A DNA stretch of 64,000 bases from NCBI RefSeq assembly GCF_002494345.1, contig NZ_NXNI01000001.1:2046001-2110000 (forward strand), in the 5' to 3' direction. The position numbers and the translations under genes were made by a program. Of the stretch, positions 1 through 64,000 are shown piece after piece (within the stretch, counting starts at the first letter, position 1; the number at the start of each line of letters is the position of its first letter). The DNA comes from Natrinema ejinorense. Lineage in GTDB: Archaea > Halobacteriota > Halobacteria > Halobacteriales > Natrialbaceae. Under the pieces are notes generated by a model. That model did no database searches. It saw nothing but the letters and a program-made list of their open reading frames with translations, and was not told the DNA's origin.

Positions 1-840
1 GAACGAGACGGACTCGCCCGGCTCGAGTCGGGCACACGACGTGACACCGATCGTCGCCGTGACCCCCGGCGCGACGATCGCGCGGACGGATCGGGGCGCG
101 TCCGCCGGCTCGGCGAGGCGAACGGCGACGCCACCGGGCTCGGCGGGCGAAAGCGGCTCGAGGCTGCCTGCGACGGCCGGCAGCCCGATGTCGTCAGGAT
201 GCGCCTGCGAAACGACCCCGCCGCGGAGATCGGTCGGGTCGAGCAGCGCACGGGTCCCGATGAACGACCGCGAGGAGACCTCGACGGCCGCGAGCCCCGT
301 CAGCCGTCGCTCGCCGGTCGGCGTCTCGGCGCGCGCCTCGACCATCCCGTGTCGCGTGGTCACCGTTTCGGCCGGGACCGTCCCGGTCGCGATGAGCGCT
401 GCCGCCGCACCCGCGACGGTACCGTCGACGGCCGACGGGACGACGTTGTTCGTCCCCGTCGAGACCGCGACCAGCGGGACGTCGCCGAGTTCGAGCGCGG
501 CGTCGCGGGTCGTCCCGTCGCCGCCGAGGACGACAGCGACGTCAGCCGCGTCCCGAAATCGGGCCGCCGCCCGACGGGTGTCTTCCGCGCTCTCCTCGAT
601 CGGTATCTCGAGCCTCGCTGCCTCGATGTCAGCGGGAGCCTCCGTGACCGCGTGGTCGGCGATTCCCGTCCGGTCGGGCATGATCAAGACCTCGAGGGGC
701 TCGCCCGCGACGGTCAGCCCGTCACAGACGCACTCGGCGACCCGGCGCTTCGCGTAGTTGTCGACGACGCTCGCGCCGCCGGTGAGCCGGCGGATGTCGC
801 GGCCCGCAGCGGGGTTGACGATCAGTCCGATAGTCGCCAC
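1..840 (-). CDS. AcoX/ATP-NAD kinase-like protein (3' part beyond window)
   Basis: The frame reads from a GTG at 840 to the window edge without a stop, giving 280 residues, so the C-terminus is missing. The N-terminus has a nucleotide-binding start (IGLIVNPAAGRD) and, near residue 100, the VVLGGDGTTRD motif of the NAD kinase/diacylglycerol kinase fold; a second conserved stretch, VSTGTNNVVP, follows. This arrangement matches the AcoX-like branch of the ATP-NAD kinase family, which is often encoded beside acetoin- or 2-oxoacid-dehydrogenase E1 genes. Here it follows the E1 beta gene after 12 bp on the same strand, so it is probably the third gene of that operon. True NAD kinase activity is not established for this branch. 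A paralogue lies near 58 kb. Confidence 0.8.
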   Translation of the reverse strand, partial: MATIGLIVNPAAGRDIRRLTGGASVVDNYAKRRVAECVCDGLTVAGEPLEVLIMPDRTGIADHAVTEAPADIEAARLEIPIEESAEDTRRAAARFRDAADVAVVLGGDGTTRDAALELGDVPLVAVSTGTNNVVPSAVDGTVAGAAAALIATGTVPAETVTTRHGMVEARAETPTGERRLTGLAAVEVSSRSFIGTRALLDPTDLRGGVVSQAHPDDIGLPAVAGSLEPLSPAEPGGVAVRLAEPADAPRSVRAIVAPGVTATIGVTSCARLEPGESVSF

Positions 841-852
841 GTGGTGACCCCG

Positions 853-1854
853 TTATGCGATCCGCTCGATCGCGGCTCTGACGTCGTCGCCATCGGGCAG
901 GACCTCCTGCTCGAGTGGCGGACTAAACGGAATGTGCGTATCCGGCGTGCCGACCCGCTGGATCGGCGCGTCGAGGCTGAAGAACGCCTCCTCCTGAACG
1001 CGCGTGGCGATCTCCGCGTGAGTGCCATACGACAGGGGGCTCTCGTCGGCGACGACCAGTCGCCCCGTCTTTTCGACGCTCTCGACGATCGTCTCGGTAT
1101 CGAGCGGGTACAGCGAGCGCGGGTCGATGACCTCGATGCTGACATCCCCCTCGAGGGAGTCGGCCACGCCGAGGGACTCGCCGACGAGTCGCTGGGTGGC
1201 GACGACGGTGACGTCCTCACCCTCACGTTCGACGGCCGCCTCGCCGATCGGGACCGTGAAGTCGTCGTCGGTCGGAACCTCGCCCGACTGCTCGTAGATC
1301 ATCTTGTTCTCGAAGACGAACACGGGGTCGTCAGACCGGATGGCCGCCTTCGTCAGCCCCTTCGCGCTCGCGGCGGTTCCCGGCGCAACGGCTTTTAGCC
1401 CCGGGAAGTGTGCGATCCAGGTGTGAACCGTCCCCGAGTGCTGGCTGGCAGCTCCCATCCCGCCGCCCTCGGTGGTCCGGACGGTGACCGGCAGTTCGGC
1501 CTTCCCGCCGAACATGTAGTGCATCTTCGCCATCTGATTCATGATCTGTTCCATCGCGACGCCCGCGAAGTCCGAGAACATGAGTTCGACGACCGGCCGC
1601 GTGCCGGTCGCCGCCGCGCCGGTCGCCGCGCCCATGAAGCCGGCCTCGCTGATCGGCGTGTCCCGGACCCGTTCCTCGCCGAACTCCTCGAAGAGGCCGC
1701 TGGTCACCTCGAGGACGCCGCCGAAGAGACCGACGTCTTCGCCCATCAGGTAGACGTCCTCGTCGCGCTCGAGTTCTTCGCGGAGCGCCTGGCGGATCGC
1801 CTCCCGTACGGTCATCGTCTCGGTCTCGAGTTCGAGTTCTGCCTGTGCCGTCAT
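853..1854 (-). CDS. TPP-dependent 2-oxoacid/acetoin dehydrogenase E1 beta subunit
   Basis: 333 residues, the usual length for E1 beta subunits of pyruvate, branched-chain 2-oxoacid or acetoin dehydrogenases. The N-terminal half has the transketolase pyrimidine-binding features (YLMGEDVGLFGG, RVRDTPISEAGFMGAATGAA) and the C-terminal half has the transketolase C domain with EVIDPRSLYPLD. The subunit pairs with E1 alpha to decarboxylate a 2-oxoacid or acetoin and pass the acyl group to lipoyl E2 in the cytoplasm. Its ATG overlaps the alpha stop codon as ATGA, implying translational coupling. No E2 or E3 gene is visible, so substrate cannot be fixed; proximity to an AcoX-like gene favours an acetoin-type complex, which is inference. 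Confidence 0.9.
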   Translation of the reverse strand: MTAQAELELETETMTVREAIRQALREELERDEDVYLMGEDVGLFGGVLEVTSGLFEEFGEERVRDTPISEAGFMGAATGAAATGTRPVVELMFSDFAGVAMEQIMNQMAKMHYMFGGKAELPVTVRTTEGGGMGAASQHSGTVHTWIAHFPGLKAVAPGTAASAKGLTKAAIRSDDPVFVFENKMIYEQSGEVPTDDDFTVPIGEAAVEREGEDVTVVATQRLVGESLGVADSLEGDVSIEVIDPRSLYPLDTETIVESVEKTGRLVVADESPLSYGTHAEIATRVQEEAFFSLDAPIQRVGTPDTHIPFSPPLEQEVLPDGDDVRAAIERIA

Positions 1855-2897
1855 CGGTGGTCACCTCCGTTCGCTCCGCCGTCGGTACGCGCGACGTTCG
1901 CAAAGCGGTCGAGTTCCGGCGGCCGGTCGGCGAACATGTCCTCGTAGGCCGCGCTCGGTTCGGGCGAGTCCGTCTCCTGTGCGTACTCGACGGCGTTTTC
2001 GATCGTCGCCTCGGTCTCGGATCGGAGCTCGTCGAACTCCTCGTCGGTTAGCTCGCCGCGCTCGATCAGTCGATCTTTGAACGATTCGATCGGATCGCGG
2101 TCCTTCCAGCGTTCGATCTCGTCCTCGTCGCGGTAGGGTTCCTCGTCGCCCTCGTAGTGACCGCGGTAGCGGTACGTCTGGGCCTCGACCATCGTCGGCC
2201 CGTCGCCGGCACGGGCTCGCTCCCGGGCCTCAGCGACTGCCTCCGCGACGGCAGTGATGTCCATGCCGTCGACGGTCACGCCGGGGATGTCGTAGGCCTG
2301 TGCCGTGTCGCTCAGGTTCTCGAGGTTGTGCTGTTTCTCGACCGGGGTTCCCTCCCCGTAGTGGTTGTTCTCGATGACGAAGATCGCCGGCAGGTCCCAG
2401 GTCGAAGCGAGGTTGATCGCTTCGTGGATCTGCCCCTGGGCGACGGCCCCGTCACCGAGGAAGCCGACCGCGACCTGATCGCGGTCCTGATAGTCGATCG
2501 ACAGGGCCGCGCCGGTCGCCAGCGGCGGCCCGGCACCGACGATGCCGTTCGCGCCGAGCATCCCGGCGTCGACGTCGGCGATGTGCATCGAACCACCCTT
2601 GCCGTTGCAGTAGCCCTCGGCCTTGCCGTAGAGCTCTGCCATCATGTATTTCGGGTCCAGCCCCTTCGCGATGCAGTGGCCGTGACCGCGATGCGTGCTC
2701 GCAATGTAGTCGTCGGAGTCGAGCGACGCACAGGCACCGACGCCGACCGCCTCCTCGCCGATATAGAGGTGGACGAATCCCGGTATTTCGCCGTCAGCGA
2801 ACCGATCACCTGCCTCCTCGTCGAACGCCCGGATGGTTACCATCCGGCGCAACGCCTCTCGCCGGCCGTCCGCACTGTCGAGGTCGAAATCTGCCAT
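1851..2897 (-). CDS. TPP-dependent 2-oxoacid/acetoin dehydrogenase E1 alpha subunit
   Basis: 348 residues from the ATG at 2897; the frame stays open 10 codons further upstream, but that stretch lies in the AT-rich promoter. It contains the E1 alpha thiamine-diphosphate motif GDGAVAQGQIHEAINLA followed by VIENNHYGEGTP, and the conserved STHRGHGHCIAKG and KGGSMHI segments. These residues bind TPP-Mg and the active-site phosphate in this family. It is the first gene of the minus-strand E1 alpha-E1 beta-AcoX-like operon. The YCNGKGGSMHI and GANGIVGAG segments are typical of AcoA-like subunits, but I cannot separate acetoin from pyruvate or branched-chain substrates by eye. Confidence 0.9.
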   Translation of the reverse strand: MADFDLDSADGRREALRRMVTIRAFDEEAGDRFADGEIPGFVHLYIGEEAVGVGACASLDSDDYIASTHRGHGHCIAKGLDPKYMMAELYGKAEGYCNGKGGSMHIADVDAGMLGANGIVGAGPPLATGAALSIDYQDRDQVAVGFLGDGAVAQGQIHEAINLASTWDLPAIFVIENNHYGEGTPVEKQHNLENLSDTAQAYDIPGVTVDGMDITAVAEAVAEARERARAGDGPTMVEAQTYRYRGHYEGDEEPYRDEDEIERWKDRDPIESFKDRLIERGELTDEEFDELRSETEATIENAVEYAQETDSPEPSAAYEDMFADRPPELDRFANVARTDGGANGGDHR

Positions 2898-2919
2898 GAG
2901 CCATCTTGAGGTACGATAC

Positions 2920-2945
2920 CATTCCACATATATCTAGCATTTATA
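2920..2945 (-). promoter_or_regulatory. Probable E1 operon promoter
   Basis: On the minus strand an AT-rich block (TTATAAATGCTAGATATATG) sits 25-48 nt upstream of the E1 alpha ATG at 2897. It contains two TATA-like hexamers in an otherwise GC-rich gap, consistent with an archaeal BRE/TATA element giving a short or absent leader. Assignment is by position and composition only. Confidence 0.45.
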
Positions 2946-3131
2946 ACTTGGTGGTACCACTCGATAAACGATCTAGAAAACGTGGAGTTCATCGGTCAGA
3001 ACGTGTCGTGATCGACGGCAACCGGTCGGTTCGTCACGCCGTCGTCGCTACGGGACCTGCCGACCGCTGTCCGACGTGATCGGGTCGCGGTTCGCCCTCA
3101 CAGTTGCCGTTCGCGCCGCGCATTCCCGCGA

Positions 3132-3911
3132 TTACCGCTCGAGGCAGTCGGGAGCGACCGGCTCGAGTCCGGTCTCGTCGACGAACTCGGCGAGAAAGTC
3201 CGCCCGATCGGGTATCTCGCCCGGTTGATGGGAGTCGGTGCCGACGGTCACGGCGACATCGTGGTCGCGGAGCACGGTCAGGAACGGCTCGGCGGGATGG
3301 ACGACCGCGGCGTCGGTCAGCGCCCGCCCGGCGTTGATTTCCGGGATCGTCCGGGAGTCGGCCAACGCCTCCGCCACTCGTCGATAGTGGTCGTCCGTCG
3401 CCAGCCCCCGTAGCGGCGACGTGCGCTCGAGCAGGTCGACGTGGGCCGCGATATCGAACAGTTCCGAGTCGACGAGCGCGACCAGTCTGTCGAAGTACCG
3501 ATCGACGACCGCTCGACGCTCTGCCTCGGACATGTCCGTGAACTGTGTCGGGACCTGCACGTTTCTGCCGTCGACGCCGTGGACGCTCCCGATCGCGTAC
3601 TCGAAGCCCGCCTCCGCGAGGAACGCGTCGATCGCCCCCTCGTCCCGTGGATCGTAGTCCATCTCGACGGCGTCGTAGATCTCGAGGTCGAAATCGTCCC
3701 GCAGCCGTTCGATCCCCCGTCGCCGTCGCTCGTAGGTCAGATCGAGGTTGAATCCGTACACGTTCCGCATCGATGCCGGCTTCTCGCGAGTGGCCACGTT
3801 GCAGTGGTCGGCGATGCCGACGCCCTCGAGGCCAGCCGACTCGGCGGCTCGCACCATCGACCTGAGAAAGTCGCCGTCCGAGTAGTTCGAGTGAACGTGG
3901 AAATCCCGCAT
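3132..3911 (-). CDS. PHP domain phosphoesterase (histidinol-phosphatase-like)
   Basis: 259 residues. The polymerase-and-histidinol-phosphatase motifs appear in order: the N-terminal HVHSNYSDG, ADHCN, an EMDY metal-ligand segment, SVHG, AHVD, and a C-terminal GTDSHQ. These His/Asp/Glu residues would coordinate three divalent metals for phosphomonoester hydrolysis. Haloarchaea use PHP proteins both as histidinol phosphatase and for other phosphoesters, and no histidine gene is adjacent, so the substrate is open. It stands alone on the minus strand, with GACTAACACG as a weak TATA candidate upstream. Confidence 0.8.
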   Translation of the reverse strand: MRDFHVHSNYSDGDFLRSMVRAAESAGLEGVGIADHCNVATREKPASMRNVYGFNLDLTYERRRRGIERLRDDFDLEIYDAVEMDYDPRDEGAIDAFLAEAGFEYAIGSVHGVDGRNVQVPTQFTDMSEAERRAVVDRYFDRLVALVDSELFDIAAHVDLLERTSPLRGLATDDHYRRVAEALADSRTIPEINAGRALTDAAVVHPAEPFLTVLRDHDVAVTVGTDSHQPGEIPDRADFLAEFVDETGLEPVAPDCLER

Positions 3912-4130
3912 ACGTCGTCGACCACGGGCGACGTGTTAGTCGTTTGGCTCGCGGAACGCGTTTCGAATCGTGTGGGATTCGCGGGCCGTGGGCGGTGTCT
4001 TTCGGTCCCGTCAGACGGTGTGCACCGGTCGCGGAGCGGACGAAGTAACACCGGTGTAATCAGCTAACCCTGGTATCCGCGAGCGCTTAAGTCGGTCTCA
4101 GCCCCAGACGAATGTACGGATACAGCACAA

Positions 4131-4787
4131 ATGTCACAGCAAAAATCCGATTACGTCGCCGACACGGAGATCGACGCAGCACTCGATGACCTCCCGACCG
4201 ATGCGGCCGTCGAGGAGACCGTGGAAAACCTCGAGGCCAACGGTTTCGAGGTCGTCGTCGCCGACTCGCCCGAGGACGCCCTGACGACGCTACAGTCGCA
4301 TATTCCCGCCGACGCGTCGGTGATGAACGGCCACTCCACGACGCTCGAAGAGATCGGCTTCGTCGACTACCTTTCCGAGGGCGACCACGAGTGGGAGAGT
4401 CTCCCCGACGAAATCTGGAGTATCGATGACGATGCGAAACGCCAGGCCGCTCGTCGAGAGTCACAGACTGCCGACTACTTCCTCGGCGGTATCAACGCGA
4501 TCGCCCAGACCGGTGAACTCGTCGCAGCCGACCGCTCGGGCAGCCGGATCGGCGCGTATCCCTTCGCCGCGAGTAACCTCGTTATCGTCAGTGGCATCAA
4601 CAAGATCGTGCCGACGCTCGACGACGCACTCGATCGCCTCGAGTCGGTGGCCTACCCCCTCGAGAACGAACGAGCGAAGGAAGCCTATGGCGTCGATTCC
4701 GCGATCGCCAAGCAACTCGTCTTCCGACAGGAACTCGAAGCGGGTCGCACGACCGTCGTCCTGATCCGCGATCAGCTGGGATACTAA
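4131..4787 (+). CDS. LUD domain protein (LutC/YkgG-like)
   Basis: 218 residues matching the LUD fold of LutC/YkgG: an N-terminal helical part with EETVENLEANGFEVVVADS, then DASVMNGHSTTLEEIGF, ADYFLGGINAIAQTGELV and GSRIGAYPFAASNLVIVSG, which line the presumed ligand pocket. In bacteria LutC acts with LutA and LutB in lactate oxidation, but neither partner is in this window, so this is an orphan LUD protein. A TATA-like CTTAAG lies about 40 nt upstream of the ATG. Function beyond the family name is not supported. Confidence 0.8.
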   Translation: MSQQKSDYVADTEIDAALDDLPTDAAVEETVENLEANGFEVVVADSPEDALTTLQSHIPADASVMNGHSTTLEEIGFVDYLSEGDHEWESLPDEIWSIDDDAKRQAARRESQTADYFLGGINAIAQTGELVAADRSGSRIGAYPFAASNLVIVSGINKIVPTLDDALDRLESVAYPLENERAKEAYGVDSAIAKQLVFRQELEAGRTTVVLIRDQLGY

Positions 4788-4926
4788 CTCGATCGCGCTC
4801 AGGAAGCGGGTCCCTGCAGTGCAGGGACGTCACCCGGGACGATTCGGGTGGCTTCGAACGCTCCCGGTTCCGCCTCCCGTAGACGTCTGAGAACCGAACG
4901 CACGAGAGAACGCACTGACTGGCGGG

Positions 4927-6078
4927 TTACTCGTTACGTGGGCTGCTCGGGTGGTACTCGGTATCGTACTCGCCGGGCTGGTCGTCGACGCGGTCGGGGT
5001 TGATCCGACCGGACAGCAGCATGAAGTCGACCAGCGTCAGCGCGAGCATCGCTTCGACGACGGGAACGCCTCGTGGCGGGAGGACGGGGTCGTGGCGGCC
5101 GATGACCTGCTCGTCTTTGAGTTCGCCGGTCTCCCAGTCGGCGGTCTGCTGGGACTTGGGGATCGAGGTCGGCGCGTGGAGCGTGACCTCGCCGTAGATC
5201 GGCTCCCCGGAGCTGATACCGCCCTGAATGCCGCCGTGATCGTTCTCCACCGGCGTCGGATTCCCCTCGTCGTCGAACTCCCAGTCGTCGTTTCGTTCCT
5301 TACCGGTCCACTCCCGCGCCTCGCGGCCGAGGCCGAATTCGAAGGCCGTCGTCGCCGGCACTGCCATCATCGCCTGTCCGAGCCGCGCGGACAGCGAGTC
5401 GAATCGGGGTGCGCCGAGGCCGACCGGAACGCCACGCGCTTCGAAGTAGATGCTCCCGCCGATGGAGTCGCCCTCCTCCTGGTACTCCGCGATCCGATCT
5501 TGCATCCGCTCGGCGGTCTCGGGGTGGGCACAGCGAACGTCGTTCGCTTCGGAGTGGTCTTTGATCTCCTCGAAACTCACGTCCGGCGCTTCGATGTCGC
5601 CGATCTGGTTGACGTGGGCCTTGAGTTCGATACCCTCTCGAGCGAGGAGCTTCTTCGCGATCGCGCCGGCTGCGACCCAGTTGACGGTTTCCCGCGCCGA
5701 GGAGCGGCCGCCGCCGCCCCAGTTTCGCGTGCCGAACTTCGCCGAGTACGTGAAGTCGCCGTGGCTCGGCCGGGGTGCAGTGATGAACGGCTCGTACTTG
5801 CCCGAGCGAGCGTCCTTGTTCTGGATGACCAGCCCGATGGGCGTCCCCGTCGTGTAGCCGTCCTGAATCCCCGATTTGATCGAGACGGCGTCGGGTTCGC
5901 CGCGGCTGGTGGTGATCATCGACTGGCCCGGCTTGCGCCGATCCAGGTCCTCCTGAATGTCCTCCGCGGAGAGCTCGAGGCCGGCCGGACAGCCCGAGAC
6001 GGTACAGCCCATCGCCTCCCCGTGGCTCTCGCCGAACGTGGTCACCTGAAAGAGGCGACCGAAGCGGTTGCCGTTCAT
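4927..6078 (-). CDS. aroC: Chorismate synthase
   Basis: 383 residues. It converts 5-enolpyruvylshikimate 3-phosphate to chorismate with reduced FMN, the last shared step of aromatic amino acid synthesis. Signature segments are all present: GRLFQVTTFGESHG at the N-terminus, RRKPGQ, ITAPRPSHGDFTYSAKFG, GGGGRSSARETVNWVAAGA and GGIQGGISSGEPI. I place the start at 6078 (MNGNRFG) rather than the longer open frame from 6123, because a TATA-like CGCTAAGTGT at 6101-6110 lies 28 nt upstream, as for a leaderless transcript. The C-terminus carries a short acidic tail. It stands alone, without neighbouring shikimate genes. Confidence 0.96.
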   Translation of the reverse strand: MNGNRFGRLFQVTTFGESHGEAMGCTVSGCPAGLELSAEDIQEDLDRRKPGQSMITTSRGEPDAVSIKSGIQDGYTTGTPIGLVIQNKDARSGKYEPFITAPRPSHGDFTYSAKFGTRNWGGGGRSSARETVNWVAAGAIAKKLLAREGIELKAHVNQIGDIEAPDVSFEEIKDHSEANDVRCAHPETAERMQDRIAEYQEEGDSIGGSIYFEARGVPVGLGAPRFDSLSARLGQAMMAVPATTAFEFGLGREAREWTGKERNDDWEFDDEGNPTPVENDHGGIQGGISSGEPIYGEVTLHAPTSIPKSQQTADWETGELKDEQVIGRHDPVLPPRGVPVVEAMLALTLVDFMLLSGRINPDRVDDQPGEYDTEYHPSSPRNE

Positions 6079-6315
6079 TACCACGTCATCGGGGACGCGG
6101 ACACTTAGCGGTGCAGGATTCACGGCCGGAGCCGGCCGTCCCTCGAGAGCACCGGGCCCGTCGCCAGCAGCGAAGCGTTCCGCGACAGTTCGGTCTTTCC
6201 CGAAACCGACCGTCGCATGTCGTGGGTTTATTTGTCAGTCGTGACTGTATCCCGTGACAATGGTTCGAGCGAAGGGACGACGCGATGGCGTCTCACCGAG
6301 GAGAGGGATCGAATC

Positions 6316-7149
6316 GTGGTTTCAGTAGTCGAACTGTTCGTTCGGATCGCCGGCGAAGATCCAGTGGTTCAGGGACTCGTGGGCGGGATCGTTATCGCGA
6401 CCCTGAATCTCTTTGGCGCGTCGCTGGTACTCGTGTGGCGGGACCCCTCCGAGCGTGCACTCGACGGCGCGCTCGGGTTCGCGGCCGGCGTGATGCTCGC
6501 CGCAGCGTTCACGAGTCTCATCATCCCGGGTATCGAGCAATACTCCGGGGGGAATCCGATACCCACGCTCGTCGGCGTCGCACTGGGCGCGGCCTTTCTC
6601 GACCGGGCCGACGTGATCGTCCCACACGCACACTATCTGCTGACCGGAAGCAAGCGACCGGACGAAGCCAACCCGAGCACGTCACTGCCACTCGACAACG
6701 AGCGGCTGACGCCCGTCGTCCTGTTCATCCTGGCGATTACGCTCCACAATATGCCCGAGGGATTGGCCGTGGGCGTCGGCTTTGGCTCCGGTAACGTCGA
6801 GAACGCGATCCCACTCATGATCGCGATCGGCATGCAAAACGTTCCCGAAGGGCTCGCCGTCTCGGTGGCCGCGATCAACGCCGGACTGGATCGCCGCTTC
6901 TACGCGGCCTTTGCGGGGGTGCGCTCGGGAATCGTCGAAATCCCGCTCGCGGTCGTGGGTGCGCTGGCAGTCAGCGTCGCCGAGCCCATCCTTCCCTATG
7001 CGATGGGATTCGCCGCGGGCGCGATGCTCTTCGTGATCTCCGACGAGATCATCCCCGAAACTCACACCCGCGGATACGAGCGAATCGCAACACTCGGGTT
7101 GATGGCCGGCACCATCGTGATGCTCTACCTCGACGTGAGTCTGGGGTAG
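6316..7149 (+). CDS. ZIP family divalent metal transporter
   Basis: About 277 residues with eight hydrophobic segments. The ZIP metal-binding signature in helix IV (LHNMPEGLAVGVGFG) and its partner in helix V (QNVPEGLAVSV) are intact, and a His-containing loop (PHAHYLLTG) lies before them. The family moves Zn, Fe or similar divalent cations into the cytoplasm. The frame is open from an ATG at 6217, but GTTTATTTG just after that ATG looks like the promoter, and a GGAGAGGG Shine-Dalgarno-like stretch lies about 9 nt before the GTG at 6316, so I prefer the GTG. The start is uncertain by up to 33 codons. Confidence 0.88.
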   Translation: MVSVVELFVRIAGEDPVVQGLVGGIVIATLNLFGASLVLVWRDPSERALDGALGFAAGVMLAAAFTSLIIPGIEQYSGGNPIPTLVGVALGAAFLDRADVIVPHAHYLLTGSKRPDEANPSTSLPLDNERLTPVVLFILAITLHNMPEGLAVGVGFGSGNVENAIPLMIAIGMQNVPEGLAVSVAAINAGLDRRFYAAFAGVRSGIVEIPLAVVGALAVSVAEPILPYAMGFAAGAMLFVISDEIIPETHTRGYERIATLGLMAGTIVMLYLDVSLG

Positions 7150-7172
7150 TCGACGACTGAAGGAGGATCGCG

Positions 7173-8465
7173 TCACAGCAACTCGAGGTCGATCGCCCCG
7201 AACGGGACGAGCATTTCGTCGGGGTGAAGCCCGCCGTGCATTCCGATCAACTCGAGTGTGGCGGGATCGCTGCCGTACCAGACCGCCTGCTCGCGATGAC
7301 AGACGACGAGATCGCCGAGTCGACGGCGGAAGGTCTCGCTTTCCTCGCAGTCGCCAAAGAGGTCGCGATCGCGGGCCTCGTCGGCGGTGAAGACGCGAGC
7401 ATCGAGGTCGGCGAGCGCCGACCGAACGGTCTCGAGCACGTCCGCACCCGCTCCCGGGCCCTCGTCGTCCGTCCGCAGATGGAGGTGCACGTTTCGCGGA
7501 CTGCCGGCATACCGGACCGGTTCCCCGTCCGCGTAGCGCTCGAGGGTCGCCATCACCGTATCGTACGTCTCGAGGTCGACGGTTCGGTCGGGATCGGTGT
7601 CGACGTGGCCGTGATCGGCCGTCACGAGGACGAGCGTGTCGCCGGCAGCCGTCGTCTCGTCGGCCACGAGCCCCGTGAGCGCCCGCTCGAGCGTGTCGAG
7701 CGTTTCCGTGACGGTATCTCGGTACGCTTTGCTGTCGGTTCCGGCGGCGTGGGCCGCGGTGTCGATCTGTGGGAGGTACGCGAACAGATAGGAGGGATCC
7801 GTGGCAGCGTCGAACGCCGCCCAAAGCGCGGACTCGAACCCCTCGAGGCCGTGCTTCCGGGCCGCCGCGTCGCCACCGCCGTAGGAGTGGACGGCCGCCC
7901 CGTCGTACGTCTCCGGGAACGGAACCACGTGCCGACAGTCGATACCCGCCGCTTTGAGGTCCGGATAGATCGGATCTCCCTCGAAGACGTCCTGTAACCC
8001 GTGATCGATCGATTCAGCGCCGGCTTTCGCGTCGACGGTGAAGGCCTCGTAGGAGGCGTCGTCCGCCGGGTCGTAGACGTCCCAGCCCAGCACGCCGTGG
8101 GACGCGGGGAGCCGACCCGTGTGGAACGTGGTCACCGCCGCTGCCGTTTCGGAGGGATAAATCGACGTCAACGGCGAGACGGTCCCGTCGGTCTCGAGTC
8201 GCTCGAGCAGCGGATGATCGTGGCGATTCCAGAATCGGAGGCCGAAGCCGTCGACCAGGACGACGAGGACGCGGTCGTACTCGCCGCCGAGGCCCCGGAG
8301 GACGTCGTCGGGAAGTTGTCGACGAGGGACTGGCATCCCGTCGGTCTCGAGGACCGACAGCGCCGTCCCGGGGATGTTTGCGAAACAGTATCGCTCGTAA
8401 TCGGGGAACAGATACCCCTCCTCGAACAGCCGGCGTCTGAGCTGCGACTCGAGCTCGGGACGCAT
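7173..8465 (-). CDS. Alkaline phosphatase superfamily hydrolase (nucleotide pyrophosphatase-like)
   Basis: 430 residues from the ATG at 8465; a GTG four codons upstream is less likely. The fold is recognised from VLVVLVDGFGLRFW (first metal Asp), SIYPSETAAAVTTFHTGRLP (the Thr in the nucleophile position, followed by the family's PAHG-like ASHGVLGW), LVTADHGH (metal Asp-His-His) and a final MHGGLHPDEM His. This is the arrangement of type I phosphodiesterase/nucleotide pyrophosphatase proteins. There is no signal peptide, so it is probably cytoplasmic. It sits alone; its substrate, whether nucleotide, phospholipid headgroup or other phosphodiester, cannot be told. Confidence 0.85.
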   Translation of the reverse strand: MRPELESQLRRRLFEEGYLFPDYERYCFANIPGTALSVLETDGMPVPRRQLPDDVLRGLGGEYDRVLVVLVDGFGLRFWNRHDHPLLERLETDGTVSPLTSIYPSETAAAVTTFHTGRLPASHGVLGWDVYDPADDASYEAFTVDAKAGAESIDHGLQDVFEGDPIYPDLKAAGIDCRHVVPFPETYDGAAVHSYGGGDAAARKHGLEGFESALWAAFDAATDPSYLFAYLPQIDTAAHAAGTDSKAYRDTVTETLDTLERALTGLVADETTAAGDTLVLVTADHGHVDTDPDRTVDLETYDTVMATLERYADGEPVRYAGSPRNVHLHLRTDDEGPGAGADVLETVRSALADLDARVFTADEARDRDLFGDCEESETFRRRLGDLVVCHREQAVWYGSDPATLELIGMHGGLHPDEMLVPFGAIDLELL

Positions 8466-8574
8466 ACGTCGACGCACGGACCCAACCGAGAAAACGTCAC
8501 GGGCCTCGAGGGCGGCAGACGGTCTCCTGTCCGTCAGTGCCGGTGGGACCGGGACATCGGGACAGCAAACCGTA

Positions 8575-9762
8575 TCAGGAGGCGGCCGTTCCAGCGACTG
8601 TCGCCCAGAAGGCGACGACAGTCACGCCGAACGTGAGCACCAGGGCGGCGGTGTACCCGCCCGTGTGAGCGATGCTCGCGGCACCGATCGGTGGCATGGC
8701 CAGTGCGCTGCTCCCGATCGCGACGTTGAACACGCCGATGATCGCGGTGTCCCTCTCGGGGCCGTATATCCCCATGAGCACGGGGATATACAACGTTGCA
8801 CACCCGCCTAATCCGAGTCCGATCAGGAAGATCCCCGTTGCGAGCGCCGGGGTCTGTGGCACGAACAACAGGGCGATTCCGACGGCCGAACACGCGATCG
8901 AGCCGAGGAAGGCCCGCTCGGAGCTAACGAAATCCGTGAGATAGCCGCTCCCGATCCGTGAAATAATACTCACGCCGCCGATCAATCCGAACGCCGCCGC
9001 GGCGTTTGGCTCCGTCAATCCCCGGGACGCGAACAGGTCAACGGCGTACGCGGCGAGGAGCTGATACCAGGCAAAAGCCAGCCCGATACCGACGAACAAC
9101 AGTTGGAACGTCCGGGTTCCGAGCAACCCGCCGACCCACTCGAGGAGGTCGCCGACGGTCGCGGCCGCCCGATCGGCCCACCGCGGCCGTCGACACGTGA
9201 CACCGGCGAGGGCAAACGCAATCGTGGTCGCAGTCATGACGAGCAGAAAGCCACGGTCGACGCCGAACTGCGTGAGGACGTACTGCCAGACGGGCGGCAA
9301 AACGGCCAGGCCGAGCCCGTTCCCCACGAAGATGAGCCCGGTCGCGGCACCACGACGGGTCTCGAACCAGCGGGGAACGATCGACGCGAGCAGGACGAAC
9401 ACCGATCCCAGGGCGAGGCCGAGGACTGCAAAGACGACCGTCAGTCCCAACTGTGAGTCGACGACGTACAGCGACGGCGCGATCAGTCCGGTCGCTGCCG
9501 CACACGCCAGGAGGACGGCTCGAGCCGGCACACGCGCGGCGAACACGCCGACGACTCCCGACCCCATAAAGAAGGTAAACAACATCACGGAGAAGACACT
9601 CGAGAGCGCGACCGGCGAAACCCCGATGGCGTCACTGAGCGGCTGCCGAAACACCCCATACGAGAACGGCGTTCCGAACGTAAACACCATCGCGACCGCA
9701 CCGACGAACGCCACGACCCAGCTACGACGGCTATCGGGGACCTCTCCGAGAGCGGCGGGCAC
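8575..9762 (-). CDS. MFS transporter (oxalate/formate antiporter-like)
   Basis: 395 residues from a GTG at 9762 that begins the first hydrophobic helix region (MPAALGEVPDSRRSW then WVVAFVGAVAMVFTFG). About twelve membrane segments are visible, with a central loop around residues 185-205 rich in Arg and Asp. The FGTPFSYGVFRQPLSDAIG opening and the ASIVPRWFETRRGAATGL segment after helix 4 resemble the OFA/monocarboxylate branch of the major facilitator family. The frame is open a further 180 codons upstream, but that part lacks membrane character and crosses the divergent promoter region. It is transcribed away from the acyl-CoA ligase gene, so transport of an organic acid that the ligase activates is a reasonable guess. 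Confidence 0.82.
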   Translation of the reverse strand: MPAALGEVPDSRRSWVVAFVGAVAMVFTFGTPFSYGVFRQPLSDAIGVSPVALSSVFSVMLFTFFMGSGVVGVFAARVPARAVLLACAAATGLIAPSLYVVDSQLGLTVVFAVLGLALGSVFVLLASIVPRWFETRRGAATGLIFVGNGLGLAVLPPVWQYVLTQFGVDRGFLLVMTATTIAFALAGVTCRRPRWADRAAATVGDLLEWVGGLLGTRTFQLLFVGIGLAFAWYQLLAAYAVDLFASRGLTEPNAAAAFGLIGGVSIISRIGSGYLTDFVSSERAFLGSIACSAVGIALLFVPQTPALATGIFLIGLGLGGCATLYIPVLMGIYGPERDTAIIGVFNVAIGSSALAMPPIGAASIAHTGGYTAALVLTFGVTVVAFWATVAGTAAS

Positions 9763-9881
9763 GAGAACGCGTAGCTCGCAAGCCGGTGAAAACGTTCTGA
9801 TTCGGCCGTGGGTCCGATTGAACTGAGACGGTCTGCCGTACGTCACTGACGGTGTAACCGCAAGACAGTTCGCGGGTATAC

Positions 9882-9897
9882 CGGTACATCGGTACAG
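9882..9897. promoter_or_regulatory. Tandem 8-mer in divergent promoter region
   Basis: CGGTACAT is followed directly by CGGTACAG, a head-to-tail repeat of an 8-mer midway between the divergent MFS and acyl-CoA ligase genes. It could be a regulator site shared by both, but nothing beyond position and repetition supports this. Confidence 0.25.
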
Positions 9898-9989
9898 GAG
9901 ACCGTATGAGCCCCGATTACTCGTCCGTTCCGCTGTCCGATCGGCCGAACCGGCGCTCGTTTCCGCCGACAGATGTCTGTGAGGAACAC

Positions 9990-9997
9990 TTTTATCG
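9990..9997 (+). promoter_or_regulatory. TATA box of acyl-CoA ligase gene
   Basis: TTTTATCG lies about 26 nt before the ATG at 10019, the spacing of a leaderless haloarchaeal promoter, and supports that start. Confidence 0.55.
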
Positions 9998-10018
9998 TGG
10001 CTTTCGGTATCACGAATC

Positions 10019-11596
10019 ATGGATCTGGATGCCATCGATCGCTCCGCACGACACGGAAACGTCGCGAAGCTGTTCGACCAGACCGCGGCCCACCACGGGG
10101 ACGCACAGGCGATGGAACACCACGGGCGGCGCTGGACGCACGAGGAGGTCCGCGACTGGACCGCCGAACTCGCCGGTGGCTTCCACGAGATCGGCCTCGA
10201 GCCCGGCGATCGACTCCTGCTCTTCCTGCCGAACTGTCCGCAGTATCTGGTCGCATCGATCGGGGCGTTCAAAGCCGGCGTGGTGATCTCACCGGTCAAC
10301 CCACAGTACAAGCGCCGCGAGGTGGCCTACCAGCTCGAGGATACGGACGCGAAAGCGATCGTCACCCATCCGGCCCTGCGGGAGGTGGTCGACGAGGCGA
10401 CCGAGGACGCCGGGATGGATCCCGCGGTGATCACGATCCAGAGCGAGGAGTGGCCCCGTGACCCAGCGGACCACGCCTTCGAAGAGCTACGGGGCGAGCC
10501 GACGCTGGTCGAGCGGGCCGACGACGACGTGGCGCTGTTGCCCTACACGTCCGGAACGACCGGCGATCCGAAGGGCGTCCAGCTCACCCACAGCAATACG
10601 CGAGCCCAGCTCATGTGGCCCTTGACGGCATCCAACGTCGACGTCGACCCCGAAAACGTCCGCAGTCTCACCTGGCTCCCGCTGTACCACATCACCGGCT
10701 TTACCCACACCGCGCTCCAGCCGCTGGTCGGCGGCGGCCGGCTCTACTTCCGCAGCGCGCTCGAGTGGGACGCCCAGGAGTGCATGCAACTCATCGAGGA
10801 CGAGGGGATCACCCACTTCGTCGGCGTGACGACGATGTACGCCGACATGGTCGAGGCCGACGACTTCGGCGAGTACGATCTCAGCAGCCTCGAGTCGGCT
10901 TCCGAGGGCGGTGCGAAGCTCTCGGCTGCGGTCCAGGAGCGATTCGAGGAGACCGCCGGCGTGGACATCTCGGAGGGGTACGGCCTCACCGAGACCCACG
11001 GTGCCACCCATACGCAAATGGGGTCGACCTTCGGGCTGCAACACGGGACGATCGGCCAGCCGCTCCGAATGACCGACTGCAAGATCGTCGACGATTCGGG
11101 GGCGGAAGTCGCCCCCGGCGAGGAGGGGGAACTCCTCGTCCGCGGCCCGCAGGTCATGACGGGGTATCACGACATGCCCGAGGCCACGGACGCCGCGTTC
11201 ACCGAGACCGGCTACTTTCGGACCGGCGACGTCGCCCGTCGCGATCGGGACAACTACTACGAGATCGTCGACCGGAAGAAACACGTCATCGTCTCCGGCG
11301 GGTACAACGTCTACCCCAGCGAACTCGAGGATCTCCTCCTCGAGCACGAGGCCGTCGCGGACGCCGCCGTGGTCGGGATTCCCGACGAGCGGCGCAACGA
11401 GGTGCCGAAGGCGTTCGTCGTTCCCGCACCGGGCGTCGAGCCCGGCAGCGACGTGACGAGCGAGGCGCTCACGGAGTTCTGTCTCGAGGAGGTCGCCAGC
11501 TACAAACACCCTCGCGAGATCGAGTTCATCGAGGACCTCCCGCGGACGACGAGCGGGAAGGTCCAGAAGTACAAACTCGAGGAGGGCGAAGCGTAG
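10019..11596 (+). CDS. AMP-dependent acyl-CoA ligase (long-chain fatty acid-CoA ligase-like)
   Basis: 525 residues, typical for ANL-superfamily acyl-CoA synthetases. Motifs in order: the P-loop LLPYTSGTTGDPKGVQLTH (about residues 177-195), YGLTETHGATH, the adenine/ribose-binding YFRTGDVARRD, the hinge GGYNVYPSELEDLL and the C-terminal catalytic Lys in PRTTSGKVQKYKL. The enzyme activates a carboxylate as an acyl-adenylate and then transfers it to CoA. The chain length is not readable, though the motif set fits medium- or long-chain acids better than acetate. It is divergent from an organic-acid-type MFS transporter, with a TATA box at 9990 giving a leaderless start. Confidence 0.9.
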   Translation: MDLDAIDRSARHGNVAKLFDQTAAHHGDAQAMEHHGRRWTHEEVRDWTAELAGGFHEIGLEPGDRLLLFLPNCPQYLVASIGAFKAGVVISPVNPQYKRREVAYQLEDTDAKAIVTHPALREVVDEATEDAGMDPAVITIQSEEWPRDPADHAFEELRGEPTLVERADDDVALLPYTSGTTGDPKGVQLTHSNTRAQLMWPLTASNVDVDPENVRSLTWLPLYHITGFTHTALQPLVGGGRLYFRSALEWDAQECMQLIEDEGITHFVGVTTMYADMVEADDFGEYDLSSLESASEGGAKLSAAVQERFEETAGVDISEGYGLTETHGATHTQMGSTFGLQHGTIGQPLRMTDCKIVDDSGAEVAPGEEGELLVRGPQVMTGYHDMPEATDAAFTETGYFRTGDVARRDRDNYYEIVDRKKHVIVSGGYNVYPSELEDLLLEHEAVADAAVVGIPDERRNEVPKAFVVPAPGVEPGSDVTSEALTEFCLEEVASYKHPREIEFIEDLPRTTSGKVQKYKLEEGEA

Positions 11597-11890
11597 CGGC
11601 AGTGACGCCCTCCCGTCGAGGGCCACGGTTGCCCGATCGGCAGCGTGCGGCCTGGGTCGTTGCCCGCGGGGTGTCCAGAAACGGGTGGTCGCGAAGCGGC
11701 CGGTCGATGTGCGAGAGCGACAGACGCCGTCGCCCCACCCCTGACGGCTGGCAACTATCACGCGGCCACGTGGCCGGACGCTTTTGCTCTCCCGAAAAGT
11801 CGCGGCCTGTGGCGAGCTTTCATGCCGCGGGCGTCTTTCAGTAGATGACTTTATCGCGTCATGAGTTGGCAGACAACATGGTGAGCGTCG

Positions 11891-12502
11891 ATGCCACAAG
11901 ACTGGACCATCGAGGGAGAATACGTAGAGACCTGCAACTGTGACGTCGCCTGCCAGTGTCTCTGGTTGGAACCACCCGACGACGACGCCTGTACGGCCTC
12001 GCTGGCGTGGAAGATTCGGGACGGACAGTACGGACCTGTGGACCTGAGCGGGCTGCACGTGGCGATGCTCGCCCGCTCCGAAGCGGGCGTCATGTTCGAT
12101 CCGGATGTCGCATGGCAGATGGTGCTCCTCGTCGACGAGACGGCGAGTAGCGATCAGCAGGCTGCCATCGAGGACATCTATCTCGGCCGCGCTGGCGGGA
12201 TCTTTGCTGCCCTCGCCGACACTCACGTCGAACGCGCCGAAGTGACGACCGCTCCCATCAGCATCTCTCGAGCGGACGGCGAGATCGTGGCCACGGCGGG
12301 GGATATCGTCTCGATGGAGGTAGTCGAGAAACCCGGTTTCAACGAGGACGTCGGGACGGTTTCGCCCCATCCCCTCGCGAAAGACATGACGCCGAAGGTG
12401 GGGAAGTCGACCACTGCGGACGTCTCGTACAGTGACGAGTTCGCGTGGGACGTCGCGGGGAACAACTCGTACTTCTCGGAGTTCGAGTTGGCAAACGCCT
12501 GA
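11891..12502 (+). CDS. DUF1326 domain-containing protein
   Basis: 203 residues. The N-terminus reads GEYVETCNCDVACQCLW, a cluster of four cysteines in a CxCxxxCxC pattern characteristic of DUF1326; the remainder has no recognisable catalytic motif. The Cys cluster suggests metal binding, which is not demonstrated. It lies 32 bp upstream of a DUF2182 membrane protein on the same strand; these two families are commonly neighbours, so they probably act together. GACTTTATCG about 40 nt upstream of the ATG is the likely TATA region. There is no signal peptide or membrane segment. Confidence 0.82.
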   Translation: MPQDWTIEGEYVETCNCDVACQCLWLEPPDDDACTASLAWKIRDGQYGPVDLSGLHVAMLARSEAGVMFDPDVAWQMVLLVDETASSDQQAAIEDIYLGRAGGIFAALADTHVERAEVTTAPISISRADGEIVATAGDIVSMEVVEKPGFNEDVGTVSPHPLAKDMTPKVGKSTTADVSYSDEFAWDVAGNNSYFSEFELANA

Positions 12503-12534
12503 GACCGCCCGAGCCACCGTTCGAACGATCGTTC

Positions 12535-13326
12535 ATGCACACACGAGGGCCGTTGCGGATCCGATTCCGTTTCCGGCACGTTCCAATCGTCGCACTCGTC
12601 GCCTACGTAATCGCGTTGCTCGCGTGGGTGGCAGTCGCCAGTCGCTTGCTGCCGATGACAGGGGAAGCGATGACCATGCAACTGTCCGATCCCGCTGCCC
12701 CGGAGACGATGGCCCTCTCGAACGGAGCGACGGGCGTCGGCCTCTACCTGACTATGTGGGGAGTCATGATGATCGCCATGATGTACCCCTCGTCGGTACC
12801 GCTCTTCCAACTGTACTACAAGACGCTCGCGGGGACGTCGACCCCAGGCAAAGCAATTCGGGTCGGGGCGTTCATGGGAACGTACGCGGTCGTGTGGACG
12901 CTGACGGGTATCGTCCCGCTGCTCGTCACCGCCGTGGTTCCGTTCGCCACCCTCGCAGGCGGAGATGGCGGCCTTCTGTTGGGCGGATCACTGCTGTTGC
13001 TGTCGGGATACCAGCTCTCGCCGTACAAATATCGGTGTCTCCGACACTGCCGATCGCCGCTTGGCTTCCTTATGGGACACCACCAGCCAGGAGTCCGCGG
13101 TGCCGTTCGGATGGGGTGGGAGTTCAGCGTGTTCTGCGTCGGGTGCTGTTGGGCCCTCTTCGCGTTCATGGTGGTCGTCGGCTCCATGAACCTGGTCTGG
13201 ATGGCACTCATCGCGGTGGTGCTCTCGCTCGAGCGGACGGTCGCATGGGGCGAGCAACTCGCAACCGCGGTCGGCGTCCTCGCAGGCGTAGCCGGGGTAG
13301 TCCTCGCCCTCCTCACACTGATCTAA
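12535..13326 (+). CDS. DUF2182 integral membrane protein
   Basis: 263 residues from the ATG at 12535; the frame is open 30 codons further upstream but that part overlaps the DUF1326 gene and lacks hydrophobic character. About six to seven membrane segments are visible. The family core is MWGVMMIAMMYPSSVPLF, a Met-rich helix, followed by YKYRCLRHCRSPLGF with two Cys near a membrane face, and a later CVGCCWALF cysteine cluster. Together with the Cys-rich DUF1326 partner this suggests handling of a soft metal such as copper, which is inference. The gene follows DUF1326 by 32 bp and is likely co-transcribed. Confidence 0.82.
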   Translation: MHTRGPLRIRFRFRHVPIVALVAYVIALLAWVAVASRLLPMTGEAMTMQLSDPAAPETMALSNGATGVGLYLTMWGVMMIAMMYPSSVPLFQLYYKTLAGTSTPGKAIRVGAFMGTYAVVWTLTGIVPLLVTAVVPFATLAGGDGGLLLGGSLLLLSGYQLSPYKYRCLRHCRSPLGFLMGHHQPGVRGAVRMGWEFSVFCVGCCWALFAFMVVVGSMNLVWMALIAVVLSLERTVAWGEQLATAVGVLAGVAGVVLALLTLI

Positions 13327-13479
13327 CGCTATCTGGGACCCATCGGGCGAGACCAGTTCCGCATGCAGTACGCCCGCAACCCCCCATCACGGCTGAGAAC
13401 GCTCTCGCCGTGCAACAAGGGACTCGCCGGCGGAATCGTCTCACTGTCCGAACCCGACTGTACGTACGGGAACGTACCC

Positions 13480-14493
13480 TCACGTCGTTTCGTAGTAGCG
13501 GGCACCGTGCTCACTGTCGTGGGACACCCTGCCCTGCCCCTCGAGCGTCCCCAGCGCCCCGAGCGTGTCGAGTACCGGCGCGTGATACCGGACGTTGCCG
13601 ACGCGCGCTTCGGCGATCGACAGCGGCGTCGCGGGTTCGATCGTCTCGAGGGCCGCCCGCGTCTCCTCGAGCAGCGTGTCCAGCCGTTCCTGCGTGGTCT
13701 CGACGACTCGCTGGGGGTCCTCGAAGACGGGGCCGTGGCCGGGGAAGACGTGCGTCGCAGTCGTCTCTTCCAGTCGGTCCATGGCCTCGTAGTAGGCGTC
13801 GACGGCGTCGTAGGCACCGTGGTTGAACCCGACCTGGAAGGCCCCGGCGCGAAACGGTTCGATGAGCGCGTCGCCCGCGAAGAGGACGTCCGTCCCCTCG
13901 ACGGTTGTCTCGAAACAGAGGTGGTCGATCTCGTGGCCCGGCGTCTCGAAAACCCTGAACTCGCGGCCGCCGACGGCGAACGGCTCGGTCGGATCGATCG
14001 GCTGGGCGCTCTCGCCGTCGACCAGTCGTCGGTCCCGACGACGCGACTCGAGTTCTTCCTCGATCACCGTCTCGAGGTCGTCGCCGCTGTAGCCGGCCGA
14101 CATCGCCGTCTCTCGAAGCCCGGACTCGACGGCGTCCAGGTCGTCCTCGAGTCGTTCGATCCCCGCTTTCGGTGCGTGAACCGTCGCGCCGGCCGCCCGC
14201 AGCGCGGGGAGTTGGCCGATGTGGTCGCTGTGGATGTGGGTCACGATGACGTGGTCGATAGCCGCCGGTTCGGAGTCGACCTCGGCGAGTCCCTCGCGCA
14301 GTGCCGTCTCGCCGGCGTGGTCCGATCCGCCCGTCTCGTCGGGTGCGCCCGCGTCGATCAGGATCGGTTCCGGCCCCTCGAGCAGGTAGGCGGCGACGTG
14401 TTTGGGCGGCCAGGGAACGTCGAACTCGAGACGATGGATCCGCGAGCAGGCAGTATCGGGACGAGCGGCACCGCACGAAGCGTCGGGAGTCAT
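13480..14493 (-). CDS. MBL-fold metallo-hydrolase
   Basis: 337 residues starting at the ATG at 14493; a TATA-like CGCTTATGG on the minus strand about 27 nt upstream supports this against a longer frame. The metallo-beta-lactamase Zn site is intact: VTHIHSDHIGQ, a third His in ETPGHEIDHL, the bridging Asp in LFAGDALI, and FPGHGPVFEDP near the end. A helical extension of about 80 residues follows the core and could be a winged-helix domain of the LACTB2/glyoxalase-II-like type. The substrate is unknown; thioester or other ester hydrolysis is typical of relatives. It stands alone, divergent from tfe. Confidence 0.82.
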   Translation of the reverse strand: MTPDASCGAARPDTACSRIHRLEFDVPWPPKHVAAYLLEGPEPILIDAGAPDETGGSDHAGETALREGLAEVDSEPAAIDHVIVTHIHSDHIGQLPALRAAGATVHAPKAGIERLEDDLDAVESGLRETAMSAGYSGDDLETVIEEELESRRRDRRLVDGESAQPIDPTEPFAVGGREFRVFETPGHEIDHLCFETTVEGTDVLFAGDALIEPFRAGAFQVGFNHGAYDAVDAYYEAMDRLEETTATHVFPGHGPVFEDPQRVVETTQERLDTLLEETRAALETIEPATPLSIAEARVGNVRYHAPVLDTLGALGTLEGQGRVSHDSEHGARYYETT

Positions 14494-14518
14494 CGTCTCG
14501 AAAACGCCCAGCCAGCAC

Positions 14519-14525
14519 CATAAGC
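14519..14525 (-). promoter_or_regulatory. TATA box of MBL hydrolase gene
   Basis: The minus strand reads CGCTTATGG here, about 28 nt upstream of the ATG at 14493, which fits a leaderless transcript and decides the start. Confidence 0.5.
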
Positions 14526-14620
14526 GCCGCGCTCGAAGGTGCCGACGGGGTCCGAGACCGTTGCGGTGATTTTGCGTCTTCCGAATCACGTGCTATCGCG
14601 GGCGGGGCCAGTTGACAAGC

Positions 14621-14628
14621 TTTAATGG
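14621..14628 (+). promoter_or_regulatory. TATA box of tfe
   Basis: TTTAATGG centred 28 nt upstream of the ATG at 14652. This favours that ATG over the in-frame ATG at 14625, which would lie inside the promoter. Confidence 0.6.
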
Positions 14629-14651
14629 CTCCATGGCGTTACATGGGGGTA

Positions 14652-15176
14652 ATGGCTTTTGAGGACCTGCTCGAGGACCCGGTGATCCAGAAATATTTGC
14701 ACGAGCTGGTCGGTCCCAAGGGGATGCCCGTCGCGGCGGCACCCCCGGACGGCGAAGTGACCGACGAGGAGCTCGCGGAGGAGCTCGACCTCGAGTTGAA
14801 CGACGTGCGGCGCGCGCTGTTCATTCTCTACGAGAACGATCTCGCCACCTATCGACGGCTGCGCGACGAGGACTCGGGCTGGCTGACCTACCTCTGGACC
14901 TTCGAGTACGACAACATCCCGGAGAACCTAGAAGAGGAGATGTACCGGCTTCACGAAGCACTCGAGGAGCGCCGCGAGTACGAGCGCAACCACGAGTTCT
15001 ACCTCTGTGAGATCTGCTCGATTCGATTCGAGTTCGGCGAGGCGATGGACTTCGGCTTCGAATGTCCCGAATGCGGTTCGCCGCTCGAATCGATGGACAA
15101 CAACCGACTGGTCACTGCGATGGACGACCGCCTCGACTCCCTCGAGGACGAACTCAACATCGACGCGGACGCCTAA
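14652..15176 (+). CDS. tfe: Transcription initiation factor E subunit alpha (TFE)
   Basis: 174 residues, normal for archaeal TFE-alpha. An N-terminal extended winged helix (EDPVIQKYLHELVGP, EVTDEELAEELDLELNDVRR, LFILYENDLATYRR) is followed by a linker helix and a C-terminal zinc ribbon with CEIC and CPEC pairs about 20 residues apart. TFE stabilises promoter opening with TBP, TFB and RNA polymerase. The start is chosen at MAFEDLL because of the TATA box at 14621. The stop codon overlaps the ATG of the DUF2110 gene as TAATG, so the two are translationally coupled; this linkage is common in archaea. Confidence 0.95.
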   Translation: MAFEDLLEDPVIQKYLHELVGPKGMPVAAAPPDGEVTDEELAEELDLELNDVRRALFILYENDLATYRRLRDEDSGWLTYLWTFEYDNIPENLEEEMYRLHEALEERREYERNHEFYLCEICSIRFEFGEAMDFGFECPECGSPLESMDNNRLVTAMDDRLDSLEDELNIDADA

Positions 15177-15868
15177 TGGTCGTACTCGCAACGAAACTCT
15201 ACGTCGAGGGCGAGGCCCGCGAGCGGTCGCTGGACTCGCTTCGGTCCCTCGTTACCAACGAGATCGGCGAACTCGACGTCGAGTTCGAGATCGGCATCCG
15301 CCACGACGACTTCCCCTCCGTGACGATCGAGGGCGAGGACGCCACCGTCGCGCGCAACGTCCTCCGCGAGGAGTTCGGCGAAATCGTCCCCGATCTCGAG
15401 GCCGGCGAAACGTACGTCGGCACGCTCGAGTCCTGGGACGAGGACGGGTTCGTCCTCGATGCGGGACAGGGCGAGGGAGTACGGATTCCGACCGCGGAAC
15501 TCGGGCTCGGCCCGGGGTCAGCGACGCAGATCCGCGAACGCTACGGGCTGGTCCAGCACCTCCCGCTGACGTTCGTGTACGGCGGCGACAGTGACGACCC
15601 CGACGCCACCTCCCGTCTCGCCGATGCCGAACAGGACCGCCTTTACGAGTGGACCCGCGGTGACGGCCGGCTCAACGTCAACAGCGCGACGCGCGCGGAA
15701 GTGCGGGCCACGCTCAACCGCGCGGGCCACGCACAGGACTACGTGACCGTCGAGCGACTCGGCCTGCTCGAGCAAAGCGTCATCTGTACCGAAACCACCG
15801 ACCCGCCGGGACTGCTCGCGAGCGTCGGCGAGTATCTCCCGGCCGAACTCCGGTGTGTCGTTCCATAG
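15176..15868 (+). CDS. DUF2110 family protein
   Basis: 230 residues starting at the ATG that overlaps the tfe stop. Known as DUF2110, an archaeal family usually next to tfe. The N-terminal part (VVLATKLYVEGEARERSLDS) looks like an alpha/beta domain. The middle segment (GETYVGTLESWDEDGFVLDAG) resembles a small beta-barrel, and the C-terminal half contains LNVNSATRAEVRATLNRAG, reminiscent of a helix-hairpin-helix nucleic-acid contact. No catalytic motif is visible. The tight coupling to tfe suggests a role in transcription or its control, but function is unproven. Confidence 0.85.
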   Translation: MVVLATKLYVEGEARERSLDSLRSLVTNEIGELDVEFEIGIRHDDFPSVTIEGEDATVARNVLREEFGEIVPDLEAGETYVGTLESWDEDGFVLDAGQGEGVRIPTAELGLGPGSATQIRERYGLVQHLPLTFVYGGDSDDPDATSRLADAEQDRLYEWTRGDGRLNVNSATRAEVRATLNRAGHAQDYVTVERLGLLEQSVICTETTDPPGLLASVGEYLPAELRCVVP

Positions 15869-15869
15869 C

Positions 15870-16640
15870 ATGAATCGACGGCTCGTTCTCGCGGCGGTCG
15901 CGATCGCACTGCTGGCGACGTTAGCCGGCTGTTCGGCACTCTCGGGTGGGATCTCCGACGAACAGCTCGATCAGGAGGCGGAGTACGGCGACCTGCGCGA
16001 CAGCGAGGCCGACGTCGCCATCGATCTCGAGGACGGCAGCATGATCGAGGACGGCGAGTTCCGGGCGGTCTACGATCTCAACGAGACCGAGGAACTGTCC
16101 CTCTACCGCTCCTCGCTCTATCGCGACGAGCCCCTGGACATCAACAGCGTCCGCTACTGGTATCCCAACGGCACCGAACTGACGGGGTCGGAACTCACCG
16201 TCGAACAAGGCCAGTCCGAAACGACGGTTCAGGTCCCCGACGGGAACGGCACCCTCGCGTTCTCCGGCGAGGCCGGCCGGAAGACGTTCCAGTTGCCGGC
16301 GTTCGTCGAGGGCTCCTACGTAGTGACAGTGCCCGAAGGGCATCGGACGTCGAACTTCCTGTTCGGCGACGTGTCTCCGAACGGGTACGAACGGGAGGTG
16401 ATCGACGATCGGGAACGTCTCTCCTGGGCCGAACTCGAGAACACGATTTCGCTGCGATACTATCTCACGCGAGACATTCCGCTGTTCCTCGGCCTCGTCG
16501 GAACGGTCGCCGTACTCGGCGGAATCGGAATCGGCTACTACTATCGGCAGGTCAAACAACTGCGGAAGCAACGCGAGAAGTTCGGACTCGACATCGATAC
16601 CGATGACGATTCGGATGGCGGCCCGCCAGGGTTTCCGTAG
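15870..16640 (+). CDS. Haloarchaeal lipoprotein with C-terminal membrane anchor (probably DUF5803)
   Basis: 256 residues beginning 1 nt after the DUF2110 stop, so it is the third gene of the tfe operon. The N-terminus is a signal peptide with a lipobox (LLATLAGCSALSG; Cys near residue 22). An extracytoplasmic acidic domain of about 180 residues follows. A single strong transmembrane helix (FLGLVGTVAVLGGIGIGYYY) then leads into a short basic-then-acidic cytoplasmic tail. I believe this is the haloarchaeal family DUF5803, from memory rather than a search. Having both a lipid anchor and a membrane helix is unusual. No function can be assigned. Confidence 0.8.
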   Translation: MNRRLVLAAVAIALLATLAGCSALSGGISDEQLDQEAEYGDLRDSEADVAIDLEDGSMIEDGEFRAVYDLNETEELSLYRSSLYRDEPLDINSVRYWYPNGTELTGSELTVEQGQSETTVQVPDGNGTLAFSGEAGRKTFQLPAFVEGSYVVTVPEGHRTSNFLFGDVSPNGYEREVIDDRERLSWAELENTISLRYYLTRDIPLFLGLVGTVAVLGGIGIGYYYRQVKQLRKQREKFGLDIDTDDDSDGGPPGFP

Positions 16641-16672
16641 CCGGTCCGATTCGAGTCCGGGAGGACGCCGAC

Positions 16673-17131
16673 TCAGTCGTTGATCGTCCGCCCGTCGAGC
16701 CAGATGAGGTCTCTCTTACCGACCGCGAGTCGTCCCTTGACGTGGGTGGTCGTCGTCTCCGTCGACTCGAGCGACGTGACGCGGACGGTTGTCGTCGTCT
16801 CGACAGCATCGACGAGCCAGCCGTAGTGGCGACCGTCCGAATCGGTTTCGGCGAAGACGAGCAGCTTGGGCTCGTCGATCCGCGCCGAGATCCGGGCCGA
16901 CGATCCGAACACTCGCGGCAGATCGACGACGCCGATGCGTGCTCCGGCGGCAGTAACCGTCCCCGCATCCCACGGATCGTCGGTACCGGCGAGGTCGGAA
17001 TCGACCGCGACGTCGAGGACGGAGAGGACCGATTCGGCCCTGACACAGTAGCCCGTTTCCTCGAGGTCGAACGCGAGCACGGTAACTCGCTCGGTAGCGT
17101 CGGCTCCGTCGTCGTCCGATTCCGATCCCAT
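16673..17131 (-). CDS. CheW-like chemotaxis coupling protein (second copy)
   Basis: 152 residues from the ATG at 17131. The domain begins at VTVLAFDLEETGYCVRAESVLSVL, continues through GTVTAAGARIGVVDLPRVFG and KLLVFAETD, and ends in the family's closing strand (GKRDLIWLDGRTIN). CheW proteins bridge receptors and CheA. A TATA-like TTATTTTT at 17156-17163 on the minus strand lies 28 nt upstream and sets the start; the frame is open 49 codons further up. It is divergent from the main che operon. A short acidic N-terminal lead (SESDDDGADATE) precedes the domain. It could be a CheW paralogue for a subset of receptors. Confidence 0.8.
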   Translation of the reverse strand: MGSESDDDGADATERVTVLAFDLEETGYCVRAESVLSVLDVAVDSDLAGTDDPWDAGTVTAAGARIGVVDLPRVFGSSARISARIDEPKLLVFAETDSDGRHYGWLVDAVETTTTVRVTSLESTETTTTHVKGRLAVGKRDLIWLDGRTIND

Positions 17132-17155
17132 TCCGGATGATGGATGCCCGGCCAG

Positions 17156-17163
17156 AAAAATAA
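17156..17163 (-). promoter_or_regulatory. TATA box of divergent cheW
   Basis: TTATTTTT on the minus strand, centred about 28 nt upstream of the ATG at 17131, in a GC-rich surrounding. Confidence 0.55.
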
Positions 17164-17337
17164 GTTCGCCGATACACCCATCGGTATCCAATCGCGCCGT
17201 CGGTGGGTCGAACGGAGCCGTCACCGCCTCCCGGGACCGGTATCGGAGAGGTCCACACGCGAACAAACTCACGCACACGGAGGCCGATCGGCGCCGAATA
17301 CCTGTTAGGAGACGAGATTATACTCGTGGAGTCAACG

Positions 17338-17344
17338 TTTTATT
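17338..17344 (+). promoter_or_regulatory. TATA box of main che operon
   Basis: TTTTATT about 31 nt before the ATG of cheW at 17372; the first promoter seen upstream of the che gene series. Confidence 0.5.
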
Positions 17345-17371
17345 GGTGGAACCTGATACACGAACAGGACC

Positions 17372-18172
17372 ATGGCCCCGGACCTCTCGGAAAAACTTCT
17401 CGGAATGGATGTCGACGACGACCGACCCGGCGATTCGGGCGGCGAAGACGGTGAGGAGGAACAACTCGCCCAATTCGTCTTCGTCGCTGTGGGCGAACAT
17501 CGGCTGGCGCTCCCGGTCGATGCCGTCAGGACGATCACCGAACCGCCGGCAGAACTCACGCGGGTACCGCGTTCGTCCCCCGCTATCGAAGGGCTCATGG
17601 ACCTTCGTGGGGAGGTTACCGCGGTCATCGATCCACGCGTACACTTCCCCACGACCGACCCCGGTTCGGGGCGCGAGCGACTGCTCGTACTCGACCGGCC
17701 GAGCGACGAACAATCGGTTGCGATCCGGGTGGACGACGTCATCGGCGTCGAGACTGTCCCCGAAAGTGATATTTTCGACGACGAGACGATCGACACCAGC
17801 GAACTCTCCGGCGACGTCCTCGAACACCCCCTGATCGTCGCACTCGTGACGAAGGAACGGGAGTCACGCGTCGGCGCCGGAACCGGAGTGAGCGACGGCT
17901 CGATCGACGGCGGTGCCAGTCCGACGGCCGGTCCCGAGACCGGTCGAGCCGGAGGAGCCGGCTCCGCGACGCTGTCGCCCTCTCGAGGGACGAGCGGTGG
18001 ACTCGGCGAGTCGATCGGTGAAACGTTCGAGATCGAACCCACCGAGGAGACGACTGCCGAACCGGACGAGGACGAAGCCGAGTCGACGCGGGAGATCGTC
18101 CTCGAGGCAACAGCGCTGGTAGATGTCGACCGGCTGCTGTTGGCGTCCGGTCAATCCGAAGAAACGGCGTAA
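17372..18172 (+). CDS. cheW: CheW chemotaxis coupling protein with internal low-complexity insertion
   Basis: 266 residues, against about 140-170 for most CheW proteins. After an acidic 30-residue lead, the CheW domain runs from LAQFVFVAVGEHRLALPVDAV through PRSSPAIEGLMDLRGEVTAV, the conserved IEGLxNLRG-type receptor/CheA contact, to HPLIVALVTKE. About 90 residues of Gly/Ser/Glu-rich sequence then intervene before EIVLEATALVDVDRLLLASG, which looks like the closing strand and helix of the same domain. So the domain seems split by a disordered loop. The gene opens the che operon; 126 bp with a second promoter-like stretch separates it from cheY. Confidence 0.85.
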   Translation: MAPDLSEKLLGMDVDDDRPGDSGGEDGEEEQLAQFVFVAVGEHRLALPVDAVRTITEPPAELTRVPRSSPAIEGLMDLRGEVTAVIDPRVHFPTTDPGSGRERLLVLDRPSDEQSVAIRVDDVIGVETVPESDIFDDETIDTSELSGDVLEHPLIVALVTKERESRVGAGTGVSDGSIDGGASPTAGPETGRAGGAGSATLSPSRGTSGGLGESIGETFEIEPTEETTAEPDEDEAESTREIVLEATALVDVDRLLLASGQSEETA

Positions 18173-18249
18173 TCGGCCGAGTTACGATAGCGGATCTGAA
18201 GGGGCTCTCCGGGGCGGATTCGACGTTTATCACGACTGATAATCGAGAG

Positions 18250-18261
18250 AAAGCATTTATG
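18250..18261 (+). promoter_or_regulatory. Possible internal promoter before cheY
   Basis: AGCATTTATGG, about 40 nt upstream of the cheY ATG in the 126-bp cheW-cheY gap, the only gap of that size in the che series. It may let cheY-cheR be expressed apart from cheW. Confidence 0.4.
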
Positions 18262-18298
18262 GTAGTTGTATGGCTACCAGAATTTGGTGTACTACTGA

Positions 18299-18661
18299 AT
18301 GTCGACAGGGGTGCTCATCGTGGACGACTCTCATTTTATGCGGAACTTGCTACGCCAGATCTTAGAGCAGGACTACCGCATTCTGGGAGAGGCGTCCAAC
18401 GGCGCTGAAGCCGTCAAACTGTACAAAGAACACGATCCCGACATCGTCATGATGGACATCGTGATGCCCAAATGCAACGGCATCAAGGCGACCGCAGCGA
18501 TCAAGAAGATCGATCCGGACGCCCGCGTCATCATGTGTACGAGCGTCGGACAGCGTGAGAAAATGAAACTCGCCGTGAAGGCTGGCGCCGACGGCTACGT
18601 CACGAAACCGTTCGAAGAGCCCAGCGTCAGAAAAGCCCTTTCAGACGTCGTCGCTGCATGA
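18299..18661 (+). CDS. cheY: Chemotaxis response regulator CheY
   Basis: 120 residues, a single receiver domain. The acidic pocket (LIVDDSHFMR, Asp9-Asp10), the phosphoacceptor Asp53 in MMDIVMPKCNG, the conserved Thr/Ser in IMCTSVGQ, and the Lys in GYVTKPFEEP are all present. Phosphorylated by CheA, archaeal CheY acts on the archaellum motor through the adaptor CheF, which is not encoded in this window. The stop overlaps the cheB ATG as ATGA. Confidence 0.94.
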   Translation: MSTGVLIVDDSHFMRNLLRQILEQDYRILGEASNGAEAVKLYKEHDPDIVMMDIVMPKCNGIKATAAIKKIDPDARVIMCTSVGQREKMKLAVKAGADGYVTKPFEEPSVRKALSDVVAA

Positions 18662-19863
18662 CGCGAGTACTCGTTGTCGACGACTCGAAGTTTATGCGGA
18701 CAGTCATCGGCAACGCGCTCGAGGCGGCCGACTACGACGTCGAAACGGCTGCGAACGGATCCGACGCCGTCGACGCCGTCGCTACGTTCGATCCGGATGT
18801 CGTGACGATGGACGTGGAAATGCCGGAACTGGACGGGATCGATGCCGTCGAGCGGATCATGGCGACGAATCCGACCGTCATTCTCATGCTCAGCGTACAC
18901 ACGGAACAGGGAGCGGAGGCCACGCTCGACGCCTTAGAGCGTGGGGCAGTCGACTTCCTTCACAAGCCCGACGGCTCCGACTCGCGAAACATCGCACACC
19001 TCTCCGACGAGGTCGTCGAGAAGGTCGACGAACTCGCCGAGGCCAACGTGTCGTCGGTGGCGCTCGCTCGAGCCTCCGCGGCAGCATACGCAACTCGGTC
19101 CGAGCGCGCCGGCGGTGCCGGGCGGGGACCCACGACAGGGAACGCCGTCGCCGGCGGTTCGGACACGCAGATAAACCTCGAGACCGGGCCGGGCAGTACG
19201 CCCGGAATCGGAACCGGGTCCACCGCTACCGAGGACCCGACGCCGGTCACCGTCGACGGCGAGCCCGCGGACGCACCGACGATCGCCCTCGGCGCGTCGA
19301 CTGGCGGTCCGAAGATCGTCGAACGGCTCTTCGAGCGACTCCCGGCCGAACTCGGGGCGAAACTGCTGGTCGTCCAGCATATGCCGCCGGGGTTTACCGA
19401 GCGGTTCGCCGACCGGCTCGACTCACGCAGCGCGTACGACGTGCGTGAGGCCACGGACCGGGATCGGCTCCAACCCGGCGAGGCCGCCGTCGCGCCGGGG
19501 AACGTCCACCTCGAGGTGGCAGCCGAAATCGGCGACTCGCTCCGGCTGCGACTCACGGACGGCGATCGGGTCCACGGCGTCCGACCGGCGATCGACGTGA
19601 CGATGGAAAGTGCCGCCAAACGGGTCTCGAACGGGCTCTGTGGCGTCGTCCTGACCGGTATGGGCCGCGACGGTGCGGCCGGGATCGAGGCGATCAAAGG
19701 CGTGGGAGGACACACGATCGCCCAGGACGAGGCGACGAGCCCGGTCTTTGGCATCCCCTGTCAGGCAATCGAAACGGGTTGTGTCGACACGATCGCGCCC
19801 GCCGAGGGCATCATCGACGCAATCGTCGACGCGTTTACCACGGACGGTGAGAACGATGAGTGA
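18658..19863 (+). CDS. cheB: Chemotaxis methylesterase CheB
   Basis: 401 residues: an N-terminal receiver domain with acceptor Asp52 (TMDVEMPELDG) and a C-terminal methylesterase with catalytic Ser214 (LGASTGGP), His241 (VVQHMPPGF) and Asp338 (GMGRDGA). It removes methyl groups from transducer glutamates and so resets receptor sensitivity. The linker between the domains is about 75 residues and rich in Ala, Gly and Thr. It overlaps cheY by 4 bp and cheA by 8 bp. Confidence 0.95.
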   Translation: MTRVLVVDDSKFMRTVIGNALEAADYDVETAANGSDAVDAVATFDPDVVTMDVEMPELDGIDAVERIMATNPTVILMLSVHTEQGAEATLDALERGAVDFLHKPDGSDSRNIAHLSDEVVEKVDELAEANVSSVALARASAAAYATRSERAGGAGRGPTTGNAVAGGSDTQINLETGPGSTPGIGTGSTATEDPTPVTVDGEPADAPTIALGASTGGPKIVERLFERLPAELGAKLLVVQHMPPGFTERFADRLDSRSAYDVREATDRDRLQPGEAAVAPGNVHLEVAAEIGDSLRLRLTDGDRVHGVRPAIDVTMESAAKRVSNGLCGVVLTGMGRDGAAGIEAIKGVGGHTIAQDEATSPVFGIPCQAIETGCVDTIAPAEGIIDAIVDAFTTDGENDE

Positions 19864-22800
19864 TTATCTGACAGACTTCGTTCAGGAGAGCGAAGAACGG
19901 ATTACCGAACTGAACAACGCCTTGCTCACGCTGGAGGAAGACCCCGACGACGAGGAGGCGATGGACCAGATCTTCCGGATCGCACACACCCTCAAGGGGA
20001 ACGCTGGGGCGATGGGGCTGGAGCCGGCCAGCGATCTCGCCCACGCGATCGAGGACCTGCTCGATGCCGTCCGCGGTGACGACCTCGAGGTGACGCCGGC
20101 GCTGATGGACGACATCTTCGATGGCGTCGACGAACTCGAGACGATGGTCGCGGAAGTCGGCGCGGCCGGCGAGATCGAGACCGATCCGTCGGCGACGATC
20201 GGCTCGCTTCGGGAACATCTGTCGGAGTCGGCCGAACCGGCGACGGGAATCACGACGCCGACGGCGGACGAGATCGACGACATCTGTTCTCGATTCGAGC
20301 CGCCCACCGACGACAGTCACAACGCCTATCTTGCCCGCCTCGCGATCGCAAAAGAGGAGGGCGTCAACAACGGGGAGCTGGTCGTCGAGGCCCTGATCGA
20401 CGCGTTCGATCTGATCGGTACCGACCCGCCCCGCGAGACGATCGAGGCCGGGGAGTACGGCGACAGCTTCGATGCCGTCTTCGCCACTGCGGTCGGCGAA
20501 ACGGCGATCGCCTCCGGCCTCGAGCCGGTCGAGGAGGTCGACGACTTCGAGATCGTCGCCGTCACCGATCGATTCGACGCCGTCGACGAGCGGGCCGGGG
20601 CCGGCGAGACGGACGCGGCCGCCGAACCCGGTGACGGGATCACCGCCGACGAGGCACAGGATCTCGAGGTCGACGACCTGCTCGACGAGTTCACCGAGTT
20701 CGACGACCTAGACGAGATGGTCGAGGACGTCGAGGACGAAGAGCTCGACGCGTTCGAAGACATGGGCGAGGCCGGCTCGTTCGACGACCTGCTCGACGAC
20801 GAGGACGTCACCGAACTCGAGGGCGGGGCGGGCGACCCACCGACCGAGCCAGACGTAGGCGACGAGGGGGGATCCGGCCCGGCAGGCGATTCCCAACCGG
20901 CAGCTGACGACGACGCGGCGGGGACCGCCCAATCGGCCGAGGAGGACGTCGAGGATGCCGGTGCCGTCTTCAACGAACTCAAAGACGAAGTCGAGATGGT
21001 CGGGTTCGACGAACTCCAGGACGAACTCGAGGAACTCGAGTTCGACGAGTTCGACGAGGAAGAGGAAGTCGACATGGACGAACTGCTCGGCGAGGACGCC
21101 GACGACGACTCCTTCCTCGACGCGGCGGAGCCATCGGAGGACGCGGTCGACGACGTGCTGGTCGATTCGGGGCCGACCGACGACGCCGCAGCCGTCGAGG
21201 AGGTCGGTGCCGACCCGACGACCGCCGATGCCGATGCCGACGCCGACGAAGCGTTGGAGCCGGCCGAAGACGACCTCGAGACCGCCACCGACGATATCGG
21301 CCCCGACCAGGGAGTGGCGACCGCCGAAGACGCCGCGGACGCCCCGAGCGCCGATTTCGAAGGTGCCGACGATACCGGATTCGACGACGATACGGCGACA
21401 GCCCAGGACCCAGGGGACGCCCCACCGGATGGCGAACCCGAATCGGCCGCCGCCGAAGCTGGTGTGGAGCCCGAAACGGCTCCGGTCGATTCGGAACCCG
21501 AAACAGCCAGTGAGAGCGAAGTCGGTGGAGCCGACGGTGAAACGGCCGCGGGTGACGCCGGGACGGGAGACGAAGCCGTTGCCGACGACAGCGTGGCTGA
21601 GGAACCGAGTCCCGGCGACGGAGTGGCTGACGAAGCCGGCAGCGACGCTGAAGTGGTAGACGAGCCCGTCGTCGATGACGAGGTGGGTGAGGAAGCCGTC
21701 TCGGACGACGAGACGGGTGAATCAGCCGTCACTGACGATGCAACCGTGGCCGACACCGGTAGGACGGACGGCGTCGATCCGCTCGATGACGACGGGGAAT
21801 CGGATGCCTTCGGTTCGGGAGACGATAGCAGCGACGACGCCGTGACAACCCCTGTCGACGCCGATTCAGTCGATACCGAGTCGGTCGATGACGCGACCGA
21901 GTCCGTCGACCCTGACGACGACGGTGCGAGCGACTCGTTCGGAGCGGACGCCGACGATGCGTTCGAACCGACAGCAGGGTTCGACGATACCGGCGACGTC
22001 GATTCGTCGTCCGAGACGGACGCGTTCGACGACACCGACGGCTTCGACGTGGATGCCGACGATCCGTTCGACGACGTCGACGACGATCCGGTCGGGGCCG
22101 ACCTGGACGCCGACGACGACTTCGACGACGGCTTCGACGACGAGATGTTCGGGGGAACGGACGAGTTCGATACCGCCGATGCCGGCTTCGACTCGCCGAC
22201 TTCGACCCCCGAGACGAATGACGACTCGAATCAGGCCTCAGAAGCGTCCTTCGGCAGCGATACGGCCGACTCGGGCGACGAAGACGAGTCCGGTGACGTA
22301 CGGATCGTCGACGAGCCGGAGATGGAGATTCCGGACCTCTCCATCCCCGAAACGAGCGATCAGCCCGACGCAGACGCTGAAAGAGACGAGAGTCAGTCGG
22401 TCCGTGTCGACATCGAACAGGTCGACTCGCTGTTGACCCTCGTCGAGGGACTGGTGACCAGTCGTGTCAGGCTCCGGCACGCGGCGGACTCCGACGACGG
22501 TGGGACGGCACTCGAGAAGGAACTCGACGCGCTGTCGGACCTGACGACGGATCTTCAGGAGACCGTGATGGACATCCGACTGGTGCCGCTCCAGACGGTA
22601 ACGAACCGCTTACCGCGGGTCGTCCGTGATATCGCCCGCGATCAGAACAAGGAGGTCGACTTCGAGATACACGGCGAGGACGTCGAGATCGACCGCAGTA
22701 TCCTCGACCGAATCGGCGATCCGCTGATTCACCTCGTCCGCAACGCCGTCGATCACGGGATCGAATCGCCCGCAGAGCGCGAGGAGGCCGGCAAGCCCCG

Positions 22801-23524
22801 CGAGGGAGCCGTCGAGGTCCACGCCGACCGCGCGCGCGACCGCGTGACGATCACCGTCGAGGACGACGGCGGCGGACTCGACCCCGATCGACTGCGCGAC
22901 GAGGCCGTCGAGGCCGGGATTCTCGACGCGGACGCAGCGGACGCGATGCCCGACGAGGACGCGTACGATCTGATCTTCCACTCCGGGCTCTCGACGGCCG
23001 ATGAGGTGACGGACGTCAGCGGCCGGGGGGTCGGGATGGACGTCGTCAAACGGACGATCGAGGATCTCGACGGAACGGTTTCGATCGACAGCGACGAGGG
23101 CGACGGAACGACCGTCACGATGACGCTCCCGGTAACGGTCGCGATCGACGAGATCCTGTTCGTCGAGAGCGGCGGTGAGGAGTTCGGCGTTCCAACCAAG
23201 GCCGTCCAGGACATCGAGTCCGCCGGATCGATCGAGACGGCCGAGGGAGAATCCGTGCTCCCCGGTGAGGGGGGCGACTTCCCCGTCATCTCGCTTGCCG
23301 ACGTCCTCGAGACGCCGGCCCCAGGCGCGAACGGTGACGGGATGGTCGTTCGCATCCGCGACGAAGTCCGGGAAGTGGCCCTGCACTGTGATCACGTTCA
23401 CGGCCAGCAGGAGGTCGTCGTCAAGCCTTTCGAGGGCATTATGAGCGGCATTCCCGGGATCAGCGGTGCGACGGTGCGGGGGAGGGGGGAAGTGGTCAAC
23501 ATCCTGGATGTGACGACACTATGA
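19856..23524 (+). CDS. cheA: Chemotaxis histidine kinase CheA with giant acidic linker
   Basis: 1222 residues, far longer than the usual 600-700. P1 histidine phosphotransfer domain with His44 (RIAHTLKGNAGAMGLEPA) at residues 1-120; a P2-like alpha/beta domain at about 143-243; an acidic low-complexity linker at 247-815; P3 dimerisation helices at about 848-910; P4 ATPase with HLVRNAVDHGIESP, VEDDGGGLDPDRLR and GRGVGMDVVK; and a P5 CheW-like domain at about 1090-1222. It autophosphorylates at His44 and passes phosphate to CheY and CheB. The start is the ATG overlapping the cheB end; the frame is open further upstream but inside cheB. The linker spans bases 20594-22300. Confidence 0.95.
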   Translation: MSDYLTDFVQESEERITELNNALLTLEEDPDDEEAMDQIFRIAHTLKGNAGAMGLEPASDLAHAIEDLLDAVRGDDLEVTPALMDDIFDGVDELETMVAEVGAAGEIETDPSATIGSLREHLSESAEPATGITTPTADEIDDICSRFEPPTDDSHNAYLARLAIAKEEGVNNGELVVEALIDAFDLIGTDPPRETIEAGEYGDSFDAVFATAVGETAIASGLEPVEEVDDFEIVAVTDRFDAVDERAGAGETDAAAEPGDGITADEAQDLEVDDLLDEFTEFDDLDEMVEDVEDEELDAFEDMGEAGSFDDLLDDEDVTELEGGAGDPPTEPDVGDEGGSGPAGDSQPAADDDAAGTAQSAEEDVEDAGAVFNELKDEVEMVGFDELQDELEELEFDEFDEEEEVDMDELLGEDADDDSFLDAAEPSEDAVDDVLVDSGPTDDAAAVEEVGADPTTADADADADEALEPAEDDLETATDDIGPDQGVATAEDAADAPSADFEGADDTGFDDDTATAQDPGDAPPDGEPESAAAEAGVEPETAPVDSEPETASESEVGGADGETAAGDAGTGDEAVADDSVAEEPSPGDGVADEAGSDAEVVDEPVVDDEVGEEAVSDDETGESAVTDDATVADTGRTDGVDPLDDDGESDAFGSGDDSSDDAVTTPVDADSVDTESVDDATESVDPDDDGASDSFGADADDAFEPTAGFDDTGDVDSSSETDAFDDTDGFDVDADDPFDDVDDDPVGADLDADDDFDDGFDDEMFGGTDEFDTADAGFDSPTSTPETNDDSNQASEASFGSDTADSGDEDESGDVRIVDEPEMEIPDLSIPETSDQPDADAERDESQSVRVDIEQVDSLLTLVEGLVTSRVRLRHAADSDDGGTALEKELDALSDLTTDLQETVMDIRLVPLQTVTNRLPRVVRDIARDQNKEVDFEIHGEDVEIDRSILDRIGDPLIHLVRNAVDHGIESPAEREEAGKPREGAVEVHADRARDRVTITVEDDGGGLDPDRLRDEAVEAGILDADAADAMPDEDAYDLIFHSGLSTADEVTDVSGRGVGMDVVKRTIEDLDGTVSIDSDEGDGTTVTMTLPVTVAIDEILFVESGGEEFGVPTKAVQDIESAGSIETAEGESVLPGEGGDFPVISLADVLETPAPGANGDGMVVRIRDEVREVALHCDHVHGQQEVVVKPFEGIMSGIPGISGATVRGRGEVVNILDVTTL

Positions 23525-23558
23525 ACGAACGCGAACACCAAACCCTACGGAGTAATCC

Positions 23559-24164
23559 ATGACGATGATGGTCGACATTCGAAAGCTGAGTTTCATAAAC
23601 GAGATGGCGAAGGTCGGGACGAACGGCGTCGCCGATAACATGAGCAAACTGACCGGCGAGGACGCCCAGATGGAGGTGACGAAAACTAACTTCATCGACG
23701 TCGACGACATCGAGTCCCAGCTCGACGGCGGCAAGCGAGTCGGCGTCCGCGTCCGGCTGCTCGACCCACCCCACGGGCACATTCTGATCCTCTTCCCCGA
23801 GGCAAGCGCAAAGAAGATCACGGCGATCATGCTTCGCGAGGTCGTCGACGACATGGGCGACGTCTCCGGCAAGATGGCTCGCAGCGCCGTCGAGGAGATG
23901 GGCAACATGATGGCCAGTGGCTTTATCGACGGCTGGGCCGACGTGCTCGGCCGCGCAATCGATATCGCCGCGCCACAGCTCGTCTACGCGCCGACGGGCG
24001 ACATCGTCACCCGGACGGCGAGTCTCGGCGGCGACGATCTCGCCTTGTTCTTCGATTCCGACCTGGCGGTTCCCAGCTATCAGATCGAAGCAGAGATCTA
24101 CGCTTTCCCCGACTTAGAAGAGTTCGTCGAAATGGTCAACGGCATCGAAGTCCAACCCGCATGA
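23559..24164 (+). CDS. cheC: Chemotaxis protein CheC
   Basis: 201 residues of the CheC/CheX/FliY family. One CheC phosphatase signature is clear in SAVEEMGNMMASGFIDGWAD (Glu and Asn of the ExxN pair); an N-terminal half of about 85 residues precedes it. CheC relatives dephosphorylate CheY-P and bind CheD. The first codons are ATG ACG ATG ATG, so the exact start is uncertain by three codons. It follows cheA by 34 bp, and its stop overlaps the next gene as ATGA. Confidence 0.92.
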   Translation: MTMMVDIRKLSFINEMAKVGTNGVADNMSKLTGEDAQMEVTKTNFIDVDDIESQLDGGKRVGVRVRLLDPPHGHILILFPEASAKKITAIMLREVVDDMGDVSGKMARSAVEEMGNMMASGFIDGWADVLGRAIDIAAPQLVYAPTGDIVTRTASLGGDDLALFFDSDLAVPSYQIEAEIYAFPDLEEFVEMVNGIEVQPA

Positions 24165-25429
24165 AACTCGACGTCAATGCACTCGGCACGTTCTACCGGA
24201 TGGCTCGAGAAGGAGCGGGACTGGCCGCGGGCCGACTCACCCATATGCTGGGCGTCGAGACACAGGTCGGCGTGACGAAACTCAACTTCATGCGAGGCCA
24301 GGAGATCCGGCGTGATTTCGAGGATTCGACCGAAAAGGTCGGCGTTCGGGTCAAGCTGACCGGTGGGATCGAGGGATACTCGGTCGTCGTCTTCGAGCGC
24401 GAAAACGCGATTCGGATCGTCGAAACCCTGCTCGCCGAGGCCGGGCCCGATGCTGATGTCGACGCCGACGTCGGCGACGTAGACGGGTTCGACGAGATGA
24501 CCGAAAGCGCCGCGACGGAGGTCGGCCACATCATGAACAGTGGCTTTATCGACGGCTGGGCCGACGTCTTGGAGACCGTCATCGACGTCTCCACCCCGGA
24601 GTTCGTCGAAGGCAAATCCTCCGAACCGTTCTTCGGCGATATCGACGAGGCGCCGGCCGACGACGACCTCGCATTGCTCTTCCAGAGCCAGATCGAGACC
24701 GTCGGCACCGAGGTCGGGTTCAGCCACTACCTCTTCCCGAAACGCGAGTCGATGTCGAAACTCCTCGAGCGGCTGCGGACGAGCGACGGCATCGAGTACG
24801 ACAAGCTCGATGGCTTCGATCGGATGGCAGAGCGCGGTGCCGAAGAGGTCGCCAAGACCGCGACTACCCTGACCGGGATCGATACGAGCGTCGAGATCCG
24901 TCGGCTCAACTTCGTCTCGCTCGAGGCGATCCCCGAACAGGTCGCCGAAGAGAAACTGGTCGGAGTCGCATTCGAGTTCGACGGCATGCCCAGTGGGTAT
25001 CTGCTGTTCCTGTTCGACGAGGAGTCGGCTCACGAGATCGTCGACGCGATGGTTCCCATGGAGGTCGATGAAGACGGGTTCGGCGAGATGGGAACGAGCG
25101 CGATCAAGGAACTGGGCAACATCATGGCCAGCGGATTCCTCGATGGGTGGGCGAACGTACTCGATACGACGATCGACCACTCCACGCCGGAGTTCATCCA
25201 CGATATCGGCGCTGCGGCCGTCGATCCGGTTATTATTCAACTCGGCGAGAATCAGGACTTCGCGTTCGTCTTCGACACGGTCGTCATGGCCGACGGCCGC
25301 GAGTTCGACTGTGAAGTGTACGCGATCCCCGACGAGTCGGACCTCGAGCGGGCGCTGAACAGCCTCGACGTCGACCGGATCGAAGACGCCAAGACGACGG
25401 CGGAGTTTCAGGAAGTCGATAACACATGA
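24161..25429 (+). CDS. Double-length CheC-family protein
   Basis: 422 residues made of two CheC-like units. The first (about 1-205) has SAATEVGHIMNSGFIDGWAD and DVSTPEFVEG; the second (about 210-422) has SAIKELGNIMASGFLDGWAN and DHSTPEFIHD. In the first unit the ExxN pair reads ExxH (EVGH), so its phosphatase site looks degraded, while ELGN in the second is intact. Tandem CheC proteins are known in haloarchaea. It overlaps its neighbours by 4 bp on both sides and probably works with CheD in adaptation. Confidence 0.9.
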   Translation: MKLDVNALGTFYRMAREGAGLAAGRLTHMLGVETQVGVTKLNFMRGQEIRRDFEDSTEKVGVRVKLTGGIEGYSVVVFERENAIRIVETLLAEAGPDADVDADVGDVDGFDEMTESAATEVGHIMNSGFIDGWADVLETVIDVSTPEFVEGKSSEPFFGDIDEAPADDDLALLFQSQIETVGTEVGFSHYLFPKRESMSKLLERLRTSDGIEYDKLDGFDRMAERGAEEVAKTATTLTGIDTSVEIRRLNFVSLEAIPEQVAEEKLVGVAFEFDGMPSGYLLFLFDEESAHEIVDAMVPMEVDEDGFGEMGTSAIKELGNIMASGFLDGWANVLDTTIDHSTPEFIHDIGAAAVDPVIIQLGENQDFAFVFDTVVMADGREFDCEVYAIPDESDLERALNSLDVDRIEDAKTTAEFQEVDNT

Positions 25430-25941
25430 AAACCTACGGCACCGAACCGGGGGCACCGACGCCGGTCCAGGTCGGGATCTCCGAACTGGTCGTCAGCGAC
25501 GGTGACGACACGCTCAAGTCCTACGGGCTCGGCTCGTGTCTTGCCATCGCACTCTACGATCCGAACGCCGAAATCGGCGGATTGGCACACGTAATGTTGC
25601 CCGACGGCGACGCCGCGGATAACAGCGACCGCAAACCCGGCAAGTACGCCGACACGGCGATCAGGGCGTTGCTACGCCGAATGGTCGAACAAGGGGCCAA
25701 CTACACTGCCGTCGAGGCGAAGATCGCCGGCGGCAGCGACATGTTCGAATTCGAGAGCTTCGGTGACGGTGTCGGAAAGCGAAACATCGCCGCCGCAAAG
25801 ACGGAACTCGAGAAACTCGGGGTGCCACTCGAGGCCGAGGACGTCGGCGGTGAGTACGGCCGGACCGTGGAGTTCACGCCCGGAACGGGGACGCTCGTCG
25901 TGAAGACCTCCGACGGCAACAACGGAGTGACGAAGTTGTGA
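25426..25941 (+). CDS. cheD: Chemoreceptor glutamine deamidase CheD
   Basis: 171 residues. The catalytic Cys is in SYGLGSCLAIALYDPN and the His in LAHVMLPDGD, with a Thr/Ser-containing GGSDMF segment after them. CheD deamidates receptor glutamines and is held by CheC. Its stop overlaps the cheR start as GTGA. Confidence 0.94.
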   Translation: MKTYGTEPGAPTPVQVGISELVVSDGDDTLKSYGLGSCLAIALYDPNAEIGGLAHVMLPDGDAADNSDRKPGKYADTAIRALLRRMVEQGANYTAVEAKIAGGSDMFEFESFGDGVGKRNIAAAKTELEKLGVPLEAEDVGGEYGRTVEFTPGTGTLVVKTSDGNNGVTKL

Positions 25942-26864
25942 TCGGCAACGGGGACGGCGACGCTGGCAACGATTCCGATGGGGATCGAAGACGTGCCGAG
26001 ACGACTGCTGACGACGAGGCGTTCACAGCCCTTCTTACGTTCGTCGAGGACGAGCTGTCGTTCGCGACGAGCCACTACAACGACAGCTACCTCGACCGGC
26101 GGGTCTCCTCGCGGATGCGTCGGACGCAACGCGAAACCTACGGGACGTACTTGGAGAAGCTCCGAACCGATCCGACCGAACAGGAGGCGCTGCTCGAGGC
26201 GTTGAGCATCAACGTCACGGGCTTCTTTCGAAACCCGGACGTCTGGGAAGGGATTCGCGCTGTCCTCCGGACGCTTTCCACGAGTACGACCACCGTCCGC
26301 GTCTGGAGCGCCGCGTGTGCCGACGGACGGGAACCGTACTCGCTGGCGATGCTCGCCCACGACGACCCCGAGATCGACGAATCGAACGTCTACGTTCTCG
26401 GAACCGACATCAGTACACCAGCACTCGAGACCGCCCGAGCGGGCGTCTACGAGGAATCCCGAACGATCGATCTCGACGACCAACTTTCCTTTCTCGATGA
26501 CTACCGCCAGTACGTCGACGTCGACGATCGAACCTACCGGATCAGTGATCACGTCCAGCGAAACGTTCGCTTCCAGCGCCACGACCTGATCAACGACGGG
26601 CCCAAATCGGGGTTCGATCTCGTCATCTGTCGGAACCTGTTTATTTACATCGACAACGCGTACAAAGAGCCGATGCTCAAGACGATCGCCAGGTCCCTCC
26701 GGACGGACGGTTACCTCGTCATCGGAAAGGCCGAGACGATACCGCCGACCCTCCAGTCGGCCTTCGCCGTCCGCGAGGCCCGACTCCGGATCTATCAACG
26801 AGAACTGACGGAGCCGAACGATGGAGCCCCCGATCGGCGTGTGAACTCGAGCCCCGAATCGTAA
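25938..26864 (+). CDS. cheR: Chemotaxis methyltransferase CheR
   Basis: 308 residues starting at a GTG that overlaps the cheD stop. After a disordered acidic lead of about 25 residues comes the N-terminal helical domain (SSRMRRTQRETYGTYLEKL, SINVTGFFRNPDVW), then the SAM-binding domain (VWSAACADGREPYSLAMLA) and DLVICRNLFIYI. It methylates receptor glutamates with S-adenosylmethionine. It is the last che gene; no CheF or archaellum gene follows. Confidence 0.94.
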   Translation: MIGNGDGDAGNDSDGDRRRAETTADDEAFTALLTFVEDELSFATSHYNDSYLDRRVSSRMRRTQRETYGTYLEKLRTDPTEQEALLEALSINVTGFFRNPDVWEGIRAVLRTLSTSTTTVRVWSAACADGREPYSLAMLAHDDPEIDESNVYVLGTDISTPALETARAGVYEESRTIDLDDQLSFLDDYRQYVDVDDRTYRISDHVQRNVRFQRHDLINDGPKSGFDLVICRNLFIYIDNAYKEPMLKTIARSLRTDGYLVIGKAETIPPTLQSAFAVREARLRIYQRELTEPNDGAPDRRVNSSPES

Positions 26865-26970
26865 CGCAGCTACCGGCGAGGACGCCGATTGCCACCTCCC
26901 GAGACAACGCCTGGAGCTGTGGCTCTCCCCGACGCCGACGGACGCCAGTTCAGTGGGTGGAACGCAACCA

Positions 26971-26979
26971 GGTATTACA
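26971..26979 (+). promoter_or_regulatory. TATA box of HsdR_N-like gene
   Basis: GGTATTACA about 31 nt upstream of the ATG at 27007; it indicates an own promoter, separate from the che operon, and argues against the in-frame ATG at 26953. Confidence 0.45.
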
Positions 26980-27006
26980 TGCCGGTCCGCCGAATACCCC
27001 CCAGGG

Positions 27007-28257
27007 ATGCCTTCGCTCGACCTCCGCTCGTTCGTCGCCCGCGCTGGGACGCTGGTCGACTCCTCGCCGCCAGCGTCGCGACGGGAGACCCGTACCTGGC
27101 TCGTCGAACCCTTCCTCGAAACGCTTGGCTGGGACCTCCGAGCCGAGTCGTGTGTTACCGACCGGTCCATCGACGATACCCCCCTCGAGTACGTCCTGCT
27201 GGTGGATTCGGTTCCAGCGCTGTTCGTCGCCGTCGAGGCAGCCGACGAGCCCCTCGAGGAGACGCGAGCAAACGCGCTCCAGCAGGCGATGGCCTGGACG
27301 GGCGTCGACCGCGCGATCTACACGAACGGCCGCCAGTACCTCCTGCTCGCGGGAACGACGGACATCGAGTACCACACACTCAGGCTTTCGGAACTCACTG
27401 ACGGGGAATCGACAGTCGGTCTCTACTCGCGAGACGCGTTGGGTCGTCGCCTCGCACAGCACTCGCGGAATCACGTCGCCCGCCAGCTCGCGATCGAGCG
27501 GTCACGGCTCGTCGATTCGATCGGCGAACAGCTCACGGCGGCAACCGCTCACGGCGACGTCTACGACGACGAGTTCGAATCCGCGATCGATCGGTTTCTC
27601 GACCAGCTCGTCGTGGCGTTCACCGACGCTGACTCCGAGCAACCGAACGCCGTCGCGGACGTTTCGGTTCGATTCGACGAATCGACGATCTCCAGCGAGA
27701 CACCGACCGACGGAGATACCGCCGAAACCGGATCCGCGACCGACCCGAGCCGGCACACCACGACGGACGCGAACGAGGACGCTGGGACCGGACGAGTCGC
27801 GGACACGGCAGCGTCGACCGAATCGAACGGCCGGGAGGCTCCCGCTCGAGACGACGACGCCGAGCGACGGGAGCCCGACGACGACACGGACGCCGAGAAC
27901 GGGACCGAGGACGGTGAGGAAAGTGAGTACGTCGTCCGGCTGTTCAACGACCGCGGCTCGATCGGTGCGATCGGCCACTCGACGTCGGAGGGGGCACTCG
28001 TGGGAGCAGCCGAGTACCTCTTCGAGCGTGGCCTCTCCGGGGTCACCGTTCCCTGGAGCCCGGACGAGGCCGACGGCACGGTGCTGAACAGCGACCCGGT
28101 CCACGCCGACGGCTCACCGATGGCCGCGTCGACACAGCTCTCGAACGGCCTCTATCTCGAGACTGCAGGGACCGTCGAGGAACGAGCCGCCCGCGTCCAG
28201 GCGCTGGCCGCTCGAGCGGGGTTGCGGGCGATGCTTACCGGGGATTGGGATACGTGA
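27007..28257 (+). CDS. HsdR_N-type protein with degenerate nuclease motif
   Basis: 416 residues. Residues 25-85 resemble the N-terminal PD-(D/E)xK domain of type I restriction R subunits (RETRTWLVEPFLETLGWDLR then EYVLLVDSVPALFVAVEAAD). The usual E-x-K reads E77-A-A here and the preceding Asp looks replaced by Glu, so nuclease activity is doubtful. Residues about 215-315 are acidic low complexity. A conserved-looking C-terminal domain follows (YVVRLFNDRGSIGAIGHS to the end). No HsdM, HsdS or helicase domain is present, so this is not a restriction system. It lies between che and pil genes, and its 3' end overlaps the convergent pilin gene by 23 bp. Confidence 0.7.
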   Translation: MPSLDLRSFVARAGTLVDSSPPASRRETRTWLVEPFLETLGWDLRAESCVTDRSIDDTPLEYVLLVDSVPALFVAVEAADEPLEETRANALQQAMAWTGVDRAIYTNGRQYLLLAGTTDIEYHTLRLSELTDGESTVGLYSRDALGRRLAQHSRNHVARQLAIERSRLVDSIGEQLTAATAHGDVYDDEFESAIDRFLDQLVVAFTDADSEQPNAVADVSVRFDESTISSETPTDGDTAETGSATDPSRHTTTDANEDAGTGRVADTAASTESNGREAPARDDDAERREPDDDTDAENGTEDGEESEYVVRLFNDRGSIGAIGHSTSEGALVGAAEYLFERGLSGVTVPWSPDEADGTVLNSDPVHADGSPMAASTQLSNGLYLETAGTVEERAARVQALAARAGLRAMLTGDWDT

Positions 28258-29011
28258 TATCGACGGTGACGACGGTGACGGCGGCTTGATCGACGTGTTC
28301 ACAGGTCCCACCGGACCAGCCACCGGTCGAACGAATGCCGTCCCACGCGGTTGTGTAGTCGCTGCTTGACGTTACCGTTACTTCGTTGCTGCCGGTCACG
28401 TCGTAGACGGTTCGTTCGTGGTTCGTTACGTTCATCTCCAGTTCGAGCGTCCCGCTGGTTTGGATCGACCGATTGGCAGAATCGATCGCCACGAGCGAGA
28501 TGATCGCCGTTCCGTTATCGGAACCGCCCGACCCAGGCGTACATCTGAGCTGGGGGTTTTTGAGCGCGACGCTCCCCTCGCCGTCGGATCGGACGACGCC
28601 ACCGCCTTCGTATGCGATCGTATCCGACCCGGATTGGTACGCCAGGACGCCCAGCGGGACGTCTCTATCGATAGTCCCGCTCTCGCTCGATTCGAAATCG
28701 ATAGAAACGACTGTCCCGCCATTACCGGTCGTAACCGTTCCGCCTCGTACTGCTAGTTCACTGTTCCGTGTCTCGATACTGTCGGAATGCAAGGCGGTGT
28801 TGAAATTGTCCGCGAGTGCGATCATCGCCCGTTCGCTATTTCGAAGCTGTTCTCCCTCCTGAAAGTCGGCCATCGTCTGAAAGCCGACCGTCGACAGTAG
28901 CGCCACCGAGCCCATGATCGTCGCGAACACCAGAATGAACGCGAGTACCTCCGAGACGCCACGGTCCCGAGAGTCCGTGAACGTGGCCGGTCGATCGCGG
29001 TTTGATCTCAT
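28235..29011 (-). CDS. Archaeal type IV pilin-like protein (DUF7289-type)
   Basis: 258 residues with a class III signal at residues 16-45: DRG|VSEVLAFILVFATIMG, where cleavage by the prepilin peptidase would leave a hydrophobic assembly helix. It is closest among the five to true PilA-type pilins. The rest is a Ser/Thr/Gly-rich exported domain with a Cys pair (LRCTPG and GGTCEHV) and several N-glycosylation sequons (NGT, NRS, NVT). It is the last gene of the pil operon, overlapping its neighbour as ATGA. I recall this family as DUF7289 but could not check. Likely a major or minor pilin. Confidence 0.78.
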   Translation of the reverse strand: MRSNRDRPATFTDSRDRGVSEVLAFILVFATIMGSVALLSTVGFQTMADFQEGEQLRNSERAMIALADNFNTALHSDSIETRNSELAVRGGTVTTGNGGTVVSIDFESSESGTIDRDVPLGVLAYQSGSDTIAYEGGGVVRSDGEGSVALKNPQLRCTPGSGGSDNGTAIISLVAIDSANRSIQTSGTLELEMNVTNHERTVYDVTGSNEVTVTSSSDYTTAWDGIRSTGGWSGGTCEHVDQAAVTVVTVDITYPNPR

Positions 29012-29508
29012 CGGGGCCCCTCCGTGATCGAAATTTCGGTACTGTCGTACCGTATCTCGATCGGTCCACCGGCCGCATCGCTGCCGTCGGCGATCGGCCG
29101 ATCCGTCTTGATCGGAACGTAAACGACGACGTCAGCGCTGTTCGCCGTCAGTATCAGACAGTCCGTCGACCCGTCGAGCAGGGATGCAGAACAGCTCGTT
29201 TCTAATTCGACGGTATATCCCGAGGCGGCTGCCCGCCGTGGATGGTCTGCGACCATCGCCACGGTATCGTCGCTCGCTCCCGCGATCTGATCGACGTTCC
29301 CGATCTCGTCGGCGAGTCGTTCGCCGATCGTCTCGAGGGAGGACTCGGTACTCCGGTCGGTTTCGGTATCGAGCATCGTACTGGCACTCGTCAATAGCAT
29401 GGCTATCAGAATCGTCGTGACAGCGATCGTGAGAACGTGTGTGATCGTAATCGAGACCGCACGATCTCGATCGCCACGTCGCGCGATCACGTTCCACCAC
29501 CGGGACAT
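29008..29508 (-). CDS. Pilin-like exported protein (DUF7266-type)
   Basis: 166 residues. A short basic N-terminus with Arg-Asp repeats (RRGDRDRA) precedes a hydrophobic helix (VSITITHVLTIAVTTILIAM), which fits a class III signal with cleavage after the Ala. The mature domain has one Cys pair (ETSCSASLLDGSTDC). It overlaps both neighbours (22 bp upstream, ATGA downstream). Probably a minor pilin or assembly subunit; the family number is from memory. Confidence 0.72.
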   Translation of the reverse strand: MSRWWNVIARRGDRDRAVSITITHVLTIAVTTILIAMLLTSASTMLDTETDRSTESSLETIGERLADEIGNVDQIAGASDDTVAMVADHPRRAAASGYTVELETSCSASLLDGSTDCLILTANSADVVVYVPIKTDRPIADGSDAAGGPIEIRYDSTEISITEGPR

Positions 29509-29945
29509 CCTTTGTCGATCGTCCGAGTTCGGTTGTAGCTGAGCGAATGTGACTCGTACTCAGTTGTCACGGTTACGTTTTGCAAGTCCTCCCCACTCGC
29601 GTTCGCATCGATGTCGCTGAGCTGAACCACAGCCGGCGTCGACTGTACGGTCGCATTCCGATAGGCACTATCGAACCTCGATACGTTCGTCTCCGCAAGG
29701 TCCTCTAACGACTCGTCCTCCGCACTCGACTCCGCTTCGACCCACACGAGCAGACAGCCAACGCTCTGGTTGAGTTCGTGCTCCGTTACGGCAGCGGAAC
29801 TCGCGCTCTGACTCGTTTCACTGGAGGAAAGCGTCTCCGTGAACAGAACGCCGTTGTACACGACGACGATACCCAGAATGACGAAGGCGAGGGCAATCGC
29901 ACCGATGAGGATCAGTTGCGCACGATCGTCGCTCATCATCGCCAT
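29487..29945 (-). CDS. Pilin-like exported protein (DUF7261-type)
   Basis: 152 residues. SDDRAQLILIGAIALAFVILGI is a class III-type signal and anchor helix very close to the N-terminus. The exported part has a Cys near residue 63 and one near the C-terminus (TIDKGCPGGGT), and several sequons. Three Met codons (29945, 29939, 29936) are possible starts; 29936 would give the shortest N-terminus, as is usual for prepilins. Overlapping genes on both sides show it is translated as part of the pil operon. Confidence 0.72.
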   Translation of the reverse strand: MAMMSDDRAQLILIGAIALAFVILGIVVVYNGVLFTETLSSSETSQSASSAAVTEHELNQSVGCLLVWVEAESSAEDESLEDLAETNVSRFDSAYRNATVQSTPAVVQLSDIDANASGEDLQNVTVTTEYESHSLSYNRTRTIDKGCPGGGT

Positions 29946-30544
29946 ACGATCACCCGCACCTCGACGACGTTGTAGAGCGATGTTTCGTCCTGATACTCCC
30001 GTGGGATAATTCGTGTGTCCGAATCGGTGGCATGGAGTTCCTTGGAAACCGATGCCGATGTCACGGTCTGGTTATCGTACAGCGTGACGGTGTAGCTCGC
30101 TATCGAGGCACTCGGTGGTGGACTGGCCTGATAGACGAGGTGACGCTTGGAACTGTTCACCGGATGGAGTTCGACGTTGTATTTCGGGTCTTGGAAGCGT
30201 TGATTCAGGATCCGCCCTAGTTTGGATTCGTTTTCGAACTCCGATACGGTGTAGGTGTTCGTCCCGTTGATCGGCTGGCTCGCGTTTTCAAACTCTCCCT
30301 CAGCGTTCCAGTTTCGAACGAGTTCGGAAAGGTTCCCCTCCTGGTTTGCGACGATCAGCGAGTCCTGTACCTCCTGTTGGACCTGTTCCTGGACCGATTG
30401 GTCGCCCTCTCCACCCGTCGACGACATGATGACGGCCGACTGTAGCGCAAAGAGGACGGCCATCAACACGATCATCGCGCCGATGAGTCCCTCGAGTGTG
30501 TAGGCCTGTCCGCGGTCGGTGTCGGACGAGTTCGTTCCGAACAT
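29936..30544 (-). CDS. Pilin-like exported protein (DUF7288-type)
   Basis: 202 residues. TDRGQAYTLEGLIGAMIVLM is a class III signal with the G|Q cleavage site and a Glu at position +6 of the mature form, as in classical pilins. A Gln/Glu-rich helix (SVQEQVQQEVQDSLIVANQ) follows, then a beta-rich domain with YTVTLYDNQTV and sequons. It begins 4 bp after the previous gene. Family name from memory. Confidence 0.73.
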   Translation of the reverse strand: MFGTNSSDTDRGQAYTLEGLIGAMIVLMAVLFALQSAVIMSSTGGEGDQSVQEQVQQEVQDSLIVANQEGNLSELVRNWNAEGEFENASQPINGTNTYTVSEFENESKLGRILNQRFQDPKYNVELHPVNSSKRHLVYQASPPPSASIASYTVTLYDNQTVTSASVSKELHATDSDTRIIPREYQDETSLYNVVEVRVIVWR

Positions 30545-30548
30545 GCTA

Positions 30549-31103
30549 TCACCAGACCCTCACGACGAGTCGACATCCTGGGTTACAGTCACTGCTATCG
30601 GCCGAAATCCCATCGTCGTCGATCGTTACGATGCGCGCAGAACTCGCTGCGGATTGGTTGTGATATACATCACCGCCCGACAGTTCGGACTCGTCGACGG
30701 GCGTTCCGTCGAACGCTTCGATACTTACGTTTATTCGATCGTAGACCATGTCGTCGCTGCTGCTTGCACGCAGGCCGAGCTGGGTGGACAGATCCTTCTC
30801 GTTGTATTCGCTGTTGAACCCGCTTCCATCGATCTCGTTGGGCGTCTCCGTCGAGAGGTCGTATACGATCCGATCGGCGATCCGATCGGCCTGTGCTCTG
30901 TCCGCGCCAGCCGACGATTCGTACGGCGTCCCGATCGTTGGGAGAAACAAAAAGACGAACGCGACCGCCAGCAGGAACAGACCGATCCCGACGGCGAAGT
31001 CCTGCGTGGTCTGGCCTCGATCGTCCATCGAGAGGGAAACCGTTCGGGGCCGGCGAGCCCGCGTTCGATCCTGACGTCGATCGGGAGTTCGCTTCCGACT
31101 CAT
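30549..31103 (-). CDS. Pilin-like exported protein (DUF7287-type)
   Basis: 184 residues from the ATG at 31103, which directly follows the pilC stop (TAACATG); an in-frame ATG at 31028 would give the short leader MDDRG|Q that is more typical. The signal helix is QTTQDFAVGIGLFLLAVAFV. The exported domain has a Cys pair near the C-terminus (DSSDCNPGCRLVVRVW). If translation starts at 31103, an unusually long Arg-rich 28-residue leader precedes the cleavage site. It is the first pilin-like gene after pilC. Confidence 0.73.
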   Translation of the reverse strand: MSRKRTPDRRQDRTRARRPRTVSLSMDDRGQTTQDFAVGIGLFLLAVAFVFLFLPTIGTPYESSAGADRAQADRIADRIVYDLSTETPNEIDGSGFNSEYNEKDLSTQLGLRASSSDDMVYDRINVSIEAFDGTPVDESELSGGDVYHNQSAASSARIVTIDDDGISADSSDCNPGCRLVVRVW

Positions 31104-31104
31104 G

Positions 31105-33153
31105 TTAGGCCACCAGCGTCCAGCCGATGAGAGCGATCGCCGAGAGGGCGATCGCGTATTTCAACCCGCTCAATATGCTTGCATCGCGGATATAGCCGGC
31201 GATGAACCCGGAGATGATCCCCTGCAGCGTTACCGCATGGAAGAACAACACTGACAGCATATTGACGTTGACGTTCTCACTGAAGTTTGCCTGCCCCATC
31301 CCATCAGCGCCGCCGCCACCACCGCTGGTCTCGAGGCCGGCCATCGTATCGATGAACTGCGTCTTGAGGATCGCGATCACTGCAAGCACCGTCATGAACG
31401 TCATGATAATGATCACGATCTGCATCCGGGTTCGTGACTTCCGTTCCCGTTCGATGTCGTCGTGATTCTCGCTTGCAGTTGCGGCCGTCCGCAGCACCTC
31501 AGAGATCTGGTTCGACGCTTCCTGTGCCTCGGTTATCAGACGGGTCGTCCTAGCGAGCCGTGGGATGTGGTACTTGTTGTTGAACTCGATGAGCGCCTCT
31601 TTGAGGCTCGTCCCGTAGTTGACCTTCGTGTGCATCTCCTCGAACTCGCGGGCTAGTTTCCCGCTGGTCGTATCGGAGACTGCTTTGAGTGACTCGAGTA
31701 GCGTCAGCCCGGTTTCGTTCGAACTCGAGAGCTTCCGGAGGTTCTCGGAGAGTTTGTTGACGATGGCGTTTCTGTACCGAACGTTCCACTCCCGGAAGAT
31801 AGCGAGCGGGAGTGCGATGATATAGAACGGCAAGTAGAGATAGAGGAACGTCCCCCAGATCGGTTGATCCAGCAGTTCCTCCCAGGACATCGGTGCCATC
31901 CCGTTGACCATGGCCGTGACGACGACGACCAGTGCCGTCGGGACGGTCAACGCGAGCGTTACCAGCGGATTGTCCCGAAAGAACAGATGGGGTTTCCGGA
32001 GGACTTCCATCGTCTCGTAGGTTCCTTCCCGGTTCTTGATCCGATCGAAGACGCTGTGCGTCCCGGTGAACTGCTCGATGAGTCCGAGACTGAGCAACCC
32101 GCCTTCCTGGCCGGTTTCGGTCCGCTGGTCCGTCGCCCCCATCGAGAGGTAACCGTCGCCGGGTTCGTCGTGTTTGACCGTGGAAACGAGGACGATAAAG
32201 CCGACGCCGATCATCGGAATCAGGCCGTAGACGACCATGTAAAGCATCCGATTCGACACGTCTGCGCTCGGAATCATCTGCATGATGACCATGATGATGA
32301 TCAACAACAGCGGGAACAGAGACAGCGTCATGTACATCTCGCCGAACAACTCGAGCGTCTCGAGAGTCAGTTCCTGTTCCTGCTTTGCAGTCCGCATGTG
32401 CTTTTCTTTCTTGTCCTCGAGAAAGCTCTCTATGTCACCGCCGCTGTTGACGATCGAGAGCATGTCCGTCAGGAACTGCGAGAGATCGTCGCTGGGAGTC
32501 TCGAGGGCCTGCTTTCTGATAGCAGTCCGGTAGTCGATGTCGAAGTACTCGGTCTCCTTGACGATACTCTGGAACTCCATTGCGACTTCGCCGTAGGTGT
32601 CGTCGGCCTGGGCCATCGCATCGATGATCTCGAGTTGGTTGAGGCCACCGACCGACAGCGCGTACATAAACGAGACTGCGTCGGTCAACAGCATGTTGAT
32701 TTCGCGTTTCCGGGCGGACGCACGCGAATAGGGGATCGCGACCATCGATCCGAACCCGATCAGAAAGCCGATCGATCCCAATACAAGCCCTGTGAAGAAG
32801 ACGATCGCCGGAACGCGAAGCAACTCGATGAGGTCGAGGAGGAATCCGTGACCGACCGGGATACCGATGAGCGTCTCGTTTTCGAGGAGACCGAAGGCGA
32901 AGACGCCATAGCCCAGGAGGAGTCCGACCAGCCAGAGACTCGCTCCGCTGATAAAGCCGATCCCGAGCGCCCGAGAGAGGTACAGCTCGACCGTGTCCGT
33001 CATCCGGGCCTGTGCCAGTTTCGTTTCGACGTCGGAGACGAACTCGCTGTCGTCACCGAACAGCCGTTCGTACAGCGGATAGAATCGGTCACCGAGCGCG
33101 TCGGAACTGGCGGACATACCCGAGCCGCCACCGTCTTGCGTTTGGAGGCTCAT
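31105..33153 (-). CDS. pilC: Type IV pilus assembly membrane protein PilC (TadC/ArlJ family)
   Basis: 682 residues with two T2SSF (GspF) domains. The first includes SFMYALSVGGLNQLEIIDAM near residues 157-176 and the second LLESLKAVSDTTSGKLAREF near 488-507, each flanked by membrane helices; eight or nine membrane segments are visible overall. PilC is the inner-membrane platform that couples the PilB ATPase to pilin insertion. The start codon overlaps the pilB stop as ATGA, so PilB and PilC are coupled. In haloarchaea each PilB-PilC pair tends to serve its own set of pilins, here most likely the five downstream proteins. Confidence 0.88.
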   Translation of the reverse strand: MSLQTQDGGGSGMSASSDALGDRFYPLYERLFGDDSEFVSDVETKLAQARMTDTVELYLSRALGIGFISGASLWLVGLLLGYGVFAFGLLENETLIGIPVGHGFLLDLIELLRVPAIVFFTGLVLGSIGFLIGFGSMVAIPYSRASARKREINMLLTDAVSFMYALSVGGLNQLEIIDAMAQADDTYGEVAMEFQSIVKETEYFDIDYRTAIRKQALETPSDDLSQFLTDMLSIVNSGGDIESFLEDKKEKHMRTAKQEQELTLETLELFGEMYMTLSLFPLLLIIIMVIMQMIPSADVSNRMLYMVVYGLIPMIGVGFIVLVSTVKHDEPGDGYLSMGATDQRTETGQEGGLLSLGLIEQFTGTHSVFDRIKNREGTYETMEVLRKPHLFFRDNPLVTLALTVPTALVVVVTAMVNGMAPMSWEELLDQPIWGTFLYLYLPFYIIALPLAIFREWNVRYRNAIVNKLSENLRKLSSSNETGLTLLESLKAVSDTTSGKLAREFEEMHTKVNYGTSLKEALIEFNNKYHIPRLARTTRLITEAQEASNQISEVLRTAATASENHDDIERERKSRTRMQIVIIIMTFMTVLAVIAILKTQFIDTMAGLETSGGGGGADGMGQANFSENVNVNMLSVLFFHAVTLQGIISGFIAGYIRDASILSGLKYAIALSAIALIGWTLVA

Positions 33154-36100
33154 GAGTCGCTCTCCTCGTCGCTTCCGTCAGCGTCGAACATGCTGCCGGT
33201 GTCGTCAGCCACGGATTCGTCGGCAGCGTCGTCTTTGAAGATCGACGCGTCGTCGCTCGAATCAGCGCCGTCGAACATCGAACTGTCATCGTCGGCCGCG
33301 TCCGCGGTATCGTCCTCGCTGAAGATGGAATCGGATTCGTTGCCGAAGATCGATTCGCCGTCGTCGTCGACCTCGTCAGCCGTCGGCTCATCGGTCGTCG
33401 GCTCGGCAGCCGAATCCGTGTCGTCCGGGGGTTCCTCGGTACCGTCGTCGATTTCGATCGTCGGCGGCTCCCGTTTCTCGCTCGTGGGTTCCCCGGCAGT
33501 GTCGGCAGCTGTCATCGACGTCGTGTCGGCTTCGCCCGCCTCCTCGCCGTCGCTCGTCGACGCTCCATCGTCCTCGAACTGCTCGCTGAAGTCACCGGTC
33601 GACGCGTTGTCGCCCGATTCCGGATCGAAGATCGACTCGATGTCGTCGTCCGAGAACATCGAATCGATTTCGTCGGCGTCCGCTCCACGTGTCGCCGTCG
33701 ACCCCTCGCGTGTCGGTGCCGTCTCCGGGTCCTGATCGCCGATCTCGTCGATGGTTTCGCCCATATCGTCGAACAGTCCACCGAGATCACCGTCCTCGGC
33801 GTCGTCGGACGGGAGTACCGTCGAGTCGCCCGCTGTCGATCCTGCAGTGTCACCAGTCCCGGTCTCTCGGTTCGAGGCGGCCGGCAACGTGGCGTCTCCG
33901 TCCGCCGTCGACGCCGGCGCAGCGGTGCCTGATTCGGAGTCGGAGTCGGAGTCGGAGTCAGTCGTTGGATCCCCAGTGGACGCGCTACTGGCTGTGGCAG
34001 CGACGGTATCCGTAGGCTCGCTATCGTCGCTCCCGATGTCGAATCCGCTGTCGTCGCTCAGCCATGCCGGCTCGTTACCGCCCGCCCCACCGTCATCAGC
34101 TTCGACCGCGAACTCGGCGGAGCCGTCGCCCAACTCCCACGTTTCCTCCTCGACGGACTCGTCGAGAGCGCTGTCGAATTCGAAGTCATCCGTATCACCA
34201 CGGTCGACTTCGATCGGATCGTCCGATTCGACGTTGCCGAGCGCGCTCGCGAGGCCGCTTGGGACCTCCCCGCGAAACTCCTCGAACACCGATTCCTCGG
34301 CCCGTTCGAGGAGATCAGTCGAGAGGTTGTACGTCTCGTCCGTCGCCTCGGGACGGGGGACGAGCTCTTCTTTCTCCTGATCGACGTCGATCAGGACGCT
34401 TTCCATCTCGCGGAGGTCTTCGAGGCTGTCCTCGAGTTGGCCGTTCGCGATGAGGGTGAGAATGGTGTCGGGATCGTTGATGAACGCCTGAACCGTTGCA
34501 GCGACCTGGGCGTACGTATTGAGCCCGTTCTTGATGAGGTACGCGAGGATGACTTCGCGTTTGAACAGTTCCTCCTCGAGTTTCTCTTTGCTCCACCCGC
34601 GGTCGAACTGGATCTCCTCCAAGGTGTTCGAGTCCCCCATCTTGAGGAACTCGTCGGTTTCGGCTTGCCACTGGTAGACGTCCTGAACGTTGATCTCGTC
34701 GTGTTCGGCCTCGTAATGGTTGATTTCGGTCAGTGATTTGTTCCGGCGCACCTTGTTCCCCTGCACTCGCGTCTGGGTCTGGATCGAAACCAGATCCAGT
34801 GCCGTGAACATCGTCTTCGAGACGTTGATCGGGTCCGTGGTGAATCGCTTGAGAACCTCGTCGACCGAGTCGGCGTGGAACGTGGTATAGGTCGTGTGAC
34901 CGGTCGACATGACCTGGAACAGCGTTCGGCCTTCTTCACCACGGATCTCACCCATGACGATGTAGTCGGGTCGCTGGCGCAACGCGGCCTCGAGCAGGTC
35001 GAACTCGTCGACGTCGCCTTGCTCGTCGTCGGAGAAGGAGGGGCGGGTGACGCTGGCGATCCAGTTTCGCTGTGGGAGTTCGACCTCGCGGGTGTCCTCG
35101 ATGGAGACGATCTTCGCGTTCGAGGGGATAAACAGCGAGACGGCGTTCAGCGAGGTGGTCTTCCCGGATGCAGTACCACCGGCGAAGATCAGGCTCTTGT
35201 GGTTCTCGATCGCGAGCCAGAGGAACGCCATCTCGTCCAGGCTAAAGGTGTTCCAGTTGATGAGGTCGATCGGGGTGAAGGGGACGTCTTTGAACTGACG
35301 GATGGTGTAGTTGGTCCCGTGGTCGGAGACTTCCTTGCCGAGCGTAAGCTGTGCACGAGAGCCGTCGGGCAACGTCGCGTCGACCTGTGGAAGTCGTTTA
35401 CTGATCCCTTTGCCCGACCGCTGGGCGAGTTTGACGACGAAGTCGTCGAGTTCGTCCTCGCCGTGGTAGATGTTCGAGATGATCTGTTCGTACTCGGAGT
35501 GGTAGACGAACACCGGCGAGTTGTAGCCGTCGACGGAGATGTCCTCGACGTTGATGTCGTGTTTGATCCCGTCGATGCGCTCGTAGCCGATGAAGTTACG
35601 CTTGAGTCGGTACAGGAGCTTCTCGACTTGGTACTCGCTCAGCGTGTCCGGATCCTCCTCGAGAATGACCGGCTCCGGTCGGACCTCGATTCCCTGAAGT
35701 TGCCCTGGGCCGTCGTTCTCGATCGTCCCATCCTCGTCGTCGTCGAGCAGTCCCTGAAGCGTCTGGAAAATCCCCTTGGACGCATCGCCGGAGGTCGCCT
35801 CGAAGAGGTCGTACCGTTTGAGTAACCGTCGGGTCTCGTCCTCGATAACGCTTCGGCGGCCGTCCTCGCTCGTCTTCTCCTTGATCCCCTCCTCGGAGTA
35901 TTTGATCGCCTTCCTGAGCTTGCCCGAGAGGAACTCCTGGAGTTCCGTCTCGATCTCGTTCTGGTAGGGCTCGATCATGTAGTACTTCTTCTCGTTTTCC
36001 TTCTCCGAGTGGAAAATGACGACGTATGCGTAGGGTTTGTTGACCCAGTAGCGCTCGACCTCACGGAAGTGTGACTTCTTCTCGAACGGAACGGCCTTCT

Positions 36101-36779
36101 CGAGGTCGTACCGGTTGGAAACGGTGGTGTTGCCCGCGACCGTCGAGAAGAACTCGTCCTCGTCGAGTTCCTCCTGAACGTTGACGGTTCGTTCCTCGAC
36201 GATGTCGTCGACCGCGAGTGCAGCGTCGTTGCCGGCGGCGAGACGGTCCGTCAACGTGTCGGGATCGAAGCCAAGCGCCTCCGATTTGTCGAGCGACGAT
36301 GCGTCATCGTCGTAGCCGTACTCCCGCTTGTAGTGTTCCCAGGTCCAGATGTCCTTGACCACCGGGGTCGTCTCCGGATCGACGTACTTCTGGACGATGG
36401 GGTAGAGCGTGGCAGCGTTGTCGCCGGCGATGGGCAGCAGTTGCTCCTCGAGGTCGTCCGGGTGATAGCCGAGGTACGATTCCGGATCGAACTCGACTCG
36501 GTCCCAGTCGTCCCCGCTGGGGGCTGTCGATCCGACCTCGCCGGTATCGAGCCCGAGCTGGCCGTCCGTCCCCGTGCTGTCGTCGGGATACAGCGAAGAT
36601 ACTTCGTCGCCGTACCCGTGCTCGTCCATGAACTCTTCCCAGGTGTACTCGCCGACTCTGACCGCTGAACCAGATGTCAGTTCAGTTTCATTAAGGCGCT
36701 TGTCTTCCGATTCAGGGTCGGATGCCTCCCCCTCAGAAAAGTCCCCGGCATCCGACTGGTCAGCCTCGTCAATAGCCAT
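33150..36779 (-). CDS. pilB: Type IV pilus assembly ATPase PilB with N-terminal duplication and acidic tail
   Basis: 1209 residues from the ATG at 36779; an in-frame GTG lies three codons upstream. Residues 45-195 hold two copies of a TWE...GY...SSL motif. The VirB11/GspE ATPase domain has Walker A GGTASGKTT (about 534-542), the Asp box SIEDTREVELPQR, Walker B-like YIVMGEIRGEEGR and the His box STGHTTYTTFHADS. A helical region follows to about 830. The last 380 residues are acidic, Ser/Asp-rich and contain seven Ser-(Ile/Met)-Phe motifs. Usual family length is 550-850. It powers pilin polymerisation at the inner face of the membrane and is the first gene of the seven-gene operon. Confidence 0.9.
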   Translation of the reverse strand: MAIDEADQSDAGDFSEGEASDPESEDKRLNETELTSGSAVRVGEYTWEEFMDEHGYGDEVSSLYPDDSTGTDGQLGLDTGEVGSTAPSGDDWDRVEFDPESYLGYHPDDLEEQLLPIAGDNAATLYPIVQKYVDPETTPVVKDIWTWEHYKREYGYDDDASSLDKSEALGFDPDTLTDRLAAGNDAALAVDDIVEERTVNVQEELDEDEFFSTVAGNTTVSNRYDLEKAVPFEKKSHFREVERYWVNKPYAYVVIFHSEKENEKKYYMIEPYQNEIETELQEFLSGKLRKAIKYSEEGIKEKTSEDGRRSVIEDETRRLLKRYDLFEATSGDASKGIFQTLQGLLDDDEDGTIENDGPGQLQGIEVRPEPVILEEDPDTLSEYQVEKLLYRLKRNFIGYERIDGIKHDINVEDISVDGYNSPVFVYHSEYEQIISNIYHGEDELDDFVVKLAQRSGKGISKRLPQVDATLPDGSRAQLTLGKEVSDHGTNYTIRQFKDVPFTPIDLINWNTFSLDEMAFLWLAIENHKSLIFAGGTASGKTTSLNAVSLFIPSNAKIVSIEDTREVELPQRNWIASVTRPSFSDDEQGDVDEFDLLEAALRQRPDYIVMGEIRGEEGRTLFQVMSTGHTTYTTFHADSVDEVLKRFTTDPINVSKTMFTALDLVSIQTQTRVQGNKVRRNKSLTEINHYEAEHDEINVQDVYQWQAETDEFLKMGDSNTLEEIQFDRGWSKEKLEEELFKREVILAYLIKNGLNTYAQVAATVQAFINDPDTILTLIANGQLEDSLEDLREMESVLIDVDQEKEELVPRPEATDETYNLSTDLLERAEESVFEEFRGEVPSGLASALGNVESDDPIEVDRGDTDDFEFDSALDESVEEETWELGDGSAEFAVEADDGGAGGNEPAWLSDDSGFDIGSDDSEPTDTVAATASSASTGDPTTDSDSDSDSESGTAAPASTADGDATLPAASNRETGTGDTAGSTAGDSTVLPSDDAEDGDLGGLFDDMGETIDEIGDQDPETAPTREGSTATRGADADEIDSMFSDDDIESIFDPESGDNASTGDFSEQFEDDGASTSDGEEAGEADTTSMTAADTAGEPTSEKREPPTIEIDDGTEEPPDDTDSAAEPTTDEPTADEVDDDGESIFGNESDSIFSEDDTADAADDDSSMFDGADSSDDASIFKDDAADESVADDTGSMFDADGSDEESDS
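33934..33957 (-). repeat. Hexanucleotide tandem repeat within pilB
   Basis: TCGGAG occurs four times in a row on the plus strand, coding for the alternating Ser-Asp run in the PilB tail. A change in copy number would keep the frame and only alter tail length. Confidence 0.7.
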
Positions 36780-37103
36780 TGAGTTCACACTAACCCTCCC
36801 CCTTCAAAAAACTCATCCGCCAATTACCAGTTCTGATAATTCCGAACCAACTATTTTTTACGATATGACATGATTCGGTACAAAGTTTGGTTGGGTTATT
36901 GGTATGTTCCGGCGAGTGGCCGTTGGGAGTGTTCGAAACGGAGTGGTATTCGACGACGGATCGAGACGGGGCGGAGCTACGATGGCTTGTCCACGCCACG
37001 TTTGGCCGTCGTTGGGGAACCCTTGGTACTCCAGGGGCCGAGAATCCACCGAGCCACGAACTGTGCCAAAGCTTGAGGGTGGTGCCGCCGAAACGGAGGA
37101 CCG
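36780..37103. other. Intergenic region with divergent pilB and SDR promoters
   Basis: 324 bp without a credible gene. Bases 36800-36905 are AT-rich for this genome and hold several TATA-like stretches on both strands, such as CGTAAAAAATAG and GAATTATCAG upstream of pilB. At 37095-37100 a GGAGGA Shine-Dalgarno-like stretch lies 3 nt before the SDR start, so that gene probably has a leader. I see no convincing inverted repeat. Confidence 0.5.
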
Positions 37104-37871
37104 ATGAGCGACCTCTTCGATCTCGACGGACGAGTTGCAGTGGTGACGGGTGGCGGACGTGGCATCGGCCGTGCGATCGCCATCGAACTGGCGAACGCAG
37201 GCGCCGCCGTCGTGCCGAGCGCCCGATCGACGGACGAAATCGAAGCCGTCGCCGGGGAGATTCGGGAGTCAGGTGGGGACGCAGTCGCCGTCTCCGCGGA
37301 CGTAACGGACTCGGCCGACGTCAATGACGTCATCGACCGGGCGGCGGCCGAATTCGGCGGCGTCGATGTCGTCGTCAACAACGCGGGTTTCAATCCCGAC
37401 GACGCGCTCGGTCGGCCCGAAGAGGTCGATACCGAGAGCCTCGATCGCGTGCTCGACGTTAATTTGAATGGCGCGTACGAGGTCACGCACGCGGCGGCGG
37501 CTCACCTCCTCGAGAGCGACGGCGGCTCGGTGATCAACGTCGCGAGCGTCGGCGGTCTGGTCGGACTCCCACGCCAACATCCCTACGTCGCCTCCAAACA
37601 CGGACTGGTCGGGCTCACCAAAAGCATGTCGCTGGACTGGGCCCCCGACGTTCGGGTCAACGCCGTCGCGCCGGGCTACGTCTCGACGGAACTGACCGCG
37701 GACCTCGAGGAAAACGACCGGCTGCGCCAATCGATCGTCGATCGAACGCCGTTAGACCGGTTCGCCGAACCTTCTGAGATCGCCGGTCCCGTCGTCTTCC
37801 TCGCGAGCGAAGCCGCCGGCTACGTGACCGGCTCCGTACTCGCGGCCGACGGCGGCTGGACGGCACGATAA
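37104..37871 (+). CDS. Short-chain dehydrogenase/reductase (FabG-like)
   Basis: 255 residues of the classical SDR family. The NAD(P)-binding TGGGRGIGRAIA (residues 14-25), NNAG, catalytic Ser in NVASVGG with Tyr-x-x-x-Lys (YVASK), and VAPGYVSTEL are all present, and the C-terminus ends in the usual DGGWTAR. A Ser-Ala-Arg at the end of beta 2 (PSARS) suggests NADP preference. Relatives include 3-oxoacyl-ACP reductases and sugar dehydrogenases. The next gene, an acyl-CoA dehydrogenase on the same strand, hints at a fatty-acid role. The start is supported by a GGAGGA just upstream. Confidence 0.88.
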   Translation: MSDLFDLDGRVAVVTGGGRGIGRAIAIELANAGAAVVPSARSTDEIEAVAGEIRESGGDAVAVSADVTDSADVNDVIDRAAAEFGGVDVVVNNAGFNPDDALGRPEEVDTESLDRVLDVNLNGAYEVTHAAAAHLLESDGGSVINVASVGGLVGLPRQHPYVASKHGLVGLTKSMSLDWAPDVRVNAVAPGYVSTELTADLEENDRLRQSIVDRTPLDRFAEPSEIAGPVVFLASEAAGYVTGSVLAADGGWTAR

Positions 37872-38038
37872 TCGTTCAGGCACGTGTCCCGCGTTCTGGA
37901 ACCCCGCCGGAACCGATATATCGCCAGCCCGAACCGATCAAGTTCGGTCCCCCAGTTCGCCATCAAAAATCATGGGGATAGTTGCGACCGCGTGGGTGTT
38001 CTCCCAACGCTTAGTCTTCGATCGGGGGAACCCCTACT

Positions 38039-39280
38039 ATGCGCTACAATGACAGTGACCAGGCACGCGAGGTCGCCGACCGTGCCAACGCATTAATGGA
38101 GGAGGTCGTTCTGCCGATCGAGCGCGAGCGGGCCGGCGGGATGGCCGTTTCGGGTGGCACCATCGCGGACCTCCGCGAGGCCGCTCGCGAATACGACGTG
38201 TACGCCCCGCAGATCCCCGAGGAATACGGCGGCATGGGGCTGAGTTTCCGGGATTCGCTCCCGGCCTTCGAGGAAGCCGGCCGCAGCCTCCTCGGACAGG
38301 TCGCGATGCGGGTCGACGCCCCCGACGAGGGGAACATGCATCTCCTCGAGCTGGCCGGCGACGACCTGCAAAAAGAGACCTACCTCGAACCGCTGGTCGC
38401 CGGCGAGATCAAGTCCGGGTTCTCGATGACCGAGCCGATGCAGGGTGCAGGCTCGGATCCGAAAATGATCCAGACGGTCGCCGAGAAAGACGGCGACGAG
38501 TGGGTCATCGACGGCCACAAGTGGTGGACGACACAGGGCGTCGAAGCGGACGTGCTGATCGTCCTGGCCCGAACCGATCCCGACGCCCATCCCTACGAAG
38601 GGTGTTCGCTGTTTCTCGTCCCGAGCGATGCCGACGGGGTCGACGTCGTTCGCGATGTCCCCCACATGGGCGGGGGGAGCCACGGTGCCTCACACGCCGA
38701 GATCCGCTACGAGAACGTCCGCGTTCCCGAGGAACACCTGCTCGGCGAGTTGAACCAGGGCTTCGTCCACGCCCAGGAACGACTCGGTCCTGCGCGACTG
38801 ACCCACTGCATGCGCTACTCCGGGATGGCCCAGCGCTCGCTCGACATCGCGAAGGCCTACACGAGCGAACGGGAGGGGTTCGATACCACACTCTCGGACA
38901 AGCAGTCCCTTCGCCACCGGATCGCCGACGCCGAGACGAAACTCCACATGGCCCGAACGGGCATCCGCGACGCCGCCGACCGGATCGCCGCCGGCGACGA
39001 GGCCCGCGTCCCCGTCTCGATGTGTAAGGTGTTCACTGCGAACGTCACCCAGGATGCCATCGACCTCGCGGTGCAGTGTTGCGGTGCGAACGGCATCGGT
39101 AAGGACCTCCCGCTCTCGGAGTTCTACGAATCGGTCCGCCAGTTCCGCATCGTCGACGGCGCAGACGAGGTCCACCGCCGCGTCATCGCCCGCGCTGCCT
39201 TCGAGGACGTCCCCGAGGAGGAACTCGAGGTGCTAACCCGCTTCGGTGAGCCAAACCGCGAACGGGGCGGGAGCCACTGA
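38039..39280 (+). CDS. Acyl-CoA dehydrogenase family protein
   Basis: 413 residues with the three-part acyl-CoA dehydrogenase layout: N-terminal helices (IPEEYGGMGLSF), a middle beta domain with GFSMTEPMQGAGSDPKMIQT and HKWWTTQG for FAD and substrate binding, and a C-terminal four-helix bundle (VQCCGANGIGKDLPLSEFYE). FRIVDGADEVHRRVIAR is the usual C-terminal FAD contact. It oxidises an acyl-CoA to the enoyl-CoA, passing electrons to ETF. A TATA-like CGCTTAGTC about 26 nt upstream of the ATG fits a leaderless start and an own promoter despite the SDR gene upstream. Confidence 0.92.
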   Translation: MRYNDSDQAREVADRANALMEEVVLPIERERAGGMAVSGGTIADLREAAREYDVYAPQIPEEYGGMGLSFRDSLPAFEEAGRSLLGQVAMRVDAPDEGNMHLLELAGDDLQKETYLEPLVAGEIKSGFSMTEPMQGAGSDPKMIQTVAEKDGDEWVIDGHKWWTTQGVEADVLIVLARTDPDAHPYEGCSLFLVPSDADGVDVVRDVPHMGGGSHGASHAEIRYENVRVPEEHLLGELNQGFVHAQERLGPARLTHCMRYSGMAQRSLDIAKAYTSEREGFDTTLSDKQSLRHRIADAETKLHMARTGIRDAADRIAAGDEARVPVSMCKVFTANVTQDAIDLAVQCCGANGIGKDLPLSEFYESVRQFRIVDGADEVHRRVIARAAFEDVPEEELEVLTRFGEPNRERGGSH

Positions 39281-39726
39281 CGGCACGATCACGATACCGG
39301 TCGCTAGCGACGGCCCGCATCGACGAGCGGCACGACGCTGGCCGGATCGGGCTGGGACGATCGGCTAGGTCACGACTAGTATGGGTGTCAGGTCGACTCG
39401 AACCGGAGGCCCCTCTGTGGGTCGCGTGTTGGCTCGAGATCGCGTTCCCGGGTTCACGAGCGACGTCCACTGCGGGCGTGTGACAGGCTTCGAACTATCC
39501 GAGCATCGATTGCTGACGCGTCCCATTACTGTGAGCGGGCAAGACGATCGGTCGTCGATTTCGCTCTCGTCACCACCAGAACAAGCAGAGCCGCTTTCAG
39601 TGCTCGCTGTCGCTCGCAGGATAACGGGCGTGGCGGGATTCGAACCACGCCCGAGAACCCGCTCGCGGAACCTCGGTCTGCTTCGAATCCGTGCCCGTTC
39701 GCTCGTCGCGTCCGCTCCTCGCAGAA
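39281..39726. other. Intergenic region with tRNA-derived repeat
   Basis: 446 bp between the acyl-CoA dehydrogenase gene and tRNA-Arg. Several frames are open here only because of the base composition. The one clear structure is a copy of the tRNA-Arg 3' end at 39623-39646. Confidence 0.6.
39623..39649 (-). repeat. Partial copy of tRNA-Arg 3' end (possible att remnant)
   Basis: The first 24 bp (39623-39646) are identical to 39725-39748, the T-arm and acceptor 3' part of tRNA-Arg(CCT), in the same orientation and 102 bp away. The copy continues into CACGCCC, so that GGGCGTGG and CCACGCCC form a perfect 8-bp stem. This looks like a tRNA-derived mini-helix or an att scar left by an integrative element. 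Confidence 0.7.
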
Positions 39727-39799
39727 CGGGCGTGGCGGGATTCGAACCCACGATCAGAAGGTTAGGAACCTCCTGCCCTATCCGCTAGGCCACACGCCC
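39727..39799 (-). tRNA. tRNA-Arg (anticodon CCT)
   Basis: On the minus strand the acceptor stem GGGCGTG pairs perfectly with CACGCCC. A D-arm (GCCT-AGCGGATA-GGGC), an anticodon stem GGAGG/CCTTC with loop TTCCTAA, and a T-arm GTGGG-TTCGAAT-CCCGC complete the cloverleaf. The anticodon in loop positions 34-36 is CCT, reading AGG. No intron is present, and CCA is not encoded. Confidence 0.93.
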
Positions 39800-39814
39800 A
39801 GCGCAAAAAGAACG

Positions 39815-40126
39815 TTAGTTGGTTTCCGTTTCGGTGTTCGTCTCGCCCTCGCTAGTGACGGGCTCCGTCTCGACGAACTCGTCGTCCTCGTTGAGGTCGG
39901 CCTCGGTTTTGTCGCCTTCGAACTCGCCGGTTTCGCGCATTTCTTCGAGTTCCGTTTCCACCTTCTCGCGACCTTTCTGGAACTCACCCATCGCCTCACC
40001 AGTCGATCGTGCCAGCTTCGGGATCTTGTTCGCCCCGAAGAGCAGGATCGCGATGATAAGGATGATGGCGAGCTCCGGAGGCCCCATGCCGCCGGGAATG
40101 AACAGCGGTGCAATTTCGGCTACCAT
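39815..40126 (-). CDS. tatA: Sec-independent protein translocase TatA/E subunit
   Basis: 103 residues. An N-terminal membrane helix (PPELAIILIIAILLFGANKIP) with the conserved Phe-Gly is followed by an amphipathic helix (KLARSTGEAMGEFQKGREKV) and an acidic C-terminal tail, the plan of TatA. It forms the pore of the twin-arginine pathway, the main export route of haloarchaea. The start at 40126 is set by a TATA box 30 nt upstream; a longer frame to 40153 is unlikely. No tatC is adjacent. Confidence 0.92.
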   Translation of the reverse strand: MVAEIAPLFIPGGMGPPELAIILIIAILLFGANKIPKLARSTGEAMGEFQKGREKVETELEEMRETGEFEGDKTEADLNEDDEFVETEPVTSEGETNTETETN

Positions 40127-40151
40127 CTCTATGCGTGGCTTACCCGCTGGC

Positions 40152-40159
40152 AATTATAA
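40152..40159 (-). promoter_or_regulatory. TATA box of tatA
   Basis: Minus strand TTATAATT centred 30 nt upstream of the tatA ATG at 40126. Confidence 0.6.
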
Positions 40160-40318
40160 CCTTTTTGGACCACTCAGGCAAACAAGACCCCGAGACAGTC
40201 CGTTTGAGAACGAAATTCGGGGCGAACCGTTCGACCGTCAGCAGTATCGACGGACGCCGACACCGGTGACATCCGGAAGCCGAAACCCACATTACACCGT
40301 CGGTCCCACCACAGCGTA

Positions 40319-40813
40319 GTGACCCGCGTCTGTCTGATCGGCGAGGCCGGGACCAACCTCCAGTACGAGTTGCTCTCCCGCGAAACGGCCCGGGAAGCGC
40401 TTTCGACCTACGATTTGGAGCGCCCCTTCGAGAACTCGCTTGCCGTCCGAACCGTCAGCATCGGTGCTGCCGTCTCACTGTTGAACGATCTGAACTGGTA
40501 TCTCACACGGTTCGTCGACGAAGTACTCGTCTCCGAGCCCAGCGTCAGCGATCGAGAGTGGCTCTCGCGGCCGCTGGCTATCCGACTCCGAAACGGCGAT
40601 ATCGACCCCGACGATACCGCGGAATTTTGCAAGATCTACGGCCTCGAGCGCATCGATCCGGACTCGGTGCCGACTGCCGATGCCGGGCCGACCTATCGAC
40701 TCGTCGAACCGCTGTACGTTCGACGGACCGACGGGGGCCGGCCTGAGTACGACCTTCGGGACGTCGAAGAGACGCTTATCGTCCGTTTGACCGAGGCCGA
40801 ATACTCCTCGTAA
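40319..40813 (+). CDS. Conserved haloarchaeal protein (probably DUF5804)
   Basis: 164 residues from a GTG. A mixed alpha/beta acidic protein without signal peptide or membrane helix; the N-terminus (TRVCLIGEAGTNLQYELLSRE) and FVDEVLVSEPSV are the most conserved-looking stretches. I believe it belongs to the haloarchaeal family DUF5804, from memory. No function is known to me. It is divergent from tatA with about 190 bp between them. Confidence 0.65.
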   Translation: MTRVCLIGEAGTNLQYELLSRETAREALSTYDLERPFENSLAVRTVSIGAAVSLLNDLNWYLTRFVDEVLVSEPSVSDREWLSRPLAIRLRNGDIDPDDTAEFCKIYGLERIDPDSVPTADAGPTYRLVEPLYVRRTDGGRPEYDLRDVEETLIVRLTEAEYSS

Positions 40814-40893
40814 GCCCCCTGGGGGCCGTCCGTCGTCGCGCCGACGACCGTGGAACAGCATAGCTATTAGGTAGCATACGATCAATGGTACCT

Positions 40894-41121
40894 ATGAGCA
40901 ACGAGCCAAGCGAGGAGCGGTGGTCGACGTTCACGGAGGGATTCGTCGTCCCGATCGCCGGACTACTTGCGCTGCTGTTCGCCACGATGGCGGGAATGAG
41001 CGTGCTACCCGCCCTGTCCGGCTCGCCGTCGGATCTGGCGACACCGGTCATTTTCGCCGCCGTCGCCCTGCTGAGTTTCCGCGTGCGACAGCGGGCGATC
41101 GCGGCCCGAGAGGACGGGTGA
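40894..41121 (+). CDS. Small membrane protein, unknown
   Basis: 75 residues starting at the second in-frame ATG, which lies about 26 nt downstream of a TATA-like GCTATTAGG (near 40865). Two hydrophobic helices (VVPIAGLLALLFATMAGMSV and LATPVIFAAVALLSF) are separated by a short loop; the C-terminus is basic then acidic. I do not recognise a family. Confidence 0.6.
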   Translation: MSNEPSEERWSTFTEGFVVPIAGLLALLFATMAGMSVLPALSGSPSDLATPVIFAAVALLSFRVRQRAIAAREDG

Positions 41122-41236
41122 GACGGACTACCGTGTCAGTGACGGCGCAACCGCGAACCGCCTGCGGGTGCGCTGGTCCATCGGGACAGCAGACCGTCTG
41201 AGACGCGAGCGACCGATCCTCCCCCGTCGATGCATT

Positions 41237-41281
41237 GTTTCCGAGAACGACTTCGTCGCTGAAGCGTTTCCGAGAACGACT
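41237..41281 (+). repeat. Direct repeat, 16 bp twice
   Basis: GTTTCCGAGAACGACT occurs at 41237-41252 and again at 41266-41281, a 29-bp period, just after the end of the convergent small membrane protein genes. Meaning unknown; it could come from a local duplication. Confidence 0.6.
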
Positions 41282-41288
41282 CCTGTCG

Positions 41289-41507
41289 TCACTGCTGTTT
41301 GGCCTGCTCGAGCGAGAAGAAAAAGCCGAAGTAGGCGACGATGCCTGCGAGCATGAACATGTAGAAGACCCATCTGGGAGCGCCGGTGAAGACGAAATCG
41401 AAGAGGAAGCTCACGAGCGCGACCCAGATGACGGCGAACAGCAGGTCGTAGATCATGCCGGATCCGTTGTCCTCGACGTGTTCACGCAGGCGATCGACGA
41501 CGCTCAT
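41289..41507 (-). CDS. Small two-helix membrane protein, unknown
   Basis: 72 residues with two strong membrane helices (MIYDLLFAVIWVALVSFLF and WVFYMFMLAGIVAYFGFFFS) and charged ends. It lies downstream of the symporter-stress protein operon on the same strand, 86 bp after the universal stress gene, so it may belong to it. I do not recognise the family with confidence. Confidence 0.62.
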   Translation of the reverse strand: MSVVDRLREHVEDNGSGMIYDLLFAVIWVALVSFLFDFVFTGAPRWVFYMFMLAGIVAYFGFFFSLEQAKQQ

Positions 41508-41593
41508 CGCGGGAGCCCTCCTGTCCGTGTGGATAATGGCCGTGTCATGTCGAAAGAATCGGGTCGGTCGTAGGTTACTCTTGTGCGTCCGAG

Positions 41594-42055
41594 TCAGTCC
41601 TCGCCTTCGTAGTCGACGACCAGGACGGGGACGTGCGTCGAGCGGAGCACGCGCTCGGTGACGCTCCCGAGCAGCGCTCGCCGGACGCCGGAGCGGCCGT
41701 GACTGCCGATCACGATGAGGTCGATGTCGTTGTCCTCGGCGTAGTCGGCGATCATTCGGTGGGGCTCGCCACCGGCGTGGCGCTCGTGGGTAGTCAGGCC
41801 GGCCGTCTCGGCCGCCTCCGTGACGTAGCCGGTCGCCTCCTCGGCGTCCTCGCGTAACTCCGTCATTCCCTCGAACTGACCCTGTCGGATCCGGTCGACC
41901 TGCTCGGTACCCAGCCCGTACGCGATCGCGTCGGTGTCGGCGACGAACAGCGCGTGGACCTCCGCGTCGTACTGCCGGGCGAGATCGATCGCGTGATCGA
42001 CCGCTGCTTCCGCGACTCTACTTCCGTCGGTCGGAACGAGTATGCGCTCGTACAT
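41594..42055 (-). CDS. Universal stress protein (UspA family)
   Basis: 153 residues. The Usp fold opens with ERILVPTDGSRVAEAAVDHA and closes with the ATP-binding G-x2-G-x9-G-S pattern (GSHGRSGVRRALLGSVTERV) and the final strand VPVLVVDYE. ATP-binding Usp proteins commonly sit beside transporters and adjust their activity. The gene starts 2 bp after the symporter stop, so it is co-transcribed. Confidence 0.9.
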   Translation of the reverse strand: MYERILVPTDGSRVAEAAVDHAIDLARQYDAEVHALFVADTDAIAYGLGTEQVDRIRQGQFEGMTELREDAEEATGYVTEAAETAGLTTHERHAGGEPHRMIADYAEDNDIDLIVIGSHGRSGVRRALLGSVTERVLRSTHVPVLVVDYEGED

Positions 42056-42057
42056 GA

Positions 42058-43803
42058 TTAGTCGTCCGCAGGTGCGTTTCCGTCCCGGTTCTTCTCGGCG
42101 ACGATGTCCGCCGCGGTCTTGTCACTCGGCATCGGATCGGGGCTGTGACACTGGCGGACCATCTGTTTGGTCTCGAGTGGCGGCTCGGTGGTCACGAGTG
42201 AGACGGCGATCGTCACTGCGAACACGATCGGCGTGCCGATGAGTGCCGAGCCGATGGCCGGCATCCACGTCGAGATTGCCTCGATGCCGAGACCCGCACC
42301 ACCGTTGACGAGGCCGAAGTTACCCTCGTTGATCATGGGGATGAACCAGACGACGATGCCGGTCACCATGCCGCTGAGCGCGCCCTGCCGGTTCGTGTTC
42401 TCCCACCAGAGTCCGAGGAAGAACATCGGGAACAGCACGATGGCCGCGAGGGAGAACGCGAACCCGACCAGGGCCGCGATCGGCTGCTGGGGGTTCAACG
42501 CGAAGATGATCGTGAGCAGACCGATCAGGATGATGCTCAGGCGACCGACGAGCACCTGCTGGCGCTGCGTCGCGTCTTCGTTGATGATGTTCGCGTAGAT
42601 GTCGTGGGAAATCGCGGACGAGGCGGCGATGAACAGGCCGGCCGTCGTCGCGACCGCCGCGGCGATGCCGCCCGCCGCGACGAAGCCGACGAACCACTCC
42701 GGAAGGCCGGCGAGCTGTGCGGCCAACACGACGAGGACGTCACCGGCGGCGCTCGTCATGCCGGGATCGCCGTAGACGGCACCGATCTGATCGCCGTACA
42801 GCGCGGTCCCGACCGCAGCGAAGGCGGGCGCGCTGAGGTACAGCAGCGAGATGAAGAACAGCCCCCAGGTACACGACCAGCGGGCGACGCGTTCGTTCTT
42901 GACCGTGTAGAACCTGACCAGCACGTGGGGCAGTCCACACGTCCCGAAGACCAGGCTGAAACAGGTCGCGACCCACAGGTAGTAGCTCCCGCCCGCGAAC
43001 GGGGCCGAGAACTCGCTCGCGAGACTGTCGATCATCATCCCGTACTGAAGCTGGGGGAGCACCGTGGTGAAGCCGCCCGCCCAGCCGGTCGCGACCAGCC
43101 CGAGCAGGAACGCGACGATGAGGATGACGTACTGCAGGACCATGTTCTTGGTCGCGCCGAGCATCCCCGACAGCGAGAGGTAGGCGACGGTGATGACCAT
43201 GAAGACGACCATCATCGTCTGGTACGCGGTCAGCAAGCCGCCGGTGAGCGCCGACCAGTCACCGAGGATGTACAACCCGACGAGCCCCATCCCGCGGGCC
43301 TGACCGAGCGCGTAGACGAACCCGATCAGGAACGTGGTGAGCGCCGCAAGGGCGCGTGCGGTGTCGGAATTGAATCGGTCGCCGACGAAGTCCGGTGCGG
43401 TGTACTTCCCGAACCGCCGCATCTGGGCGGCCATGAAGATCAGCAGGATGAAGTAGCCCGTCGTCCAGCCGATGACGTACGCGAGGCCGTAGACGCCTGC
43501 TGTCGCAACCGTTGCAGCCACGCCGAGGTACGTCGCCGCGGACATCCAGTTGGCCCCGATGGCCATCCCGTTCTCGATGTTCCCGATCGACCGACCGGCG
43601 ACCCACATGTCGTCGGTGTCGGCGACCTGGAACATGAAGCCGGCAACGATGAACAGCAACATCATCCCGATGACGATGATCGCCGGCAGCAATTTGAACG
43701 AGACGTTCAGACTCTCCGGGAGTAGTTTGGAACCCGACTGCAGCGGCATCAATTCCGCCGCGCCGATCGCGAGATCGGCCACCAGCGGGGCAGCGTCGAT
43801 CAT
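42058..43803 (-). CDS. Sodium:solute symporter large subunit (VC_2705/ActP-like)
   Basis: 581 residues with about 13 membrane helices of the SSS family. AGRSIGNIENGMAIGANWMSAA is the unwound first core helix of the fold, and later segments such as GISHDIYANIINED-type sequence (SAISHDIYANIINED) are typical. The TIGR03648-like branch works with a DUF4212 small subunit, which overlaps it here as ATGA. Placement next to an acetyl-CoA synthetase gene and upstream of a Usp gene suggests uptake of acetate or another short carboxylate; this is inference from context. Confidence 0.9.
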   Translation of the reverse strand: MIDAAPLVADLAIGAAELMPLQSGSKLLPESLNVSFKLLPAIIVIGMMLLFIVAGFMFQVADTDDMWVAGRSIGNIENGMAIGANWMSAATYLGVAATVATAGVYGLAYVIGWTTGYFILLIFMAAQMRRFGKYTAPDFVGDRFNSDTARALAALTTFLIGFVYALGQARGMGLVGLYILGDWSALTGGLLTAYQTMMVVFMVITVAYLSLSGMLGATKNMVLQYVILIVAFLLGLVATGWAGGFTTVLPQLQYGMMIDSLASEFSAPFAGGSYYLWVATCFSLVFGTCGLPHVLVRFYTVKNERVARWSCTWGLFFISLLYLSAPAFAAVGTALYGDQIGAVYGDPGMTSAAGDVLVVLAAQLAGLPEWFVGFVAAGGIAAAVATTAGLFIAASSAISHDIYANIINEDATQRQQVLVGRLSIILIGLLTIIFALNPQQPIAALVGFAFSLAAIVLFPMFFLGLWWENTNRQGALSGMVTGIVVWFIPMINEGNFGLVNGGAGLGIEAISTWMPAIGSALIGTPIVFAVTIAVSLVTTEPPLETKQMVRQCHSPDPMPSDKTAADIVAEKNRDGNAPADD

Positions 43804-44252
43804 TCGTCGACACCTCCGTCAGTCGCGGCCGCGTCGTCGGGGACGGTGTCGGTCGTCTCCGGTTCGACGACGCCCTGTTCGATCCCGTACTTCTCGTCGA
43901 TCTGGTCGCGCTTTCGTGCATACCACACCGAAAGGACGAGCGCTGCTCCCGGTCCGACGATCGCGAGCAGGAAGTAGTGCAACGGGAAGCCGATCAGTGG
44001 TATCGACTGCGTCATCGTATCGGGCGCGAGACGCGTCGCCGTGATCGGTGCGAACGTCGTCAACACCCAGATGCCAAAGCCGATCCAGATGATCCGCAGG
44101 TGATCCCGCATGAACGGGGTCGCCGGCTTCAAGAGGTTGATCTCGACGTCCATGTAGTCGATTTGCTGTTCGCGCTCGACGTCGCTCATCCCGCCGTCGG
44201 TCGCTATGTCACGGGAACCGTCTTCCGTATCGTGATTGGTGTTATCTGGCAT
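43800..44252 (-). CDS. DUF4212 symporter small subunit
   Basis: 150 residues beginning at the ATG at 44252; the frame is open much further upstream but runs through the neighbouring acs gene. An acidic N-terminus of about 45 residues is followed by two membrane helices (IWIGFGIWVLTTFAPITAT and FPLHYFLLAIVGPGAALVLS) and the conserved YARKRDQIDEKYG, the core of DUF4212 (small subunit of the solute:sodium symporter pair). It lies 71 bp downstream of acs and overlaps the large subunit by 4 bp. Confidence 0.88.
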   Translation of the reverse strand: MPDNTNHDTEDGSRDIATDGGMSDVEREQQIDYMDVEINLLKPATPFMRDHLRIIWIGFGIWVLTTFAPITATRLAPDTMTQSIPLIGFPLHYFLLAIVGPGAALVLSVWYARKRDQIDEKYGIEQGVVEPETTDTVPDDAAATDGGVDE

Positions 44253-44323
44253 AGTTTCGTGTAGCGTCTGTCGATCAGTGTCGTTTCGTCGGTCCGAAAT
44301 GTCGATGTTCGAACCGGACCGCC

Positions 44324-46303
<1,980 letters not shown>

Positions 46304-46652
46304 GGTCCATCCACATCATTGATAACCATGATAGTAAAGCCGGCCTCTAGTTGTGCAAAACCGATCGGATTCTCACAGGGTGATCTAGCAAATCCGTATT
46401 GTATTAATACGCGAGAGAGGGTCATCGTCCGCGATATATTCGGCTATTGCCGGCGAGAGGGGCCACGGTTCGTGATGTGGTCCCAGTATGTGGGACAATT
46501 CTGTCCGCTCCAGGACGCGGCCCTAGAGAGCTAGTATCCATCCCAGGCGGTGACGCTCAAACTGACACTCCCTGCGAAATCGATGCGACAGGTCCGTGAG
46601 AAGCCACGAGTACCGACCGCTCGCTCCGTGTCGCGGGCCCCGATCGCCGCGT
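46304..46652. other. Intergenic region upstream of acs copy 1
   Basis: 349 bp between acs copy 1 and the Bat-like gene, both on the minus strand. It holds the acs TATA-like element near 46336, a 5-bp-arm repeat GTATT-gtatt-AATAC near 46397, and a perfect 17-bp inverted repeat at 46480-46496. No gene is seen. Confidence 0.6.
46480..46496. promoter_or_regulatory. Inverted repeat, candidate operator or terminator
   Basis: GTCCCA, a 5-bp spacer GTATG, then TGGGAC: perfect 6-bp arms. It lies about 140 bp upstream of the acs TATA element and about 155 bp after the end of the Bat-like gene, so either a regulator site or a transcript-end hairpin is possible. Confidence 0.4.
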
Positions 46653-48863
46653 CTAGTCGGCCGGATCGTCGAAGAACGTCCGAAGCAACTCGTGTTGTCC
46701 CTTCCGGAGGTGGTTGTGTAACGTCGGCGAGGAGACACCCATGGCGTCGGCGATTTCCTCGGCCGTGCTCTCCCGTGGCCAGTCGTAGTAGCCGCCGAAA
46801 TACGCTGCCCGAAGCGCAGCCACCTGGCGGTCGGTCAACCGATCTTCGAGCCCTTCGCGGAACTCGCGGGCCGTCTGGACGGTCCGTTCGGCGTCGCGTT
46901 TCCCGAGCAGTTCGGAGTCGGGGAACGACGAGCGGAGTCCATCGACGATCGTCCGGAGGTCAGCGTCGGCCGCACAATCGCCGATGATCGTCGCGGTACC
47001 GCCCTCGAAGAGCGCCTCGTGGACGGTCACGCCGTACTCGGACAACGTGACGATCGGACAGGAACCCTCGATGACGAACTCGACGCGCCACCCGTCCTCG
47101 TCGGTTTCGACCAACCGACAGTCCTCGATTTCCGTGGCGGCGTCGGCGAGGTCGAAGACGTCGACCGGCGATGCCCCCTCGAGTCGGACGTAGTAGAGTT
47201 GCGTCGACTCGCCGATCGGAACCCGCGAATCGAGTTCGAACCGACAATCGAGCCGACGCGAGGCGTCGACGAAAAAGGAGCGGTCGTCGCGACAGGCGAC
47301 CTCGAGTTCGAGGACCCGGTCGGACAGCAGGAGGTTCCGTCGGCGAACGGCACCGATCGCGTAGCCGACCTGCCGGCCGATCGTCGTGAGCCACGTCCGC
47401 TCCTCCTCGCCGAAGGCGTTCGAGCGGTCAGTCGCGAGCGAAAGCGCCCCGTAGACGGTGTCGCCGTACGCGAGCGGGACTCTCCCGACGGTCCCCTCGA
47501 ACCGCTCGCCGTCCTCGAGGGTCGCGGTAACCTCGCCCGCAACCATCACCTGGTCGGTCGCGTCGGTGTCAGCCGCCGGTTCCGGCCCCCCGAGGGCAGC
47601 GATCGGTTCGTCCGCGTGCCACTCGTCGGGAACGACCCCCTCGACCGCATCGAGATCGATTCCGCTGGACGCGCGACTCTCGCGGGGGCGATCCGCGAGC
47701 GTCGTTCGATCGATCCACGCGAACTCGTAGCCCCGTCCGTCCGTGAGTGTGGTACACGTCACCGTCTCGATCTCCTCGTGATCGGTCGACTCGAGCAGCG
47801 CAGCCGTCACTGCCCGGTGACGCCGGGAGATCGCATACAATCCGTCGAGTTCGTTTCGCTGCTCGCGGACGTCCTCGAGTTCCTCGTAGGCGGTCGTCAT
47901 ATCGCGGACGAAGACGGCAAACCCGCGGTGTCGGCCCTGGTCGTCCCGGAGCGGCGAGACGACTTCGGTCGCACGGAACTGCGAGCCGTCCTTGTGGACG
48001 CGCCAGCCATCGGTCTCGCAGCCGGACTCCTCGAGCGCCCTCGAGAGCGTGCGTTCGGGCGCACCGTCCTCGACGGCGTCGTCGGTGTAAAACGCGGAGA
48101 CGTGGGTGCCGACGATTTCGCCGGCTCGATAGCCGAACATCGCGGCCGCGCTCCGGTTCCAGCGTTCGACGTAGCCGTCGGCGTCGATGCGGACGAGCGC
48201 GTAGCGTTCGCTCGCGGCCAACAGCAGCCGGACGACGCTATCGTCGCTCACCGCGGGGCCGGAACGCGGGTCGCCGGACCGGGGGCCCGATGGCTCCTCG
48301 ACGGCGTCGAAGGCGTCGACGATTTCGCCGTCAGTCGGTTCGGGCATGTACGATTCGAGGGCCTCGAAGCTGCGCCAGCCACCCACAGTCTTGACGACGC
48401 GGGGGTTGACGTCGTGTTCGACCAGCGCGGTGTGTGCGAAGTACTGTCGGAGGCTGCTCGTGGAAACGTCGGTGAGACCGGGATCCTCGAACAGGTCGGC
48501 CGCCCGATCGGCGACGTCGGAGACGAGCATCTGGAGCCGGCGCGGCGTCACGCTGAAGATCCGGTCGTCGGTCGAGAGGTCGTTACTGCGGGCATAGCGT
48601 CGAAGTTCGCGTTCGACGCGGGTCGGCAGGTAGGCAGTGCGGCGTCCGCCGTCACCGGTCGGAACTCGCATCAGGTATCGCGGCGGATCGATCCGCACCT
48701 GCTCGATGTCGTCGATCGTGAGACGGGTCAGCTCGGCCGGCCGAAGCCCGACGTCCCCACAGAGCCGAAGCACCAGGGCCTCGCGATAGGTTTCCGCGGC
48801 ATCCAGCAGGGAGTCGTACGCCCGTCGCGTGAGTACCGCCCCCGAATCCCCCTCGAGACTCAT
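46653..48863 (-). CDS. Bat-like regulator: degenerate tyrosine recombinase-PAS-GAF-HTH_10
   Basis: 736 residues. Residues 1-185 resemble a tyrosine recombinase catalytic domain (CGDVGLRPAEL with Arg41, SSLRQYFAHT with Arg139, and Tyr172 in LESYM), but the His three residues before Arg139 is Ser, so DNA cutting is unlikely. A PAS domain follows (about 210-330: YALVRIDADGYVERWNRSAA and GFAVFVRDMT), then a GAF-like region, a bacterioopsin-activator domain and a C-terminal HTH_10 (LTDRQVAALRAAYFGGYYDW and SSPTLHNHLRKGQHELL). It is a cytoplasmic sensor-regulator. Lying between two acs genes, it may control acetate use; this is inference. Confidence 0.85.
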   Translation of the reverse strand: MSLEGDSGAVLTRRAYDSLLDAAETYREALVLRLCGDVGLRPAELTRLTIDDIEQVRIDPPRYLMRVPTGDGGRRTAYLPTRVERELRRYARSNDLSTDDRIFSVTPRRLQMLVSDVADRAADLFEDPGLTDVSTSSLRQYFAHTALVEHDVNPRVVKTVGGWRSFEALESYMPEPTDGEIVDAFDAVEEPSGPRSGDPRSGPAVSDDSVVRLLLAASERYALVRIDADGYVERWNRSAAAMFGYRAGEIVGTHVSAFYTDDAVEDGAPERTLSRALEESGCETDGWRVHKDGSQFRATEVVSPLRDDQGRHRGFAVFVRDMTTAYEELEDVREQRNELDGLYAISRRHRAVTAALLESTDHEEIETVTCTTLTDGRGYEFAWIDRTTLADRPRESRASSGIDLDAVEGVVPDEWHADEPIAALGGPEPAADTDATDQVMVAGEVTATLEDGERFEGTVGRVPLAYGDTVYGALSLATDRSNAFGEEERTWLTTIGRQVGYAIGAVRRRNLLLSDRVLELEVACRDDRSFFVDASRRLDCRFELDSRVPIGESTQLYYVRLEGASPVDVFDLADAATEIEDCRLVETDEDGWRVEFVIEGSCPIVTLSEYGVTVHEALFEGGTATIIGDCAADADLRTIVDGLRSSFPDSELLGKRDAERTVQTAREFREGLEDRLTDRQVAALRAAYFGGYYDWPRESTAEEIADAMGVSSPTLHNHLRKGQHELLRTFFDDPAD

Positions 48864-48995
48864 GGCATTCCTTTCGTTGCTTCTAACGACTCGAACATAA
48901 TTCTATCGCCCGTAATCGGCATTCGCGGACGATTCTCACCAACGCGGAGGTTATCGGGAGGTGGACCGTTTCGGGACCGTAGAATGAGCGAAATC

Positions 48996-50990
<1,995 letters not shown>

Positions 50991-51018
50991 GTCTCGTCCG
51001 AACCGTGGTGAGTCAGAG

Positions 51019-51027
51019 GAATAAACG
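51019..51027 (-). promoter_or_regulatory. TATA box of acs copy 2
   Basis: Minus strand GTTTATTCC about 32 nt upstream of the ATG at 50990. Confidence 0.5.
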
Positions 51028-51089
51028 TTCCTCCGAACCGCCATCCCTGGGGGCAGTGACAGTATCCTGATTCGGCTCGGGTCGCCCGG

Positions 51090-51587
51090 CTACAGCTCGT
51101 TCGTCGAATCGATATCCGAGATTTCCTCGGAATCCGGGTCGGTACCGGGACGACGCACGACGTAGACGTCGTAGCGCTGGTCGTTCGCGACCGGACTGCC
51201 GACGCTCGACTGCGGTGCGATCACCGAGCCCGCGTTCTCCGAGCCGATAAAGACCACCGACGCGTCGACGTCGGCGGCGACCCGGCGGATCTCGCGGACG
51301 GTCTCCGTCGTCGACGTCGCGGTCGGTTCGTCGGAACTGACCCGTTCGGTCCGGAACGTCGCCGACGGGGTAACCTCCCGGGCGCGACTCTCGATCCCCT
51401 CGGCGATCGCCTCCGCGTCGAACGGCTCGCCGTGAGCGATCCAGCCCCGGTCGCGCGCGTAGTCGGCATCGTCCGGGATCACCGTCAGGACGACGACTTC
51501 CTCGTCGAGCAGGTCGCCGAACATCGACGCCCGCTCGAGTGCGTGCGTTGCCAACTCCGAGCCATCGAACGGAACGAGTAGTGACAT
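51090..51587 (-). CDS. Universal stress protein-like, divergent
   Basis: 165 residues. It opens as a Usp domain (MSLLVPFDGSELATHALERA) and ends its core with YDVYVVRRP, but the usual ATP-binding GxxGxxxxxxxxxGS loop is replaced by SENAGSVIAPQSSVGSPVAN, so nucleotide binding is uncertain. An acidic tail follows. It lies 99 bp upstream of acs copy 2 on the same strand. Confidence 0.82.
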   Translation of the reverse strand: MSLLVPFDGSELATHALERASMFGDLLDEEVVVLTVIPDDADYARDRGWIAHGEPFDAEAIAEGIESRAREVTPSATFRTERVSSDEPTATSTTETVREIRRVAADVDASVVFIGSENAGSVIAPQSSVGSPVANDQRYDVYVVRRPGTDPDSEEISDIDSTNEL

Positions 51588-51695
51588 ACGATCATATCAC
51601 ACGACAGGAAGGGTAAATGTTCTCCCTCCGACACCGGGGCTCACTCGCGGTGGGCCCGTCGTCGCGCGGTATCCGAACGCGGGCCAACCGCCGCC

Positions 51696-52118
51696 CTAGC
51701 CGACGACCAACACCGGACGGTCCGTGGTCCTGACGACCCTGTCGACGGTACTCCCGAGCAACGCTCCCTTGAACGACGAGCGCCCCCGGGACCCGAGGAC
51801 GAGCGCATCCACGTCCCGCTCGCCGGCGTAGTCGAGGATCTCCTCGTGTGGAACGCCGGACCGAACCGCCGTCTCGACGGGGACGTCGGCTGCCGTTGCC
51901 GTCGCTTCGAGGGCCTCGAGCCACTCCGCCGCGCGCTCCTCGAGGTGGCGGTGGGCCTCTTCGGGGTCGACGATACCCGTGTCGTAGGCAGTCCGTTCGT
52001 CGACGACTGCGATCCCGTACAGCGGCGCGTCGAATCGCTTCGCGAGTTCGATCGCGTGGTCGACTGCCGTCCCAGCGGCCTCGCTCCCGTCGGTCGCAAC
52101 CAGAATCGAATCGTACAT
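51696..52118 (-). CDS. Universal stress protein (UspA family)
   Basis: 140 residues from the ATG at 52118; a longer frame upstream is rich in Arg and Ser and runs across the divergent promoter. The Usp domain is complete: YDSILVATDGSEAAGTAVDH at the start and GSRGRSSFKGALLGSTVDRV, the ATP-binding loop, near the end, closing with RPVLVVG. It is divergent from the Fe-alcohol dehydrogenase gene. Confidence 0.9.
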   Translation of the reverse strand: MYDSILVATDGSEAAGTAVDHAIELAKRFDAPLYGIAVVDERTAYDTGIVDPEEAHRHLEERAAEWLEALEATATAADVPVETAVRSGVPHEEILDYAGERDVDALVLGSRGRSSFKGALLGSTVDRVVRTTDRPVLVVG

Positions 52119-52244
52119 GCTCGTCGATACGGACGCCCTCGAGAAAGGCCTGTGGCTCGTTCGCGTCGGCCGAGGATACCGGACTCGACGCGAACGGCTG
52201 ACCGCTGTGCGCCGTTTTAACACCGATCGGCCCGAAGGGACGCC

Positions 52245-53462
52245 ATGACCCGAGCGAGCGACCGCGATCCGTCATTCCGATTCGAATACGACCCCGCGAC
52301 GATCCGATTTGGCACCGACTGCGTCGACGCCCTCGAGACCGAACTCGCGGCGCAGGGGCTCGAGCGAGCCCTGGTCGTCTGTGGCTCGACCGTCGGGACC
52401 ACGCCCGCGGTGATCGAGCCGGTCACGCGAGGCCTCGGCGATCGGCTGGCCGGGGTCTTCGACGAGACGACGCCAAAGAAACGGCTCGCAACGGCCGTCG
52501 ACGGTCGCGAGCGCCTGAGAGACGACGACGGGGATGTGCTCGTCAGTCTCGGCGGTGGCAGCAGTCTCGACGTCGCGAGGGTGATCAGCGTGCTCGCGGC
52601 GAGCGATCGATCGGCCCGAGACGTGGCCGACGAGGTCGTCGAGACGGGAACGATTACGGTTCCCGACGAGGGACTGCTCCCGATCGTGTCGATTCCGACG
52701 ACGCTGGCCGGTGCCGACCTCTCGACGGTGGCCGGCGTCACTGCCGGACCGGACTCGGGGCTCGACGAGGAGATCGGTGGCGGCATTTCCGATCCCGAAT
52801 TGATGCCCACGGCCGCGTTCTACGACCCCGAACTGGTCGCGACCACGCCGGACCCGGTGCTCGCCGGCTCGGCGATGAACGGCTTCGACAAGGGAGTCGA
52901 GACGCTCTACACGGCCAACGCGACGCCGGTGACCGACGCGACGGCCAGCGACGGACTCGAGACGCTCGCGGACGGTCTCCGGGCGTTCGGCGACGGGAGT
53001 CGCGACCTCGAGACCCTCGAGCGGATCCTCGAAGGGACCGTCCTCGTTCAGTACGGCATCTCCCGTCCCGGTGAGACCACGCTGTCGATCGTGCACGCCT
53101 TCGGCCACGGACTCACACGCACGGGCGAGGTTCAGCAGGGGGCCGCCCACGGGATCGTCGTCCCCCACGTCCTCGAGTACTGCTTCGAGCAGGACGGCGT
53201 CGACGCACGAGCGGGGGCGCTCGCCGACGCGCTCGGGGTCGGGGACGCCACGGATCAGGCCGCCGCAGTCGTCGAGGCGGTGACCGAGATCCGGGACGGG
53301 CTCGGACTCCCGTCGCGCTTGCGGGACGTCGACGGTCCCGAACCCGACGAGTTCGCCGCGGTCGCGGACGCGATCCTGAACGACGCGTTCATGGCGAACG
53401 CACCGCCGGGCCTGGAGCCGACCGTCGCGGAGATCGACGGTATCCTCGAGCGGGCGTGGTAG
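52245..53462 (+). CDS. Iron-containing alcohol dehydrogenase family protein
   Basis: 405 residues of the Fe-ADH family. The NAD-binding Gly-rich DVLVSLGGGSSLDVARVIS (about 98-116) and SIPTTLAGADLS are typical. Of the four metal ligands expected, Asp215 (NGFDKGVET), a His in SIVHAFGHGL (284/288) and His302 in GAAHGIVVPH are there, but the His four residues after Asp215 is Glu219. So the metal site is altered and could prefer another ion. The substrate alcohol or aldehyde is unknown. It is a single gene on the plus strand. Confidence 0.85.
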   Translation: MTRASDRDPSFRFEYDPATIRFGTDCVDALETELAAQGLERALVVCGSTVGTTPAVIEPVTRGLGDRLAGVFDETTPKKRLATAVDGRERLRDDDGDVLVSLGGGSSLDVARVISVLAASDRSARDVADEVVETGTITVPDEGLLPIVSIPTTLAGADLSTVAGVTAGPDSGLDEEIGGGISDPELMPTAAFYDPELVATTPDPVLAGSAMNGFDKGVETLYTANATPVTDATASDGLETLADGLRAFGDGSRDLETLERILEGTVLVQYGISRPGETTLSIVHAFGHGLTRTGEVQQGAAHGIVVPHVLEYCFEQDGVDARAGALADALGVGDATDQAAAVVEAVTEIRDGLGLPSRLRDVDGPEPDEFAAVADAILNDAFMANAPPGLEPTVAEIDGILERAW

Positions 53463-53477
53463 CCCACCTGGGACGTG

Positions 53478-53957
53478 TCACTCCCTCGCTTCAGCGCGCC
53501 GGTGGCGCGGCTCGAGCGACGACGGCGGCTCGACGCCTCGCGGCGGCGGCTCGAGGCCGTCGTGCAGCGGAGAGAGCAGCCACGTGCCATAGATCCCGAG
53601 GATCGTGACCCCTGCCACGAGGAGGAACAGAACCGTCGGTTCCGCGAAGTGGACGATCCGAAGCAGGGTGAGGCCGATTCCACTACCGAACAGCCCACTG
53701 ACGACGACGGTACGGACTCCCTCCGGAACGAGCGAGTACAACCGATCCCGCCAGTACACGGCGTACACGAAGCCACAGAGCACCCCGAGGGACGCCGCGA
53801 CCGGATACGCCGTCGGCGCTGGGATGCTCGTTTCTCGCGTCGCGAGGAAGGCGAAAACGGGGAGCCAACAGCAGATACCGACGAACTCGCCGCGGCGTCC
53901 GTCGGGCATCGTCCACCCGTCGTCGTCACGGAACCACTCGAGGCCGGGCCTGCTCAT
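53478..53957 (-). CDS. Membrane protein, unknown
   Basis: 159 residues from the ATG at 53957 (MSRPGLEWFRDDDGW); the frame upstream runs into the queC end and has no membrane character. Four hydrophobic segments are visible: VGICCWLPVFAFLATRE, ASLGVLCGFVYAVYW, TVVVSGLFGSGIGLTLL and VLFLLVAGVTILGIYGTWLL. The C-terminus is Pro/Arg-rich. No family recognised. It lies 67 bp downstream of queC on the same strand. Confidence 0.7.
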   Translation of the reverse strand: MSRPGLEWFRDDDGWTMPDGRRGEFVGICCWLPVFAFLATRETSIPAPTAYPVAASLGVLCGFVYAVYWRDRLYSLVPEGVRTVVVSGLFGSGIGLTLLRIVHFAEPTVLFLLVAGVTILGIYGTWLLSPLHDGLEPPPRGVEPPSSLEPRHRRAEARE

Positions 53958-54024
53958 CGTCGTCCGATAGGATATGTCGGGTAAAAATCGTTTTGTGTGG
54001 CTGGGACGATCGCCGATCGGCCCG

Positions 54025-54774
54025 TTATTCGCCGCCGGTCTCTCCGACGTACGACGGCCGCTGGGCGTACTCGATCGGATCGCGGACGCCGACGTTCCGG
54101 AACGCCTGGAGTCGGAACGCACAGGCATCGCAGGTCCCACACGCGGGCTCGTTCTCGCGGTAGCAACTCCAGGTGTGCTCGTAGGGGACCTCGAGTTCGA
54201 CGCCGTGTTCGGCGATGTCGGTCTTCGACCACTCGACGAAGGGCGCTTCGATCGCGATCTCCGTCTCGGGTTTCGTGCCGACGTCGACCACCCGCTCGAA
54301 GGCCTCGAAGAACTCGGGACGGCAGTCGGGATACCCCGAAAAGTCCTCGCTGTGTGCGCCGATAAAGACCGCCTCGCAGTCGTTGGCTTCGGCGTACGCG
54401 ACGGCCATCGAGAGCAGGTTCGCGTTCCGGAAGGGAACGTACGAGGTGGGAATTTCGTCGCTCTCGAGGTCGGCGTCCGCGACGTTCAGTTCCTCGTCGG
54501 TGAGGCTCGAGGCACCGATCGCCGAGAGGTGTCCCGTCTCGACCCGCAGGAAATCGGCCGCATCGAAGTGGTCAGCGAGTCGGCGGGCACACTCGTGTTC
54601 GCGGTTTTCGGTCCGCTGGCCGTAGGAGGTGTGGAGGCAATAGATCTCGTAGCCCTGCTTGCGGGCCTCGGCGGCGGCGGTGGCGCTGTCCATCCCGCCC
54701 GACAGGAGGACGACGGCGCGTTTGGCGGTCGGTTCGTCGGTCGCAGACGCGGTGGTTGTGGTGGTATCGGTCAT
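54025..54774 (-). CDS. queC: 7-cyano-7-deazaguanine synthase QueC
   Basis: 249 residues. The PP-loop VVLLSGGMDSATAAAEA near residue 20, HTSYGQRTENRE and FIGAHSEDFSGYPDCRPEFF are QueC signatures, and the four zinc-binding Cys lie near the C-terminus (CYRENEPACGTCDAC). It converts 7-carboxy-7-deazaguanine to preQ0 with ATP and ammonia. In archaea preQ0 feeds archaeosine synthesis at tRNA position 15. A low-complexity Thr-rich N-terminus precedes the loop. It is the third gene of queD-queE-queC. Confidence 0.95.
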   Translation of the reverse strand: MTDTTTTTASATDEPTAKRAVVLLSGGMDSATAAAEARKQGYEIYCLHTSYGQRTENREHECARRLADHFDAADFLRVETGHLSAIGASSLTDEELNVADADLESDEIPTSYVPFRNANLLSMAVAYAEANDCEAVFIGAHSEDFSGYPDCRPEFFEAFERVVDVGTKPETEIAIEAPFVEWSKTDIAEHGVELEVPYEHTWSCYRENEPACGTCDACAFRLQAFRNVGVRDPIEYAQRPSYVGETGGE

Positions 54775-54791
54775 CGTAGCTCGAGTGGTGG

Positions 54792-55592
54792 TTACGTTTC
54801 GGGCGCGTCGTTCCAGAGGTCGACGTGCAGTCGCGGCGTGTACCGGAAGCCATGCTCCATCGCCAGTTCGGCGACTCGATCGCGAGTCTCCGCGAGACGC
54901 TCCCGGGTCGCCCCTTCGGGCATCAACAGGACGTCGTCATCGGGGACCGGGACGTCGGCGGCGGCGCGGAGGTCCGCGAGCAGGTCGAGGATCTCCGGCA
55001 TGTCCTCGGCGTCGGTCACGACGAACTTCAGTTGGACGTCGTACTCCGCGACCAGCCGAGCGAGCGCGTCCATGTCGATCCGGTCGCGCTCGTGGCGCTC
55101 CGCCCATTCGCCCTCGCCGTCCGGATCGCGCTCCGGCGTCGGGGTGCTGCTCGCTAACTTCGGGCTCACGGAGGCGAGATCGATCGGTGCGTCCCGGTAG
55201 ATCGTGCCGTTGGTCTCGACGGTCGTGTGGTAGCCCCGGTCGTCGAGGGCCTCGAGCAAGGCAACGCTCTCCTCGTGGAGCAGGGGTTCCCCGCCGGTGA
55301 GAACGACGTGATCGGCGTCGTGAGCGTCGATCTCGGCGAGGATTTCCTCGAGGTCCAGCCACGCGTGAGTCGGTTCCCAGGAGGTGTGATAGGAATCGCA
55401 GAACCAACACCGGAGGTTACAGCCGCTCGTGCGGACGAACACTGACGGCACGCCGGCGAGGGTTCCCTCACCCTGCAGGGAGTAGAACAACTCGTTGATT
55501 GGCAGTCCGGCGGGTCTCCCCTCGCTCCCGGTCTCGGCTGCGGTCCCGGAATCGGCCGCGGACTCGAGGTCGACGGAGTCGGAAACCGGCAT
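54792..55592 (-). CDS. queE: 7-carboxy-7-deazaguanine synthase QueE
   Basis: 266 residues from the ATG at 55592, one base after the queD stop (TGAGATG). The radical SAM motif is the CX3CX2C in SGCNLRCWFCDSYH, followed by HVVLTGGEPLL and TVETNGTIY. QueE rearranges 6-carboxytetrahydropterin to 7-carboxy-7-deazaguanine. An acidic 28-residue N-terminal lead precedes NELFYSLQGEGT. It is the middle gene of the archaeosine operon. Confidence 0.95.
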   Translation of the reverse strand: MPVSDSVDLESAADSGTAAETGSEGRPAGLPINELFYSLQGEGTLAGVPSVFVRTSGCNLRCWFCDSYHTSWEPTHAWLDLEEILAEIDAHDADHVVLTGGEPLLHEESVALLEALDDRGYHTTVETNGTIYRDAPIDLASVSPKLASSTPTPERDPDGEGEWAERHERDRIDMDALARLVAEYDVQLKFVVTDAEDMPEILDLLADLRAAADVPVPDDDVLLMPEGATRERLAETRDRVAELAMEHGFRYTPRLHVDLWNDAPET

Positions 55593-55593
55593 C

Positions 55594-56082
55594 TCAGATC
55601 TCGCTCCCGCCGCAGAGTTCGCTCGTCTCGCTGACCCGGACGGCGACATCGGTGACGGTCTCGGGCAGCGCCGCCTCGAGTTTGCGCTCCAGGAGCACGC
55701 TCATCACCTCTGCCGTCGGTGGGTGCTCGAGCACGACGACGCCGTCGTCGTCGCCGGCTGCCTCGAAGGCTTCGACGAGCGGGTCGCCGGCCTCGAGTAG
55801 GAACATGTGATCCCACTCTGATATCACGTCAGTAATATCTCCTTTGTCCGCGATCCACCCCTCCGCCGTCAGCTCGCCCGTGACAGTGACGGCGACCTCG
55901 TAGTTGTGGCCGTGGGGTCGCGAGCACTTGCCGTCGTGGTGTTGAATCCGGTGCCCGGCGCTGATCCGTATCGGCCGGTCGTGGCCAACGGTGAGGACAC
56001 GCCGGGTCCCGACGACCGCTCCGTCGACGCCAGCCGCGTCGACGTCTCCGCCGGCCGCACGATGCCCTATGCGTTCAGTCAT
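55594..56082 (-). CDS. queD: 6-carboxytetrahydropterin synthase QueD
   Basis: 162 residues of the 6-pyruvoyl-tetrahydropterin synthase family. The zinc His residues (SAGHRIQHHDGKCSRPHGHNYEV) and the catalytic Cys are in one stretch, and the later EWDHMFLLE and EHPPTAEV complete the site. It makes 6-carboxytetrahydropterin from dihydroneopterin triphosphate for the QueE step. It is the first gene of the operon; TTTAAGTATTC at 56101-56111 (minus) 26 nt upstream is the TATA box. Confidence 0.93.
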   Translation of the reverse strand: MTERIGHRAAGGDVDAAGVDGAVVGTRRVLTVGHDRPIRISAGHRIQHHDGKCSRPHGHNYEVAVTVTGELTAEGWIADKGDITDVISEWDHMFLLEAGDPLVEAFEAAGDDDGVVVLEHPPTAEVMSVLLERKLEAALPETVTDVAVRVSETSELCGGSEI

Positions 56083-56409
56083 ACTTCGATATTCCCTCGA
56101 GAATACTTAAAGGTGGATGATCGGCCCTGCGACATCGACCACGTCGTTTCGTCCCACCGAGTCGGATCGAGCACCCACTTTTCAGTCGGCTACGTTTACT
56201 GCGGTGTCGTGATCGGGGACCGAGTCAAAAAGGCGGCCGCCGGCGAGAGACTGCAGGATTCCGAGGGGGAACCGATGCTCTCACACGGTGAGTTCCAACG
56301 GGCCGTATCTGGGGATTCGAATCGGGATCGAAGGATAGCCGCCCGGTTTCGATCGCAAATGGAGGACGTCTCACCGGTCGGATCGGAGCAGCAGCGGGGC
56401 TTCCCGTCG
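56083..56409. other. Intergenic region upstream of queD
   Basis: 327 bp between queD and the winged-helix gene, both on the minus strand. It holds the queD promoter with TTTAAGTATTC at 56101-56111; the remainder has no convincing gene or repeat. Confidence 0.5.
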
Positions 56410-56766
56410 TCAGTCCTCGAGTTGGTCCTGTAACCTGTTTTTCGCCTCCGTCCGGTGTTTCCGCGAGAACGAGGGCTCGTCGTCCGAGAAATCGATCTCG
56501 ATCTCGTCGAGGGTTCGTCGGTAGATGTTCGTTCGACGCCCCTCCTCGGACAGTTGTCGCCCTTCGCAGGTCAACAACCCAGCATCGACGAGTTCTTCGA
56601 TCCGGCGATAGCAGGTCGCGATCGGAATCTCGATATCTTCGCTCAGTGCCTGCGCGGATTTCGGCGTTCCGGCTGCACAGAGGATCTCGGCGCTATATTT
56701 GCTCCCCAGCGCAGAGAGGACCACGGCCGAATCCACCTCGTTCCGTTCTGTCCGACTCCGAGACAT
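56410..56766 (-). CDS. Winged helix-turn-helix transcriptional regulator (ArsR-like)
   Basis: 118 residues from the ATG at 56766, preceded by GGGGAGAG as a possible Shine-Dalgarno. The winged helix reads VVLSALGSKYSAEILCAAGTP, then the recognition part ALSEDIEIPIATCYRRIEEL and the wing GLLTCEGRQLSEEGRRTNIY, in an ArsR/HTH_20 arrangement. No metal-binding Cys pair typical of ArsR is seen. The 15-bp perfect palindrome 21 bp upstream of the ATG suggests it represses itself. Its other targets are unknown. Confidence 0.82.
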   Translation of the reverse strand: MSRSRTERNEVDSAVVLSALGSKYSAEILCAAGTPKSAQALSEDIEIPIATCYRRIEELVDAGLLTCEGRQLSEEGRRTNIYRRTLDEIEIDFSDDEPSFSRKHRTEAKNRLQDQLED

Positions 56767-56787
56767 ACTCTCCCCGTTACTAATTAT

Positions 56788-56802
56788 CAAGATTGAATCT
56801 TG
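56788..56802. promoter_or_regulatory. Perfect palindrome upstream of winged-helix gene
   Basis: CAAGATT-G-AATCTTG, with 7-bp arms around one base, next to the AT-rich TAATTATC block. The position just upstream of a DNA-binding protein gene makes it a good candidate for that protein's operator. Confidence 0.55.
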
Positions 56803-56949
56803 TGGTTGTCGTGAGTATCATACAATTCGATAGTCGCGACGACCGAGGGCGAAACTTCCACTGGGTGTGGCCCCTGAGAAACCGATGCGGCGGCGACAGC
56901 GGCCAACGAGGGCGAGACGCATTTGAGGTCTCGGACCGAACGAGTCGGT

Positions 56950-57633
56950 ATGAACGTCGCGGTCGTGACGATCGGAGACGAACTGCTCGCGGGACGAACG
57001 ACGGACACGAACGCCACGTGGCTCTGTGAACGACTCGCCGAGCGCGGCGTCACCGTCGAGCGCGTGACCACGCTTCCCGATCGCGTCGGCGACATCGCTC
57101 GCGTCGTCAACGAATACCGCGCCGAGTACGACGCCGTCATCGTCACGGGCGGTCTCGGACCGACTCACGACGACGTCACCATGGACGGCGTCGCGGCCGC
57201 GCTCGGCCGGTCGGTCGAGGAACACGACGATGCGCTCGCCTGGCTCGAGGCGGACGGCTACAGCCGTGGCGACCTCGCGTCCGGGACGGCCGAGCTCCCG
57301 GCTGGCGCGCGCGCACTCCACAACGATGCGGGCGTCGCCCCCGGCGCGGCCCTCGAGGGTATCTACGTGCTTCCCGGCGTTCCCGCCGAAATGAAGGCGA
57401 TGTTCGAGTCGATCGAGGACGAGTTCACGGGGACGCCGACCTACCGGGAAGCCGTCGTGGCCGACGAACCCGAGAGTGCCTTGCTCGACCGGATCGCCGA
57501 ACTCCGCGATCGGTTCGACGTTTCGGTGGGGAGTTATCCGGGCGAGTCAGTCCGGATCGAACTCGAGGCGGGCGACGAGGCGACGGTCACGGATGCGGCC
57601 GCGTGGCTCCGTGACCAGGTCGAATCCCCGTGA
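56950..57633 (+). CDS. CinA/MoaB-type molybdopterin-binding domain protein
   Basis: 227 residues from the ATG at 56950. The MoCF-biosynthesis fold is recognised by VAVVTIGDELLAGRTTDTN, VIVTGGLGPTHDDVTMDGVA and YVLPGVPAEMKAMFE. Only the N-terminal CinA domain is present; the C-terminal nicotinamide-nucleotide amidase domain of bacterial CinA is missing. In archaea such short proteins are often annotated as competence/damage-inducible or nicotinamide-nucleotide hydrolase-like. Its role is not certain. It is divergent from the winged-helix gene and independent of its neighbours. Confidence 0.88.
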   Translation: MNVAVVTIGDELLAGRTTDTNATWLCERLAERGVTVERVTTLPDRVGDIARVVNEYRAEYDAVIVTGGLGPTHDDVTMDGVAAALGRSVEEHDDALAWLEADGYSRGDLASGTAELPAGARALHNDAGVAPGAALEGIYVLPGVPAEMKAMFESIEDEFTGTPTYREAVVADEPESALLDRIAELRDRFDVSVGSYPGESVRIELEAGDEATVTDAAAWLRDQVESP

Positions 57634-57648
57634 TCGAACGAGGGACCT

Positions 57649-57783
57649 TCAGCGATAGAAGGAGACGACCCAGGCGATCGTCACCAACAGGCTCAGGGCG
57701 AGCGTGCCCCAGCCGACGAGTTGCATCGGCAACACCGGTTCCGTTTCCGTCGTGAGAATAGCTGCCTCGATCAGTGTGGACAT
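57649..57783 (-). CDS. Small single-helix membrane protein (44 residues)
   Basis: A short frame beginning ATGTCCACACTG at 57783 and ending TGA at 57649. The product has a polar lead (STLIEAAILTTETEPVLP), then one membrane helix (LVGWGTLALSLLVTIAWVV) and a short SFYR end. GGTTAAGGG on the minus strand about 28-30 nt upstream is a plausible TATA box for a leaderless message. Codon third positions are GC-rich like its neighbours. Its family is unknown to me; it may act as a small subunit or regulator of a membrane complex. Confidence 0.6.
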   Translation of the reverse strand: MSTLIEAAILTTETEPVLPMQLVGWGTLALSLLVTIAWVVSFYR

Positions 57784-57935
57784 GATCGGCGATCGGTTCG
57801 CATCCCCCTTAACCTTTCAGAAACCGATCCGGTCTCCCGACCGGTTTCGAGTTGCGGGCGGCGCGTGACTCCCCGACGACGGAACCGGCGATCCGTCTGC
57901 GATACGGCTTTCCGATTGGCGTCCCCATCCCCGCT

Positions 57936-59108
57936 ATGGAGTCCATCGGCGTCGTGGTCAACCCGATCGCGGGGATGGGGGGGCGGGTCGGGCTGAAGGG
58001 GACCGACGGGAACGTCGAGGAGGCACGCCGCCGGGGTGCCAAGCCGCGAGCGCCGGATCGGGCGCGCGATGCCCTGCGATCGTTACACCGGCGCGCACCC
58101 GATATCGCCGTTTTCACGGCCGCCGGCGTGATGGGTGAACGCGCAGCGCGGGATGCCGGCTACGAGCCCGAGATCGTCTACGATCCGGCGGACGCGACCA
58201 GTGAGTCCCCAGCGGGCGAGCCGGGACGTGTCGACGATCCGACGACCGCGGAGACGACTGCGGCCGACACCCGAAGGGCCGTTCGAGCGCTCCTCGAGCG
58301 CGACGTCGACCTCGTCTTCTTCGTCGGCGGCGACGGGACCGCCGTCGACGTCGCCGAAGTGCTCGAGGCCGATGGGAGCGAGACGCCGATGCTCGGCGTG
58401 CCGGCGGGGGTCAAGATCTACTCGTCGGTCTTCGGCGTGACGCCGGCCGACGCGGGCCGGATCGCCGCCGAATTCGACCGCGTCGAGAACCGAGAGGTCA
58501 ACGACATCGACGAGGACGCCTACCGCGAAGGAACGGTCCGGACGGAACTCAAAGCCATCGTTCCGGTCCCCGTCGCGCCGGATGTTCAGTCGGGCAAGCA
58601 GGTCTCGAGTGGGAGCGTCGACTCGCTGGCCGCGGGGTTCGCCCGCGAGGTCGAACCCGGACGAACCTACGTGTTCGGCCCCGGTAGCACCGTCGGCGCG
58701 ATCGAGGAGGAACTGGGTATCGAACCCTCGCCGCTCGGCGTCGACGTCTGGCGCGCTCGGACCGGCGACGACGGCGGAGACGGCACCGACTCACGCTCAC
58801 AGCGCGGCGAGTTGCTCGCCCGTGACGCCGCCGAGACGGGGATCCTCGAAGTACTTACGGATCCGGTCACGATCGTCGTTTCGCCGATCGGCGGCCAGGG
58901 ATTCGTTTTCGGTCGCGGAAACCACCAGATATCCCCGCAGGTCATTCGACGGGCCGACGAGATCACGGTCGTCGCCAGCGGCGAGAAACTCGACGACATC
59001 GACTCGTTGCGCGTCGATACCGACGACGAGGAGGTCAACGAGAGCCTTCGGGGATGGGTGCAGGTCCGGATCGGCCGGTTTACGACTCGGCTCGTGAACG
59101 TCGTCTAG
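57936..59108 (+). CDS. ATP-NAD kinase family protein (AcoX-like paralogue)
   Basis: 390 residues from the ATG at 57936 (MESIGVVVNPIAGMGGRVG). The GGDGT kinase motif is in VFFVGGDGTAVDVAEVL, with GVPAGVKIYSSVFG after it; later parts have TYVFGPGSTVGAIEEELG and PIGGQGFVFGRGNHQIS. These are features of the archaeal ATP-NAD kinase family related to AcoX. A Thr/Ala/Asp-rich insertion lies between residues about 85-110. It differs from the gene at the left edge, which lacks the VGLKG stretch. The phosphate acceptor is not known. It stands alone on the plus strand. Confidence 0.85.
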   Translation: MESIGVVVNPIAGMGGRVGLKGTDGNVEEARRRGAKPRAPDRARDALRSLHRRAPDIAVFTAAGVMGERAARDAGYEPEIVYDPADATSESPAGEPGRVDDPTTAETTAADTRRAVRALLERDVDLVFFVGGDGTAVDVAEVLEADGSETPMLGVPAGVKIYSSVFGVTPADAGRIAAEFDRVENREVNDIDEDAYREGTVRTELKAIVPVPVAPDVQSGKQVSSGSVDSLAAGFAREVEPGRTYVFGPGSTVGAIEEELGIEPSPLGVDVWRARTGDDGGDGTDSRSQRGELLARDAAETGILEVLTDPVTIVVSPIGGQGFVFGRGNHQISPQVIRRADEITVVASGEKLDDIDSLRVDTDDEEVNESLRGWVQVRIGRFTTRLVNVV

Positions 59109-59284
59109 TGGCGGTCCGGGCCTGACCTTACGAGTGGAACCACTCGAGCGATCGGCCGGGTCCACTCGCGAGTCGACGGTTGGGACGGGTTTCGGTCTCC
59201 GTCGCGTCGAGGGACGACCCGTTGTACGCTATTATATAAGGTAACGGGTAGAAGGGCGTGCTGAAATCAACCATATAACGATTC

Positions 59285-59309
59285 GACTATAGATAATGAC
59301 CATATAGTC
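59285..59309. promoter_or_regulatory. Inverted repeat next to PhoU-type gene promoter
   Basis: GACTATA (59285-59291) and TATAGTC (59303-59309) form perfect 7-bp arms around 11 bp. GATTAAGG at 59312-59319, the probable TATA box, follows directly and lies about 27 nt before the ATG at 59343. ACCATATA also occurs twice here (from 59270 and from 59299), the second copy partly within the repeat. Position right at the BRE/TATA suggests an operator. Confidence 0.55.
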
Positions 59310-59342
59310 AAGATTAAGGCCTGGTCGATCCTAGGGTGTCCC

Positions 59343-60374
59343 ATGGAAACGCGAAAAGTGCAACGGCTCGGTCCGTCGACACTTGCGATGACGCTTCCCG
59401 CAGAGTGGGCGTCCGAACACGCCGTCGAAAAAGGCGACGAGGTATCGCTTCGGACCAGCGGCAAGGGAACCCTGACGGTCATGCCCGAATCCGCGAGTAC
59501 GGAGGAGACGGAAGCGATCATCCACACCGACGATCTCGACGCCGGCGCCGTCGAACGTGCGATCGTCGCTCAGTACGTCCTCGGACGTCGAATCATCCGC
59601 ATCGAACGCGAGGACGGTGCCCTCGAGTCCGACCACATCAACGCGGTCTATCAGGCCGAAACGCAACTGATGGGGCTGGGCGTCATCGAGGAGACCCCCG
59701 AGAGCATCTCGATTCGGTGCTCGGTCGACCCCGAGGACTTCACGCTCGACAATTTGCTCGAGCGCCTCGAGCGGACCGGCCAGACGATGCGCGGTGAAGG
59801 GATCAAGGCACTGGCCCACGGCAATCCCGATCTCGCCCAGCGCGCCCTGAACCGGGAGCGACAGGCGAACAAGATCTTCGTCCTCCTCTTGCGGCTGATC
59901 TTTACGGCCTACCAGAACCCGAACCTCGCGCGTGCCGTCGGCCTCAACACCGGCTTCCCGCTGATCGGTTACCGCTCGATCGCGAAGAACCTCGAACTGA
60001 CCGCCGACAACGGCGAGGACATCGCCGAGATCGTCATCGAGACCGAGGGCCACTCGCTCAACGTCGACAGCTCCGTGATGCGCGAGATTCGAGAGCTGAA
60101 CGAACTGGTCGACGAGATCACGTCCAGGGCCGTCGAGGCGGCCGTCGAGCGTGATTACAACAAATCGAACGAAGTTCGCGAGCTGTTCCACGACATCTCC
60201 GATCTCGAGCAGGAGATCCTCTCGGGGCTCCCCGAGATGGACAACGAGGACCTGCTGCGAGTCCGTGAAGTGCTCGTCAGCCTCCAGCAGACGGCCCAGT
60301 ACGCGATGCGAAACGCCGAAATCGCCGCGAACCTCGCGCTCAACGAGGAGTCCGAACACACGACGATCAAGTAG
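59343..60374 (+). CDS. AbrB-PhoU type phosphate regulator
   Basis: 343 residues. The N-terminus is a SpoVT/AbrB-like swapped-hairpin DNA-binding domain (TRKVQRLGPSTLAMTLPAEW, EKGDEVSLRTS), followed by two helical PhoU repeats (about 110-220 and 230-335), with DYNKSNEVRELFHDISDLEQEI in the second. Haloarchaeal proteins of this build act in phosphate-dependent control, often next to pst genes. No pst gene lies here, so its targets may be distant. The own promoter has the inverted repeat described at 59285. Confidence 0.88.
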   Translation: METRKVQRLGPSTLAMTLPAEWASEHAVEKGDEVSLRTSGKGTLTVMPESASTEETEAIIHTDDLDAGAVERAIVAQYVLGRRIIRIEREDGALESDHINAVYQAETQLMGLGVIEETPESISIRCSVDPEDFTLDNLLERLERTGQTMRGEGIKALAHGNPDLAQRALNRERQANKIFVLLLRLIFTAYQNPNLARAVGLNTGFPLIGYRSIAKNLELTADNGEDIAEIVIETEGHSLNVDSSVMREIRELNELVDEITSRAVEAAVERDYNKSNEVRELFHDISDLEQEILSGLPEMDNEDLLRVREVLVSLQQTAQYAMRNAEIAANLALNEESEHTTIK

Positions 60375-60448
60375 TCCCTCGCCGCGAGCAGGCGGACGCG
60401 TTCGATGGAATGAGTGAAGTTAAGAGACCCCACGCACAACGCCCGAGC

Positions 60449-60634
60449 ATGGCTACGGAATCCGAGACGACGGACAAGGGCGTTGGACTGGCGCTCGCAC
60501 TGGGTGCCCTCGCGGTGATCGGCGCACTGGTAATGTACGCTGGCGCGCCCGACGTGACGGCTGCGTGGGGATTCGCTGGGGCCGTCCTCTTTAGCTCGCT
60601 GGCGATCGTGGGCATCCACCTCTACGGGAACTGA
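60449..60634 (+). CDS. Small two-helix membrane protein, unknown
   Basis: 61 residues from the ATG at 60449. Two hydrophobic helices (GLALALGALAVIGALVMYA and AAWGFAGAVLFSSLAIVGI) with an acidic lead (ATESETTDKG). GTTAAGAG near 60420 about 26 nt upstream is a TATA box and excludes the longer frame from 60410. Such small proteins are common in haloarchaea; I cannot name the family with certainty. Confidence 0.62.
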   Translation: MATESETTDKGVGLALALGALAVIGALVMYAGAPDVTAAWGFAGAVLFSSLAIVGIHLYGN

Positions 60635-60734
60635 CGCCGGGTGGCATCGTCGATCGAACGACGAACCGATTCGGGGGATCGGAATCGGCCGTCAAGAGTT
60701 AAGACCAACGACCACCTAGACTGCCTTACGGACG

Positions 60735-60959
60735 ATGACCGACTATTCCGACGAAGAGCAGCGAATCATCTCGTACCTCCGCGAGAGCGCCGCCCGCGGC
60801 GAGCAGTACTTCCGGGCGAAAAACATCGCGGACGCGATCGGACTCTCGTCGAAACAGGTCGGCGTTCGGCTCCCCCATCTCGCGGAGAAGGCAGACGAAG
60901 TCGATATCGAGAAGTGGGGCCGCGCCCGGTCGACCACCTGGAAAGTCACGATCAGTTGA
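60735..60959 (+). CDS. Small winged-helix-like protein (probably DUF7123)
   Basis: 74 residues. The sequence reads as a compact helix-turn-helix (EEQRIISYLRESAARGEQYF, NIADAIGLSSKQVGVRLPHL) ending in a wing (IEKWGRARSTTWKVTIS). It is probably a small DNA-binding protein; I recall the haloarchaeal family DUF7123 for this pattern but could not check. GTTAAGACC near 60698, about 35 nt upstream, is a TATA candidate. Confidence 0.72.
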   Translation: MTDYSDEEQRIISYLRESAARGEQYFRAKNIADAIGLSSKQVGVRLPHLAEKADEVDIEKWGRARSTTWKVTIS

Positions 60960-61015
60960 CGAACGGCCGCCCGCGGTCCACGGTCTTTTTATCCGACAAT
61001 CGCTCACGTACTGGC

Positions 61016-61450
61016 ATGACTGTACGGGTCGACCGGTCGTTCGACGTCGCGGCATCACCCGAACGGGTCTGGGAGTTCATCGCCGATCCCGAAAACCGTG
61101 CTCGAGCGATCAGCGTCGTCCAGGAGTATTCCGTCGACGATCCCGATGGACGACGCGTCACCTGGCACGTGAAACTTCCCATTCCACTCGTCCGGAAGAC
61201 GGTGACGGTAAAAACCGAAGACGTGACGCGCAGACCGCCGGAGTACGTCAAGTTCGTCGGCAAATCGAAAGTGCTCAAGGTCACCGGCGAACACGAAATC
61301 GTCGACACCGACGCCGGCGTGTCCCTCGAGAACCACTTCGTCGTCGACGGCAAACTGCCGGGCGTCGAGAAGTTCTTCAAGCGGAATCTCGATTCCGAAC
61401 TCGAGAACCTCCGGCGGGCACTCGAGCGGGATCTACAGACGACACAGTAA
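61016..61450 (+). CDS. SRPBCC family protein (CoxG-like)
   Basis: 144 residues from the ATG at 61016. The START/Bet v1-like fold is indicated by VDRSFDVAASPERVWEFIAD at the N-terminus, the beta-sheet RVTWHVKLPIPLVRKTVTVK, and a long C-terminal helix (ENLRRALERDLQTT). The fold binds hydrophobic ligands; no ligand can be named. CTTTTTATC near 60985, about 28 nt upstream, is the TATA box, so the longer upstream frame is not used. Confidence 0.8.
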   Translation: MTVRVDRSFDVAASPERVWEFIADPENRARAISVVQEYSVDDPDGRRVTWHVKLPIPLVRKTVTVKTEDVTRRPPEYVKFVGKSKVLKVTGEHEIVDTDAGVSLENHFVVDGKLPGVEKFFKRNLDSELENLRRALERDLQTTQ

Positions 61451-61476
61451 CGTAGTTGAGTGGCCACACTGAGACC

Positions 61477-62331
61477 ATGACTGAGACGACGGACGTCGAC
61501 GGCGCTGACGCCGGTGGCAGCGGGTCGCTCACGCTCGCGCTCGCACAGATCCGCGTGGAAGCGGGTGCGGTCGACGCGAACGTCGATCGGGCGCTCGCTG
61601 CGGTGTCGCAAGCCGCCGACCGCGGCGCGGAGCTGGTCGCCTTGCCGGAACTGTTCAACGTGGGCTACTTCGCGTTCGACCTCTACGCGCGCAACGCGGA
61701 GCCGTTCGCGGGCGAGACGTTCACCCGGCTTCGGAAGGCGGCGGCCGAACACGGGATCGCCGTCCTCGCGGGCAGCATCGTCGAGGACCTGGCCGCGACC
61801 GAAACCGTCGAGACGCCGGCCGACGACGGTCTGGCGAACACCGCCGCGCTGTTCGACGCCGACGGCGAGTGCCGACTCGTCTACCGAAAACACCACCTCT
61901 TTGGCTACGAGTCGGCCGAATCCGAGCTGCTCGTCCCAGGCGAACGCCTCGAGACGGCGACGGTCGGCGAGTTCACCGTCGGCGTGACGACCTGTTACGA
62001 CCTGCGATTCCCCGAACTCTACCGACAGCTGATCGACGGCGGCGTCGAACTGGTGCTCGTCCCGAGCGCGTGGCCCTACCCGCGTATCGAACACTGGATG
62101 ACCCTCTCGCGAGCCCGCGCGATCGAGAATCAGGCCTACGTGGCGACGATCAACGGCTCCGGGGAGTTCGACGACGCCACGCTGCTGGGTCGCTCGAGCG
62201 TCTACGACCCCTGGGGAGTCTCGCTGGCCTCGAGCGGCGACGAGCCGGCGCTGGTGACGACCGAGATCGACCCCGAAACGGTCGCCGACGTCCGCGAGGA
62301 GTTCCCGGCGTTGCGGGATCGTCGGTACTGA
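61477..62331 (+). CDS. Carbon-nitrogen hydrolase (nitrilase superfamily)
   Basis: 284 residues from the ATG at 61477. The catalytic Glu-Lys-Cys triad is in LVALPELFNVGYF, LVYRKHHLFGYE and GVTTCYDLRFPELYRQL. A later VPSAWPYPRIEHW and ARAIENQAYVATING fit the family. It hydrolyses amides or nitriles in the cytoplasm; the closest types by motif are the omega-amidase/NIT2-like and carbamoylputrescine amidase-like branches, which I cannot separate. A short Gly/Asp-rich N-terminus precedes the domain. Confidence 0.9.
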   Translation: MTETTDVDGADAGGSGSLTLALAQIRVEAGAVDANVDRALAAVSQAADRGAELVALPELFNVGYFAFDLYARNAEPFAGETFTRLRKAAAEHGIAVLAGSIVEDLAATETVETPADDGLANTAALFDADGECRLVYRKHHLFGYESAESELLVPGERLETATVGEFTVGVTTCYDLRFPELYRQLIDGGVELVLVPSAWPYPRIEHWMTLSRARAIENQAYVATINGSGEFDDATLLGRSSVYDPWGVSLASSGDEPALVTTEIDPETVADVREEFPALRDRRY

Positions 62332-63020
62332 CTCCCCAGTGACACTGGCAGGTGAGGACGTATCACCGGGCGGTTGCGACCGCTGATTTTTTATTTCGGC
62401 GCGTCTTCCCTACGGTTGCCGGCACGGACGCTTTTCACGTCTACTCCGGCATTGCGCGTCGCTCCGGCCCGTCGCGCGCTCGGTTCCCGGGAACCGAGCA
62501 TCCACGCCCGCACCCGTCTCCTCGTCCCACCTTTCACGATCGCTCTCGTTGTCACTCGCGCTCTCGCTGTCACTCGCGCTCTCGCTGTAGCTGACGCGCT
62601 CGCTGTAACTCGTTCGAGAGCCGTTTCGAACCTGGGATTCGCTGACCCGGATCCGGATCACACGGCCCCGTCCGCGAAGTGGAGTTCGTCCGAGCGGACT
62701 GTGGCAACAGTTCGACCAGTTGTACGAATGGAACAGTCGCGGGTGTGACATGATCTCAACGGAGACGAGTGTGGTGCTCTCGTGGCAACACGGAATCGCC
62801 ACACCCTCCCCAACCGATTCGCTCACGCCCGACGGCAGACGCTTTGCGTCTTCCGAACCGTCACTCGCTTCGCTCGCGACGACCTCGCGCGGCTTCGAGC
62901 CGCGGCTCACAGTCGTTCACCGCGCCACGGCGCGCGCCACCGCATACCGGTTGACCATCCGTCTCGAGTAGCTGCGACCGATCGTGATGGGGCGGGCGGA
63001 ACCGTCTCGGAGTCCTCGAG
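62332..63020. other. Long intergenic region with tandem repeats, no convincing gene
   Basis: 689 bp between two convergent genes. Frames open on both strands follow from composition and give Ser/Arg-rich translations. It contains four 18-bp repeats at 62541-62612. Between 62750 and 62960 the sequence is rich in CGCTCGCGACG-like runs. No transposase and no RNA gene is seen; it could be a decayed element. Confidence 0.55.
62541..62612 (+). repeat. 18-bp tandem repeat, four units
   Basis: Units begin at 62541, 62559, 62577 and 62595: CGCTCTCGTTGTCACTCG, CGCTCTCGCTGTCACTCG, CGCTCTCGCTGTAGCTGA and CGCGCTCGCTGTAACTCG. The second differs from the first by one base; the third and fourth diverge further at their ends. 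Confidence 0.85.
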
Positions 63021-63779
63021 TCAGAACGGGAAACCGCCGTAACGGAGATAGACCATATCGAGGATCAAGAGGAGTTGGAAGACGCCCTGCACACCGCCGA
63101 GCATCGCGTTCTGCTGGCCGATGGTGGCGATGAGCGACGGATCGGGGTCGGCCGAGCGCATCTCCCGGTACATCCGAAGCTCCCCGGGCAACAGGAAGCC
63201 AAAGCCCTGGACCGAGAGGACCGTGACGATGCCGAGCGCGACGGCGACCGTGGGCTCGGTCATCGCGAACTCGTCGATCGTGAGCGCGACCCAGGCCAGC
63301 GAGCCGACCGTGGCGAGGGCGAAGGGGACCTGCCAGCGCCGGTCGCCCCACGCGTTCAATCGCCAGCCCAGCAACAGGAGGATCGGAATCAGGTTCACCG
63401 CGGTGAACAGCGCCAGCCACGATTCGGCGTGGGGGAAGATGCCGATCCGCTGGGCGAGCGTGATGCCACCCCCGATCGTGACGAACGCCAGCGACGGCAG
63501 GAGGAACGCCGTCTTGGGCGTGAGCCGCTGGAACACTGCCGAACTCTGTTCGTCGTCGAGGCCGCCGACGACCGGGCCGAGAACGGCACCCATGAAGACA
63601 TCGATCCCCGTCCAGAGGACCCCAGCCATCACGTGGACGTAGGTGTGCCCCTGTACCGTCGCGACCGTCACCGCGTAGCCGAGCGCAGCCAACGGCAGCA
63701 ATACGACGGCCACGGCGAAGGCCGGATTCGCCCGCTGTCCCATTCCCCTGATCGTTCCGCGAACAGTCGCCGTCGACAT
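63021..63779 (-). CDS. Multi-pass membrane protein with conserved HxxxGVLWTG motif
   Basis: 252 residues with seven to eight membrane helices. Helix 2 carries YVHVMAGVLWTGIDVFMGAV, an His with Gly/Trp/Asp pattern seen in CopD/DUF2269-like membrane proteins, and a second His follows in GIFPHAESW. The C-terminus has EMRSADPDPSLIATIGQQNA, then a last helix. A haem or metal role is possible but unproven. GATTTATATCG at about 63806-63816 (minus), roughly 30 nt upstream of the ATG at 63779, is the TATA box. Confidence 0.72.
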   Translation of the reverse strand: MSTATVRGTIRGMGQRANPAFAVAVVLLPLAALGYAVTVATVQGHTYVHVMAGVLWTGIDVFMGAVLGPVVGGLDDEQSSAVFQRLTPKTAFLLPSLAFVTIGGGITLAQRIGIFPHAESWLALFTAVNLIPILLLLGWRLNAWGDRRWQVPFALATVGSLAWVALTIDEFAMTEPTVAVALGIVTVLSVQGFGFLLPGELRMYREMRSADPDPSLIATIGQQNAMLGGVQGVFQLLLILDMVYLRYGGFPF

Positions 63780-63892
63780 ATCGGGAAGCTACTACAACTA
63801 ATGCGATATAAATCATGTTCCTGGAGCAACGGCTACCGGAAAAGCGTACACGTACCCGGTAACGTGTACAAATCGTGAATTTGCGATCATTT

Positions 63893-64000
63893 CAGTACAA
63901 AAATAATTCCTGCGTTCCGGAAGACCGATCACGGAGCCGGATGGCGATGCCGCCGAGGGAGACGTTGAAACCGCCTCGAGGCGCTTTCGTCGACCGAGCC
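63893..64000 (-). other. Possible C-terminus of a gene cut by the window edge
   Basis: A minus-strand frame enters at the edge and ends in TGA at 63893-63895 after 35 codons (ending RDRSSGTQELFLY). Third-position G+C is moderate. A plus-strand frame from an ATG at 63941 is also open to the edge. Too short to choose; the AT-rich stretch at 63780-63900 is intergenic. Confidence 0.25.

Follow-up and report, generated by a model that had tools for sequence, protein, structure and literature searches.

Why does a Bat-like regulator of a haloarchaeon, lying between two acetyl-CoA synthetase genes, begin with the fold of a tyrosine recombinase? The locus lies in a stretch of 64,000 nucleotides of Natrinema ejinorense DNA (contig NZ_NXNI01000001.1, positions 2,046,001 to 2,110,000), here named the window. 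The regulator and its neighbors are the following:

51090..51587, minus strand: universal stress protein gene, upstream of acs-b
48996..51044, minus strand: acs-b, AMP-forming acetyl-CoA synthetase (ACAS_N, AMP-binding)
46653..48863, minus strand: regulator CDS, 736 aa, with a putatively dead tyrosine-recombinase domain, PAS, GAF-like, BAT and HTH_10
44324..46303, minus strand: acs-a, AMP-forming acetyl-CoA synthetase (ACAS_N, AMP-binding)
43800..44252, minus strand: DUF4212 protein
42058..43803, minus strand: ActP-like sodium:solute symporter (SSF); synteny with Haloferax points to an acetate transporter

On the plus strand, opposite the regulator and acs-b, lies a 940-aa open frame (47019-49841) that was taken as spurious; spurious long opposite-strand frames are common at about 65% G+C.

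A pattern search of genome contigs confirmed 122 stretches, from which 80 loci were kept, and this search favours the fused family, because its patterns were built from that family. In all 80 named loci the recombinase domain and a BAT/HTH_10 match share one frame, and in 76 of them the fused gene is flanked by two acs genes; the exceptions are two loci cut by a contig end (L045, L081) and two without an upstream acs within 3.6 and 7.6 kb (L096, L100). In a second sample of 20 loci, of which 19 were valid, acs genes were found on both sides in 19/19, and the tie between regulator and acs genes that the original prediction had proposed is thereby supported. The same gene order, with a shorter regulator without PAS, was observed in Haloferax, Haladaptatus, Halocatena and Halococcus plasmids. 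Some variation was also seen. Of the 80 named loci, 44 have PAS (L038-L078, L091, L094, L114) and the rest do not; the Haladaptatus pallidirubidus chromosome carries the entire acs-regulator-acs cluster twice (L084, L085), with identical match figures; and the recombinase half is in a different frame from the BAT/HTH_10 half in L288 (G019), L285 (G219), L287 (G336), where about 1.3 kb lies between them, and L271 (G279), a locus of the second sample.

We propose that the protein would be the sensor-regulator of an acetate-use cluster, in the order acs-b, regulator, acs-a, DUF4212, actP. In the parts covered of two Haloferax papers, the acs7-ssf-uspA operon of Haloferax volcanii gives a transcript on acetate, whereas cells on glucose or casamino acids show none (PMC7746861), and in Haloferax mediterranei transcript levels on acetate are raised 3.47-fold for HFX_5129 and 3.06-fold for HFX_5131 (PMC11784441). 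Neither paper uses the word "regulator" in its main text (0 occurrences).

The domains of the regulator are arranged as follows:

48309..48842, minus strand: tyrosine-recombinase catalytic domain, residues 8-185 (Pfam, XerA alignment, AlphaFold2)
47883..48239, minus strand: PAS domain, residues about 209-327 (Pfam, PAS match at 224-323)
47349..47846, minus strand: GAF-like region, residues about 340-505 (GAF_2 match confined to 462-503 and below cut-off)
46854..47321, minus strand: BAT domain, residues 515-670 (Pfam, above cut-off)
46683..46838, minus strand: HTH_10 DNA-binding domain, residues 676-727 (Pfam, above cut-off)

Residues 1-188 correspond to 48300-48863 on the minus strand. Pfam detected Phage_integrase at residues 10-173 (40.1 bits with respect to a cut-off of 27.1), and BAT (153.8 bits), HTH_10 (66.7) and PAS_9 (47.8) also exceeded their cut-offs, while GAF_2 remained under it (25.9 vs 28.6 bits). 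The protein has the Bat-type layout, that is, a BAT and HTH_10 C-terminus with PAS and a GAF-like region. An AlphaFold2 model of the recombinase domain, built on an alignment of 44 sequences, reached a mean pLDDT of 92.3 and a pTM of 0.86, and its top solved matches were two structures of XerA, 5hxy (Z 18.7, rmsd 3.4, 166 aligned) followed by 4a8e (Z 17.5, rmsd 2.1, 144 aligned). The N-terminus of the regulator is a tyrosine-recombinase catalytic fold, beyond chance. There is no core-binding domain N-terminal to it, the frame opening 13 residues before Met1. The net charge of the fused domain, -6, speaks against DNA contact, though the host is a halophile.

In an alignment to the archaeal XerA 4a8e, Arg41 and Arg139 take the two R positions, Trp163 the H/W position and Tyr172 the Y position, and Ser136 falls on the box-II His; the original prediction had named these five residues, and the XerA alignment agrees with it. 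The catalytic Lys is deleted from the regulator of the window together with the hairpin that bears it. We then compared 85 distinct fused domains (that of the window and 84 others, after merging identical proteins from 87 loci). Lys is present in 0 of them and His in 1; the first Arg is kept in 74 and the second in all 85, while Trp and Tyr are found in 83 and 59, respectively. The full six-residue catalytic set was found in 0/85. More specifically, 84 fused proteins have a gap, and one an Arg, in the column that holds Lys in the stand-alone relatives, with no Lys nearby, and the Tyr172 position is not conserved, as Tyr is lost in 26/85. Stand-alone haloarchaeal recombinases of about 200 aa showed the complete R-K-H-R-W-Y set in 75/75 parsed, with 4 of 79 loci unparsed (L166, L216, L229, L233); their Arg I and Trp counts are partly fixed by selection, because parsing demanded G[LVI]R..E and GGW or GGH. 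With neither the box-II His nor the Lys hairpin, a fused domain should therefore not perform recombinase chemistry. Judged from these sequences, catalysis is lost across the fused family, in line with the proposed loss of the His.

The stand-alone enzymes, which also have no core-binding domain, are the closest relatives found outside the fusion. A 100/100 branch separated 28 fused rows from 43 stand-alone rows in a tree built without the helix columns, and a search of a phage collection for a direct viral relative of the recombinase domain gave no match. Among the genomes of a phylum sample, 38/294 matched at E <= 1e-25, and none of these is listed outside the order of the host. At E <= 1e-30, 283/391 class genomes matched, a figure set aside as a fusion count because stand-alone recombinases reach similar E-values.

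If the domain no longer cuts DNA, does it still bind it? The gap between acs-b and the regulator gene contains, in the window, two inverted repeats 97 bp apart:

48969..48993, minus strand: inverted repeat site 1, TTTCG-N15-CGAAA, directly past the acs-b stop
48872..48896, minus strand: inverted repeat site 2, GTTCG-N15-CGAAA with a single mismatch, immediately ahead of the regulator start codon

The weight of this repeat is comparative, because the pattern does not stand out in the window alone (3 matches at one mismatch vs 2.72 expected, not significant). Across the loci, TTCG-N15/16-CGAA was found in 75/80 of the gaps vs 3.15 in dinucleotide shuffles, a background computed without the 40-base margins, and the five-base form in 58/80 vs 0.33; 50/80 gaps carry two copies. 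The four-base repeat is missing from 5/80 gaps, those of Halocatena, Halococcus and three others (L034, L035, L083, L084, L091). Gaps of <=60 or >=700 bases are left out of the motif counts. With 40-base margins, the second sample showed the repeat in 17/19 gaps, two copies in 15 and none in 2; with tight gap edges the count fell to 12/19, because sites overlapping the acs stop or the regulator start were cut. The inner arms showed no complementarity beyond expectation, and a scan not designed for archaea detected no terminator-like site within 46250-49050.

In 47/50 two-site loci (a looser count), the centre of site 2 lies 13-24 bp before the start codon. Of the 40 strict pairs, defined as loci with exactly two sites, 23 are spaced by 95-99 bp, 13 by 106-111 bp and 4 elsewhere, so that the two spacing classes, about 97 and 108 bp, are roughly one helical turn apart. 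Helical phasing of the pair is only suggestive, because the spacing clusters follow lineages, and a 10.5-bp phasing was considered weak. Elsewhere in the cluster the repeat is rare or absent (0/83 acs-a promoter regions, 3/79 upstream of acs-b, 2/79 after acs-a). It accompanies the fused gene in many genera, including Haloferacaceae and Haladaptataceae records besides the kin of the window.

As a control, we used HTH_10 paralogues without a recombinase domain from 3 genomes, with the start of each gene set at the first ATG or GTG in its open frame; 27 of 32 non-fused HTH_10 matches had a locus and the other 5 had none. The four-base repeat was present upstream of 0/27 (249-350 bases each), and both fused controls with a covered upstream region had two copies. 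Away from the upstream regions, the four-base form gave 10 matches in 8 of the 27 loci. In the 4.48-Mb genome of the host, the five-base N15 form has 8 matches, one of which is site 1; five of the other seven overlap a listed ORF, and two (L157, L159) are outside ORFs. L159 (G000:C1:1383446-1383470) is a TTTCG-N15-CGAAA flanked by a BAT-like paralogue on one side and a universal stress protein gene on the other.

Repeats also occur near the genes of the stand-alone recombinases. An inverted repeat of 26-27 bp with at least 8 pairs was found at -145..-100 in 55/57 distinct upstream regions (24.25 in shuffles). In the group with Gln at the position equivalent to residue 111, the arms are such as TTTCGTGTTT, and their outer bases and 26-bp length are as in the N16 form of the fused repeat. 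These catalytic-domain-only recombinases with a complete set (L148-L156, L165-L234) resemble a minimal recombinase-plus-core-site module. Since stand-alone recombinases have a repeat near their own gene and the paralogues have none upstream, the comparison indirectly favours the recombinase domain as the candidate reader of the paired repeat.

The conservation of the fused domain is concentrated in one element that could make such a contact:

48492..48545, minus strand: helix 107-124, candidate DNA-recognition helix (AlphaFold2 model and conservation)

V105, R108, R109, Q111 and M112 are each present in 85/85 fused domains, among the most conserved positions, and the positions of R108, R109, Q111 and M112 are variable in stand-alone recombinases. 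Residues 107-124 form a helix in the AlphaFold2 model, which we take to be equivalent to the Cre helix that enters the major groove (Arg259). We also compared residue 111 with the half-site in the stand-alone enzymes. A pattern chosen post hoc was present in 14/19 Q111 vs 0/50 R111 enzymes, with relatedness uncorrected; with a motif preset from the fused loci, also uncorrected for relatedness, the counts were 8/19 vs 6/50 (Fisher p 0.015, rank test p 0.06), so that the apparent association of residue and half-site is weak.

The second DNA-binding domain appears to have an element of its own:

46335..46360, minus strand: conserved element of the acs-a promoter, TTTTGCACAACTAGA-N7-TTTA, with a candidate activator site for HTH_10 and a TATA-like box

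Its core, [AG][ACG][CT]TAG-N8-[CT]TTA, was found in 74/83 acs-a promoters vs 0.38 expected, and upstream of acs-b in 3/79. In five genomes searched, the fuller pattern has one match each in the host's own genome and two kin and none in the two more distant ones. Its ACTAG core resembles the Bat activator sequence. One genome, G258, has two fused regulators (L272, L276), each between acs genes, and neither has the exact-pattern acs-a element.

These data bear on the proposed looping between the two flanking acs genes. A site shared by both acs promoters was sought and not found: the gap repeat is confined as described above, the acs-a element belongs to acs-a, and the two elements are unlike each other. 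That part of the original prediction is thus not supported. Any loop, if one forms, would be placed by the paired repeats at the regulator's own promoter and not between the acs genes. DNA contacts at both ends of the protein, the other part of the proposal, are indirectly supported, since two unlike conserved elements stand at two promoters.

Taken together, we favour as fairly probable a joint reading of the locus, drawn from sequence comparison, in which a dead domain binds the paired repeats and represses its own promoter while HTH_10 activates the acs-a operon. The recombinase domain would be kept as a DNA-binding dimer or tetramer gripping a degenerate 25-28-bp repeat of the recombination-core type, TTTCG-N15/16-CGAAA. 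The repeat pair would flank the regulator's own promoter, which the bound domain would repress; autorepression is probably the role of this grip, perhaps by bridging the two repeats in a synapse without strand exchange. Acetate status, sensed by the PAS/GAF/BAT part, would lead the C-terminal HTH_10 to activate the acs-a operon from the element beside the TATA-like box. A bolder version, which we hold only tentatively, is a recombination synapse without recombination: dead domains would pair the repeats like core sites, bending the regulator promoter into a small loop, the sensor part would control the synapse, and HTH_10 would activate acs-actP. If this were true, a recombinase would have been turned, along with its core site, into an old gene switch of haloarchaea.

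The strongest alternative is that the domain has no DNA contact and serves only dimerisation or signal relay, HTH_10 reading both DNA elements. The erosion of the catalytic residues and the absence of a core-binding domain are consistent with it, as is the conservation of HTH_10, which exceeds that of every other domain across the 30 nearest relatives, with 45/52 invariant columns. However, the conserved core of the recombinase domain is helix 107-124 with its invariant Arg-Arg-x-Gln-Met, the repeat shares size and own-gene placement with those of the stand-alone recombinases and is not upstream of the 27 HTH_10 paralogues, and the two DNA elements are unlike each other, so that we consider this explanation unlikely. 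Less probable again is that another, unlinked regulator binds the repeats and the recombinase domain has some other role. The repeat is defined by comparison only, which leaves room for such a protein, but it tracks the fused gene across the genera mentioned, Haloferacaceae and Haladaptataceae included, and its five-base N15 form is found at only eight places in the host genome. Finally, it seems very improbable that the domain is still active through an unusual catalytic centre, for instance nicking or joining DNA or complemented in trans: Tyr172, both Arg and Trp remain in the window protein and Tyr in 59/85, but Lys and its hairpin are missing, His is kept in a single fused domain, and Tyr is lost in 26/85 while the fusion and, in most loci, the repeat persist.

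Part of this picture is already in print, namely the architecture, as fam30-04, a name found in the open literature only in PMC8371274, and dead tyrosine-recombinase regulators, as MrpR (PMC10516654). Searches of main texts in the open literature found no earlier account of family-wide catalytic loss, of a tie between the fused regulators and an acetate cluster, of the paired repeat, or of the resemblance of this repeat to the sites of active sister enzymes. Current annotation names the fused proteins bacterio-opsin activator domain-containing proteins, and neither this annotation nor the archaeal review, in the parts covered, states a role for the recombinase domain (PMC8371274). If our reading is true, a recombinase was captured as a metabolic switch while its active sister enzymes persist for comparison, so that rules linking helix 107-124 to the half-site are directly testable. 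It would also provide a candidate regulator and operators for a haloarchaeal acetate operon with an acetate-specific transcript in Haloferax volcanii.

With respect to known systems, fam30-04, one of 17 archaeal tyrosine-recombinase families, has the same Phage_integrase, BAT and HTH_10, some members with GAF_2, and is classed as a recombinase; the main-text parts covered mention neither a loss of catalysis nor operators nor the acs cluster (Badel et al. 2021, PMC8371274). Bat of Halobacterium, as described in the portions covered of two papers (PMC3184054, PMC5847659), is likewise a PAS/GAF activator; it has a helix-turn-helix at its C-terminus and controls a neighboring operon; its N-terminus, in contrast, is a divergent REC domain and not a recombinase (PMC5847659), and it controls bop and not acetate genes. 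Crypton-derived host genes (PMC3212892) are tyrosine-recombinase domains domesticated by the host. They are eukaryotic and belong to unrelated proteins. The haloarchaeal stand-alone recombinases share with the fused domain the absence of a core-binding domain and, in most, a repeat upstream of their own gene, but they are unfused and catalytically complete. The phi3T repressor SroF has the same fold, solved on DNA (9rgl, 9rd5; Z 14.6-14.9, rmsd 3.1-3.5, 160 aligned to our domain model); in the material covered it is, unlike the window regulator, a phage repressor with an antirepressor. A precedent is MrpR/YopR, the master repressor of the Bacillus phage SPbeta, in which, according to the passages covered, a recombinase fold has lost recombination and binds repeated operators (PMC10516654); its structures 8a0a, 8bj6 and 8bpz match the domain model with Z 12.8-13.4, rmsd 3.4-3.5, 156-158 aligned and 13-14% identity. 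MrpR is a phage protein that keeps the core-binding domain, Lys and Tyr, whereas the window regulator has neither core-binding domain nor Lys, and a fused sensor or second DNA-binding domain, both present here, is not described for MrpR in those passages. Its authors, in the same passages, consider such recruitment of recombinases more widespread than anticipated (PMC10516654), and the regulator described here, with a recombinase fold without the catalytic set and a conserved, often paired candidate operator, may be of this kind.
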